Below the pieces are notes generated by a model. It was not told where the DNA came from, did not search any database, and was given only the letters and a program-made list of their open reading frames with translations. 64,000 nucleotides of DNA, taken from NCBI GenBank assembly GCA_026874595.1, contig CM049306.1, positions 82,240,142-82,304,141 on the forward strand, read 5' to 3'. Below, piece by piece: positions 1-64,000 of this stretch. Position 1 is the stretch's first letter; each line of letters opens with the position of its first letter. The DNA is from Sipunculus nudus. Taxonomy: Eukaryota > Annelida > Sipuncula > Golfingiida > Sipunculidae. The position numbers and the translations under genes are program-made.

Positions 1-1002
1 TAACTATACTTGACAAGGTCCGGGGATATGGCTGTTCTGACCCGAAATCAAAAGAATTTTTTTATGGGCAGTGCTCACGCTGAGGGTCTTTTAAAAACAC
101 AAAGACATTGACATATTTCATGAATATGCTCCCAAATTGTTATGATGTTCGGACAATTTTACTCTTGATTATTGGTTGATAAATTAAAATATTTACATGT
201 TCACCTTTATGTGAGCTTGACCCAAAATGTAACTAGGAAAAGAAAAAGCTTTTTACGTGTGGCTTTGCCCAGGTCTAGCAATAAAAACGGTGAAAAGAGC
301 TAAGTTATCCGATAGCATTCCGTTAACCTTTTGACAGTTCATCTGATACCATCAACAAAACAACATAAAATATGAGACAACAACGGTTATTAGGCAATAC
401 CTTTTTGGAATCGGACAAGTGCATCAATAAAAAAAATTCCAAAAAAACTTCGATAGTAACGGGGCAATACTACACGCAGCAGCAGCTTGCCGATTAAGCA
501 AGCTTTCCACAAACGCTTGTCGGCAAGTTTTTCTTATTACTCTAGGAGCATGAAATCACGTAGGCTCCTGTCATAGTCGATGGACCCATAGATAGGTAGC
601 CTTGTTAGAGTCAGCAGGAATTCTCTGCTGCCATTCCGATCCGTGACCCAAAGGTTGTTAAAGGTGTTGAGCTCTCTCATTTCAAGGCCAACGCAAAAAA
701 AATTCGTCTTGTGTGACGTTTGAATCAAACAATTAACATTGTGGAAAGGTATCGAAAATCTTACCAATCAACTGAGCCTGTCCCGTTTCCGGTCTATATG
801 CTCGTTTTCAGACGGCGTGTGAACAATGTATTGTATGCATTTTATTCCTTCGATTTGAATAGAAATTTGGATTTCGGCCAAAACACGTATTGGCTTATTC
901 ATGAAATGGACACCAGAGAGGGAAGCTTAGTCAAGGTCTGTGAAAGAGAAGCTACGGACTGGGTGGTATATGGAGATGTCTTGGAGTCTGTATGTCGGAC
1001 CT
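1..1002. repeat. Tandem segmental duplication, copy 1 (~1 kb unit)
   Basis: The text from base 1 (cggggatatggctgttctga) recurs from about 1003. Similarity runs for about 700 bases through the microtext 'gctttgcccaggtctagcaa' and a conserved hairpin (arms CTTGCCGA/TCGGCAAG) at about 488-528. Only this copy has the final ~300 bases (about 690-1002) holding the plus-strand reading frame. Divergence judged by eye in the best-aligned part is near 9 percent, so the duplication is not recent. Confidence 0.9.
537..680 (-). CDS. Candidate terminal exon of an unrecognised gene (copy 1)
   Basis: I do not recognise the product. The last 48 codons on the minus strand, from a Met-Arg-Glu start of similarity to a TAA stop at 539-537, are open in both copies of the tandem duplication and end with the same residues (RDFMLLE). 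The core reads LWVTDRNGSREFLLTLTRLP. A T-rich stretch followed by an AG just upstream on the minus strand could be a splice acceptor, so a 3' terminal exon is possible. Of 13 differences from copy 2, about eight change the amino acid and they fall on all codon positions. There is therefore no sign of strong constraint, and the frame may be open by chance or decayed. A hairpin lies just past the stop in both copies. Confidence 0.3.
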   Translation of the reverse strand: MRELNTFNNLWVTDRNGSREFLLTLTRLPIYGSIDYDRSLRDFMLLE

Positions 1003-1004
1003 AA
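762..1004 (+). CDS. Exon-like coding remnant of an unrecognised protein family
   Basis: The plus strand is open from about 720 to a TAA at 1002-1004. Similarity to 31211-31430 starts near 762. The product contains MLVFRRRVNN, IHEMDTR and VVYGDVLES, and I cannot place the family. The support for coding is comparative. Between here and the 31.2-kb copy, differences in the well-aligned stretch fall mostly at third codon positions (for example CCG/CCT, CGG/CGT, GTG/GTA, GTA/GTT), as expected for a frame once under protein-level selection. No strong splice sites or start context could be fixed, so this may be one exon or a fragment of a repeated gene family. The duplicated flank at 1003 begins exactly at its stop. 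Confidence 0.4.
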   Translation, partial: YQSTEPVPFPVYMLVFRRRVNNVLYAFYSFDLNRNLDFGQNTYWLIHEMDTREGSLVKVCEREATDWVVYGDVLESVCRT

Positions 1005-1705
1005 ATATACTTGAAAAGTTGCGGGGATATGGCTGTTCTGACCCGAAATCAAAAGATTGTTATTAGGGGCAGTGCTCACGCTGAGGGTCTTTTAAAAATC
1101 ACCAAGACATTGACATATTTAATGAATATGCTCCCAAATTGCAATGATGTTCGGACAATTTTACTCTTGATTATTAGTTGATAAATAAAAATAATTAAAT
1201 GTACGACTTTATGTGAGCATGACCCAAAATGTAACTAGGAAAAGAAAAAGCATTTTACGTGTGGCTTTGCCCAGGTCTAGCAATAAAAACGGTAAAAAGA
1301 GCTAAGTTATCCGATAGCATTCCGTTAACCTTATGACAGTTCATCTGATACCATCAACAAAACAACATAAAATAGGAGACAACAAAAATTATTAGGCAAA
1401 TACCTTTGTGGAATCAGACAAGTGCATTAATAAAAAATATTCCAAGAATTCTTTGACAGTAACGGCGCAATACTACACGCAGCTGCAGCTTGCCGATTAA
1501 GCAAGCTTTTCACATACGCTTGTCGGCAAGTTTTTCTTATTACTCTAGAAGCATGAAATCACGTAATCTCCTGTAATAGTCGATGGACCCATGGATAGGT
1601 AGCCTTGTTAAAGTCAGCAGGAATTCTCTGCTGCCATCCCGCTCCGTGACCCAGAGGTTGTTCAAGATGTTGTGCTCTCTCACTTCAAGGCATACGCAAA
1701 AAGTG
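1003..1705. repeat. Tandem segmental duplication, copy 2 (shorter)
   Basis: This is a direct repeat of bases 1 to about 700 in the same orientation. It keeps the hairpin near its right end (about 1491-1533) and the minus-strand exon-like frame, then diverges at about 1700. The plus-strand frame found in copy 1 is absent here. Either copy 2 lost it or copy 1 gained it. Confidence 0.88.
1540..1683 (-). CDS. Candidate terminal exon of an unrecognised gene (copy 2)
   Basis: This is the counterpart of the frame at 537-680. It is open over the same 48 codons with the same stop, and the core reads LWVTERDGSREFLLTLTRLP. It begins Val-Arg-Glu-His instead of Met-Arg-Glu-Leu, so it has no Met at the homologous position. 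That fits an exon better than a free-standing gene. No upstream coding exon can be linked to it and no domain family is recognised. Confidence 0.28.
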   Translation of the reverse strand: MREHNILNNLWVTERDGSREFLLTLTRLPIHGSIDYYRRLRDFMLLE

Positions 1706-1829
1706 TGAAGACGTTCCCTGAATAAGGTGGAACATTAGGAAATGCTTGAGAAAACCATAACTTGTACCATGACCTCTTAGAAAGTGAAACAGACTTATAG
1801 CGTTCATTTTGATATCCGAGCTAGCGTCT

Positions 1830-1869
<40 letters not shown>

Positions 1870-3097
1870 ATCAACATCAAAAACGGAAACTGAATAGGGC
1901 GGACGGAGTCTGGAATTAATGTCTAACTGGCAGATTTGATTACATTCATACTAACCGTCACTGACAGATAGAGGTTATACAGAGACCATGCACTGTCGGC
2001 TGCTGTCTCCGCTCCTCGGGCGACCGTCGTCAAACAGCTGAAGGGTGTAGCTATTAACACTAACGAGCAGGCTTAGTGGAGATGATCCGGTGCTTCTTTA
2101 TTGATCAGGTCGAATGCCTTCGCGGAGTCAATGAAAACTGGTAGGGTGTTCTGCACAATCGATCATTTCCCTATTTATGCTGCGTACTAATCGAAACAGG
2201 ATGGTGTAGGCTAATACATTGCACACAAGAAATAATAATGATGTTGTTTATGGATGAATGTATTCACATAAAAATAAACTGGCAGTCAGAACCCGGCCTG
2301 CCAGGTCACTTTACTTTAAGAAAAGATTTTTGAGGAAATGACGGCAAAAATAATACTTTCAAGATCGCCTCTTCAGTCTATTGATTATAAAGAAGATGTT
2401 ACACTTCTTTTATCTGTAATACTTGCTCTTTTTTACTTACATGCATCTAGTATCGGTTTTCTCATGTAATGATAATATTCTATCCGCATACCTGATATGT
2501 TAGATATATAAGACGTATAGGTTTTTGTTACAATATTGCGGTATCTGCCAATATTTGTTATAAACGCGTTGGTTTACTCCTGTACATAATGGGAAATAAA
2601 TTTGCTCCGGGTACGATCAGGGGCGCAAACATAAGCATAGCTTGCACCTGGTGGCCGTACCGCTGAACTTCACAGTTCAAGATTTTTCAAGCTTCCAACC
2701 GCTGTATCGACTTTCATGTTTCATATCCTTGTTATTTGCCCTTGCGCAAAATCGGACCTCTGGTCATGCAGTCTTTTATGGTAAGCAAACGCACGTGAAT
2801 TGTGTATATTTACACATAGAACCAAAGCAACGTACAAAACGATGAATTTGAGATAATAAGTCCATTTACCGGGATTGTGTTGTTGGGAAACTATTGCATT
2901 CAACAAAAATAATTAATAGCATGAGATAATCCATAATTGCAAATGTTTATGTACCTATAAGATCAACCGAATCGCTTTCGGTCCAAAATTGAAAAAAAAA
3001 ATCACCTGTATTTGTACAGAGATGACTGATTTCTTCAAAACAAAGAACAAGATGCGATACTTAACGCACCTTAATCTTGAAATCTGTATTATAGAAG
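1706..3097. other. No gene recognised; one GA microsatellite
   Basis: Apart from the (GA)n tract at 1832-1866 this is unique-looking AT-rich DNA. A short open stretch at 2642-2845 (+) includes the words VPLNFTV, discussed under the findings. No exon can be defended. Confidence 0.6.
1832..1866. repeat. (GA)n microsatellite
   Basis: An uninterrupted GA dinucleotide tract of about 17 units, flanked by the words gatatccgag and gatatcaaca. Confidence 0.97.
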
Positions 3098-3120
3098 CAT
3101 ATATATATATATATATATAT
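3098..3120. repeat. (TA)n microsatellite
   Basis: About 11 TA units directly before the dispersed repeat at 3140. Confidence 0.95.
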
Positions 3121-3139
3121 CCGCCACGTGTTAGCTATG

Positions 3140-3392
3140 ACTTATTCGGCCAATATTCTCATTCATGCATAATTGACTCTAACATTGTGGATAATCTTTG
3201 ATTACGTTCCTGAATCCGGGTCTTGTGCCGGATCCACACCAAAATCTATTCGATCCTTCCTTGGCCCATGCTCGAAAAGTCATGAGACTCCGTTCATGAC
3301 TTCGTGATTTATTTTTTGAACAACACAGATGCACATACAAACACATTTTACGAACGGGGATGAACGCATACAGTCCTGGCGGAGGCAATAAT
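3140..3392 (-). repeat. Dispersed repeat family C, copy 1
   Basis: In minus orientation it carries the family hallmarks: a GGAGGCAATAA-like end (read on plus at about 3379), 'cgaacggggatgaacgca', and 'gtgccggatccaca'. The same ordered words occur at 47308, 49655 and 56884. The family has no recognisable reading frame. It is probably a non-autonomous element or SINE-like sequence, but no promoter boxes were found. Confidence 0.75.
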
Positions 3393-3699
3393 ATATATCG
3401 ACTGGAAAAAGGTAAATTACTTCAGCCCTGGCATATTGATGTGGTAAAAGCTCATGTTAAAGGCTTGTTTAATTAGAAAAAGAGAATTCCTAAGAATGTC
3501 AAGAGACAGGTAACATGTGAACATGAAGTTCACATGAGGAATGACCTATAATTACTAATTCATTAATGCCGATCGAAAAGGGCAGGTATTCATCTACTTT
3601 TTCTGTGCAATATATGTGTTTTCTGGTTTACTGTCTATACATCCTAATGAACTTTGGATAATACCAACTAAGACAATTTCGTATAACGTTTCTGTGACC
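3393..3699. other. Spacer between two dispersed repeats, nothing recognised
   Basis: AT-rich sequence without repeats shared elsewhere in the window and without an arguable reading frame. Confidence 0.5.
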
Positions 3700-4265
3700 A
3701 ACCGACTCAGTAGGCAATGATAATTGAGCTGGTAAGCCTATGCTTCATACAAGCAATATTCAGGAATGCATCGCAGTTGTCTTCCATCATGTTGCATTCA
3801 TATTGTGGTTAACAGCCCATAATCTTAAGTTTATATTACGAATGATGAATTAACACAAATGAATACATGTGAACTCACAACCCAAACAGAAACCCCATCT
3901 CTATTGAATCGAGTCATTTCCTGTATAGCGTACAAATTGGCTGCTCTGAAGTAACCCATTCGAGCCAGGCTTGTATTCATGCGATCAGAAATTCAACAAA
4001 CAGGCAGAGGGGTTTTCTAATATGCTTAGTTAAAACGGAACTTTTCTCGCTCATGTTTGGTTTGTTAGAAAGTTCACAAAAATGGTAAGGATTAGTCTGG
4101 TTAATGTCAATTTAGAGTGTACTTGTAGGTCATGAGGCATTGTCAAAAATGAGGAAAATATTTATTCTTATTGGGCCTTAAAATGCGTTCCGCAGACCAA
4201 GATGTAAAGGCAGTCTGACAGCCAGTAATCTGGTCGTAATGTCAGTTGCCGATATGGCGCTATGA
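3700..4265 (+). repeat. Dispersed repeat family A, copy 1
   Basis: About 565 bases that match 13702-14265 (reverse orientation) and 56030-56575 (same orientation). Shared landmarks in order are cgactcagtaggcaat, gttgcattcatattgtgg, gaattaacacaa, ctcacaacccaaac, ggtcatttcctgtat-like text, ttgttagaaag and atctggtcgtaatg. No coding frame is shared by the copies. The ends are not obviously inverted repeats, so the class is undetermined. Confidence 0.82.
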
Positions 4266-4267
4266 TG

Positions 4268-4612
4268 GTTGTATGAGCTTGTTTATCTACAATATGTTAG
4301 TATACACAACAAATGTTGACAACCGGGAAAAAAAGCATGTAACCTAAGGTGGTTGGTTGCATATTTGCGCAAGCTGAAATGTCACTAGCTCCAAGACACC
4401 CTTTGTGAAACTCTGGTTCATATGACATATGTCCTTGTTGAATGTGCTTTGATTATTTTGGCGGGACCCCCACATGTTATTAACATATTGATGTAAACAA
4501 AACGAACATCTTGTGTGCGATTGGATCAGCGTTTTCAGACTTATTTGTATAAAAGTTCTAAGGGATAAGGTTAAGTTACCAGAAATCAGATACAGGAATT
4601 ATATTCCCCTTA
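4268..4612 (-). mobile_element. Family B MITE fragment (TTAA type), truncated copy
   Basis: The reverse complement follows the element at 44908-45358 from its middle to one end. Shared words are gcttgtttatc, aaatgttgacaa, catgtaacctaaggtgg, tttggcggg and tataaaag. It stops at a CTTAAAG (about 4608), where the intact copy ends at TTAA. The other end is missing and abuts family A copy 1, so one has inserted into or recombined with the other. Confidence 0.7.
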
Positions 4613-5149
4613 AAGTAAAGTCTATTATTTTGTGGGTTCATGTTGAAGTGGGTATTATAGTCATTCTCCTTGTCTCAAGAGAGAAATACCCTGGCCCATC
4701 AAAGTAGTGATCCAATGTAGCACTGTTACATCTTGGCGCCAAACTATGGCGTCGGTTAAGGTGGACGGCCGGCATGGTTATAACAGGAACAAAAGGCTGG
4801 GACAGTCAATACAGCAATACGGTGTGCACCGCCGATGCTGCCAGAAAGTATTACCGAAAATGCAGATGGAATGCTTCCAACTTATTCGAAATGTATACCG
4901 ATACGCTCATAAACTTCAAAAACTTCAAAGACACATTCATATTATTTAAAATTTTTATTGAATATGTACCAACGAACATATCTTTTATATGAATTTGCTA
5001 GTGTTATCATATATAGAAAAAAAAGACCTTTCATCAATTAAATGACTGTGTCAGATAATGTTTAACATAATCAAGTTCCTATTTGCAATATGCTTTTTCT
5101 GTTCTTTGAGATAAAGATTTTTTTTTTTCAAAATATGGGAAACCTGCTG

Positions 5150-5150
5150 C

Positions 5151-5194
<44 letters not shown>
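5150..5194. repeat. (AAT)n microsatellite
   Basis: About 14 uninterrupted AAT units following 'gctgcat'. Confidence 0.96.
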
Positions 5195-5988
5195 TTAAAG
5201 CAGACTGTTAAATCCATATTCGCAATATACTTTCAAAACACGTTGAATGATATATGAAACAGTCTGATAATTGAGCTACAGCATGATTTGTTTAGGAATA
5301 ATTTTAGTAATAATAAATTGATAAATATAAAAATATTAAATATTAATTTGTATAAAACGTGTGTGTATCTTAACTATTTGTTGGTTATTCTCAAGGAACG
5401 AAGTTAATATGGTTACTACAAGCCATATGTCTTTCAGCTAGGGCAGACATTTTCCATTCTGTCTAAAACTGATCCCGATTTCTTAGAATAACGGTATTTA
5501 CATTATTGATCTTAAATGGGTCACGGGATTATCTGTCTATGAATATATAAGCACGCCACAAGCTGTTGGGGTACAATTGTAAGTAATATATATACAACTG
5601 AAGAAACATACTTCTTATAAATAATGGAAACACTGAGGTCAAATCGAGGAACCGGCTTATTATTTTTCCGGTTGTGGACCTTTCGGTTTTAAGCTAAAAT
5701 AGTTTGAAATATTTATTCAAATAAATTACTGAACAAGTATCTGTGGTAGGGCCTAAAATACATAAAAATACCGGATATTCCGGTCACGCCTAGTAACGTA
5801 AGCCGGGCACGTTACGGGATGTCTTCTAAGGATTAAAGTTAAACCCGGTTCTGCTGTGGACATTTGCTGCATATAAAAGAGAAGATTAAAGTGAATTTTA
5901 TACGGGGGCAGGAATTAGGGTCTAATAAAGACATGACATTAATTAGAACTACACGGGGGAACACCCACCGCGTGCCTGGAGAGGTCGC

Positions 5989-6051
5989 AACTTATTTCCC
6001 TGGTGAATAGCAGCTCCGCAGAAACCTTGCACTTGCTTGAGGAAATAAGTT
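5989..6051. repeat. Perfect 11-bp inverted repeat beside the 650-bp array
   Basis: AACTTATTTCC at 5989-5999 and its exact reverse complement GGAAATAAGTT at 6041-6051, with a 41-base loop. It ends about 47 bases before the first tandem unit. Confidence 0.8.
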
Positions 6052-6098
6052 TTTAATTTTTCCTTGTTTACGCTGCGGTTGCAGCGAGAAAAGATTTA

Positions 6099-9000
6099 AA
6101 ATGTGACTGACATGTTCAAGAAGGTTCATTGATATTGCTAAGCCCCCGGTATACTGCTGGAGTTGGCGGTTTTAAGTTTTGACTGAATTCCCATATGGCC
6201 AAAATAAAAAAAAGTATGGTTCTCAGGCATTTTTTTTACCAGAAATCAATGCGGGCGGTTTTTTTTTATTTTTAATTTTTTGGTATATTTTGATAAAAAT
6301 GTCAAATGATAAGGGAAAAGAATGATAATTACATATTTTTTTGCTAAACAAGTAAAAGCATTACTTAACAAAGGAAACTGTATGACTTAATCTTCTTGTA
6401 AGAAATGTCCGAGCAGCTGAAGCTCAAAATTAATAAGTTTATATTGAAAATCAGAATAAAAATTTTTGATGCGGGGGTTTAAAATTGATGCGGGTGGTGC
6501 CTGCATGAGAACCATACTTTTTATTTTTTTTTTTGCCTAAGTACTCAGTATTGGACATGGTGTAATGCCGCTTGTCATTGAAAGTTGGAGCTGAAAACCT
6601 CAACAGTTTTAGGGCAAAAATGGCAAAATTCATTTTGTCTAGATATCTTTGTTTGACTTTTAAACTCCTGTGAACCCCTCAGCTATACTGAAACTCGAAA
6701 ATCCGGAAGGATCAATTACGAAACATAATTTTCTTGTCACATGTTTTAAAATGTGACTGACATGTTCAAGAAGGTTCATTGATATTGCTAAGCCCCCGGT
6801 ATACTGCTGGAGTTGGCGGTTTTAAGTTTTTACTGAATTCCCATAAGGCCAAAATAAAAAAAAGTATGGTTCTCAGGCATTTTTTTTACCAGAAATCAAT
6901 GCGGGCGGTTTTTTTTTATTTTTAATTTTTTGGTATATTTTGATAAAAATGTCAAATGATAAGGGAAAAGAATGATAATTACATATTTTTTTGCTAAACA
7001 AGTAAAAGCATTACTTAACAAAGGAAACTGTATGACTTAATCTTCTTGTAAGAAATGTCCGAGCAGCTGAAGCTCAAAATTAATAAGTTTATATTGAAAA
7101 TCAGAATAAAAATTTTTGATGCGGGGGTTTAAAATTGATGCGGGTGGTGCCTGCATGAGAACCATACCTTTTATTTTTTTTTTTGCCTAAGTACTCAGTA
7201 TTGGACATGGTGTAATGCCGCTTGTCATTGAAAGTTGGAGCTGAAAACCTCAACAGTTTTAGGGCAAAAATGGCAAAATTCATTTTGTCTAGATATCTTT
7301 GTTTGACTTTTAAACTCCTGTGAACCCCTCAGCTATACTGAAACTCGAAAATCCGGAAGGATCAATTACGAAACATAATTTTCTTGTCACATGTTTTAAA
7401 ATGTGACTGACATGTTCAAGAAGGTTCATTGATATTGCTAAGCCCCCGGTATACTGCTGGAGTTGGCGGTTTTAAGTTTTGACTGAATTCCCATATGGCC
7501 AAAATAAAAAAAAGTATGGTTCTCAGGCATTTTTTTTACCAGAAATCAATGCGGGCGGTTTTTTTTTATTTTTAATTTTTTGGTATATTTTGATAAAAAT
7601 GTCAAATGATAAGGGAAAAGAATGATAATTACATATTTTTTTGCTAAACAAGTAAAAGCATTACTTAACAAAGGAAACTGTATGACTTAATCTTCTTGTA
7701 AGAAATGTCCGAGCAGCTGAAGCTCAAAATTAATAAGTTTATATTGAAAATCAGAATAAAAATTTTTGATGCGGGGGTTTAAAATTGATGCGGGTGGTGC
7801 CTGCATGAGAACCATACTTTTTATTTTTTTTTTTTGCCTAAGTACTCAGTATTGGACATGGTGTAATGCCGCTTGTCATTGAAAGTTGGAGCTGAAAACC
7901 TCAACAGTTTTAGGGCAAAAATGGCAAAATTCATTTTGTCTAGATATCTTTGTTTGACTTTTAAACTCCTGTGAACCCCTCAGCTATACTGAAACTCGAA
8001 AATCCGGAAGGATCAATTACGAAACATAATTTTCTTGTCACATGTTTTAAAATGTGACTGACATGTTCAAGAAGGTTCATTGATATTGCTAAGCCCCCGG
8101 TATACTGCTGGAGTTGGCGGTTTTAAGTTTTTACTGAATTCCCATAAGGCCAAAATAAAAAAAAGTATGGTTCTCAGGCATTTTTTTTTACCAGAAATCA
8201 ATGCGGGCGGTTTTTTTTTATTTTTAATTTTTTGGTATATTTTGATAAAAATGTCAAATGATAAGGGAAAAGAATGATAATTACATATTTTTTTGCTAAA
8301 CAAGTAAAAGCATTACTTAACAAAGGAAACTGTATGACTTAATCTTCTTGTAAGAAATGTCCGAGCAGCTGAAGCTCAAAATTAATAAGTTTATATTGAA
8401 AATCAGAATAAAAATTTTTGATGCGGGGGTTTAAAATTGATGCGGGTGGTGCCTGCATGAGAACCATATCTTTTATTTTTTTTTTTGCCTAAGTACTCAG
8501 TATTGGACATGGTGTAATGCCGCTTGTCATTGAAAGTTAGAGCTGAAAACCTCAACAGTTTTAGGGCAAAAATGGCAAAATTCATTTTGTCTAGATATCT
8601 TTGTTTGACTTTTAAACTCCTGTGAACCCCTCAGCTATACTGAAACTCGAAAATCCGGAAGGATCAATTACGAAACATAATTTTCTTGTCACATGTTTTA
8701 AAATGTGACTGACATGTTCAAGAAGGTTCATTGATATTGCTAAGCCCCCGGTATACTGCTGGAGTTGGCGGTTTTAAGTTTTTACTGAATTCCCATAAGG
8801 CCAAAATAAAAAAAAGTATGGTTCTCAGGCATTTTTTTTACCAGAAATCAATGCGGGCGGTTTTTTTTTATTTTTAATTTTTTGGTATATTTTGATAAAA
8901 ATGTCAAATGATAAGGGAAAAGAATGATAATTACATATTTTTTTGCTAAACAAGTAAAAGCATTACTTAACAAAGGAAACTGTATGACTTAATGTTCTTG

Positions 9001-10000
9001 TAAGAAATGTCCGAGCAGCTGAAGCTCAAAATTAATAAGTTTATATTGAAAATCAGAATAAAAATTTTTGATGCGGGGGTTTAAAATTGATGCGGGTGGT
9101 GCCTGCATGAGAACCATACCTTTTATTTTTTTTTTTTTGCCTAAGTACTCAGTATTGGACATGGTGTAATGCCGCTTGTCATTGAAAGTTGGAGCTGAAA
9201 ACCTCAACAGTTTTAGGGCAAAAATGGCAAAATTCATTTTGTCTAGATATCTTTGTTTGACTTTTAAACTCCTGTGAACCCCTCAGCTATACTGAAACTC
9301 GAAAATCCGGAAGGATCAATTACGAAACATAATTTTCTTGTCACATGTTTTAAAATGTGACTGACATGTTCAAGAAGGTTCATTGATATTGCTAAGCCCC
9401 CGGTATACTGCTGGAGTTGGCGGTTTTAAGTTTTTACTGAATTCCCATAAGGCCAAAATAAAAAAAAGTATGGTTCTCAGGCATTTTTTTTACCAGAAAT
9501 CAATGCGGGCGGTTTTTTTTTATTTTTAATTTTTTGGTATATTTTGATAAAAATGTCAAATGATAAGGGAAAAGAATGATAATTACATATTTTTTTGCTA
9601 AACAAGTAAAAGCATTACTTAACAAAGGAAACTGTATGACTTAATCTTCTTGTAAGAAATGTCCGAGCAGCTGAAGCTCAAAATTAATAAGTTTATATTG
9701 AAAATCAGAATAAAAATTTTTGATGCGGGGGTTTAAAATTGATGCGGGTGGTGCCTGCATGAGAACCATACCTTTTATTTTTTTTTTTGCCTAAGTACTC
9801 AGTATTGGACATGGTGTAATGCCGCTTGTCATTGAAAGTTGGAGCTGAAAACCTCAACAGTTTTAGGGCAAAAATGGCAAAATTCATTTTGTCTAGATAT
9901 CTTTGTTTGACTTTTAAACTCCTGTGAACCCCTCAGCTATACTGAAACTCGAAAATCCGGAAGGATCAATTACGAAACATAATTTTCTTGTCACATGTTT
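6099..10000. repeat. Tandem array: six near-identical ~650-bp units
   Basis: The anchor atgtgactgacatgttcaag occurs at 6101, 6751, 7401, 8052, 8703 and 9355, a period of 650-652. Units differ by a handful of substitutions and homopolymer-length changes, so the array is young or homogenised. Each unit holds an inverted pair (AGTATGGTTCTCAGGCA near its left third, and TGCCTGcatGAGAACCATACT about 290 bases on). Each junction between adjacent units holds the palindrome-like GTCACATgTTTTAAAATGTGAC split across both sides. A minus-strand 60-codon open stretch recurs in most units but has no protein features and should not be annotated as a gene. The array ends at 10000, where 'tcacatgttt' runs into unrelated sequence. 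Confidence 0.97.
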
Positions 10001-11115
10001 CACATCATTACGTCCATTTATATTTCATATGATGAAATCTGTCATGACTCTGAGGTTGTGTCTTTACTGATGTTTGTTTTGCCTAAAACTAAATATTTGA
10101 AAGTGAAGATAACTATGACCGTCGTCATTCAATCATGCTAGGGGAAACATAAAATGTAAATTTCCGAACTATCTGAAAGTTGCCCCCCCCCCCGCATGCA
10201 CAGGTGTGATCAAACTGGCGCCGTCTATAATCTTGTATGGTAGCGCTTGCCGGTTATGGAACCATAGATTTCTTTGGCTTACATATACCACACATATAGA
10301 TTTTGAATAGGATTAAGAAAATATTCCATGATGGAAGCTTGTGGTCCCTGAGCGCTTTAGAGTTCAAAATTCACTGTGCAATTTATTGTGAAGGAAAATG
10401 TTAACGATCAACGTTCGAAAAAAATATTTCTAAATATTAAGAAATGGCACGAAAAAAATGGAAATTCCAAGTAACTAGGTTAATAGGATCAAATTTGTAT
10501 CTTCTAAAGACATCACCTAATAATTGTATTTACTCGATCTTTATAAATCACTTCGTTTCCTGGGGGCTGTCTGTGTGTCTGTTATTTTTTCCTCTGTTTC
10601 TGCACGGTCGGCTTTTAACGAACTGTTCGAGACGTGTTTCTGAGAGTTTTCGGCACGCAGGAGTTAATGGTTCTCAGCAATGTGGTTATTATTGCGCGAC
10701 ATTTCGAACAATATAAAATATACCTAAAAAACACTGTAAAATGGATTTGACCGTACAGGTCGTTTTTCGCCTTACATTTCACATTGATAATATCGATTCG
10801 GATGAAATCTTAAATTTTGTGTCTTTGATTGTTGCCAGCAGGATTTATATTCCGGTCGTATAATTTAAACCTTGGACCTCGAACGTGTCACATAACGTAT
10901 CTTGTTTGCGAGATTACTCAACAATAATTGCTGATAGAATACAGATAACAGTTTTTTTTTAACCTTGGATGCTTTTCTTTATTTACCTTTAATATAAGTC
11001 GTGTATTACAAAATGTTATCTCACTTTGTATTAAGGAGCAAGCTTTGTACAAACAGGGTCAATCCAACAATCAAACATTTATAGTCGGCCATGTAAAAAA
11101 AAGATGTTCATCATT
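10001..11115. other. No gene recognised
   Basis: AT-rich sequence with a short C-run near 10185-10194. A 90-codon open stretch at 10444-10716 (+) has no recognisable domain and unconvincing composition. Confidence 0.55.
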
Positions 11116-11208
<93 letters not shown>

Positions 11209-11209
11209 T
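11116..11209. repeat. (TA)n microsatellite, interrupted
   Basis: Long TA tract broken by 'gtacat' and 'acat' units. Confidence 0.96.
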
Positions 11210-12849
11210 CCTTTGTACGCGTCAATATGAAAAACAATGTACTGGCTTTGAAAACAATGCCTTTTTAGAGAAGTAAATATAAGCTTTTACGAGAAATTTT
11301 ATTTGTTTTGTACGTTTCCATTGCATGACTCTCCTTTCTCACACTTCTAGATATTATTTTTTTTATACTGGAAAATTTTCATACGACTTAATTCCTTATT
11401 TGATCTCATTGTGGTGTCACTGGAATTTTAATAAAGAATGCGAGCTACGAACAGCTTCTGTGCATGGTCTTGGGTTAGACTGTCAGCGCCTTGACCTAAG
11501 TGGGGCGTTGGTATGGCACCGGGGAATTCGAATCAGCGGAGGAGCGTTGAGATTTTAATCAGTCGTACCCTATCTAAGGTAAGCACTCTGCTTGTTTTAT
11601 TAGAAGACTGTGACCCCACTGTCGTGTTTCACTCACAAACGAGTTCGCCTATCGGGGGTTCCTCGAGGTCATGACCCAGCAATGGGGTTAATTACACACA
11701 CATGACCCGCAGGTGCAGTACACCGGGCCTGGTTAACGCATAACCCTTTGCGATAGCCTTGTCACTCAGTCCAAAACCGAAATGCGTAATTCTGTAGATT
11801 TACACCGTTCGTTAAGGGAGCATTAAAAAAGGGTGCAGTTACCTCCACCTGACATCATAAGATTACTTAAACATACAAAATGAGCCTTACGAATCTAACT
11901 GAATCAAATTCTTATGATTGGATCCGGACATAAAGCTCTGTCACACAATTCTCAAAATTAATATTATTTCTATTTCTGAATTATGTATTGGCCTTAAGTG
12001 ATGTAAATGTATGAATAAATGAATACATTTAGGGTCTAATTATATATTAAGAAGACTTGTAACTCCACCTACAAAATCTCTAATCTGTTTTAGATCTAGT
12101 TTTATTTCATATCTGTTTGAGTTTTTAAATGCATTTTCACAGGCAAAATGTTCTAAAGTGAGGATTTGACATTTTTATGTCAGTGGAATACTTGCTAATT
12201 AATTGAAAGTAAAAGAAATGTTCAAGAAATACAGAATTATTTTTTTTTCTATGAAATTCTTCCAGGAAACGTTTCCAAAGAAATGATTTCCAACCACGCA
12301 GCTGCCAAGAAAGACAGGATCCTTGGCCTGCTGGGTGTGTTAGTCACGACTCGGATGCGGATTACCTGAACATGATAGGTTAAACAGGGACGGAGAAGGG
12401 ATTTTTAATTTTTTTAGATTTAATTTTAAAAGAAGCTTTTACTACAGAGATGGTACAATGAATAGTTTAACGTCATCAGAAATGTACGTTTGACTTAGTT
12501 AAAGGGACCGACGGTTGAAATTTCCAACAAATCCAAAGTTCGCAACAAGCATATTTTAGGGAATAATAATTCAGCTAACGGTCAGATTCGACTTAAGCGA
12601 GTACAGCATAAAGATATTCAGCTTTTAGGAATGTGATGGGATTATTTTTATACTTATACTTCAGTAAACCTATTTTATGGGTGAACCTATTTTATCCCCG
12701 AAGTGCAAAAAAAAAGGTTCTTTCTTTTTTTGTTTGCTCTAGCTCTCCGATGTGGCTTATTTTCAAAAAGTTTAAAGTTGGCGTTGTACACTCGATAAAG
12801 TCGATTTCCCATTATCGCTCATTTGCGGGCCCGGGAGTGGGGGGTGGGT
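11210..12849. other. No gene recognised; one tRNA-like stretch
   Basis: At about 11490-11535 the text 'gacctaagtgggg' followed by 'aattcgaatc' resembles decayed A and B boxes of a tRNA-derived SINE, but the match is poor. A good splice-donor string (AAG|GTAAGC) sits at 11577-11583 (+) without a defensible exon before it. The rest shows nothing. Confidence 0.45.
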
Positions 12850-12865
12850 GGGGGGGGGGGGGGGG
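12850..12865. repeat. Poly-G run
   Basis: Sixteen consecutive G after a G-rich lead, GC-rich against the AT-rich surroundings and a possible G-quadruplex former. Confidence 0.93.
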
Positions 12866-12930
12866 TAGGCTTTAAATAATCGCATGTCGATTGCATATAT
12901 CTAGTTTACTTACATGATATTAATATTCCA

Positions 12931-12933
<3 letters not shown>

Positions 12934-12980
<47 letters not shown>
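12934..12980. repeat. (TA)n microsatellite
   Basis: About 23 TA units. Confidence 0.97.
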
Positions 12981-12983
<3 letters not shown>

Positions 12984-12984
12984 A

Positions 12985-13701
12985 TATACAGATTATATGT
13001 GTTTTCATTTTTAGGAGCTTATTCAGTAATGGTAAAATGAGCATTTATAGTTAAGATAAATCAACTAGAAGAGTTTCGTGAACCGTGGTATGGTTACATG
13101 TCATCATGTAATTAGGTAACCCCCCAGTGGAGAATATCAGATCGATACCAGACCACAGGGAGACTTCAAAGTCTTTACAGTTCTGTGGTCAAACGTTTGC
13201 CTGACGTTCAGCGTCCAACATGCCTCTGAATCACTCCGCGATATATGGCCATGTCCAAATCATTCCAAAATGACATATTATTTCTTTGGTATTATAGGAG
13301 TCTGACGTATTATTGCTTTGTTATTGCAGAAGGCTTTCAGATATAATCACTGATAATGCATCTTATGATCATTGTGCCTGTGGCGTCTGGAGTGCCGTTA
13401 TGGGTCGTGGGTGTGGTCATCGGTTAATTACATTTAGACACGATCGTTATGGATGAATCGCCACCACTGATCCCAGGCATGTGATTTGCTTGTAGAGAGA
13501 CGGGGTTGACGTGGACACTCGCAAATAAATTAAGTATTCACAAACAGAAAAGGATGACGTCACCAGGACATAGAGGTAGATAAGCCGAAACTGGAAACGC
13601 GTGGTGGGACGAACAGTGTACAGGGAGAAGTACAGAACTTGAACAAACGTGAATGGAAGAAGATAACACATGTAGAACAACAGAGCTTGCTCTTTTCAGC
13701 A
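12985..13701. other. No gene recognised
   Basis: No shared repeats. The open stretch at 13447-13680 (-) shows no domain. Confidence 0.5.
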
Positions 13702-14265
13702 TCATATCGACCCTCTTGCATTACGACCAGATAACTGGCGCCAGAGTGTCTTTACATCTTAGTCTGAGGAACGCATTATAAGGCCTTATGAAGATGCAAA
13801 TATTTTCGTCGTTTCTGACAACGCTTCATGGCCTACAGGTACACTGTCCATCAACATAAGCCGGACCAATCGTTAGCATGTTTTGTGTTCTTTCTAATAA
13901 TGAGCGAGAAAATTCCGTTTTAACCCAGCATATTAGTTAAACCCCTTGGCATGTTTGTTTATTTATGACCGCATGAGCACAGGCATGGCTCGCACGGGTA
14001 ACAGGACGCAGGCAGCTTGCAGGCGATACAGGAAATGACCCGTGTCCATAGGGACGGTGTTTCAGTTTGGGTTGTGAGCTCACATGTATAATAATGTTGT
14101 GTTAATGCATCATTCTTAGAATAATATTGAGACAATGGGCCGTTTACCACAATATGAATGCAACCTGTTGCAAGACCACTGCGATACATTCCTCGATATT
14201 ACGTGTATCACGACTCGAGTAGGTTTACCAGCCCAATTATCCGATTGCCTACTGAGTCGGGTTGT
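13702..14265 (-). repeat. Dispersed repeat family A, copy 2 (inverted)
   Basis: The reverse complement runs collinear with 3700-4265 from cgactcagtaggcaatc (at about 14262) to atctggtcgtaatg (at about 13730). It shares gttgcattcatattgtggt, ctcacaacccaaac and ggtcatttcctgtatcg. It has an open stretch (13959-14189, -) that the other copies lack, so that frame is incidental. Confidence 0.85.
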
Positions 14266-14267
14266 CA

Positions 14268-14790
14268 CGGCTAGATCTTTTCATTCGTAATTCTCAATCG
14301 GAAAATAATATAAGGAGAAAATAGCAGAGTTTGACCTGAAAACTCACTTATGACGGGAAGAAAAATACACAGTGAGAACAGCAGCGTCTTATCTGGTCCC
14401 TGGTAATGGGATAGAATATACAAGGAAAACAAACGAGCTTGATTTTAACACTCGTAATGGGAAGATAAGTACAACAGCAGAACTTGATATGGAATCTTGT
14501 AATGGAAGTAGAATATACAGAGAGGACAGCACCGTTTGTTCTACACAAGTAAAGGGAGGAAGAAAGAGCCGAGAGTGCAAGAGGGCTTATCTTGATCTTG
14601 TAATGGGAGATATAACAGGAAAACAGCAGAGTCTGATATGGACACTCGTAATGGGAACGAAATAAAATAGGAGGAGAACAAACAGGAAAAATAACAGAGC
14701 TTGATATTAACACTCCTAATGGGAAAAAGAATAAAATGAGAAGACAACAAAGCTTGTTCTGAACAAAGAAAAGACGAAAAAGCAGAGATT
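14268..14790. repeat. Degenerate minisatellite, period about 50-60 bp
   Basis: A motif of the type 'gcttgatat...aacactcgtaatgggaa...aataa..aggaaaacaacag' recurs about eight times with indels, for example taatggga near 14404, 14456, 14602 and 14648. Both strands show open stretches of 60-120 codons here, which is expected from a purine-rich tandem repeat on one strand and not evidence of a gene. Confidence 0.75.
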
Positions 14791-14849
14791 ACCAAAAGCT
14801 TGAACTGGTCAAAAGCTTGAACTCATAATATATAGGAAGGCGCACAATA

Positions 14850-14851
<2 letters not shown>

Positions 14852-14891
<40 letters not shown>
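14852..14891. repeat. (GA)n microsatellite
   Basis: About 20 GA units directly after the degenerate minisatellite. Confidence 0.97.
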
Positions 14892-15699
14892 GTATCTGTA
14901 TTTGAATCCATTTTGTTGTGTAAAGAAATTGTCAGAGTCATCTGAATTATTACATTTTTCATTAGGAAGATTTGCTAGTGGGCACATCCCTTCTGCCCTT
15001 TAGCAAGTATCATGTACACGCCCTTCCACCAGATTGAAAATTTATTTACATTTTATTATTGAAAAACTTGTTTATATCATTTTCAGTCATCCGAGATTTC
15101 TAATAAATATATCCTTGTACAGCTGACAATATAAAATAAAACAATGAAAATTTCACCGTCGTGGCAATGCCTGGGTTACTCTTTCAATGAACTTTATCAC
15201 TTTTTATAGTATTGAGAGAATTGGTTATTAAACAGGCCAGTTTTGTTTCCTGGTAAATGCGGTATAAAAGTTGCAACATCAAAGAGTTAAAATATTCGGA
15301 AGGTTAATAGGGGAGGAAAATTGTCAGCTTTGATGTATTCAATAAAACTCGAGATATTTCCCAGGCGACGAAACACCCCCGCCTGATTACCCACACATTA
15401 TATCAATTCCTGTTATCTATATTCATATCTTCTTAGTCTAGATTTAGCTTTATCTGATCAACTGTGACATTCTTTATAAACTAATTCGTCTTCTTAACAT
15501 TTGAATAACGAAATGAGTACGAAAAATTTGGATAGATAACCTTTGGTGATAGATTGTATAAGCCGTCAACATTGTATAAATTTATATATATTTTTCTTGG
15601 TGATATGTACGACATACATTAAATCCTAGAAAAAATAGCACGCTACTTCAACAGTTCTATTATTGTGATAATTTGCTTACTATTATTTTCAGTAGCAAA
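14892..15699. other. No gene recognised
   Basis: AT-rich, no shared repeat and no arguable exon. Confidence 0.5.
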
Positions 15700-16030
15700 G
15701 ATGGTAGTAGTAGTAGTTATAGTTGTAGTTCTAACAGGATCAGTAGTAGTAGTAGTGCTTAAAGTAGTAATACTAGCAGTAGTAGGAGTAATACTAGTAG
15801 TAGTAGTAGTAGTACTTAAAGAAGTAATACTAGTAGTAGTAGGAGTAATACATGTAGTAGTAGTAGCAGTACTTAAAGTAGTAATACTAGTTGTTGAATA
15901 AGTAATACGTGTAGTAGTAGTTGTAGTACTAAAAGTAGTAATGCTAGAAGTAGTAGGAGTTATAGTAGTAGTAGTAGATGTAGATGTAGTAATAGAAGTA
16001 GTAGTAATAGTAGGACTATACTTATAGTAG
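15700..16030. repeat. Degenerate (GTA)n array with higher-order units
   Basis: Runs of gtagtagtag are punctuated by recurring 'acttaaagtagtaatacta' words, giving a higher-order period of roughly 60-80 bases. The open frame through it (mostly valine codons, 15665-15901, +) is a repeat artefact. Confidence 0.9.
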
Positions 16031-17357
16031 GAGTAAGAGTTGTTATGATAGTATAAGCGTAGTATTACAAATATTTATTTTCAATGTCACATGAATCATT
16101 CTCAATATATAGCAACACCTAATAATATTCTCATGCCAGCACTAGCGTCAGCTCTTATTCTAGTATATATCATTAAACACCTTCATTAAATACAGGCAGT
16201 GACGGCAAAAATACAATAAAAAAACTACAGGGGTCACTTACCTTGTCGTTGACAGCTGAAGGACACTTGGTTAACAGCTAAATAATTCAGTATGGTTTTG
16301 GTGCCGGAATCCGTCAGATTTTGCTACAGTCAGAGAAACCCGCAGTTTAGCTGCTGTCACGACCAGCGGTGGCAGCATTATCTGATGCCTTTATTCGCTG
16401 TCTGGCGGGACCGCACACGCCGCGAGGTGGGTTATTTGACGGTCGTTTCAGTTTGCTTTGAAAATCACCAGCCCACTAATTTTCCTCGATAAAATAAAAT
16501 AAAACCCACGCGGGTACAAGCACCGGACAAAAGTAAATGTTTTCAATCAAACTGCATGTGCTCGGTATAAATTCCAAGAACAAATAGTCAATTCGTTCTA
16601 CTTCTAGTCCTGTCCTAATGCCGAGTGCGGTATGTGGTCGTTGCTGATAGCGCTTGACTTCCTAATTTATGTAAGTTTTGATTCATTTAACACCGTTACA
16701 TGTGATTCATTACGTAAATAAGAGTTGAAATCAATGTCTAATGAGTCCATACAAAAGCCCTGCCATGCTGAAGGCTTCCGCTGTAAAGAGAAAAACGTAA
16801 TGAATTCTAGGACTGAAAGCACAGAATTACGAGTTGAATCAATCAGTACCGGGAGATGAGGAAATGGGACTTCCATTATGGGACAGGTCTGGTCCCCGCC
16901 AAATATCACATCAAAGATTCTTTTTGCATCAAGAATTCTTGACGGGCCTTGGGGTGGAGATTCCCATAGCACACCTACACCTACACATGTGACCACATAG
17001 ATGTATGTTTCAATGATGAAATAAAAACAAAAGATCAATTAAAAACTCCTGTAAATGTATTTACACTGTGCCAAATATATGCATCAAAAGTAAAAATAAA
17101 TGCAGAACCGGATTTTCTTTGTTGTCACCTCAAGCCCAGAAATAAGGCGATTTAAGGACTTCCGTGCATATAAATAACCTTGCTTTCAGTGACGGATTTA
17201 TGCATGTTTGGGCTGACTTTTGACAAAGGCTCTGACCCACGTGTGTGGTCAGTCAGTGTGAAAAACATACGACTCTGGCTTGTTTTACGAATAGGAGGGG
17301 TTCAACCCAGGAGGATTAAAGACAAAACCTAATTTAAGGTCCCCATTTCCGGAAAGG
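16031..17357. other. Possible noncoding exon and one unrecognised open frame
   Basis: A minus-strand splice-donor match (AAG|GTAAGTG) lies at 16236-16245, ending a locally GC-richer stretch (16242 to about 16440) that could be an untranslated exon. The minus strand is open for 123 codons at 16667-17038, the longest non-repeat frame in the window. It holds words such as FGGDQTCPIMEVPFPHLP, but I recognise no family and it has no supporting copy. Confidence 0.4.
16667..17038 (-). CDS. Unrecognised 123-codon open frame
   Basis: This is the longest open stretch outside repeat arrays and the transposon-derived pseudogene. It begins with a hydrophobic N terminus (a run rich in I, F, Y and V over about residues 1-22) that could look like a signal or membrane segment. 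A more polar body follows with FGGDQTCPIMEVPFPHLP at about residues 46-63. There is no recognisable domain, no second copy in the window for comparison, and no convincing Kozak context or poly(A) signal. In DNA of this base composition a frame of this length can occur by chance, so it is listed at low confidence only. Confidence 0.15.
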   Translation of the reverse strand: MIFCFYFIIETYIYVVTCVGVGVLWESPPQGPSRILDAKRIFDVIFGGDQTCPIMEVPFPHLPVLIDSTRNSVLSVLEFITFFSLQRKPSAWQGFCMDSLDIDFNSYLRNESHVTVLNESKLT

Positions 17358-17375
17358 TTAGGGTTAGGGTTAGGG
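17358..17375. repeat. Short interstitial telomere-type repeat (TTAGGG)3
   Basis: Three exact TTAGGG units preceded by GG. TTAGGG is the usual metazoan telomere repeat, and at this length it may be chance or a healed break. Confidence 0.8.
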
Positions 17376-20300
17376 CGAACGTTCCAGGTCCGAGTGGCAA
17401 GCTTCTTCCGTTTCCCAATTCCTCCTAATGTTCAAAATAGGTGAAAAAATGCCAGAGAATGTTAATTTAAATCAAATGTGGTCTGGTCTTTATTGTTAAT
17501 TGTACGAATATAGGTCTAAATTATTATTGGAACGGAAAATGGCGAACTTTTAGCTAATTTGGAATCACTGAACATGGGACCACAGACGCTTGACACAATG
17601 TTTTTCTCCGGGGGAACGATATTATAAGCATCACTGGGCCCATAACGAACCAACCTTCTAAAGGAGTAAAATAAGTTCCCTTACTTTTGATTGAATTATA
17701 TTATAATAACCTCGATATAAAATTTAACATAAATATTCAGATTTTCTACTTTATTTTGCATTAACTTGATATAGCATAAGTGGAAGCGGCCAAGTAGAAT
17801 GTAAAAAAGGTTGTTTTAATTTTTTTGCGTAAAGCTCGCTTATTCCGCAATGTTGCGATATGTGGATTATGCAGTTATAATCAAATTATATTGCTTTAAA
17901 GGAAAACAAAAAATGCGGGCAAGGTATGCCTTGGAAAGACTCACAAAATGCCGTGACTTTAAGGACGCAATATGGGTGACTACAGAGCACTGTTATGACA
18001 AAGGTTTTTTGGAGCTAGAAAGAAATTAAGATATAATGAATACCTCTTTGCAGGCTTAGAAGCTTATAATCTCTTCAAAATCCCGTCTACTAAACACTGT
18101 GTAGAGTAGGGCGTTATACCTTAAAATATTTATTATGTATCACTGGATTAAGATATACCGTGAAATATAACATATTTCCTTATTAATTCGGGAGATACTA
18201 AAATAGTACGTTCATGCCAGTGTAACATGTGTCAAGTTTTTCTTAAAATTTGGGCTTAACTTTCTGTAGGAAAATTGCCTATTGCAAGGGTTTCACTTCA
18301 GCATTAGTTAATATTTTTAAGCATGATATTATCCATAAATTAAACAAGCAAACATGAACAAAACATTTGATGAAACACGAAAAACGGCCACAATAACCAC
18401 AAATCCAATATTCCGATATTCCTCATAATAAATACCACGGCACCCTGGCTACGCCCCTTGATTTACGATTTGATACAACTACATCTCTAATTTTGTCTAA
18501 AGAAAGTGAATCAAGTGTGCTGGAAAAAAAGGACCACACAAGCGGGTTTGAGAGTTAATTATTGACATATACCAAGGAAACTCCGTTCCAATCATGGCTT
18601 TCCTAGGTGCCACGTAACGCAAGGTCGGTCCAACATCCACACAGGTCGGCGATACAGGCCAACATCTCAGACGTCTGATCATTAGCTACAGACATAAAAA
18701 CTGTTCTAGGTATACGCGAGAGATGAGAGTGTCTGCCAGGTATATCATAGAACCCTTCTGCTTGTCTTTTAGCTCCAGGACAAAAAAAAATAAGAGGTAA
18801 CTAATTTGATCGAAATTTTGTTTGAGTAAGTATGAGATACACGGATGCAAGGTCAATTGAAGAAACCTTTAATTTATGTAGGTTGGAAGGTTGGAAGAAC
18901 GCATTGGTTTCAATCAAATTCACTTTATTCTTTTAATTATGAACATTATATTAAACAGTGAAAATGCGCTAATACGACCATCTGCGGCATAAGCTAAAGT
19001 GGTTTGTCATAGTGCACAACCAAATTATCAACCGGGCGATAAAATGAGAATTTTAATCAATTTTAGTCATATCTTTTTGTGTTTGCAAAACATCTTCTTG
19101 GTCAGCGAACTCTGCAGAGCTAAACCGGTCGTTGTGATTTTTTGATAATGAGTAACACCGGACTGAAGCCTATACGGCGAAACGAACAAACAGTGTAATG
19201 GGCCATAAAATCCACTGACTTGAACTGTCCAGCGTTCACGTATATATCTCACAGTCATTTCCACGATCTAACATCGATGCAAAAATACACTGATGACACA
19301 TTTATAAATGAAAAACACTCAAATAGACCACATATATACCTGCGCTAATATTCACAAGATAACGGATCGGGATTATTAGTAGGGGCTTGGTCAAACCTTG
19401 GTGTATGGCATGAAATACAATTAAGAAACCATTGTCAATCAATATTTTTTACCATCTGGATGGTTTCATCACAGGTCATCTTTGTCCACTAGAAAAAAGA
19501 CGCCTAAATTAAGTCGCATCTATGCACAATGCAGGCGGTTAAACCTTTCCACCTGGTCGAGAAAATTGCATTCAACGTTATCTCATTATCAGTGCCGGTA
19601 CAAAAATTCTATATTTCGCATTTTAAAGAATATTTTAACAAAAAAAAATACAGTGCTACCTGTGTAATAAGACCGCAAATAGGAGTGGCCAAAATTTCAG
19701 AAGTCATGAATTCAAAAGTCTTTAAGGAGTCATGTAAGATCTCCTGTAAAATCTCCTTGTCACATGTGCAGGGCAAGGTTCCTTTTTAACAATTAATAAT
19801 CCATTTTTTTTTCTTATCGTAGCAAAATGTGTTCTTATGTCATTACCTTCTTCAAATGTTAATTATCACTGGTGGTCGAACTTGGGTAATTATAATAATG
19901 GATGGTTGCGTGTGTGATAAGCCGTGACGGAAGGTTAACGACTCTGGGTAAGTATCCATTCCAGGGAGAATTACATCAGCAAATACATGTATTAGTTCCT
20001 AGCCATATTTCATTTTATAAATGCAAATGTATAAGTTTCCACTTTCCAGAATCAGTTGATGGATTCGGCATTATGTACAAAATAAAGTAAAAAAAATCAC
20101 AGACCTGAAAGAATAGTTTTATTGTAATAAAGAAAATAAGTCGGTAATATCTTCAGTGAAGTGACGCTGTAACAGAAATTAAGGTGATGTCCGTTAGACC
20201 TAGGCGCCTAACGTCAATTTAGAGATCTGCTATGCCTTATAATAGCCAGAATTTGATCATTCAACTATACACCGTGTAAAGATACAGATGTTTTGCTGGC

Positions 20301-21502
20301 TGCATAATAAGAAGCCCTTCATGGATATTAGAGGCCTTTTTCGCTCTAATGAATATGTGAAGTTATGTGGACTGGGAGGATGCTAATGACGCATTAATGG
20401 AACGGCGTTGCACGCCCGGGAGTTTTGTTCACCGATCATTAATTACAATCATAAAATATGCTCATATTACCTCCAAAACGCTTTATCAATGCTATGTTTC
20501 CTGGAAAAGCGTTCCTTATGAATTATTCTCCATACTCTGGACGCGTTTCTTTTGTTTAAGAGGCACTTTTACAAAGAAAGCCTCAGCTGTTTGTCAGTCC
20601 CCGTTCCATGCCCTGCCTGAACCCGCATAACCGCCCTTTATTTATCCTTTTTATTATTTTTCTGAGTTGTCCAGGAGAATGGCCGGTACAGATAAGTTCA
20701 TCAACAATAGTTGAGTCCCCCGGTTGTTATTTCAACACGTGTTATTGACATCAAAGCTTTGATCGAGTTTATTCTTGTTTTATGTCAGTTGTATTATTCA
20801 TGACACAGTCTGACATAACGACGTGTTATATCGACGACTTAACATATCAAAGGACATATTTTTACTGATTAACTTGTTGTTAAATGAAAAATGATAAAAG
20901 CAAAAGGGGTTTTAAATAAGGCAGCTTTCACTTATGTGATAAGAGGATTGACTAAATATAATTCAGCAGTATGATCAAGGCCTCAGACCCGAACACTTAG
21001 TGTCGGCCATCGCCTATAGCTGACTCTGGTTTACGGTCTGTCCAAATGAGGTCCTAGTTATTTGTTGCTCTGACCAAAAGTGAATGTTTTATATTTGTTA
21101 ATATCTTAGGGGGTTTACGGTTGCCTAGTTTTTGGGATTGGGCTTCCAAGCCCACAATTCTAAGGTAAAATATTGAAATCTTAGAAATGACGTCCTAACT
21201 AGGTGTTGTGACCCCTGATTTATTTCCAACCCTTTGCGTATGAAAACCACAAGACATAATACCTATTCACTTATATGATAACATGCTCTCTTCATTTAAT
21301 TATCCAAATTTAAACGTTATTTAATTTACAAAAAATGTACAAATATTTTTAGGCACTCTTCATTCTATAGAATACACAGGGCCAGTGACAGATGGAGTTA
21401 ACGCGCTAGAAAATGTTGACCAAAAACGCATGCTGGTTTCACAATGCCCGGCTCAAATGTTTCTTTGATCTGTACTGACATGGACCATCATCCATGCCTT
21501 AC
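17376..21502. other. 4.1 kb without a recognisable gene or repeat
   Basis: Read on both strands, it shows AT-rich sequence with short open stretches (for example 18497-18682 -, 19529-19789 +, 20367-20630 +), none with a domain, good splice sites or a second copy. Probably intron or intergenic DNA. Confidence 0.5.
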
Positions 21503-21887
21503 AGGGACCCAATCACCTATATGACCTTCATAAACTAAAGCTAATCCCTTGGAGCTTTTATAAAAATAGGCCAGAAATCATGGATATCACCGCACATAGG
21601 CTGCTTTTTTTTGCTTATATCAATGTGTTTATAATACGTGGGGGCCCGCTAAAATAATAAAAATAAAAAATCAGCAAGGGCATCTGGCGGCAAGTCAGCT
21701 TAGCCAGAGCTTTGCAAATGGCGCTTTGCAACAAGTGACCTTTCTACCATCGCATATATACCTTCCACCTTAGAAGGCATTATAAGGACTTTTCACAACC
21801 AAAATTAACCTTAGGTCATTAATATATACACAAAGGAAGCCAGGAATCACACAAGTTCTTTTTCCAAAGATAGATGAATGGGCACCT
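21503..21887 (+). mobile_element. Family B MITE (TTAA type), copy 2
   Basis: Collinear with 44908-45358, from AGGGACCCAATCACCT to a right end GAATGGGCACCT followed by TTAA. The left flank is TTAC, one base from the expected TTAA. Internal matches include ggagcttttataa, ataggccagaaa, ggatatcaccg, cttagccagagctttgcaaa and aacttttcacaaccaaaatta-type text. It is shorter because a block present in the 44.9-kb copy (gttacatattttcc to aacaagtccgt) is missing. Confidence 0.88.
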
Positions 21888-21939
21888 TTAAACGCCCCGT
21901 CAAACAGAAGGTGAAGGGTCGAAAAACTGATCTTCTAAA

Positions 21940-21941
<2 letters not shown>

Positions 21942-22000
<59 letters not shown>

Positions 22001-22020
22001 ATGTGTGTATACATACATAA
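21942..22020. repeat. Compound (TA)n(TG)n microsatellite
   Basis: A TA tract runs into a TG tract and then 'tatacataca'. Confidence 0.96.
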
Positions 22021-23043
22021 AAATTCTCTCTGTTATCACATTTAATTCAAATGACCGAGGGGTCTCAGGCAATGACGAGCTGCAGAATATGCAGGATTAT
22101 GTTTAGTAAACAACACCTTGAACAAAATTACGATTCAGCCATCTCGCGGTGCCTGGGAAAAGGGCATCTTTAAAATTACACAGAACGGGATATTGAAAAT
22201 AAACATGGAGGCCCTTTGTTAACAGAAAATTCTATTGCAGGTGGCGTTTGAAGTTCTTTAATGTAGATTGATTTGTGGTTATTGTCAATGCGTCTTTTTC
22301 GTGTTCACTAATAATGTCACAGTTTTATTTCATGTCCCCTAAAACCCGGCATGGAGCTTAATTATCAACACAAGTAAAAGCATGCGTCCTGGAAAAAGTT
22401 TGAACAGGCGAGCAACTTGGCAGGCAGTCTCGGATATGGCAGATTCCCGTCAGGTCTCTAATATGCTTCCGTTAAGCGTTCTATCGAATGAAAATCTCGT
22501 CTGGCCGACCTTTACCGAACACTGGGTGCCAATGCCTGAATAAAAGACTTGAAGAGATGGTATGATTCCCCAGATAAGGTCCCTAGGCGATGAATATCAT
22601 TGTGGGTCATGCCACCGTGCTGCTCTGGGCAATACAAGGTATTACCTGGACGGGATCAAACGCTGGATTCCTGCCGATCATTTTCTGCTTCGGGGCACAG
22701 TTCTGGCAGCGCCTTTCAAACATATCGACTGCTGGTTCTGAGACAAAAAGGTCCCTCTCTCGAAGATTAGAGAACCTGATTTATCGAAGCTATGGTGTTC
22801 GAAACGGAACCCGATGACATAAACGTAACTTCACCTCCGGGGAGGAAATTGGATTATTGTAACCTGTATTGAGACTTGACTCATCTGATCTTATGTATCT
22901 GTCTTTCAATCTCTCGGTCTATCCATCTATCTAATTATTAATTATCTATTAATGTGCCCATAAATTCCCCTATGAGAATATGGTAAACATACTATTTTAC
23001 AAACTTAGACATGCGTGTGTAAGATATCTATATATATATAGGG

Positions 23044-23045
<2 letters not shown>
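22021..23045. other. No gene recognised
   Basis: 22400-22840 is locally richer in GC and has an open stretch at 22590-22817 (+), but no domain, repeat partner or splice structure supports a gene. Confidence 0.5.
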
Positions 23046-23112
<67 letters not shown>

Positions 23113-23132
23113 CAGAGAGAGAGAGACAGAGA
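23046..23132. repeat. (GA)n microsatellite
   Basis: Long GA tract with a few AAG and CAG interruptions toward the right end. Confidence 0.97.
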
Positions 23133-23242
23133 GGTAAATATCAGAAATGGAGAGAAAATTCAACAAAGTATTTTCACTGCCACACTCAGTCATAATCCTT
23201 TAACTGTAACACCAGAGGCAAGCATTTTTACTAACACCTATT

Positions 23243-23246
<4 letters not shown>

Positions 23247-23306
<60 letters not shown>

Positions 23307-23310
23307 TACA
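23247..23310. repeat. (TA)n microsatellite
   Basis: About 30 TA units ending in 'catatatac'. Confidence 0.97.
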
Positions 23311-26300
23311 CTAGCGGCTTTTTACTCTTTTGACACCCGACTTGCGACACCCGGATTTTAAACAATAACGACATCCATAAGGTGATATCCCGTTTTAAGT
23401 ATTTGGTACTAATGAATCTCTGAACGTTTGCAACACAAAACCAGATATACGTCACTTAAAACTTCAAGGACATTCATTTTCGATTTCACCCGTAGCGGCA
23501 GTTAGCATTATAATAGTAGGATAATGAAATCTCCTAATGACAGACACGGGTATTAAGTATTTGCTCATAATACAGTGGTGTCCGTGTTTGAGAGGTGTTC
23601 GCAAGATGTGGTTTTATCTGTATGACACATTTCACACATAGATGGATAAAGGTGCGTGTAATGTATACATATGGGGGGTTGGGATGTTAATGCAGATCCT
23701 CATCACGGAGTGGGCGTGGGCATTGCTGTTCTGCTGGCTCGTCCAACTTCTCGTCTCGATCTCGGTGCCGGCTGTCCTTGAGGTAACGGCCTTGGATGCC
23801 TATTCGCATTGCTTGCTTTGGCATCTTCACAAACGCAAAGACTTCTATTTCACCTAACTATAATTAAGGGGCCAAATACCTGAACACTTGCGTTTCTGAA
23901 ATTTTGTCGTTGGTGCGGGAGCCTATGCGGACCCCGGCTTGCTGGAGTCATCATCGCTCGAGTCCCGACTTTCTCCCGGTGATGATATTTACAATGAACA
24001 GCTAATTAATTTAGGGATCAGAAAAGATATATAGAGTAACCGGTTCTTTGATGCTGTACTGCAGTTGATTGATTCTGCTGGCTCGCCATTGTGCTCATAT
24101 TTCATTTAAGTCAGGATTAAATAACCGAAAGAAAGTTAAAGTGCAAAGGATCAGAGCGTGTTTTAAAGGTCGTTTGGGTGTTCAATTATTAACACCAACT
24201 CGTTGTTTTATACAGAGGCGCACGAGTTATGGCGGGCGATTTTGCCAAATGTTGGCTTGGGCCTTTGATTGATGCACGATCTTACTACTTCCTGTAATCA
24301 CAATAAATTCAATAGTACGCGGTCTGTTTCAAGCAGTGTTAAAGTAACATCATGAACTGAATATCAGTTGGTGTTTGAGGGGCTGACAAACTCACTATCG
24401 AGCGCTATAATAATCAGTCACCAGAGGTCGTTACTAGAATAAGCAAGTTAAAGTTAATAGTAAGTTAATATATAATCAGAGCAATTTTGGTATAAAGTTG
24501 AACCTTTTAACCATGAACTTTCAGACAGTGGTCGCATTACATTCCCTCTAATTATTCAGTCCATTCAACCAATGCTTGCCCTGGGGAGCACTTGCTGTAG
24601 ACTAGCACCCGTTACTGGCACAGGACCAAGATTCTTCCATGCAATTTTGGTTTGATCAATTAATGCGATGTACGCCATGGTGAAAGCGAGGACTGAACGT
24701 TTGGCACTACGCCAATAACATCCTACCACCAGATGTCGATCCTACTCGAAATGTACTTCTTCCTGATAGGCACTGCGGGATGGCTGGGAATTATTGTCTC
24801 AGCTGTCAAACTTCAAAATCAAAATTTGTTTATTCTGAGGAACATCTTCTGCATATATTTCACATGAGTCTGCCTTACAAATATTACATCCTGCCTGAAG
24901 TACTTACCACAAAAGCACCTATGATTTTGCAATATGCCTTGAAACAATTCTAACACAACATATTTGAACGGACTACATTCCCCTCTTTACAACATTTTAC
25001 CTAAGTCGCTGTTTTATGTTGAAGTCGTGGTGCATTGCGGGGGTCAGATTGAAATCCAGGTAACGTACAAAATCTACTATTAATTATCAATATTTTTCTT
25101 TTTGACGTCCCTTCGACGGTGTGGCCTCTGATGAACGACGGTTTGATTTTCGCGATAATTTCTATTTAGTTGAAGCCCTCATGAAAAGAGGACAACCAGA
25201 GTTAATAATTAGTTTAAACCTTAACTGCAAGGAAAATGTTTAACTAATTTTTCCTCCATTGTGATGGTTTATCTTTATTTAATATTCGAAAATTTAACCA
25301 TTTTTCAGGTCGGGTGTTGCGCATACCAATAGGATGGCTTGGTAGCTTTAATTGTTTCATTAATAAAGCTAGAGCTCTTTTTTTAAGCTTTCTATCCTGG
25401 AAATAGTGTCACTGGTGCATGCCCTATTGAACAAAAGATTCATATATTTCTCTTTTGACCCCATATGAATTACATATTACCCTTATTCCCAGGATGACGG
25501 TTCAAGACATGTTCGGTAAAAGCAAAGTATATGAAGCATTCATCGTCAAAATGAATGAGTTTATTTACAAGTTTGCAAATATGAAACATACTGCCTGCGC
25601 GCACGAATAGGATACAAGGTATTTTTCTCCTTTTTTTTACAAATACTTTATTTATACAAATTTTTAGGGATCCTCACATTTCAATTCCTTTGACGTTAAA
25701 ATGATCAAAGAATAAACGTTAGTATTATTAGCGAGCCAAAGAACCACGATTTTCAGAGACGATTAAACCAAAGGAAGTCAAAGTATCATTCTCGGGTTGT
25801 TAGTTTTGTTGACCTGGAAGACGACTTCCTAGGACATGTATTGATTTGTTAGCGTTGATGCAGAAAATAAAGGTCGTCATTTTAAACATGGCATGGCGCC
25901 TTAAACATGATTGCGGCTTCAAAGAGGTGAGGTAAAACCTGATCCCGTGGAATGCAATATCCACAAGAGAAATATGAAGGGCGTACGGAAGCCGACATTT
26001 GTAAGGGAAGGGGTGCAAGTTCTGTGTGTTTTTATGGTTTCACTTGCTCACCTCATTATGTGATATCACTTGCAATGCGCTAAAAGGCTTCAATAGGAAT
26101 ATATATAAAAAGAGCCCTAACGGTCGATTTTTTTGTTAATATTTTCGCAGATTTATTACAACCAGTCATTAATTTCATGTTTTGTTATCTGATAATTATG
26201 GCATTTTTTTTTAGCAAAGCAGACACAAGGAAAATGCCTGAACGTTTTAATGCGATCTTTAAAAAACGTCGAAGCTATCACAAATCCTAAAAAAAAGATG

Positions 26301-26790
26301 CAATACGCGTTATGTTTGCACCCGTAATTAAATTCACAAAAAAATAAAGAAAATTAAATAGGAGGGTTGACAAAGAAAACGTGAAAATCCAAACCAAGGT
26401 CGCTGGAGATTTCAATAATGTCGGAACAGAAAATATAAAATAATATATTAAAGTACTAATATTATCCAGTTGAGGCTAATCGTATCCAGAAAATTCGTTT
26501 GTTTTTTAAATGTATATGATAACACAGTTGAGCGAAAGCAGTTTTGCTCATTTCGATTTACATGCAGACGGGCGACAGTACAAAAAAAGATATTCGCTTC
26601 GGGTAATGTCAGCTTACAAACAAATGCCCGGTCACTTTGTGAGACGGGCAAACAGTTTATAACAACATACAGAAGGAATATACTTCATGGGTTCGTAGCT
26701 CTAAAATCATTTCACTCATCAGGGCCTCCGACAGATTCCTCTGTATTTTAACCCATTCAGCTTTACATATTTAATCAACTCTGTTTTCGG
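23311..26790. other. 3.5 kb without a recognisable gene
   Basis: Open stretches at 23642-23857 (+), 24069-24272 (+), 25800-26018 (-) and 26470-26751 (+) have no domain. Within the last lies a hairpin, GCCCG...CGGGC at 26626-26649. Nothing else stands out. Confidence 0.5.
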
Positions 26791-27253
26791 TTAAAGCTAG
26801 GGGCTGTTTGTTCTGTTGAAGCTGTACTCAAGAATTGGCTGTAAAAGAGGGATGCCCTGATTTTTTTTGCATTTTAGGCCATTTATATCTTATATTACAA
26901 ATGTAATGCACGTTTCTGCTGACTGAAAAACCGCGTGTTGCCCCTCTTAATCGGTCCTTCGGTCACGCGGCCTTGTTATGGTAAACAGACTGTTTACCAA
27001 CAAGCAGAGCCATAACATGGTGTTAAACAGCCGTTTGCAAGCACATGAGACCATGTGGTGGGATGGTTTTGCTTATAAACAATTGTATAAAGTAAAACTG
27101 AACTGAAAGTATGAAAGAATAGGCATAATTTAGCTCCTGATTATATCTCTTTAAAGCTAGGGGCTGTTTGTTCTGTTGAAGCTGTACTCAAAAATGGGCT
27201 GTAAAAGAGGGATGCCCTGATTTGTTTTTGCATTTAAGGCCATTTATATCTTC
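26791..27253. repeat. ~103-bp direct repeats flanking a palindrome-rich core
   Basis: A segment beginning TAAAGCTAGGGGCTGTTTG and ending CCATTTATATCTT occurs at 26791-26892 and again at 27151-27253 in the same orientation, with only a few differences. The 258-base spacer holds a hairpin CCGCGTG...CACGCGG and a nested palindrome around 26974-27017. The layout recalls a very small element with terminal direct repeats, but no primer-binding site, polypurine tract or clear target duplication was found. Confidence 0.85.
26974..27017. repeat. Nested palindrome with two GTAAACA words
   Basis: GGTAAACAG, A, CTGTTTACC at 26980-26998 is a perfect 9-bp palindrome with a one-base centre. TGTTATGG on its left and CCATAACA on its right form outer 8-bp arms. 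GTAAACA is the known core of forkhead-factor sites. Any regulatory role is speculation. Confidence 0.6.
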
Positions 27254-28639
27254 ATGCATATATAAACTTCACGTATCCATCATGATAAATTGAAAAAAAG
27301 TCATATGGACATCTTATGACATTATGAGAATGCACAACCTTTTTCGTGTATGGAATGGATGAGAGCTATTTTTTACTAATAATATAATTTTTTATATCAG
27401 TCACAATAAAATTAATTACATGAACATAAGGAGCAGTTTAATACTTTGCTGGATCATGACGTGCCGCATTTAAAGCGAGTGCAGATGCGGCGGATTATCA
27501 TATCTTCGGTATAACATGCAGCAACAGTGTGTCATCTAATAGATATACATGTATTCCCAAATGACAGGTTTTACATATACAGTGGAAGCTACACCGATGA
27601 CTAATGAGTCTGTTTTCTATTTATATACAATATTCACTGTTTCCATATAGCGGGGTGCATCATGTTAAATCAAATAGATGGAAGCAACCGCCAACGTTTT
27701 GTTTACTTTTTATAAAGACATTCTCCATTTAGATAAAACGTTTAATAATACATAAGGCCAGGCCTATATTTGCTTGTCTGATATAAATATTTGACATTTT
27801 GCATCTCAAACGCATTAATACCTGTCACAATATTAAGCTACATGAGTTCATGAAAAGCTGATGGTCGACATAACATACAACATGCATATAGGACATCGGA
27901 TTTATGAACAAAATGAAAATGAGCTCTGATAAATTAAAAATTAAAAGGGCTTCTCCAATGAAACGTTTTATATTCAAGGTGCATCAATCAATAAATGTGG
28001 TTCTTCGAATTAGTCCTTCCACAAAGATACTAAATTGATTTTCATATTTTGAGTTTATTATTTCAAGAAAGAGCAATAGATTATATTTCAATGAAAAAAA
28101 AAAACACGGAATAGGGTTCCGGAACCAAACGTTTCGTTTTCATCGGCCCTCCGGGCGCTTTAGCATGAAAGCAAATAAATATTAATTTTTTTTTTGCATC
28201 AGCCTGTTATATTTGCCTGGCCATTTTTATATATGCCACCGTTTCCCAACACTCTGGAACGACAGAATTTTCATATATTTAATGGACCCAAAGAACTCCT
28301 GGCCCATCCAGAAACCCTTTGGACTCCCCCGGATTAAAATCTTTATTCTGGCTAATACAATTTAAGACAAATGAGACTTCATCGTAAAGCCTTTTCCTGG
28401 GTCGTCCTTGGAAACACCTGGTTCTGAGACCCTGGTTCCATCACTTCTAATTAACAGTTTATAAAGTAACCCCCAGCAAAAACAAAGTTCCGCAAATAAA
28501 AGGAATTAACTGGACCCAAGGATACTCCATGCCCGAGCCGGCCTCATTGAGTCCTCCTGGTGAATAGCTTTAAATATATACAAATTAAAAAAAAAGCAAA
28601 CAGAGATATCCTCATTTTAAATATTTTTTGGTAGCTATA
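27254..28639. other. No gene recognised
   Basis: AT-rich sequence. From about 28300 faint traces of the minisatellite at 28640-29090 may begin (ccctttgg, ggtccgg-like words). Confidence 0.45.
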
Positions 28640-29090
28640 TAAATTAAAATCCTGACAGGTCCGGGCCCCTTCCTATTAAAAACTCTTTATACATACGCTA
28701 TTCAAAAGTATTTAAATTAAATTAAGAATTAAATGAGACAAGTATTTTCACAGGCCCTACCCGAAATTCCTTTGCGGTCCGGGTCTTTATATAGACACCT
28801 CAGGTAACTCCCGATGAAAAATTCCATATATGCTTCGTAAAAATTAAACGACACTCGCATTTTCGAGCTTTTCTTGTGCCCTATAGGACACTTCTGGTCG
28901 ATCAGGGCCCTCTCCAGCACTCTTTAGTAACATTCATAAAAGGTGTTATAAACTTAAATGAGACCTTTATATTTTCAAACATGTTAGTGTGCCCTACAGG
29001 GTATTGCTGGTCGGTCCGGGCCCTCCATAGTCCCTTTGGGTCCCGGTACGATGTACTGGCTGACCCCCCCCCCCCCCCCTCCCCCATAGG
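28640..29090. repeat. Degenerate minisatellite, period ~100-125 bp
   Basis: The motif 'gccctayagg...ctggtcgrtccgggccct' recurs. Two clear units lie at 28877 and 28989 (112 bases apart) and older ones near 28750 and 28652. The last unit runs into a C-run at 29066-29083. Confidence 0.75.
29066..29083. repeat. Poly-C run
   Basis: Fourteen or more consecutive C with one T, at the end of the minisatellite. Confidence 0.9.
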
Positions 29091-29329
29091 ACCTCCAATT
29101 ATGGTATAGCGCATTGCTGGTCACACGCGATGTTTTTCCGGCCCATTATCTCATGCTATTCCTGAGTACTAAGGGGTTAATGCTACACCTGGACGCCAAG
29201 GAGAATTGATTAATATTAGAAGATGTACACATAATGTCTCTATCGTTTAAGTTGAGGTTAATGTATGCAGGAGCAGTTTAGGTTCGACGCAGTATACGTT
29301 TTGTAATGTGCGTGACTACCATCCACATC

Positions 29330-29460
29330 CAGTAAAACCTCTCCTAACAAACACCTCCGTTTTGCGACCACCACTAAATAACGATGCTCTTTATACAAGA
29401 CTTTGCCTGGACGACCACCTAAAAAATGTGACCACATTATCGAGGGCCAATTGACGGTCG
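29330..29460 (+). mobile_element. Fragment resembling a pogo/Tigger-type element end
   Basis: Starts CAGTAAAACCTCTCCTAACA and continues with the repeated phrase 'cgaccacc', 'tgtgaccacattat', which is typical of the subterminal part of pogo/Tigger-family elements as I know them. The matching opposite end is not visible within the next few hundred bases, so this would be a truncated or solo end. Confidence 0.45.
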
Positions 29461-29782
29461 CAATTTCAAAATTTATCTGTATATGTCGACAAAATAATAT
29501 GGGAAACATAATAGTATAATCTTAATACCGAAAATGCATGGCAGTATTTGCGTTATCTTCCATATTTTTCTGCAATCTCGCAATACTCAATTGTATACCT
29601 GTACCAGGGCATTGATTTCCCCCCCCCGCTCTACACAAGCAATACATTCTTAAAACTAGTAAGATTCATTTAAAAAAAATTTCAAAATTGTGAAATTGTA
29701 CGAATCACATTTATTCTTTCATGATTACGATTTCAGGGAATTTGATAAAATATCATGACTGTATGGCGAATGTCACCTAATG

Positions 29783-29783
<1 letters not shown>

Positions 29784-29851
<68 letters not shown>
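29784..29851. repeat. (GA)n microsatellite
   Basis: About 33 uninterrupted GA units. Confidence 0.97.
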
Positions 29852-29856
<5 letters not shown>

Positions 29857-31210
29857 TTTTTAGCGAGGTTTTGAGAATTTTTAACAGAAATCTGTATTGT
29901 AAATCTCATTATTATCGTATATTAGATTTGTATATCATATCATGTATTTCATAAAATATAAGAAATGTCAAAATATGAACTAATCTAAATAAATACTTCT
30001 GTTAGCATATTATTATTAAGCATTCTGTTTTAAACAGAGAAGTGTCTTTTAATTCAGCGTATGCTTCATTGGGAATAACATAAATTGATTAAGGAATAAC
30101 TTAAAACCCTGGATCTAATGCAGCAGGGAAAAATCAAAGAGTTTCATAGACGGCTGCCGGCAGAATTTTCTGGCAGACAGGTTTTCTTCCGGACGACCCG
30201 ACAAGATGGCTAATATTTACTATATTATGTTTCCTTGGTCCTAGACCTTTAATTTACAGGTAGGACCAGAGGGCAATATGAAAGATTAGAAAATTGAACC
30301 AGGAGGAATTTAAGCTATCGTATAATGGCCACAGTAAATTAACCCCGCCAACCCCCTTGCCGGTCTCTGGGACCCGGGTTCCGAGATCTTGTATGTTTCA
30401 TAGCAGACGACACTAACAAGTGGCAGGTAAAATACTGCAGCCTTCACTCAAGTGGGGTTATGTGTGGGCACATTTAAATCACTCACTCCTAGATGACAAA
30501 TTGTCCAGACATGCGTGATGGATCTTATATATTTTATAATTTAAACAATTTTAAATAAAACTGCGGCTGCAATAAAAGTGTCCGTCGTTTTGTTTCAATG
30601 ACTTGTTTCAATCCCCACATGTGTTCAAGCTGATACTCACAACGACATACAATTATTGTTAAATGCACCTTCAAACATAACTCGTTCTTTTGCTTTATCT
30701 AAATACAAGTTTTTTGTTTAATTTCAAAATGTACTTTTAATACATATAGCGGATATACATTACTCAGTATAGCTTCAACATTTTAGTATTTTATAGGACT
30801 ATTATATTACAGATATAACAACCAGATTTGCTGACTTGCTGTGAAATTACACCACAGATATAAAAACCAGATTTGCTGACGAGCTGTGATATTGTGTTAC
30901 GCAGGAACTTTCCATGAACAGTCGAGATTCATCTATTAAATTAATGAACATTCTTGTTAAATGTAAAGAGAAATATATGTCAAGCTGATAGTATGCATCT
31001 TCATATTACCAAGTCAGCAACGCTTCCACAAACCTTGATTCAACAAACCGTTTATTCCATTCTAGCGTTTTTTCCATGAACAATGAGCAAGACAAGAATT
31101 ATCAAGAAAATGAATGACCCGGGTAAACTTGTTTAACGCGGCTCCCTAGTACATGTGGTGCTAGTTCTAGACCAAACGTTTATCATTGACGATATAGCAT
31201 CGAGCAGTTC
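29852..31210. other. No gene recognised; one short tandem duplication
   Basis: Holds only the 45-bp duplication at 30809-30900. Confidence 0.5.
30809..30900. repeat. 45-bp tandem duplication
   Basis: The unit 'acagatataacaaccagatt' plus 'tgctgacttgctgtgaaatta' is repeated once with a few substitutions. Confidence 0.88.
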
Positions 31211-31430
31211 ACCAATCAAATAAAGTCATAATAACCTGTCCCGTTTCCTGTGAACACATGCTCTTGTTTAAACGTCGTGTAAACAGTGTTGTTGACACTT
31301 TGTTGGATTTGATTGGCAGTTTTTGAATTCAGTCCGAACATGGCGTGTTCATTTTTCTTGAAATAGACGCCAGGGCTGCTCAGTGAATCAAGTTGTGCGA
31401 AGCATGCCTGCCACAGACTTTGTTGCGTGA
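31211..31430 (+). pseudogene. Decayed copy of the exon at 762-1004
   Basis: Begins 'accaatcaa' and 'cctgtcccgtttcc' as at 762-790, then keeps MLLFKRRVNSV, LEIDAR and KLCEA against MLVFRRRVNNV, HEMDTR and KVCERE in the 0.8-kb copy. A two-base insertion before the MLLF segment shifts the frame, and at least two stops interrupt the remainder. Third-position differences dominate in the first aligned third. It is a dead relative of an unrecognised protein family about 30 kb away in the same orientation, with no flanking duplication. That suggests dispersed gene-family members and not a simple local duplication. Confidence 0.6.
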
Positions 31431-32723
31431 AGATAAGCGGGATACTAGGGTTAACAGGTACAAATGTTATTCTAATGATAGATACTTGTTAAATTAAAGA
31501 GATCTGCATTTAAAGGGGCCTTTCTCGATATAGTATGCCCAATATCAAATAAAGGTAGTTTCTTAAACCTTAAATAAAAAATAAGTCAACGAATGTCGGT
31601 TTCACAAAGGGGGGGGGGGGGGCAACAAAATGGCCGTCGGTCGTAAGAAAAACAGGTCCAGCTTAATAATGACATCTGGTGATAAAATCAGATTAACCAG
31701 ATATTTGCAAATGTAAATAAAATTTCATATATGCTCACTACTAATATCTTAAGACCTTTCAAAGATACGTTTCTTGCATTCCCTGTTTGTTAACATGGGT
31801 ACATATGCTGTGTATACTAACAGCGTCAGCTTGTAGCTTAACAAGCTCTTACCACAATCACAGGGGCGGTATAAGGGTCTTCCTTTGTAGGAATTACCTA
31901 CAGCCCATTGATATGCACGCAGTGTAAGCCAGATGTCACATAAATTCTACAAATAAGGCAGTTGAATGGTGGAAAAGTTAGAATGATACCTCCCGCCATA
32001 CTTGATCGGCCTTAATATCCGAATCCGCGCAATAATATAGTCCGCAAATGCAGTGTTCCTTGGTCAATGTCTCACCCCGCACAAAAAATGGAAGTCGGTG
32101 CATGTTGTTTATATAAAGCAATAAAAAGAAGAAGCAAAACCAGATTAAACTGTACCTGTTAACCCCGTATAACCAAAGAACAAGCAGATATATTCGAAAC
32201 TATTGACCTGGAATCTCTCAGGTGGGCTCGAGGTATTTTTTTAATATACGTTATAAAATATATATTTAAATATTTTTTTTCAGTATTATGGGAGAAAAAG
32301 GGCCACTTAATATTTTTCATTGTGAAAATGATATACGGGAAGGTTTTATAACATGAATTATTTGGCATTAAGACACAATTTATTGTCTAAAGACTCAAGA
32401 GGAAAAGTGGCCCTCCATTTGAAATCCTTTTCTATATAGGATGATTATAGACCCGATCCCTGACCTCGTGCAAGCAGATCAAAAAGTGCCACAGTTATAT
32501 TCACGATGAACAGTGAACCGTTACTGAATCAACGGTCTAACAAACATAAAAGGGGAAAATTAATAAACTGAACCATTGAGCTTTAATCGAAGGGGAAATA
32601 TTCTAATGAAGCTCATCCTTGAAATTGCTGGGAACTACCTTACACCTCTAATCGTTTCTGGAAAAGTAATTTCAAACAAGATCTTGATGAAAGTCTTTTA
32701 ATTTATCATTTCTATTATTATTT

Positions 32724-32724
<1 letters not shown>
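31431..32724. other. No gene recognised; one poly-G run
   Basis: A G-run of about 13 lies at 31610-31622. Nothing else is recognised. Confidence 0.5.
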
Positions 32725-32767
<43 letters not shown>

Positions 32768-32773
32768 AGTAGC

Positions 32774-32811
<38 letters not shown>
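32725..32811. repeat. Compound (ATT)n(AGT)n microsatellite
   Basis: An ATT tract (to about 32765) is followed by an AGT tract (to 32811), both nearly pure. Confidence 0.96.
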
Positions 32812-32875
32812 CTGTATATTACGACAATGTTTAATACAATTAAGAAGTGATAATTTGCAGCGCCGTTTAGAGGGA

Positions 32876-35800
32876 TTTTTAGCTCAGCTGACTGAAAGTC
32901 ATCTGAGCTATAGCGATCACCCTTCGTCCGGCCGTCCGTTAACAGGGCACAAATCGTAACCGCTGGACCTAGAATCTTCTCACTTGACATCCAGGGAGGT
33001 CCATGAAAAATCTCCTTAAAAACCTGAAATTAGATCTCTGTTACCCATATCCTTCGAGCTATGGCGCTCCAAAGTACTCCCTAGAATAATGCAAAATTTG
33101 ATACAAAAGCTCAAGTATCTGAATAACCACTGCATTGATCACCATGATTCTTTGCATGAATATTGATCCTGGGATGTTCCATCACTTCCCGCAGACTGGT
33201 GGTGCCACCTGTATTTTTTCCATTTTTTTTCGAATTTTTATCTCTTTTTTTCAGATCTGCAATGAAACTGTCGTCTGTTAACAGGGCACAAATCGTAACC
33301 ACTGGACCTGGAATCTTCAAACTTAACATCCAGGGAGGTCTATGAAAAATCTCCTTGAAAACTTGAAATTAGGTCTCTGTTACCCATATCCTTTGAGCTA
33401 TGGGGCTCCGAATTACCCCCCAGAATAATGCTAAATTTGATACAAAAGCTCAAGTATCTGAATAACCACTGCATTGATCACCATGATTCTTTGCATGAAT
33501 ATTGATCATGGGATGTTCCATCACTTCCTGCAGACTGGTGGCGCCACCTGTAATTTTTCCAATTTTTTCGATTTTTTTCTCTTTTTTTTCAGATCTGCAA
33601 TGAAACTGTCATCTGTTAACAGGGCACAAATCGTAACCACTGGACCTGGAATCTTCAAACTTAATATCCAGGGAGGTCCATGAAAAGTCTCCTTGAAAAC
33701 TTGAAATTAGGTCTCTGTTACCCATATCCTTGGAGCTATGGCGTTCCAAAGTACCCCCAGAATAATGCAAAATTTGATACAAAAGCTCCAGTATCTGAAT
33801 AACTACTGCATTGATCACCATGATTCTTTGCATGAATATTGATCATGGGATGTTCCATCACTTTCTGCAGACTGGTGGCGCCTTCTGTATTTTTTCCAAT
33901 TTTTTCGAATTTTTTTTCTCTTTTTTCAGATCTGCAATGAAACTGTCATCTGTTAACAGGACAAAAATCTTAACCACTGGACCTGGAATCTTCAAACTTA
34001 ATATCCAGGGAGGTCCATGAAAAATCTCCTTGAAAACCTGAAATTAAGTCTCTGTTACCCATATCCTTGGAGCTATGGGGCTCCGAAGTACCCCCCAGAA
34101 TAATGCAAAATTTGATACAAAAGCTCAAGTATCTGAATAACTACTGCATTGATCACCATGATTCTTTGCATGAATATTGATCATGGGATGTTCCATCACT
34201 TTCTGTAGACTGGTGGTGCCACCTATATTTTTCCAATTTTTACGAATTTCTTTATTTTTGAGAACTTCAAAGAAGCTGTTATCTGTTAACAGGGCACAAA
34301 TCGTAACCGCTTGACCTAGATTCTTCTAACTTGACATTAAGTGAGGTCCATGAAAAGTCAGTGTGAAAACATGTAATTAGGTCTCTGTTATCCATATCCT
34401 TCGTAGTAAGTACCCCTCAGAATAATTAAGAATTTGATACATAAGCTCCAGTATCTGAATAACTACTGCATTGATCACCATGATTCTTTGCATGAATATT
34501 GATCATGGGATGTTCCATCACTTTCTGCAGACTGGTGGTGCCACCTATATTTTTCCAATTTTTACGAATTTTTTTTCTCTTTTTTTTTCAGACCTGCAAT
34601 GAAACTGTCATCTGTTAAGAGGGCACAAATCGTAACCACTAGACCTGGAATCTTCAAACGTAATATCCAGGGAGGTCCATGGAAAATCTCCTTGAAAACC
34701 TGAAATTAGGTCTCTGTTACCCATATCCTTTGAGCTATGGGGCTCCGAAGTACCCCCCAGAATAATGCAAAAATTGATACAAAAGCTCAAGTATCTGAAT
34801 AACCACTGCATTGATCACCATGATTTTTTGCATGAATATTGATCATGGGATGTTCCATCACTTCCTGCAGACTGGTGGCGCCACCTGTATTTTTTCGAAC
34901 TTTACACAATTTTTTCTCTTTTTTTTCAGATCTGCAATGAAACTGTCATCTGTTAATAGGACACAAATCGTAACCACTGGACCTGGAATCTTCAATCTTA
35001 ATATCCAGGGGGGGTCCATGAAAAATCTCCTTGAAAACCTGAAATTAGGTCTCTGTTACCCATATCCTTGGAGTTATGGTGCTCCAAAGTACCCCCCCCC
35101 CCCCCCAGAATAATGCAAAAGTTGATACAAAAGCTCAAGTATCTAAATAACTACTGCATTGATCACCATGATCCTTTGCATGAATATTGATCATTAGATG
35201 TTCCATCAGTTCCTGCAAACTGGTGACGCCACCTGTATTTTTCCCAATTTTTACGAATTTTTTTCTTTATTTTTGAGAACTTCAAAGAAGCTGTCATCTG
35301 TTAACAGGACACAAATCGTAACCGCTTGACCTAGATTCTTCTTACTTGAAATTAAGTGAGGTCCATGAAAATTCTGTGTGAAAACATGTAATTAGGTCTC
35401 TGTTACCCATATCCTTCGTAGTAAGTACCCCTCAGAATAATTAAGAATTTGATACAAAAGCTCCAGTATCTGAATAACCAATGCATTGATCTCCATGATT
35501 CTTTGCAGGTATATTGGTCATATAGTGTTCCATCAGTTCCTGCAAACTGGTGGCGCCACCTGCATTTTTTTTCAATTTTGTAGGCATTTTTTCTCTATTT
35601 ATGAGACCTTCGAATGAAGAGGTCATCTGTTAACATGACACAAACTGTAACAGCTGAACCTAGAATCTTCTTACTTCACATCCAGGGAGACTAATGAAAA
35701 ATCTCCTTGGAAACCTGAAATTAGTTGTTAGAAATTTTCTGTTGCCCATATTCCCTGAGCTATATGGCTCATAAATACCCCCAAGAATAATTAAAAATTT

Positions 35801-36115
35801 GATACAAACAAAAGCTCCAGTATCTGAATAACTAATGCCTTGATAGCCATAGATATATATTGATCATGGAGTGTTTCATCAGTTCCTGCAGACTGGTTGC
35901 ACTCCCTTTATTTTATCAAATTTTTACGCATTTTTTTTCTATTTATGAGACCTTCAAATGAAGTTGTCTTCTGTCCAAAAGCCCATTGAAACCCATTTCT
36001 AAGGACTCTTTACAAAATTCATGATTTGTTTGCACTCTGGCGGTCATTTTGCTCATTGTTCAACATTCCTTGAATTCAGCTGAGCGTCAAGGCCCATGGG
36101 CCACTTGTTTTTTTG
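32876..36115. mobile_element. 3.2-kb element: terminal hairpin plus ten ~338-bp tandem units
   Basis: The left end is TTTTTAGCTCAGCTGA followed by a stem (AGCTCAG...CTGAGCT) and 'ccgtccg'. The right end is 'ttcagctgagcgtc', GGCCCATGGGCC and a T-run, so AGCTCAGCTGA and its complement form short inverted ends. Between them the anchor 'acagggcacaaatcgtaacc' recurs at 32942, 33281, 33619, 33956, 34289, 34618, 34956, 35304 and 35633, and a tenth truncated unit starts near 35971. Spacings are 329-348. Open stretches inside are repeat artefacts. This architecture resembles elements I associate with mollusc genomes, and it has no transposase. Confidence 0.88.
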
Positions 36116-36885
36116 TTCAGCTGAATATGTATCCTGATTTTGTATGTAATATGACCTGATTGAAACCTATAATTGTATGCGAAACTGTTTCTACACATCC
36201 CCGAATGAAAGACTTATACTGGACACTATATAGGTACCCTGGTATCCAGCAGTTATCAAAATAACTTGATTAAACCCAGCATTTCTCAAAGAGGTGCTTG
36301 GCCTTTACACAGGAAGTCGACAGATCGAACGTCACTATGACAACCTCTTGGTTACCCTGAAGCGGGATACTTTAAATCAACTTCTCAGTCACCCATGGTA
36401 TTATCTGCCCTGAAGACCCCTCTACCAATTAGTTCTATGAAAATGAGTTCACTCTCTGGTACTTGATCCCGAGTAAAGCGTCCCTGCCAGACACTGTGAG
36501 GTCAAGAAGTGCCTCCCCCGTCAATATTGCAGTTTACCTCGTTTGGACTTTTGAACAAGGCAACGCAAGTGTTAATCGATATGAAAGCCCTGTATAAAAG
36601 GCAGTTTAATTTTCTCCTGGGAAGTCATTCCGTTAAACATGATCTACTGATTATTTTCTGATCGATGGAAAAGTGTAGTTTTAGTGAATTCAAGAATACA
36701 TGATTCAGCGGACAGATAAGACTTGCCTTGAGTCGTGACAAGAGTCGTATGGAAATAAAATTTTGAACTGGGTTCATAATGACTACTCAATACATAACGG
36801 TGGTCCAACGGAAAACTGCTCTGTATTTGGCATCTTGTTGCAACTATGTCACAGTTAATGAGTGATTATCTTAACATTATGAAAA
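36116..36885. other. No gene recognised
   Basis: Spacer between two tandem-repeat elements. Confidence 0.5.
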
Positions 36886-37275
36886 GGTCACGGCCACAGC
36901 ACCCATGCACTTCTTGAAAAAGCTTGTGGACACATTATAAGCAAAACCTTTTGACGTAAACCTTTCATCTCGCACATATGGCTTACCCACCCATGGATGA
37001 AGAAACCGATCGATTTTGAGGTCACGGGGTCAAAGGTCACGGCCACAGCACCCACTTCTTGAAAATGCTTGAAGATCAATTTCAAGCCAAACCGTTTGAC
37101 CAAAACCTTTCATCTCGCACTTATGCCTCACACAGCGATACACGTACAACTTATTGAGTTTGGCGTCAAAGCTCAAGCTCACACACCTCCCCACCTCATT
37201 TTAACAATTGCGTAATACACCCTATATCATTATGCTCCCATGTGAGGGGATGCTCCGCTTTGCGGTGCCCTTGTT
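36886..37275. repeat. Element with two ~149-bp tandem units
   Basis: 'ggtcacggccacagcaccca' occurs at 36886 and 37035, each followed by 'cttcttgaaaa' and 'aacctttcatctcgcac'. The tail reads 'atgctcccatgtgaggggat' and 'gctccgctttgcggtgccct', with a small stem (CCGC/GCGG). Wider copies are common in invertebrate genomes as far as I know. Confidence 0.8.
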
Positions 37276-38814
37276 AATTTTCTCATCCATACTTTTGACG
37301 CAGTGCTCGTGATAGCTCTTGCTGTCACTCTGATGTCTCGGTTGGCTCTCCTGCTTTAGAGGGGAAAATGTGCTGCCAATTCTAGCCAGGTGTGTATGAG
37401 AAATCGTTCAATCTGACAATCGAGATTTGTACCATCATAAAGAACCCGCTGTCTGTTAAGTCAACATATAACAACCACTCTTCAGCTAATCTTTGTCCTT
37501 ACAAGCTTATCCGACCTGATCATTATTTTACACATGAAGGCCAGCATAATTTCGTCCAAATTACGACAGATGTGGCTATTATATAAAGAAGACTGGCTTA
37601 ACGATTTTAATATTAAATTAAAAGATAATAAAACAACTAGCCCTGCATGGGCTTTAGTGTATTGATGTTTACTGCTAAAATGCTTCAAATGAAACGAAAT
37701 TCCATGTACCGATAGACGCGACGTAACTCAGTTACAGCTCTTATCACTAAATAAGAGGGTCAGATAGTAGTAATTAGTTATATAAGTTGCCGCGTGGTGG
37801 CAGTACCGGCACTAAGTGCGACACAGTGAGAGCTGTTTGATATCTCTGTCAGAGCAATTTCATTGACTGGGCAAGTCTATAAAACAACACACCCGTGAAA
37901 GGTTTGTTGCACAGGTCATAGGAGTAACATGCCTTAAGATAATATGTAAATTAATAAACAGCAGATAAGATAAATCTTATTTCAAGCCCTACTTGTCAGA
38001 TGTGTCATTTATAGAATCAGATTTTATTTGTTTATACTCCAGGAACAATCAAATATTTTTTGTAATGTCTGACTCTATGAGTCTGAAAATGTATTGATGT
38101 CACAAAAAATAACGATATTAGGGTCCGTTTAATCCATTTAAGTACACACTTAGAAGTCCGAAAGTACACCAAAGAAAGGTAAATCGCCATTACGCAACAA
38201 TAATTTTTATATTTTTTGTTTCGGCATTGAAAGTTGCGTTATCTTTGCTTAACCATCGACAACTGAGAAAACTTACCCGGAATTGTTTATCCTGTTCATC
38301 TACTGCTACTTAAATATAATAGGTCTGTTATAAACGGGTCATGCCCTGATTCAGAGTAACGAACTGTTTTTTATCTTGGTGAACAATCATATTTGCCGAC
38401 AGGTGGCGACAGGCCGTCGAAAATTAATTTGAAATATCTCTTGATTTATTTAGAAATAAGGAAAGTGTTCCCCTTAGAATACTCTTTGCAACATTTCTGA
38501 CAGTTCAAGCCCAAAACGTGCATATCCGAGGCGTGACCACAGAGAAGCTCCGTGATAAAAAGTCCATTACGACCATCGTGATATATAATCAAGATTTAAA
38601 ATACTTAACATAATAAACATTCATTGAATTAGCCACGTTGTTGACGCACAATAGGGAATTGTTATGACCGAATTCCGACAGATATACAAGGTAAATTACG
38701 TTTGTCCTGTTCAGATCATTTATGTGTAACAAAATAAAAAAAAAACATACTTGAACGTTATTTGACGCCACACACAAGATTAACTAATAGAAAATCATTA
38801 ACACTAAAACGGTG
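37276..38814. other. No gene recognised
   Basis: AT-rich unique sequence. Short open stretches at 37392-37688 and 38589-38777 lack domains. Confidence 0.5.
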
Positions 38815-38991
38815 AGAGAGAGATTTAGAGAGAGAATGAAAGAGAGAGATAGAGAGACAAAAGAAAGAGAGACAGAATAAGATAGAGAGACAGAATAACA
38901 TAGAGAGAGAAATAGAGAGATAAATGGATAGTGAGTAAGATAGAGAGAGAGATATAGAGAGAAAGATAGAGAGATAGAGAGAGAGTAAGCC

Positions 38992-39079
<88 letters not shown>

Positions 39080-39080
39080 C
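38815..39080. repeat. Degenerate to pure (GA)n tract
   Basis: GAGA with ATAGA and AAGA interruptions becomes pure toward the right. The long Ser/Leu-rich open frames on the minus strand are artefacts of the CT repeat. Confidence 0.96.
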
Positions 39081-39626
39081 ATAGCATCACAATGGCACAT
39101 GCCATTGCTTACATTCTTCAGATATCTCAATGGCACGCAAGCATTTATTATCGACCATTCCGGCAGGAAGTCACCACCTGGCAGTCAGTAAAGATAACCC
39201 CCACCAGAGGTCCCTCCATTACGCTTTGTCTCATCTTGGTCAGGCACTGCGCATGAACAGTTATCCATTTTTAAAATAGATCGTAATGATGTGCTTCGAT
39301 ATCAATAGAAAGAAACTGTAAGATATAACCAGACTCTCACATTAAAAAAAAAAACCTGAAATAAACTGGCTTTTTTGTACGCCGTGGTTTCCCATTATCC
39401 ATTGACCAGGGATAAGCAAACCATACAATCTGGAGGAGATGTTGTTACATTAACCACTTCCCTTTGCATATTTTTAATTCACGGGATCAGGAATAGTCTA
39501 GCAGTAACAGGTACTTTAGAGCCAATTCCTGATTACGCTCCCGAGGCAGCGGAAATCTTGCGCTTCTAAAGAAGCTACAGATTTTCGCGCTGCCTGCTTT
39601 GACCGTTTATGATGCACTTAAACACC
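39081..39626. other. No gene recognised
   Basis: Left flank of the 1.6-kb tandem duplication. An open stretch at 39375-39569 (+) has no domain. Confidence 0.5.
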
Positions 39627-41235
39627 AGGTGGTGCACATGGGCCTGTCTGCTGAAAAAAACTGCTGATGTGACGAGCAGCCAACCAAATGCAAGTCAACA
39701 AACACTCAACAGGCATCAGGCTCCGCCCAGAAACCACGTGCGGGGCAATTCTCTCTGGGCCTGTGGCCTGTTCAAACGGTCGCCAGGGCGATGAGCTGTC
39801 ACTCAAAACGAAACGAACAACATTGGCTCCGTGTATTCCTCGCTGGTAAACCGTGTTGTCTTCAGCACAGGATCTCATTTGATTGGACCAAAATACAGTG
39901 CTCCCCTATGGTGTAGAGATTCAGTATACAAGGTCATAACAAACAGCGCTTACGATATAGGTAGTTGGCCTATGGGTAGAGCGATGTGTCAAGAGCGTAA
40001 TCCATGATAGTCTTTCTTTCCCTGATCCAGTTTCGGCGGTTAGAACGGGAAATTCCAAACCCTGCAGTCTGTTTGGAAAACATTGTACTTAAGTGACCTA
40101 GTTGCAGAAGAGTTTACGGGGGATATAGGGTGGAGGGGGGGGGGGGGGATTGGTGGAGATGCGTGGATGTCGTATGACAGTTACAAGATGCCTAGTTGCG
40201 TTTACCTTTCTATATCTCAATTCTTTTCTAAACGTAATAATAATTTTTTATGAAAAAATTAAGTTATTTTTACCCATTTTGAAAATGAATTATAATTCCT
40301 GGCACAACATGTTTTGACTATAGACACATTCGTCCCGTACTTTAAAGATTTTTTGTAACGCACACACGTGCTAAAACGATATCAGTCAATCGGTTGCTGG
40401 CCTATCGTATAAACAAGTTTTGTCGTAGACAATGATTGATGTGATTGTTGTGTAGCCAGGATGATTGCTGTGTAGGTCTACAAATCAGTCAGGGTTCAAC
40501 AAAAGAATCCCAGGTAACCTTCAGTACAGAGCCGCCCGTTGATACCGATCAGTAGCTCTATTTTAATAAAATAACCCGGGACATTGGGACAGAATCCCTT
40601 GAATCAATTATTAATGGTGATCCAGGTTACCTCTAAATTTAATGGATTGTCCCTTTGGTGTTTTCCTAAAATTTCAACAAAATTTGTTCAGTACTGTTTG
40701 TCTAAGCTTGCTGATATACAGACCGAGGGTAAAGATGATACCTCTCGCCACCTGGCGTAGTTGTAATCATCTGACTCGAAATGCAAATTGTACGCAGCAT
40801 ACTCGGCAAAAATGAGGTTTTGTGGGTATAGGATATTAAAGTATGGTTAAACTATAGATCATTCGTGCAGGGCAGTCCATTTCAAAACTGTTCAGGTAAT
40901 TGTGGAGAATCATGGCAACCAAGAACTTGTAGCGGAGCGACCTCTGGTGCGTGTTTGTGTACCCAGGTTCCTTGACGTCCTTGACACAGTACTCACTGGC
41001 GTCTCAAGCGAACCTGACAATACATTCCAATAAATGATGTCTTATATCTGGCTAATCTAGGTATCCGTTTCTTGCTTCCCTACTGGATATATTAAGAAAT
41101 GCTGAGTAAGCAAAGTTAATTATGACAATTTATAACTCCATTACCAAATATTATACCTCTCATGTTAAACTGATTGCATTTACACCCCGGAACCGAGATA
41201 GCCACATAAATCCAGCTGACTTTAGTAGTAAGCCG
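39627..41235. repeat. 1.6-kb tandem segmental duplication, copy 1
   Basis: Runs from aggtggtgcacatgggcctg to ctttagtagtaagccg. The same text fills 41242-42881. Landmarks offset by 1615 at the left and 1646 at the right include 'ggcctgttcaaacggtcgcc', 'gggtagagcgatgtgtcaag', a G-run at 40134-40148 and 'gaaccgagatagccac'. The left part (39600-39880) is GC-richer and open on the minus strand in both copies, but a homopolymer difference shifts that frame's C-terminal end, so coding is not supported. Confidence 0.96.
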
Positions 41236-41241
41236 AATTGG

Positions 41242-42881
41242 AGGTGGTGCACATGGGCCTGTCTGCTGAAAAAAAAACTGCTGATGTGACGAGCAGCCAA
41301 CCAAATGCAAGTCAACAAACACTCAACAGGCATCAGGCTCCGCCCAGAAACCACGTGCGGGGCAATTCTCTCTGGGCCTGTGGCCTGTTCAAACGGTCGC
41401 CAGGGCGATGAGCTCTCACTCAAAACGAAACGAACAACATTGGCTCCGTGTATTCCTCGCTGGTAAACCGTGTTGTCTTCAGCACAGGATCTCATTTGAT
41501 TGGACCAAAATTCAGTGCTCCCCTATGGTGTAGAGATTCAGTATACAAGGTCATAACAAACAGCGCTTACGATATAGGTAGTTGGCCTATGGGTAGAGCG
41601 ATGTGTCAAGAGCGTAATCCCTGATAGTCTTTCTTTCCCTGACCCAGTTTCGGCGGTTAGAACGGGAAATTCCAAACCCTGCAGTCTGTTTGAAAAACAT
41701 TGTACTTAAGTGACCTAGTTGCAGAAGAGTTTACGGGGGATATAGGGGGGAGGGGGGGGGGGGATTGGTGGAGATGCGTGGATGTCGTATGACAGTTACA
41801 AGATGCCTAGTTGCGTTTACCTTTCTATATCTCAATCCTTTTCTAAACGTAATAATAATTTTTTTATGAAAAAATTAAGTTATTTTTACCCATTTTGAAA
41901 ATGAATTATAATTCCTGGCACAACATGTTTTGACTATAGACACATTCGTCCCGTACTTCAAAATAACTGTTGTGCATTAAAGATTTTTTGTAACGCACAC
42001 ACGTGCTACAACGATATCAGTCAATCGGTTGCTGGCCTATCGATTAAACAAGTTTTGTCGTAGACAATGATTGATGTGATTGTTGTGTAGCCAGGATGAT
42101 TGCTGTGTAGGTCTACAAATCAGTCAGGGTTCAGCAAAAGAATCCCAGGTAACCTTCAGTACAGAGCCGCCCGTTGATACCGAGCAGTAGCTCTATTTTA
42201 ATAAAATAACCCGGGACATTGGGACAGAATCCCTTGAATCTATTATTAATGGTGATCCAGGTTACCTCTAAATTTAATGGATTGTCCCTTTGGTGTTTTC
42301 CTATCCCTCTATAAAATTTCAACAAAATTTGTTCAGTACTGTTTGTCTAAGCTTGCTGATATATAGATCGAGGGTAAAGATGATACCTCTCGCCACTTGG
42401 CGTAGTTGTAATTATCTGACTCGAAATGCAAATTGTACGCAGCATACACGGCAAAATGAAGTTTTGTGGGTATAGGATATTTAAGTATAGTTAAACTTTA
42501 GATCATTCGTGCAGGGCAGTCCATTTCAAGACTGTTCAGGTAATTGTGGAGGAATTCATGGAAACCAAGAACTTGTATCGGAGCGACCTCTGGTGGGTGT
42601 TTGTGTACCCAGGTTCCTTGACGTCCTTGACACAGTACTCAGTGGCGTCTCAAGCGAACCTGACAATACATTCCAATAAATGATGTCTTATATTTGGCTA
42701 ATCTAGGTATCCGTTTCTTGCTTCCCTACTGGATATATTAAGAAATGCTGAGTAAGCAAAGTTAATTATGACAATTTATAACTCCATAACCAAATATTAT
42801 ACCTCTCATGTTAAACTGATTGCATTTACACCCCGGAACCGAGATAGCCACATAAATCCAGCTGACTTTAGTAGTAAGCCG
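41242..42881. repeat. 1.6-kb tandem segmental duplication, copy 2
   Basis: Direct copy of 39627-41235 with few substitutions, two extra A in an A-run, about 22 extra bases around 41959-41980 and about 9 extra around 42302. Six bases separate the copies. The high identity points to a recent event. Confidence 0.96.
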
Positions 42882-44907
42882 TATTCCGTGGCTCGACCCT
42901 ACTTGCATAATGTCGGCTGGCTTAAACTGACACGAAAGCCTATTCATTTGAGAATGTTACAAAGTATCCGTTTTATTTACAAGTTATCTAAATAACGTGT
43001 GACATATTGCATTCATTGTACATTTAACTCGTTTGCGATTAAATATCGAGTAGAGTTTATTCAGGTGCTTTCATAAGCCAACATTGTCATACTTAAACTA
43101 TCCCACTCTTTCCTTTCAGCGACAAGAAACAAAATATAGCAAAATTTGAACATTTGTGTCATGAATTTTTAATTGAAAATTATTTATCTTTTTGTTATAA
43201 TTCGAGCTGCACAAAATCGGCTCACTTAGGCTTAATGAAATATCGGCGGGGCCTCCTGATTAACTCGGCTGGCTCGGCGTGATCTTATAACTCGGCTGAC
43301 AGCGGTGCAAAATGGCGGCGGCGCCGGGCTTTAGTATAGCATTAGTTTAGTATTTCAGTATACCCTGGACAAAGGTGAAAAAATAAGCAGAATTCTTGAT
43401 TATTTGATGAGTATTGTTTTTTCATTTTATGAATTTAGAGTCCATGCACTTATATAAATATTTTGATTAATATCGCAAGATTCAGTAGAGCTGGACATAT
43501 GTGCCCATAAGTCGACTTAAACCGGTATCAATAGAAACAGAATGTCCATGGGCAGCATCTTCTACTACTTAAATGTTTTTTTTTTTAATTTTTCAAAAGT
43601 GGCTGTTATTTTTTTTTTTTAATCTTTGGGATTGATACAAACATTTAATATATCCTTAATTATCTAAGTGACAGCAAGCGCTGACACTGATTTTATTAGC
43701 CGAAGTTTTTCATGTTCAAGTTTTCGCCGTTCATACCTTGCTTTGGTAGCCCCAAATTAAGGATGAAATAGTATTTATAAATATTTGAACATAACCAGCA
43801 GTATTTGGTAAATTATATTGTCATGGATTCAATATATGAGGCACCTAAATCGACTTGAAGCGTTGAATCAAGAAGGAGGAGATTTATTTACAGAAAATAT
43901 GACAATGCAGTTTCTGCAGATTAAATTAGCGTCCAATGATAAATCTGTTTGTAGTATACTATTCCTTTATTACGCGGAAAATTGGTTACAGATATGTTTA
44001 ATATGCTGCCCTTGGTATCATATATTATTTGCACTTTAAGTCTTCGCTTGTCCGGGAGGCTTCTTTGTTTTGTAAGAACACTCTCTTATGAGTTCTTGTT
44101 TTGCTAATAAAAATGAAAGTGAAGAAATATTAAGCCCCGGGCAATTTGGGTCCCATATTTCCATTGCCTCACTTGTACTTTACAAAGTGTCGCGTCTGTT
44201 CTCATCCACTGCGCTAATGAGGACCAGCTCATGTCTAGAACCCACTGTTTTGTAAACAATGCGTAATTGTCTACGCAGGAATTGTTCAAATAAGCGATAA
44301 TTGTATTTACCTCAAAACAGGGAAACCCTATCTGTCCTCAATTCTACTTTATATCAGTAATGAATTCATACGAGTCGGCTCTGCTTGCTGAATAAATGAT
44401 CCATTCTTCTCTATCTTATTGCAGCACCTGTTTTCTGCAGAGTGAAAGGGTTGACAGCAGAGCGTATTAATTCTGTGTTGTTTTACAAAACGCAGGTGTT
44501 GATCCTCAAAATTACATTTCTATTTTTGTTTCTTGTAATAAATGTATTAGAATAAATTGAACCGCGACTGAACAATAATGAAAGATAATTAACATATAAC
44601 CCTTTCTTGTTTTGGGAGAGCTAGGTCAGCTAGATCGGACTTTGTGCGGGACGAATTTCATATTGGTTAATTACGAACCCGGCCAAGTTTTCTATGGGTG
44701 AAGTTGTGCATGTACTGGAGTAGTTTTGACAGAAAGAAATGCGAAAGCCCCTTCGCGAATCATTGTCTAATTTCTCAGAATTTATGTGGAAATATGGAAA
44801 AGCAGACCCACAGAAGACAAACTTGTTAATATGTACATACTTTCTCAATATTAAGGTTATGCTCGATAAGTTTTCTTTTGGAGATTTGTTGGACACCCTG
44901 CAGTTAA
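42882..44907. other. No gene proven; one GC-rich promoter-like spot
   Basis: 43250-43330 is GC-rich with an AAAATGGCGGCGGC string (separate entry). Open stretches at 43818-44039 (+), 44104-44289 (-) and 44630-44917 (-) match nothing I know. Confidence 0.45.
43255..43350 (+). promoter_or_regulatory. Possible GC-rich promoter/first-exon spot with a YY1-type word
   Basis: Two 'aactcggctg' repeats precede CAAAATGGCGGC at 43308-43319, which matches the known YY1 consensus (AANATGGCGGC) often found at start codons of broadly expressed animal genes. The ATG at 43312 opens only 12 codons to a TAG at 43350, so a functional start would need a splice within it. No TATA box or downstream exon could be shown. 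Confidence 0.2.
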
Positions 44908-45358
44908 AGAGGCCCAATCACCTATCTGACCTTTATAAACTAAAGATAACCTAATGGAGCTTTTATAAGAATAGGCCAGAAAACTTGGATATCACCGTAC
45001 ACAGGCTGCATGCTTGTTTTGTTTATATCATCGTGTTTAATGTAGGGGACCGCCAAAAGTTCAACAAGAATTTCTGGCAGGGAGTCAGATTAGCCAGAGC
45101 TTTGCAAATGACGTTTTGCAAAAAGTGACCTTTCTACCTCGGCATATATACAACCTGCCACCTTAGGTTACATATTTTCCCCATTTGTCAACATTGCTGT
45201 GTTTACAAGCATGTTGTTGATAAACAAGTCCGTACATCCTTCACGAAGGCCTTATAAGAACTTTTCACAACCAAAATTACCCTTCGATCATTAATATATA
45301 CATAGAGGAAGCCAGAAATCACATAAATTCTTTTCCAAAGGGAGGTGATTGGGCACCT
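44908..45358 (+). mobile_element. Family B MITE, intact copy with TTAA target duplication
   Basis: TTAA at 44904-44907 and again at 45359-45362 flank the element. The inverted ends are AGAGGCCCAATCACCT and AGGTGATTGGGCACCT (14 of 16 positions pair). TTAA duplication is the hallmark of piggyBac-type transposition, so a piggyBac-mobilised non-autonomous element is the natural reading. At 451 bp it has no coding capacity. Relatives lie at 21503-21887, 4268-4612 (inverted) and 51844-52095. Confidence 0.9.
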
Positions 45359-45362
45359 TTAA

Positions 45363-45683
45363 ACAATAAAAGCTTGACTTTTGCTTTGAACACAGTCAAA
45401 CAAAAGGAACAACAGTTTGCTAAAAGGAACGCTGTAGTATTCTCTTTTTTTAATCTCTTTTAATAAAAAGATTCGTATTGAATCGTACATAATCTTGAAG
45501 TTACTCTTCATTACTGGAGGAATAAAAAAATATCAATCAATCATACGATTAGTATTTTACTCGGACCCTGACGGTCCCAGTTCGGTTCCAGTTGATTCGG
45601 ACTCGAAGAAGGTGGACTTCGACTGTAACCTCAAGACTCGGACTTGAACTCGAATTCCCTGGACTCGGACTCGACGTGGTGGG

Positions 45684-45687
<4 letters not shown>
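45363..45687. other. No gene recognised
   Basis: Includes a short 'ggactcgga' subrepeat near 45595-45675. Confidence 0.5.

Positions 45688-45757
<70 letters not shown>
45688..45757. repeat. (TA)n microsatellite
   Basis: About 34 uninterrupted TA units. Confidence 0.98.
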
Positions 45758-45759
<2 letters not shown>

Positions 45760-45791
45760 ACATAAAGAGAGTAAGTGTGACAGACAGACAG

Positions 45792-45794
<3 letters not shown>

Positions 45795-45850
<56 letters not shown>

Positions 45851-45866
45851 TAGAGAGAGATACAAC
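45795..45866. repeat. (GA)n microsatellite
   Basis: Long GA tract a few tens of bases after the TA tract. Confidence 0.97.
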
Positions 45867-47307
45867 ATATTAGCACATATCACATCTCCAGCATGTCGCC
45901 ATCATTTATTTGGTTGATTAGTTGGTTGGTTTGCTTGATTAGTTGGTTGGTTTGCTTGTCGGTCTATTAATTTGCGAAGGAAATATTCATTGTGCTTTGC
46001 AGTAATATATATGTGTTTAATTAAAAATGTTTTTCCTTTAATGGTTCTCTCTTAATATCGAGATTTTTTTATCCGTGATCGAGGGTGAGAGTGATTCACT
46101 GGTATTAAACCTTTCTTCTGCACGGACAGAGCTGTCCTCTGATGCGAGCTGTTAAACCATGACACACATTTTTATAGTGTTATATTAATTCGTATATTTC
46201 ATTTGCTTATTGAAACACACTATAGGATCATGGCGGAGGAATATTTGCGGTCTCCGACTGCTAAAACTTTGGAACCTTCCCCTATAGCAGACACCATGAA
46301 ACCAATAAAACCTGTAATAAAAATAGAAATCGAGCACAATGGAATGTATAAATGGCAACCGTAAAGTGACATTTGTTTAGTTTTGTTCGGATTCCCAAAA
46401 GGTGTGCATGGTTGCATGGAGGTAAAAAAAGATTCCACCCCCGGACGGCTAATTGTATTGTGTTATATAAAACACGGATTCTTCGGAAATAAATCTGTAT
46501 TTGTATTCCGGTGGCACGCTCAAGCGTAGGCAGACAGCCTTTGATGTGACATAAAAATGAAATGCAAGAGAAACGGAGCGTGCAGTGTGAAACCATAGCA
46601 ACTGCGAACTGCTCTACGTCAGGCATAAAATGATTACGTTAAAATTTATAGCTGCGTATTGTCACACAAACTTAAACCGTATGTGTGCGTGTCTGTGTAT
46701 TTTCAGATGACGTAGGCGTGACAAATTTGATCACTTATATGTTAAAAAATTTCTGGACTTTCACACTGGTACGCCCATGTGTGTCTAATTGCCTAGGTAC
46801 GCCCACTTGCCTCAAGTTTACAGATATATACCGCATTCAAAGGCGATTTTCATGGTTAAAAAAATAAACGATTATATTGATGACAAATATTGTTTTTACC
46901 ACGCATTTATCTTCCTTTCAATCCATTGTAATTCCGCGATGTAGAAAGCCGAAACTCCTATGGGTTCCTGACAGATGATTGGGAATGTAAGAGCTATATT
47001 AGGGTTGGATACCAATCAATAATAATATAATTGTTAATGCAGACACGTATTTATTTAAAGCCAATCAGGGAGCGATCCCACGCACAACCCTCGGTCATCG
47101 CAAATATTCACACGATCTTGTTTAGTCAAGAAAGTGATGCAGCAGAGAAAATGTATTTTTTATCCAACTGACTATAGGTTACGAACCAAGTTCTTAATTG
47201 TTGATCGACTTAACGACAGGTAAATAACAACTAACGACTTTAAAACGAATAACTTATTGGGAGTTCTAATTTCCCTCCACTCAAGTCATGACTTCAATCA
47301 ACGGCTG
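45867..47307. other. No gene recognised
   Basis: A 114-codon minus frame at 46282-46626 has no domain, and a short 'tagttggttggtttgcttg' duplication lies near 45915-45960. Confidence 0.5.
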
Positions 47308-47622
47308 CTTGTTACTTCGGCCAGGAGTTTCTGTGTGCATTTCTATTCGTGTGTGTGTGTGTTTGTTCACAGCATAACTCAAGCAACCAGGAACGAATTT
47401 CATGATATTTTCATGGCATTTCGGGAAAAGACAAATGAACTGCGAACGATTTCGGTATGGATCCAGCACATAATCCGGATTTAGGAACGTAATGAAATAA
47501 TATTGACAAATTTAGAGTCACGTGAGAATATAGACCGAATAAGTAAATGCAGACACGTATTTGGGAGGATCCCACAATAGGGCCATACACAGACTTGCAT
47601 TGCTTAGGGTGCAGATTTCTAG
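47308..47622 (+). repeat. Dispersed repeat family C, copy 2
   Basis: Shares in order 'tattcgtgtgtgtgtgtgttt', 'gaacgaatttcatgatattttca', 'tggatccagcacataatccgg', 'gaataagtaaat' and 'gcagatttctag' with the copies at 56884-57205 (+) and 49655-49942 (-). Confidence 0.82.
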
Positions 47623-49654
47623 TCTTGTCATGTTTTCATTTTATAATAGCTATGTCATCCAGATCTAGAATTCTCACGGGTGTTGATTTCATGATTCACG
47701 CTCCACTGACGGCTGCATTCTCTGTATTCATGAGGTCACGAAGGTCATCTAGGTTTACCCGTACCTAGAACAACCATCTGCCAGAAGTCGCTTCTGCACA
47801 AACCAAACCTCTGACAGTTGGGGATTGTGGGTTAATTATCAAAATAAAAAATTGTCACAATTAAAGCAAAACCCTTTGTTTACATTGTAAAATTAGAGGG
47901 ACAGTATACAGTGGTAGGGACAGGAGGAATGGCACCTCTTTTAAAAGCTCTCTTCTTTAAATCTCGAAATCGGAAAACTTTGTGTATGACAAAAAGGACA
48001 AACGCCTCCCTCCCAGAACATCATAAGTTTCATCATTCGGACCAAATATTTATTCATGAAATATTCATGTTGGTTATGCGAAAGTGATTTTCTGCTTTGT
48101 TTTTCATTAATATATTTTTCAAAAGTTTAGAATCATTTAAATCACCACCATTTACAAATATGAAACAACATGATAAACTTTATAACGAGTCATTGATACC
48201 AATAAAGCATCCAATCAATAATTTTTTTTTTCAATAAATGGATGCATATTTGAAAGACTCTTGGAAAAATAGGAACCTATTAATAACTGACAGAATTATC
48301 TAGAAATTGAAATGTTAGAAATTTACATGTTTTATTTCCCTAAAATGTGTGCGTGTGTGTGGGTGGGGTGGGGGTGGGGGATGAGCGGCAAAATACATTT
48401 TGCACACCCCATCCCAAAAAAAGTGGGGGGGACATATTAACCTGTCACCCATTGAACAGACCTATTCTTATGATAAAAGATATTAAAAAAAGATACTACA
48501 CGATAAAAAAAACTCTTTCTATACCTTGTTCTTTTAACTACTGAAATGCCATTTTTGCTTCATAATTTGAACAAACAGTGGTATGTTATCAATGTTGTTG
48601 CGTAAACGTCGGATTAAAGACGGGGGAGGGGGTGAGAGATATAGCTGTGACGAACTTACTGTGATTAAGTATTTACTTTTTGAATATCATATAAAATTAT
48701 GCATTTTATAGGTGTTTTGTACTTCTTTAGTTTTAACGTTGTTTTATAGAATTTACAATGTGTTTGGTATATTTAAGTAATGATGATTTGGGACAATGTT
48801 ATTTCCTTTGCACGTTTATCACATCTTATCTTTGCATCTTATAACTGTGGTTACTCCTGTATATCGTGTTATCGGGATAAGTGTTTCCATAGGGGGTAAT
48901 CAGCCATGCAAGACCACATGTGAAATGAAACCACTTTCGGCCAATCCTGCGGCTGGTCATATTACACAGGTTCCACTTAACTTTACTATTCGTAATATAT
49001 GGAACATCGAAAAGGTTACATCTTTCAACATCGGCAGTTTTGACCCTCTATCATAGGAGAGCCTGCAGACCTGTCAGAGTGGCAGAGCTTGTAATATCGA
49101 AATTCGCACTAAATCTCGACGATGAAACTAATATTTGTTTTCGTTTTTGACAACGTTTTTACCATTGTCGTTTTCTTTTCCGTATCATGTAATGTCCACT
49201 TTGTCTTGGGATTACGGCAAAGCTTTAAGGTAGGATATTTTTACACATTGTAAATAGTATTCGGCTCGATATACCGTAAACCATAATTACTTTATTGATA
49301 TTTGTAAATGGTCAGTAGGACTTTTTATGGACAGAAACCTTGATGGCTGTAATATTTAGGAATAAACTAATATTTTTACTTTTTGGAACATACCCATACA
49401 TGTGCTTTCTTGCCACCGATGGACATTAAACGAGCTAAGTTGCCAAAAAATTAATACGTCGTGGATCAGTGAATATTTTAGATTGACTTAGTGTATGGGT
49501 GATGCCGATACCGTCCTCCTTATCGCAACTAGTTATTTTTTTTATAATATAATATTTGATGGTGTCTGACAAAATATGGGGCTGGGTTCCAACGAAGCCA
49601 CGATTTAGCACCAAACTCGTTCACTGGATAGCGCACCATTGCATTAAAAACAAA
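47623..49654. other. No gene recognised
   Basis: An open stretch at 48796-49056 (+) contains QVPLNFTIRN (see findings). A G-rich spot lies at 48358-48380. Confidence 0.5.
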
Positions 49655-49942
49655 AAATCTGCATTCGAATGAATTCAAGCCTGGGCCATGTGGTTGCAAT
49701 CACTTATTTGGCCTATATTACCAGGTTCATACATGTTTTAATATTCCTTGATGACGTTCCTGGAACCGTATTATGTGCCGGATCCACATCGAACCTGATA
49801 GATCTTCCTTGACCCTTGCCCTGAAAATGTCATATGTTTCTGTTCATGATTGCTTGTGTCATGTTGTGAACAAACACACACACACACAAGTACACACACG
49901 AACGGAGATAAACGCACATCCTCGTTGCGGAGGCAATAAACA
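49655..49942 (-). repeat. Dispersed repeat family C, copy 3 (inverted)
   Basis: Reverse complement of the family: 'aaatctgcattc' at the left, 'gtgccggatccaca' in the middle, a CA-rich tract, 'cgaacggagataaacgca' and 'gcggaggcaataa' at the right end. Confidence 0.82.
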
Positions 49943-50846
49943 AACAGTAATTCATGTTCTGAACGACATTAAATACAACTTGAACCACGAGACGTTACAC
50001 TGTTTGTCCTCAAGAGGCTCCAGCCTGATCAATGACGCCATCTACCGAGTAACATGTGAATTATCACGACCCTTGAAAAGAGTCCGTGAAGTCGTTTGTT
50101 GTCACCTCTCCCGGATGTGGGTTTGAGGAATGCTGTCATTAAAATCAGTATCATAATAACCGCAGCCTGTCTGATGTTTGTTAACAACAAAATAATCACT
50201 TATACAATCATTACAAAACATAATAGAAGATAAACACTGAGGTGAATGGAAAAAGTCAGTAATTTTTATTATTATCATTCTTGCTGTGTCATTTTTCCGG
50301 GCATTGAAAAAAGTTATAATTATTGACAGATAGAGAGGTAGCTTAAGACATCCATTTTTTTTTTTCAAAAGAATTTCAGTTATTTTTTAAAGAGAAAAAT
50401 TTTCAAACTTATCTCACACCTCCGGATTTTTAACGAATCAACTGCGCCTCGGGAGGCGAAGAAAAGGGAAGGGCAAAAATGATTTCTTAGAGAGAATATT
50501 ATGACTATTGAAGTATCAATATTTTATTTGCAATCTCCATGGAAACAACAGACACGATAGTTGGAAGTTAGACCGTCGGCCGAATTAACGAAAAGAGAAA
50601 ATAAGTTTAATTTATTGATCAGTACAGAGTTCTTTAATCATTAATCTGCATATTATTTTCATGTAAAACGGCTGACGTTTTTAGAAAAAAAAATCGTTAT
50701 TAATCATGCATGTAATGTAACTACTATCTGATCAAACAGAAAGGATTTTTAGAGCAGCAGTATATCTTCTACATTCTGTCCGAAAAGAATACACACTCAC
50801 GGGAAGTGCTTGTGACTCATAAGGAACAATTTTTGATAGACTCCAT
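49943..50846. other. No gene recognised
   Basis: Read on both strands, nothing defensible. Confidence 0.5.
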
Positions 50847-51005
50847 GGGCCTGTTGCAATAACATTTTACTGGACTTAAGCCCAGTTGGGGGCCTAGATA
50901 CCATGATTACAATTGTGACGTCATAATGGTTACCATGGTGACACTCAGATGCCCCTGGGCTTAAGTCACCTACATGACTTAAGTCACCTTATTGCAACAC
51001 ACCCC
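50847..51005. mobile_element. 159-bp inverted-repeat MITE
   Basis: The left end is GGGCCTGTTGCAATAA and the right end is TTATTGCAACACACCCC. Inside the ends, CTTAAGCCCAG and CTGGGCTTAAG extend the inverted repeat to about 40 bases with gaps. CAT flanks both sides, a possible 3-base target duplication. The centre holds a near-palindrome with TGACGTCA at about 50917. No coding capacity, and superfamily not assigned. Confidence 0.85.
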
Positions 51006-51610
51006 ATGCTCTAAAGCAACAAAGAGTAGGATATTCCTTGATCCTGGTAGTCATTGATCAGTTGCCAAGCATGTATTATGCGCCCCTATTTCCAGACGGG
51101 TTCAGAGACAATGTGTTGATTCTGTTGTAGATCGAAATGTTTTTTTTTTCTTATTGTAGTTGCTTATTGTTGTTGCTTTCATATAAATTTCTCAGCATGG
51201 GGCATGAACAATACAAGATTTGTGTACTTCGGTTAAAGGGGCTTATTCCGATATCTATAATGTACTAAATAATGATAATGTTTCGAACCTTTTTAAACTA
51301 CTAGACAATGGGGAGCCGTTGGGTCCCGTTGTAAAGGGAAGGGTATATTGCCGCGTAGGCTGTCCCCATAACCGTAAGGTAGGGAGCTCCTCAGACCCGT
51401 AAGATAGCGACGCCTGGTGCTCAATACGGAATCAATTATTTATGTCTTTGTGGTAATGGACCAAGGTGCATGTCAGCAATTGCGAGGTGGAGAGCGGTGT
51501 GATGTGATGCTGCCGGGAATTCAATTGCGCGCAAGTACAAGGACCACATTGGTGTGCATTCTGTAAGTTAGAGCATCTGACTCACACTTGTTACGAGTTG
51601 ACTCTCTAGT
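51006..51610. other. No gene; possible decayed tRNA-like stretches
   Basis: 'cataaccgtaaggtagggag' at about 51368 and 'taagttagagcatctgactc' at about 51563 look like decayed halves of tRNA-type promoters, possibly older SINEs or the upstream monomer of the SINE that follows. The evidence is weak. Confidence 0.35.
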
Positions 51611-51800
51611 GAAGATTGCTTTTCTAGCGAAGCGGTTGGTACGCCGGACTTGTGCGCCATCGACATGGGTTCGAATCCGGGATCAGACCAGTTTTCCCCT
51701 GAACTATTTGTCTTCGTAGCACACTGCAGTGATAGCTTAACTTGCCCACTGTCATTGCCCGTTTCTGCGGTTATTCTGGGACAAACAGACAAACAGACAG
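51611..51800 (+). mobile_element. tRNA-derived SINE
   Basis: A perfect A-box match TAGCGAAGCGG at 51625-51635 and B-box GGTTCGAATCC at 51668-51678 stand at tRNA-like spacing. An unrelated body follows and a short (GACAAACA)-type tail ends near 51800. The region between the boxes does not fold into a credible anticodon arm, so this is a SINE head and not a tRNA gene. SINE families of this plan are transcribed by RNA polymerase III and moved by a LINE partner. No partner is visible here. Confidence 0.75.
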
Positions 51801-51843
51801 GACAAATTAAGTAGTATATAGATAATCCAAAATGCTACATATT

Positions 51844-52095
51844 GGGGCCACTAATAGGGCCAAAACATGTCCAACGAAAATATCTGGCGGCAGGTCAGAC
51901 AAAACAGAGTTTTACAAGTGACAACAGGTGGCGTCGCACCACCTGTTCTAACCAATAACAACAAGTGATACTACAAACCGCCGCATATAAAGAATTGGCC
52001 ACCTTTTGGTCACATTTTTTTTTTTTAATTTTTCAGTATGAGCAGCTGTACCATGTTTACTTGCAAGTTGTCGATAAACAAGCTCATACTTTCCA
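51844..52095 (+). mobile_element. Family B MITE fragment, diverged copy
   Basis: Shares 'tctggcggcaggtcag', 'agagttttacaa', 'gtgac', 'gcatata', 'ggccacc', 'ggtcaca' and 'gttgtcgataaacaagc' in the same order as 45050-45235. Both terminal repeats are missing. Confidence 0.65.
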
Positions 52096-52956
52096 AACAG
52101 AGATGTCAAGTGGTATTTCCATGTGCGTATATGTGTAAATATGCCTGTAAATCGCTCAGATGATTTAGTAACTTGTGTTTTCATGTGTCTGCAGCGTATA
52201 CATGCGTGTAGGCGTATATACGAGTGAAAATCGTCACAGGAGCGACATCTCTACGCGCACATGGAAACATAGCTTATAATATAGGACAGGTGAATAGGTA
52301 CATTAATCATATTTGTCATTTTATGGATAGTATCAGAGGTGACAAATAATTTATAAATCCTTTAATCACAGAGTTAACAAACGTGTAGCTCAATATGTGT
52401 ACCTCAATATTACATGTATCCCATGCAACCATCGAGGAATATATGACCTTATCAAAAGGGTATATTATTGACACTAAAACACCCAATTACTAAATAATAA
52501 ATAACACTATTTTTATTTCACTTACTTCTTGTTAACTGTGGCTATCAAATATACAAATAGCAGTGTTAAAGCTTTTAGTCCATTTTGGTTATCTAGATTT
52601 TATAATATCCGTTTATGAAATGGTTTTAACATGAAGTCCGCACAGGTGTAACACTCTGTTATGAAGTTATTCAACTTTTTATATCTGCAAACGAAGGGCA
52701 TATGGCGAACAATGACTCAAGTTCAAAAGGCGCGACAAACCAATATGTAAATTACGTAAATGTCGTATCACTTATTGATGCACATTTAACGCTGCGGTCG
52801 AACACGACATAAAATGTCATATCAGAAAATGCACCGAACACTCGCAGACCAATTAATCATTATAAGTACAACATGTGTCATATCTGTCAGTACAAGTGAT
52901 TAATTACTGACTCGGGAACTTTGATATTGGTTAAGGATAGACTTCACAGGAACATA
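52096..52956. other. No gene recognised
   Basis: AT-rich, no shared repeat. Confidence 0.5.
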
Positions 52957-53240
52957 CCCAGTGGGCACACAACATTTTTTAATTATCGAAAACAAATTGA
53001 AATGAGGTTGAGATATTTTCAACTCGTTTTTAACATTAATCAATGATGATTTGACATTTATGGTTCAATGTTGATGATACAAAAGGTTTCAACATTGATT
53101 CAATATTGATTTTTTTCCACTAGCAATTCAATCTTAATTTTTCAACAAGTTGTCAATATTAATTCAATATTGATTTGACAATAATCACTCAATGAATGTT
53201 GATGATTCAAGGTTGAAGCAATTTTCAAATACAACACTTC
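52957..53240. repeat. Degenerate 'ttcaatattgat' repeat with a CAGTGGGCAC end
   Basis: Starts CCCAGTGGGCACACAAC and then repeats 'ttcaacattgattcaatatt' and related words with a period near 20-40. Repeats of this type beginning CAGTGGGCACA are widespread in invertebrate genomes as far as I know. The opposite end is not visible. Confidence 0.7.
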
Positions 53241-55052
53241 TAATATTGTTTCATGTATGTATCTGACATATTACTTGGCTTTGGCCAACAACAAAAGCGA
53301 TTTAACCATAAACACAAACACCTCATAAAACACAAAGGACATGTACCGCTAATTAAGTCTTGACATGTGTACTTGTGGAAATATAACTTGTCGCATGCAG
53401 TTGATTTCCTCTACATCTCGGAAACATTCAGAGAATTCCAGGGATATACTGTATGAGCGTTTATGACAATGTTGGCCGGCAGATGTCTCTGGCAAACACT
53501 CTACAATACACAACAAAAGTGATTGACGTGAAAGACGGGCACGCACCCCGCATCACTATCACAATTAAATACACATATTCTTTTATAGCTGTACTGTAAT
53601 TATATGAAGCAAATACCGATCGGTCTGGACACGAATGCTGGAGCCCCTAATTATATAATACAACATTAAAAAGTCTATATATTCTCTTTGATTATTATTT
53701 TCCACGTTGAAAGGTATATTTCCTGTATGTTTTGATAATAAAATTAAAATTAAAATTAATATCAGTTTTGTAATTGGTCCATAGTTGCCACAGCGGCAGC
53801 GTATTACATACCTATAAAGAAAACCAGAATCGCGAACATATATTTTTTTTATCCAGGCCGGTCGTCGGCCTTTCATTGAATTGATTTCACGTCAGATGTC
53901 TGGCAGAAGAAGAAGACAAAGAAGAAAAGTAGGGAAAAAAGTAGAAAAGGAGTCTACATTATCTGTTTTAAGGAGCTTGCGCTCCTTTAATGTTTTTTTT
54001 TCATGGATATTGTTTGCTGGGTTGGTGATTGGGGATTAGTCCACCGTAGTATGTTGCTATTTGGTGTCTCAGTCCCTTCGAGGAAACATGATGTGTATTA
54101 ACAATGCAAAAATGTCATTTATGAAAGTGTCAAATAAAGTGCATTTAACGGGTTTTTTTTCTTTCTGTTTACGTACATCATTCCTAAATTATTACACACA
54201 TTTATACCCGTCTTGCAAGATGACAAAATTCCATGTGTTTCGTCACGACCGGCAAATTAAAAAAAAAAAAGCTCTCGCTCGTTCCATTTTTAGCCCAAAG
54301 ACCCTAATAACTGTTCAACTATTTGGCGTTGCCTAAACGACAGTGACTGTAGACACCGCGGACACAGCCTGTTTACGCCTCATACATGCAAAATATCAAG
54401 ATTAGCGTGATAAAGATAAGATCAAGAACTATCCATCAACTGTACCATAGAGCATAGAAGGTAATTAACGAAGGAGAGTAATGGTCGGGGAAAATAATAT
54501 CTAATTACTTAGGGTTGGTGGAGCGTAAACATTTTAATAAGAGAATCTTTTTAAAGCATTAAGATTAAATATAACCGAACATCATAAACAAGTATTTATG
54601 TCACTTGCATCTTCTACGCTGCAGCAAGTCGAGAAAGCTACTAACGAATCTGAAAATGGTGATGGAGAGGTTGTTATGCAAGGCTTGCTAGTCTGGTATA
54701 CATCAATGGCAAGATGGAAATAGGAAAAATGCGTAACACGATTTTGACCGGCTAGGATAAACTCCTCAAAACACATTGCAATTAAATTTAATTGCTCCCT
54801 TCTTTCTCTCGCCAAAACCAGTTTAAATTCAATTTATTGGTGATATATGGTATACAGTGAATTCCTCTCCAAGGAATAAAAAACAATTCTTTGTAAATTA
54901 TTCATGTGACATTATTCACAAAGAATATATACCAAATTACATAAAAAAATGAAGATTTATATTTTATTTATTGTTATGCACAATGTATTAACGGGGGTAT
55001 AACTCCTTCAAGGTCTTTTTATTACAATTTGATGTGCATAACGTAGTTTTAC
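53241..55052. other. No gene recognised
   Basis: Open stretches at 53349-53546 (-), 53583-53876 (-), 54061-54336 (+) and 54582-54815 (-) are without domains. Confidence 0.5.
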
Positions 55053-55067
55053 TCTCTCTCTCTCTCT

Positions 55068-55105
<38 letters not shown>

Positions 55106-55160
55106 GTGTGTGTGTATATTTATACATATATATTTATGTGTGTGCGTTTGTGTGTGTATT
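55053..55160. repeat. Compound (CT)n(TA)n(TG)n microsatellite
   Basis: CT, TA and TG tracts in succession. Confidence 0.95.
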
Positions 55161-56029
55161 AGGAAATATATTAATCCCACAACGGAGTTAAGAGAATACA
55201 GGAAGAATGAAAAACGAGTGGAAGAGGGACTACAATAAATAAACGGAATGATTTATTCAAGGCTTTTTGACGGCATATTCTTGGAGAATATCCAGTCAAA
55301 TTAAGGAAACCTCGTTTGATCAGTGGTAGTATATACTAAATCGAGGGTTAGACGAGGGGTCCATTGATGCTTGATATATCCCCCACCTGGCTCATTCTTT
55401 GTACCATGTGCCGATGTTCCCAGCTAGGCTTTGGCCGTCCTGGTTAAAAGAAAAACAGACTTCGGGTGAAAATCCTTTTTAGGCGGAATCGAATATACAC
55501 CATGGAACCATTCAATACGACTCTGTTGGCTGTGGATTTGTGGGCATAGATCTTCAACCCCTACAATGCAAGGGGATTCTACATACACCTGTGCCATAGT
55601 TATAAATGTAGTGAAGAGGTCAATGTAGTCCGTTCAAATATGTTGTAAAGAATTGCAAATTTCATTAACATGGATGATTTTCTGGTGAGGAGGTCACGGT
55701 GTACGATATATTATGAAAACACGCGACAGTAAATAGGTTTTTTTTCTTGAAATGTAAACAATTTATATTTTGAAGTTCGACACAGACACGTATAGTCCCT
55801 GCCATCCCCACAATTCCAATCTGGAACAGGTTCATTTTATAAGTAGAAGCGACCTCTGGCGGAAGGGTGGACCAGTAAAGAGAGAACCCTCGACCACTGG
55901 CACTGGTCTCTGATTTAGTGTCAGGGATAGGTTTTTTTTCAGATAACGTGGTCCTATTTAACCTGAAGAAGTGTAGTGAATGGCTTGCTCGCGCTATCCG
56001 GTAAGCCCTATGAGTCTAGCCGCGAATGC
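55161..56029. other. No gene recognised
   Basis: Nothing defensible on either strand. Confidence 0.5.
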
Positions 56030-56575
56030 ACGACTCAGAAGGTTGATAAACCTGTACTAAAGTCGTGACACAAGTCATACGCGGGCACACACTGCAACGT
56101 CCATCCATCCAAATGTTTCAGTACCGTGGTAAACAACCAGTAATCTAAAAATTATGTTACAAGTGATGAATTAACACAAAAGAATACACGTGAGCTCAAA
56201 ATCAAGGTGTTAATCCATCTCTGTGCTAACGGGTCAATTACTCTTGGCCTGTTGTAAGAGTTGGCTATCGTCCAGTAACATGTGAGAGCTATGCTTGTGT
56301 TCATACGGTCAGAAATTCAATAGGAGATTTACCGATAGCCTGAGTTAAAACTAATACATGGTAGGTGTTGTTAGAAAGTACACAAATATATCGAAGGATT
56401 GGTCAGTTTTTTCTCTAAGTGACAGCGTAGCAGTATGCCATGAGGCATTTTCCAAAATGACCAAAATCGTTGCATTATGATCGATGCGGCTCTCCATGCA
56501 GGATATAATATAAAGGCACTGTGACGCAGGTCAGAGACTCTCTATAGTCAGAGGGCCGAAATGGCGCTAGTATGA
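56030..56575 (+). repeat. Dispersed repeat family A, copy 3
   Basis: Collinear with 3700-4265: cgactcag, cgtgacacaagtcat, 'gtggtaaacaacc', 'gatgaattaacacaaaagaat', 'ggtcaatta', 'catacggtcagaaattcaa', 'ttgttagaaagt', 'catgaggcatt' and 'gatatggcgct'-like text. More diverged than copies 1 and 2 are from each other. Confidence 0.78.
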
Positions 56576-56883
56576 GAGACACGCGGTAAAAGAGAATTCA
56601 CAATGGGGAACTGGATCAGCATACCGCGCGCAGTAAAGCGACCACGGGACCTGCTTCAAATTTTATTTCACCTTTAAATGCATGCAGTGTATTCTTGCGG
56701 GTTTTGACATCCCCGGTCCCGTACCGCAGGTTTTTACCGACCGTCACGTAAATGCCCACGTAATTCCGCGTTCTGTCCTCGCATATCTAATACAAGTAAA
56801 CGCAGTTTCAGAAAGCTTTATCTTGTACAATAAGCTAGATTACGCCACTTTCCATATTTTATACGGGATTTTCTTTTTTTTTT
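56576..56883. other. Spacer between families A and C, nothing recognised
   Basis: A 91-codon open stretch at 56682-56957 (+) runs into the family C copy and has no domain. Confidence 0.45.
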
Positions 56884-57205
56884 TTGCGCATCAGCTTATT
56901 TATTGTCTCCACCCGGAGGGTATGCGCTCATCCCCGTTCGTGTGTGTTTATACATAACGTAATTCAATCATGAACGTAATCTCACGAAATTTCAGGGCAT
57001 TTTGGAAATGGGCAAATGAAGAATGGATCAAATTTTTTGTGGATCCGGGAAATTATCCACATTAAGAAAAGTCATCAATGAATATTCACAATTGTAGGGT
57101 AAAATATGCTCGAATGAACCTAGGATTATAGGTAGAATAAGCGAATATAAAGAAGGTTTTGTTATTATTGCGCAGGCTAGCATTCCTTAGAATGCAGATT
57201 TCTAG
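56884..57205 (+). repeat. Dispersed repeat family C, copy 4
   Basis: 'ccggagggtatgcgctcatc', 'cccgttcgtgtgtgttta', 'atttcagggcattttggaaa', 'gtggatccgggaaattatcc', 'gtagaataagcgaata' and 'gcagatttctag' mark it, in plus orientation. Confidence 0.82.
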
Positions 57206-58047
57206 TTTGAAACTGAAACTACTTCAAGAATTTCTTAAAACTTATGCATTAACTTAGATGCGAGCTGAATAACGAAGCACCACTTATCTGGAGTGAAGAC
57301 TTTTAATAAGAGTGGCATTTTTTTTTTTTTCTGAAAAAAAGTGTTTGATTAACAAAATGGTTGGCAAAAAAATATGGAAAAATAAATCGCCCTTAAACCG
57401 TGCAGGCTTAACAATACTGAATAGCTTTAATATTATCATTTACCGAACCCCGGTGGAACGACCTACAATCTTTTTTTCTCAATTTGCTACATAGTTAACC
57501 TCCCCATGTCACAAAGTTTATAATAAAATATGAGTTTCTTTGTGCATGTTGACACATTCTTAGATTCGCCTTTCATTAATAAGCATTGTATTCATCATAA
57601 ACGGTGACACATCAACCAAGATCACCCAGAATTCAGCCAGTCTTCAACCTTGCTGACGTCACAGTTATTGTTTCCCACTACTTTATCACATCGATGCAAT
57701 GACAGTCAGCGACGTTGTAGCTGGTGACACTCTGGGAAAGCCAGACATCTCCTGTAACAAGGCCAGAGCATGCAATAAAAAGATCGATTACGATTAATAT
57801 GCGTGTTTGGATACGTACAGGCTGGAGAATATTGTACAATGCTGAATAGGTAATGTTTCCTGTTTAATTTATAGGGTATGTTTATCCTAATAATACTAGG
57901 TGCCTTTCATCCACTTTATACAACGTCTTTATTCATAACGAATATATGCTTGTATATTATATTTATATGTTTGAATGTTTGTTTATGCACATGCGTGCAT
58001 ATAGGTATTTTAATACTCTCTCTGTCAGTCTCTCGCTCTCACTTTCG
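57206..58047. other. No gene recognised
   Basis: 57600-57780 is locally GC-richer, with no supportable exon. Confidence 0.5.
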
Positions 58048-58288
58048 ATATAAATATATATATATATTATATATATATATAATTATACAAATAGAGGAAT
58101 CAAATTATTTCAAACATTTCTACTACAAGGTTTTTAGTGCAACGTGCTGCACTCATCAGTTTAGATATATATTTATATACATGTATATACATGGCACTAT
58201 GGAACACGTGCACACGCAATCACCAGGCATACCTGTTTACACTTATATAATCATATTTACATACATATATAATATATATATATAATAT

Positions 58289-58322
<34 letters not shown>

Positions 58323-58327
58323 AATAA

Positions 58328-58358
<31 letters not shown>

Positions 58359-58360
58359 TA
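58048..58360. repeat. Mixed (TA)n/(CA)n low-complexity zone
   Basis: Several TA tracts, a CA tract at about 58289-58310 and TA again. The long open frame across it is an artefact. Confidence 0.9.
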
Positions 58361-59228
58361 ATTTCAATTATGCTATATCATGACGTTGTATATTAAAAGA
58401 ATGCTAGCATTTGCGATAGTACATGCACAACAAGATGCATTTATCAAATAATATTATTCATTTAGCCCATATAAATATATAATACAGGTAACTTTTGTGC
58501 TTTTGTCATATTTGAAGATAAATGACAATAAATGACAATGATAAACCTGACACTTTATAATAGTATGAAATATAATAAGTATGAATATTTTAAAGGTTAT
58601 TTGGTAAATTGCTATAACTATTTCACAAAGTAATAGCCTGACGAATAAAAGAGTTCTATGACTGACTTGCATGCTGTTTTATTATATTGTACCAGATGAC
58701 TACATATTAAACCAACTGCACAGTGGGTGGGGTCCATCTCTGAGTATATAAATTGCTTTCTTACATACTATCTTGTCGTAAACAAGACATCTTCATCATG
58801 ATAAACTCCTCAACTAAAGCACCAATTATTCTCACAACAGTACTTTTGATTTATTTAAGGTTATTAAGGTTCTGTCATAGTGGATCCTTTAAAGCAGAAT
58901 GTCATATCAAAGAGTGCATCACACTTAATTACCGAGGAATAAAACATTATGTTTGATCATTATTATATTCCTTCAGTTTCCTAAATAGATCCTTCCCTTC
59001 TGGGATTTTCTGATTGCTGCAGCGATATCATCTAACCATTTATCATCATTAAGATCAATTTATTGGTTAGTTTTTGTTGCATTTATAAGGGAGTTGTGGT
59101 CTGTACTCTTTACAACAGATCAAAAGTTGCTTTAATCATTTCATTATCATTAATTATAAGGCAAGCAAAACTGCTTCATCAGCATATTTTACAAAAGTAC
59201 AGCTGTAACAATTTGCCTTTCAATCATT
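58361..59228. other. No gene recognised
   Basis: AT-rich. An open stretch at 58753-58956 (+) has no domain. Confidence 0.5.

Positions 59229-59296
<68 letters not shown>
59229..59296. repeat. (TA)n microsatellite at the element's left edge
   Basis: About 33 TA units. TA tracts lie on both sides of the element that follows, as if it inserted into a TA microsatellite. Confidence 0.97.
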
Positions 59297-59299
<3 letters not shown>

Positions 59300-60256
59300 T
59301 CAACCTTTTCTTAGTGGGCACCTCCAAAAAGTGGGCACCTCTATAAATTGGGCACTCTTTGGCAGTCCCATTTATTTTCCTCTCTTCAGTATGTTTAGCT
59401 AATGTGGGTACCTCTATATTCTGTAAAGAGGGCACTTTTCCCATACTAATGTTGGCATTTCATTGATTTTGCCCAGTTGAATTATCTTCTTATTTAAACT
59501 TTCAGAGCTTCATTTATTGTGAATTTTTAATTATTAGGAATCAGATTAACCGTTAATTATTAAATATTTATATTTCAACTATTTACATTAGATATAAACA
59601 ATTAACGATTAAAAAGATGAACAAAGTCAGAGGTGTATTACTGTCTGATTGCATTATTGTAATAATAGCCTTCTTGACTCAAGGCTAGGCATAGAATACT
59701 TGCATACTAATTAGACTAGTTTAATGTGCCTGCACATGCTCCAGTCAGATCTCAGCCCTGACCATTCCTGTGATGGTTTATAGCCAGCAGTGAATGCATC
59801 ACTCAGTAGTTAATTTCATATTGTACTAATAGGCATTCTTTGACCTGAAGTCACATGACATTGTTATGTCAGCGAAGCAAAGAAATTGCTATATATATAA
59901 TCACTCAGCCAATTACTTGGGATTCTGAGATCAGGTAATAGGATACCCCCCCCCCAGGGCCCAGTACAATATTTACTTAGCAGTTGCACTTAATGATCAA
60001 CACCAAACACTGGTCCTTTGCATGCCTTCTCTGTTAGATTCACTCTTACTGTCCACTTGTAAAATGTCAACCCCAACTGAAATAAAAAGGTTTGACATTG
60101 TCCTAAAAGTTTACTTTTTAAAGGTTCTGAGAATGGCTTGTCTTAGAGAATGTTTGTAGAACAGTATGGTATATCTAAGGATGCATTGGGTAACTTATCA
60201 AAATATTAGGAAGATTATATAACAAAATAACAGGATCAATGCTTGCAGGTTATGTC

Positions 60257-60326
<70 letters not shown>

Positions 60327-60588
60327 ATAACACACACACACACACATATATATATATGTATATTTTAACAATTATATTTTTTCATCATAAATATTTATGT
60401 TCAAAAACAGGGAGAAAGTACAAACATAAATGAAATTGAAGCATTCTTACAACAGGAGCAGCAAAAGTTATATTTCAAAGAAGTTTACAGAAGTGAATGC
60501 GGCATCTATTACTTCCATGAAGTGGGCACCTCTATAAAGTGGGCAATTTGGCTAAGTCCAAAGGGTGCCAACATTAGAGGTACGACTG
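59297..60588. mobile_element. pogo/Tigger-like non-autonomous element (1.29 kb)
   Basis: The left end is CAGTCAACCTTTTCTTAGTG and the right end, reversed, is CAGTCGTACCTCTAATGTTG. Each is bordered by TA (59295-59296 and 60589-60590), the target duplication of the Tc1/mariner-pogo group. Subterminal words 'gtgggcacctctataaa' occur at both ends (about 59334 and 60523) in the same orientation. The interior is AT-rich with a TA/CA microsatellite at 60262-60357 and has no transposase frame, so the element would depend on a relative. Confidence 0.85.
60262..60357. repeat. (TA)n(CA)n microsatellite inside the element
   Basis: TA tract, then a CA tract, then a short TA tract. Confidence 0.96.
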
Positions 60589-60603
60589 TATATATATATA
60601 AAT

Positions 60604-60790
60604 ATGGCCGTCCTTCCTACGACGGGGGGGGGGGGGGTCGCAGGAAGAAGGCCTCTTCCTGCGACCCCCCATCCCCCCCCCCCCCCCCACGTGAACAGTT
60701 ACGCTTCAGTGCACTAGTGCAACCGGGGCTGCCACGATACCCGGTCGCACCAGTGGACTTGCTTCGTGCGACGGGGGTCTAGGATCGTGG
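60604..60790. repeat. GC-rich block with two strong hairpins and G/C runs
   Basis: Hairpin 1 has 17-bp perfect arms GGGGGGTCGCAGGAAGA (60632-60648) and its complement (60654-60670) around a 5-base loop, next to a G-run and a C-run. Hairpin 2 has arms CACTAGTGCAACCGGG (60712-60727) and CCCGGTCGCACCAGTG (60740-60755) pairing at 14 of 16. The composition contrasts sharply with the AT-rich neighbours. Confidence 0.85.
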
Positions 60791-61252
60791 CTGATTATGT
60801 CCCGTTATTTGGACAAAGGATTTAACCCGACGGTGGTCATTAACGGGAAAAGCCATGCAGACGACCGTTATTAATGAGATCAAAGTGATTACATAGTTAT
60901 GCTTTATAGCTCCTGATAGCATGGAGAAAAGATCGCATAATTTTGACAATTCATTTTGAACTTGATGGGGATTATTTCGTTCTATATATAGTATAATTTG
61001 CGCATATATGAACATCAGAAAATACTATTTCAGTTCATAATAACGGCTTCATTTTCAACATTTAGCATTGGATTTTTTTCCAGTTTTAGGATACGGTTTT
61101 TATCTGATTTCTTTGAAAGGCACACACACACCTTTATTTCATCTGGTCAGCACATACAAAAATCCATACACACTTTCATGGCATACACATACATCGTCTA
61201 TTATGTCAAAATGATAGAATAAGAACAAAAAGACAAAATATGATTCAACAAC
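60791..61252. other. No gene; downstream flank of the pseudogene
   Basis: Contains a second AATAAA on the minus strand near 61132, otherwise nothing. Confidence 0.45.
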
Positions 61253-61258
61253 TTTATT
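61253..61258 (-). promoter_or_regulatory. Poly(A) signal AATAAA of the pseudogene
   Basis: AATAAA on the minus strand lies about 230 bases beyond the PHD-segment stop. A T/GT-rich stretch follows, as in animal polyadenylation sites. It suggests the remnant came with its own 3' untranslated region. Confidence 0.45.
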
Positions 61259-61486
61259 CACACAAATATCAATGGAACAACACATTAATAATGTCAACAT
61301 ATTAACTGATGATTTAGCAAATATAATAAATGATGATTAGGCACCCAAATTAATGGACCAACTTGCTAATATTATATAAATTTGAAATTTACCTAAAGAT
61401 TTTAATGTGTTATATATAATTCCTAATTATAATAATATCTAATTATACTGGTTATTTGTTTTAACTGTTTAGTTTGTGAATTATAA

Positions 61487-61940
61487 TTAAAAATTTGGGA
61501 TTTTGCATCTATAACTACAATAATATGGCAACTCAAAATCTTTGAAGTATTTGTCTTCTATCTTTTTACAGGTTTGGTGGTACCAATCTAAACAACCATT
61601 ACACTGTACCATGTTACCAGAAGGATACTTGTAAAAACTTTCATCCATATACAACTGTCTACATACACAAAAAACTTCGACGGATTTGACTCTTTCTTCT
61701 GACTTTTTCACATTTACGTTGCTGTTGGGGAATGGGGCTAGTTTACCTTTTTCTAAACATGAGTATAAATGACTACGTAGCAAATTTTGATTAAAAGTAC
61801 AAAAACTTGGATCCAATCCGTCTGCTTAAGATTTTGCGAAGGCAATCGAAAAGAGCCCACAGTCACTGCTGCCTTCCTGTATCTGAACTGATTTAGAGAG
61901 GATAGTAAATTCTGGAGCAGATGTCTTAATGATAGCACAA
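61487..61940 (-). pseudogene. C48/ULP1-like protease C-terminus plus PHD finger segment
   Basis: Reading from about 61939, the frame gives SKSVQIQEGSSDCGLFSIAF, where Q-x(5)-DCG is the oxyanion-hole Gln and catalytic Cys signature of C48 (ULP1/SENP) proteases. A TAA at 61826-61828 interrupts. The frame then reopens with DPSFCTFNQNLLRSHL and CLEKGKLAPFP and ends in a Cys/His array. That array is CVC, then CNGC, WYHQTC and YYCSYRC, a PHD-type C4-H-C3 zinc-binding pattern of about 52 residues. PHD fingers commonly bind histone tails and could direct element targeting, which is inference. The protease's His and Asp are absent because sequence upstream is missing. Confidence 0.78.
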
Positions 61941-62095
61941 ATAAATAACCAACAGGTTTTCCCCTACCATTGTTATCTTGACATAATATTGTATATAATG
62001 GATAACCCTCTACATTTAATTTGTATGTCCCGTCTACAAAAAGGACTTCCGGATATTTATTATTGAAATCTTTCATGGGCCCTGACTGGATCAAT
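61936..62095 (-). pseudogene. MULE transposase domain, N-terminal fragment in shifted frame
   Basis: PEVLFVDGTYKLNVEGYPLY and GRGKPVGYLF match the opening of the MULE/ZSWIM3-type RNase-H-fold transposase domain, with the first catalytic Asp in FVDGTYK. It is one frame off the segments on both sides. The upstream shift falls near 62091-62100, where one extra A would explain the change. The downstream switch near 61940 coincides with the join to the protease segment. About 50 residues remain of a domain normally well over 100 long, and the other catalytic residues are gone. Confidence 0.75.
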
Positions 62096-62686
62096 TAAAA
62101 CACTCAATGTTCCTTTCTTATCAGTATCTATATGTACTTTACACTCTGAATCATTTTTGCTAATGGAAGTTATTCTATCAATTAATAATTGCTCTTTAGT
62201 TTTATCCCCTGTCGTCTGTTTTCTTTTATCTCGCCTGATGTTGTGAATATCTTGGGCCAACACAGATTTTCCAATTTTATCTTTAATAAAATTTTGTAAT
62301 TGTGTGGTCCCTACTTCATAATTAATCATGTCATTAACTAAATCTATTTGATTTGAGTTCAATTTGCGCTGATCTGGATACATATTATAAGTATTTTTAG
62401 TAATCGGATGATTATGCTGGTCCATTATTTTAGTGACTTTATACATACCTGAAGTTTTCTGAAGATTAACATTTACTGAAACTGGACAATAACAAGCCAG
62501 GTAGGACTGAGTCGGTCGAGCGCCAGTTCCCCGAGGTTTGATACTGCCAGCATGTTTACACGTGAATGTGATAGTGTTGTAAGGGTGTGACTCGACCTTC
62601 TCAGGGTTTTTCTCCGTTCTACGTTTTTTCATGGGATGAAGATTGGTGTCACACCAAGAAGTAAAACTAACATTGAAGTCAGATTA
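62093..62686 (-). pseudogene. FAR1/ZSWIM-type zinc-binding N-terminal domain segment
   Basis: Past a TAA at 62684-62686 the frame reads SDFNVSFTSWCDTNLHP and then, from the Met at 62632, KKRRTEKNPEKVE, FTCKHAGSIKP, YLACYCPVSVNVNL and MDQHNHPITK. The Cys-(n)-Cys...His-x-His layout is that of the FAR1/WRKY-GCM1-type DNA-binding zinc domain that precedes MULE transposases and is kept in ZSWIM1/3-like proteins. A helical linker (LVNDMINYEVGTTQLQNFI, IRRDKRKQ) follows. The Met at 62632 is internal, since clear domain residues precede it in frame, so it is not chosen as the gene start. Confidence 0.75.
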
Positions 62687-62777
62687 TGTACGGTATAATG
62701 CACCAACACAGAAACTGTCTGGTCCTCCATCTAGTAAATAGCTTTTTGAACCTTTTTGTGCTGCCTTGGTATTGGCT

Positions 62778-63513
62778 GATGACTGCTTTGTTAAAAGCTT
62801 AGCAGTCACATTAGTTGCTGTCCTGGTAGAACATGGTGACTGCTTTGTTAAAAGCTAAGCAGTCACATTCGTTGCGGTCCTGGTAGAACATGGTGACTGC
62901 TTTGTTAAAAGCTTAGCAATCACATTAGTTGCTGTCCTGGTAGAACATGGTGACTGCTTTGTTAAAAGTTTAGCAGTCACATTAGTTGCTGTCCTGGTAG
63001 AACATGGTGACTGCTTTGTTAAAAGCTAAGCAGTCACATTCGTTGCGGTCCTGGTAGAACATGGTGACTGCTTTGTTAAAAGCTTTGCAGTCACATTAGT
63101 TGCTGTCCTGGTAGAACATGGTGACTGCTTTGTTAAAAGCTAAGCAGTCACATTCGTTGCGGTCCTGGTAGAACATGGTGACTGCTTTGTTAAAAGCTTA
63201 GCAGTCACATTAGTTGCTGTCCTGGTAGAGCATGGTGACTGCTTTGTTAAAAGCTTAGCAGTCACATTAGTTGCTGTCCTGGTAGAGCATGGTGACTGCT
63301 TTGTCAGAAGTTTAGCGGTCACATTAGTTGCTGTCCTGGTAGAGCATGGTGACTACTTTGTTAAAAGCTTAGCAGTCACATTAGTTGCTGTCCTGGTAGA
63401 GCATGGTGACTGCTTTGTCAAAAGCTTAGCAGTCACATTCGTTGCTGTCCGGGTAGTAGCTGGTGACTGCTTTGTCAGAAGTTTAGCAGTCAGTTGTCGG
63501 GAAGGCATATCAG
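62778..63513 (-). repeat. Thirteen 57-bp units encoding a 19-residue repeat
   Basis: Unit starts on plus are near 62778, then 62834, 62891, 62948, 63005, 63062, 63119, 63176, 63233, 63290, 63347, 63404 and 63461, an exact period of 57. Read on minus, each encodes NVTAKLLTKQSPCSTRTAT, in frame with the leader and the zinc-domain segment. Units 62834, 63005 and 63119 form an identical subtype (aagctaag, attcgttgcggtcc) that turns the Lys codon into TAG. The left-most and right-most units are the most diverged. Confidence 0.95.
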
Positions 63514-63752
63514 TGAGACTGATTGCACACAGGCTTGAAACAGAGGAGTCCTTCAAAATCCTTGGTATCTGCTTGCTCACAACATGTTGGCGTTTGCTTG
63601 AAGCAAGGTACCAAGGGGCAGAGTGTCGCTTCTGTACACCGTGATCAATCTCCTGTGTAGTGGGGGTAGTTGTAGCAGGGGTTGCAGTAGTTGGAGTTGC
63701 TCCACTTGGTCCTGACCAATGTTGTTGGCGCCAACATGTAGTACTATGACCT
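63500..63752 (-). pseudogene. Leader exon of the MULE-like gene, possible splice acceptor
   Basis: A pyrimidine-poor but acceptable 3' splice site (tatgcag) ends at 63751. The main frame continues GPSGATPTTATPATTTPTTQ and then a basic stretch before the 19-residue repeats. In the next frame the first residues after the splice site read VIVLHVGANNIGQDQ, which resembles block III (GxND) of SGNH-type hydrolases, but the Asp is Asn and similarity stops at once. Either frame could be ancestral. No start codon is certain because the exon's upstream partner is not in view. Confidence 0.4.
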
Positions 63753-64000
63753 GCATACATACATATATATATATGTGTGTGTGTATTGTATTATATATAT
63801 AGTAAACGGAAATGGAGATGGGGGCCCAGTGTTATTGGTTAGAATATCAGAGTATACATATTTGCCGATTCACACACACAAACACTGTTTTCTTCCTGCT
63901 TAAAAAATGCTTATTTTTGTATAACTAATGGAACAGAGATTTGATGAGTTCTCTATTTAGTGAACTTTGAATTATTGAGTTAAGTGTAGGGCAGCTAAAA
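63753..64000. other. Window edge, TA/TG microsatellite then unique sequence
   Basis: A short TA-TG-TA tract at about 63763-63802, then AT-rich sequence to the end of the window. The rest of the broken gene, if any, would lie beyond. Confidence 0.5.

Follow-up and report, generated by a model that had tools for sequence, protein, structure and literature searches.

A segment on the minus strand of the window, the 64,000-nucleotide stretch of Sipunculus nudus DNA analysed here (contig C1, 82240142-82304141), is very probably a copy of a Mutator-like (MULE) DNA transposon with an internal deletion, whose intact kind encodes one large transposase that, in the family of the window, joins a FAR1 region, a DDE domain, a SWIM finger, a C48 protease and a PHD finger (FAR1-DDE-SWIM-C48-PHD). 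The direct evidence consists of the module order within one gene in related elements, their terminal inverted repeats (TIRs), their 9-bp target duplications and the purifying selection on C48 and PHD. The features that place the relatives among the MULEs are a MULE-type DDE domain, target duplications of 9 bp, TIRs, and a zinc module together with SWIM. The translated searches for relatives covered the animal's own genome (1,426,538,692 bases in 153 contigs), and the same-genome match counts given below are lower bounds.

Modules and damage of the window copy

The modules that a preliminary description had reported from the letters alone are confirmed between 61487 and 63790. Read on the minus strand from 63790 to 61487, a FAR1 region is followed by the start of a MULE/ZSWIM-type DDE domain, the core of a C48 (Ulp1-type) protease and a PHD finger, an order borne out by both Pfam and the relatives (Table 1).

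Table 1. Features of the degraded element in the window (positions are those of the window)
Feature	Position	Strand	Basis or remark
N-terminal coding remnant (AG precedes its start, VIVLHVGANNIG); weak candidate for an SGNH-hydrolase exon	63493..63750	-	
57-bp minisatellite, 12.5 copies	62780..63492	-	Codes, in frame with FAR1, a Ser/Thr-rich repeat of 19 residues; in-frame stops
FAR1/ZSWIM3-type zinc DNA-binding region	62063..62683	-	Pfam FAR1 and same-genome matches
1-nt insertion relative to L034 and L053, breaking the frame between FAR1 and DDE	62093..62094	-	
First part of DDE (RNase H-like) domain, MULE/ZSWIM-type, first catalytic Asp in FVDGTYKLN	61936..62094	-	Pfam; tblastn with the L032 DDE
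Deletion junction, TGTG common to both sides, frame shifts	61936..61939	-	Alignment to relatives
C48 (Ulp1-type) active-site core, catalytic Gln and Cys kept	61829..61939	-	Pfam, relatives, profile
In-frame TAA stop directly after the C48 core	61826..61828	-	Relative L036 has an open codon there
C-terminal end of C48, then PHD finger, one ORF	61487..61825	-	At least 65 same-genome matches; dN/dS 0.21 versus L032
PHD finger	61514..61669	-	Pfam PHD, residues 53-104 of ORF 61825-61490
Putative right terminus GTCGTAGGAAGGACGGCC, compare family ...GGTCGCAGGAAGGCCTGCC	60606..60623	-	Judged by eye, without statistics

The modules differ in how strongly they score by themselves. The start of the DDE domain (ORF 62094-61756) matches the Pfam model ZSWIM1-3_RNaseH-like well (1.5e-14, 54.5 bits, above the cut-off of 27.2) and the MULE model slightly below its threshold (1.4e-5, 25.8 bits, cut-off 27.6); both alignments extend some residues beyond the deletion junction. 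The PHD finger, with its Cys4-His-Cys3 zinc pattern, also exceeds its cut-off of 24 (E 3.3e-6, 27.5 bits), and the FAR1 region (ORF 62683-62063) remains below its own of 28.1 (E 2.2e-5, 25.5 bits). The protease core, QEGSSDCGLF in ORF 61963-61829, has lost the portion with His and Asp/Asn in the deletion and reaches an E-value of just 0.14 with Peptidase_C48, the YopJ acetyltransferase model scoring better (0.0045); since this score is weak alone, the C48 assignment leans on the relatives, through alignments and a group profile. The module matches are not due to chance, because two of the pieces recur across the same genome: the FAR1 piece has at least 35 matches, the best other place being 87% identical, and the best other place for the piece with the C48 tail and PHD finger, whose matches include the window itself, is 61% identical over 111 aa.

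The preliminary description's reading of the copy as dead also holds: the segment is a dead, internally deleted, non-autonomous and decayed MULE copy. Compared with the relatives, it lacks about 1.87 kb, removed out of frame, and with it most of the DDE domain, SWIM and half of C48. Window positions 61937 and 61891 align to positions 4084 and 5954 of L031 and to 4176 and 6045 of L034, about 1.87 kb apart in each, and L053, the nearest copy to the FAR1 part, still has DDE and SWIM stretches that are absent from the window copy. The TGTG at the junction is a 4-nt microhomology, present on the DDE side (in L053) and on the C48 side (in L036); the middle of the gene would most likely have been lost by microhomology-mediated repair of a break within the element. 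Added to the deletion are the single inserted nucleotide and in-frame stops, six of which interrupt the frame read from 63790 to 62060, the last lying directly past the insertion point. FAR1, C48 and PHD share one frame and the DDE piece occupies another, so that no fusion protein is made. Of the TIR, a putative right end alone could be assigned to this copy; nothing convincing as a left terminus or TIR was found within 1.16 kb beyond the window, so that the target duplications described below are those of relatives.

Related elements in the same genome

Twenty loci of 9.9 kb were fetched, a non-random set picked because their C48-PHD match was strong or their open frames were long. Two far-diverged lineages, A and B, are described here. 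In lineage B, L040 carries one frame of 1248 codons with a MULE-type DDE domain (Pfam MULE 3e-8, above cut-off), a SWIM-type pattern, C48 and a PHD finger (1.8e-5, 25.1 bits, above cut-off). Its SWIM is recognized by a Cys/His pattern that aligns with the SWIM of L032 and is not listed by Pfam, and its C48, below cut-off in Pfam (E 0.054, 13.8 bits against 20.7), is secured by the group profile. The element spans 8993 bp (C14:61530746-61539738) between TIRs of 285 bp with 280 identities and has the perfect 9-bp target duplication TGCTGCCCC on both flanks. L041 (L041/L052, C17), 99.7% identical to it over 8.5 kb, has its own duplication on both flanks, CCATTACCA, and encodes DDE-SWIM-C48-PHD in a single 1014-aa frame past an upstream frameshift. 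In L050, a lone stop breaks the same frame within the C48 region, and there is no Pfam PHD match near this locus; L042 carries C48 (23.4 bits, cut-off 20.7) and PHD in one frame, both above cut-off. The preliminary description had looked to an intact relative with all modules in one frame, bounded by TIRs and a 9-bp duplication; L040 and L041 provide this as far as the part from DDE to PHD and the element ends are concerned, but the N-terminal DNA-binding module of L040 is a CG-1-like stretch and not FAR1, and it found no match among solved structures (best E 0.58).

The FAR1 version of the gene belongs to lineage A, the family of the window, in which the long aligned parts of L031, L032, L034, L035 and L049 agree at about 97-98%. 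Its elements begin with CGGCGTGCTTCGTGCGACCC... and end with ...GGGGGTCGCAGGAAGGCCTGCC, with an imperfect TIR of about 20 bp, and perfect 9-bp target duplications were seen in L031 (TAAATTTTA), L032 (TTAAAACAT) and L049 (TTTAAAATT); in the search for such duplications, L034 and L035 each had one end that could not be aligned. With L040 and L041, five of the seven copies inspected by eye have a perfect duplication, all different. A 710-aa frame of L032 contains part of FAR1 (20.1 bits, below cut-off), the DDE domain (ZSWIM1-3_RNaseH-like 1.7e-35; MULE 7.6e-15, above cut-off) and SWIM, and a 182-aa frame of the same copy contains C48 (19.7 bits) and PHD (21.0 bits), both just below the Pfam cut-offs. 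SWIM exceeds its cut-off in L032 (21.3 bits) as well as in L033 (22.8 bits), where it lies with C48 in one 488-aa frame, this C48 being found by tblastn with L031 (1e-96) and not listed by the Pfam model; the PHD finger of L031 reaches 30.5 bits (cut-off 24). No lineage A copy that was read is open throughout, and it is the overlapping open frames of L032 and L033 that join FAR1-DDE-SWIM-C48-PHD within the window's family.

These frames bear on a suggestion of the preliminary description itself, namely that the combination in the window is a deletion fusion of a transposase gene and a separate, neighbouring protease-PHD gene of one element. The deletion junction does sit between the DDE and C48 parts, and the two halves are in different frames, yet L040 and L041 encode everything from DDE to PHD in one frame, which already counts against a fusion in lineage B, and L033 encodes everything from SWIM to C48. 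A deletion is present, but within one gene, and we reject the two-gene fusion as very improbable.

Across the genome, loci where the modules are linked speak for a single gene, and those where one part stands alone speak against it. The DDE of L032 has at least 60 same-genome matches and the C48-PHD part of L040 at least 138. By tblastn, a same-strand DDE domain lies upstream of C48-PHD in 12 of the 20 fetched loci; two more, L033 and L049, show SWIM but no DDE match, and six (L037, L038, L039, L043, L046 and L047) match neither domain. In L037, an ORF of the FAR1 region lies directly upstream. When the DDE matches are grouped by coordinates into 41 clusters, that of the window included, C48-PHD follows in the same orientation, at most 8 kb downstream, in 11 and in the opposite orientation in none, a count that is the same whether the matches (at least 65) to the window's C48-tail/PHD piece are used alone or joined with those of L040 (143 clusters). 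For the other 30 clusters, no C48-PHD match lies in the 8 kb that follow. Many of them are distant (26-34% identity) and could belong to other MULE families or to host genes; close ones, at C1:52.55M and C17:8.74M, likewise lack C48-PHD. A viral contig collection gave six pattern matches, none of which codes for a relative.

Protease, PHD finger and accessory modules

Pfam C48 is above cut-off in L042 only, below it in L031, L032, L040, L045, L046, L050 and the window, and unlisted in L033. A C48 profile built from the relatives matches solved structures, including 6ups (2.7e-5), OtDUB, an Ulp1-like SUMO protease and SENP8, and in the profile alignment the catalytic His, Asp, Gln and Cys are in register with the Ulp1-like SUMO protease and SENP8. 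In lineage A, the catalytic Asp is replaced by Asn (LYNS in L031-L034), so the protease may be weak or changed there. The PHD finger of L040 matches the solved fingers of PHF2 (5.8e-7), ASH1L, ING1 and BPTF, several of which read H3K4 methylation.

Codon comparisons (NG86 dN/dS) indicate purifying selection on both modules, with ratios of 0.12-0.21 that are rough because dS is 0.8-1.5 in these pairs: 0.12 for C48 between L033 and L031 (181 codons), and, for the C48 tail with PHD, 0.17 between L033 and L032 (113 codons) and the tabulated value between the window and L032 (110 codons). The window's PHD alone gives 0.14 against L032 (62 codons), and SWIM with the region following it gives 0.26 between L033 and L032 (293 codons). 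Six other pairs, among the FAR1, L040/L050 DDE-SWIM, L040/L042, L040/L050 and NADAR comparisons, were saturated at silent sites. Such ratios argue against unused cargo, and thereby against the idea that C48 and PHD are mere passengers captured from the host in the manner of Pack-MULEs, which do have precedent in that MULEs are known to pick up host gene fragments (accessible text of PMC6446971 and PMC8277862). The module order is moreover conserved in far-diverged lineages, L032 and L040 sharing 22% identity over the transposase part and keeping C48-PHD, and we consider capture of this kind highly unlikely. Least probable of all is a pseudogene of a host ZSWIM/FAR1-type gene domesticated from a MULE, for even though the DDE part scores best in Pfam with the ZSWIM1-3 RNase H-like model, the copies are scattered over many contigs, have terminal repeats and 9-bp target duplications, and include recent, near-identical pairs (L040/L041, 99.7%).

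In the intact MULE transposase, the zinc modules would bind the element ends and the DDE domain would cut and join DNA in a cut-and-paste reaction. The PHD finger may dock the complex on the histone H3 tail, perhaps in H3K4-methylated chromatin, which would favour open sites, and C48 could free proteins at the element or its target of SUMO or ubiquitin, thereby loosening silencing or aiding repair. A role of Ulp1 and OTU domains in transposition, perhaps via DNA repair, was suggested in the accessible part of Bao et al. 2010 (PMC2836005).

Two further modules are associated with the transposase in lineage B. In L040, the large frame is preceded by four short exons whose GT-AG borders and phases allow them to be joined to it, giving a predicted protein of 1492 residues. 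The first 222 residues, joined by this predicted splicing, match Lipase_GDSL_2 (1.9e-9, 38.7 bits, above the cut-off of 32.9); an SGNH-hydrolase domain is thus predicted to be spliced onto the N-terminus of the transposase. L031 and L035 have pieces akin to these exons ahead of the transposase, but those of L031 stay below the Pfam SGNH cut-offs (best 0.015), and a piece resembling the first exon in L046 is without a Pfam match. For the possible SGNH exon of the window, the alignment score was matched by 33 of 2000 shuffles, and the remnant at 63493..63750 has no Pfam SGNH match. Inside the TIRs of L040 lies a second gene, of 368 codons, with NADAR (1.4e-30) and GDSL (6e-8) domains; this gene has at least 113 same-genome matches, falling into 95 clusters among the matches listed. 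Such a match follows in the same orientation, at most 10 kb downstream, in 4 of the 143 C48-PHD clusters and 3 of the 41 DDE clusters, and in the opposite orientation in none, so that the majority of NADAR or SGNH matches have no visible transposase part nearby.

Taken together, these modules allow a tentative and rather unlikely proposal, in which the intact element might be a counter-silencing machine: one protein, bearing an SGNH domain of esterase type at its N-terminal end, would cut DNA, read histone marks and strip SUMO or ubiquitin, and the partner NADAR-SGNH gene would remove ADP-ribose from DNA guanines, shielding the element or its excision intermediates from an ADP-ribosylating host defence. 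If true, this would be an animal transposon with a gene for DNA de-ADP-ribosylation.

Comparison with known systems

The SGNH domain and the NADAR-SGNH gene of the relatives look new for MULEs. No link of SGNH or NADAR with a MULE appeared in the titles or abstract openings searched, and neither term occurs in the accessible text of PMC2836005. SGNH is known with another mobile element, a Helitron-captured SGNH gene of platyfish (PMC4021074, as far as its accessible text goes). The accessible text of PMC11125620 describes what NADARs do in animals as unclear.

An animal Mutator with Ulp1 and PHD is itself not new, because Bao et al. 2010 already pointed there. The accessible part of that paper (PMC2836005) reports that hydra and lancelet Mutator transposons contain Ulp1, and the legend of its Figure 1e states that the Ulp1 and PHD domains of Ginger1 and Mutator transposases are aligned, with PHD boxed. 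These hydra and lancelet Mutator (MuDR) elements, compared by description only, are like the present one in combining an animal Mutator transposase with Ulp1 (C48). Ginger1-9_HM (Table 1 of the same paper) likewise has a transposase with C-terminal Ulp1 and PHD, but with a Gypsy-integrase-like DDE and 4-bp CCGG-type duplications, whereas in the present element the DDE is of MULE type and the duplications measure 9 bp. Rehavkus (Dupeyron et al. 2019, PMC6446971), also compared by description only, is alike in its 9-bp duplications, a PHD finger in the transposase and a minisatellite, which is listed there as C-terminal and is N-terminal in the window copy; the main text of that paper, as accessible, contains no C48, Ulp, peptidase or protease, and its two mentions of PHD concern Rehavkus. 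The main text of a 2026 arthropod MULE paper contains no PHD, Ulp, protease or SWIM.

The plant MULEs that carry ULP1 (van Leeuwen 2007 and Hoen 2006, as cited in the accessible part of PMC2836005; Kaonashi) share the combination of MULE and ULP1, in plant hosts. C48 occurs in Cryptons too, according to the accessible literature. To our knowledge, no PHD finger is reported for the plant ULP1-carrying MULEs.

In animals, host silencing of transposons works via SUMO and histone marks, and a transposase with C48 and PHD therefore makes counter-silencing directly testable. Set beside the known systems, the present element adds a further animal genome in which a single transposase chain includes both a SUMO/ubiquitin-type protease and a finger resembling histone readers, with duplications and selection measured, and its SGNH and NADAR modules bring activities not previously connected with MULEs in the literature searched, as far as its accessible text goes.

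Spaced matches in the same genome

A genome-wide search with C48-PHD, the protease and PHD-finger part of the transposase, returned, among its matches, six at an even spacing of ~3.7 kb (G000:C15:63411619-63430509, + strand), a series that is apparently a tandem array, and three matches of equal score ~6.2 kb apart (G000:C11:13929964-13943152, + strand). The NADAR and SGNH-hydrolase gene of L040 has at least 113 matches across the same genome, and the NADAR search found three lying ~11 kb apart (G000:C8:6157258-6179641, - strand).

Features of the fetched loci

The putative integrase ORF is apparently unrelated to the MULE.

Features annotated in same-genome loci
Feature	Position	Strand	Remark
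NADAR + SGNH-hydrolase gene	L040:7162-8265	+	inside or beside MULE element
NADAR + SGNH-hydrolase gene	L046:7574-8227		inside or beside MULE element
Putative retroelement integrase ORF	L047:2959-3837	-	likeness judged by eye
CG-1 (CAMTA)-like N-terminal domain, lineage B transposase	L040:3079-3468		~20 bits
CG-1 (CAMTA)-like N-terminal domain, lineage B transposase	L050:3172-3480		~20 bits
N-terminal domain, lineage B transposase	L045:5916-6386	-	no CG-1 match

N-terminal domain of lineage B

With two matches below the CG-1 cut-off of 23.5 bits, the N-terminus of the transposase in lineage B (L040-type elements) resembles the CG-1 (CAMTA) DNA-binding domain.
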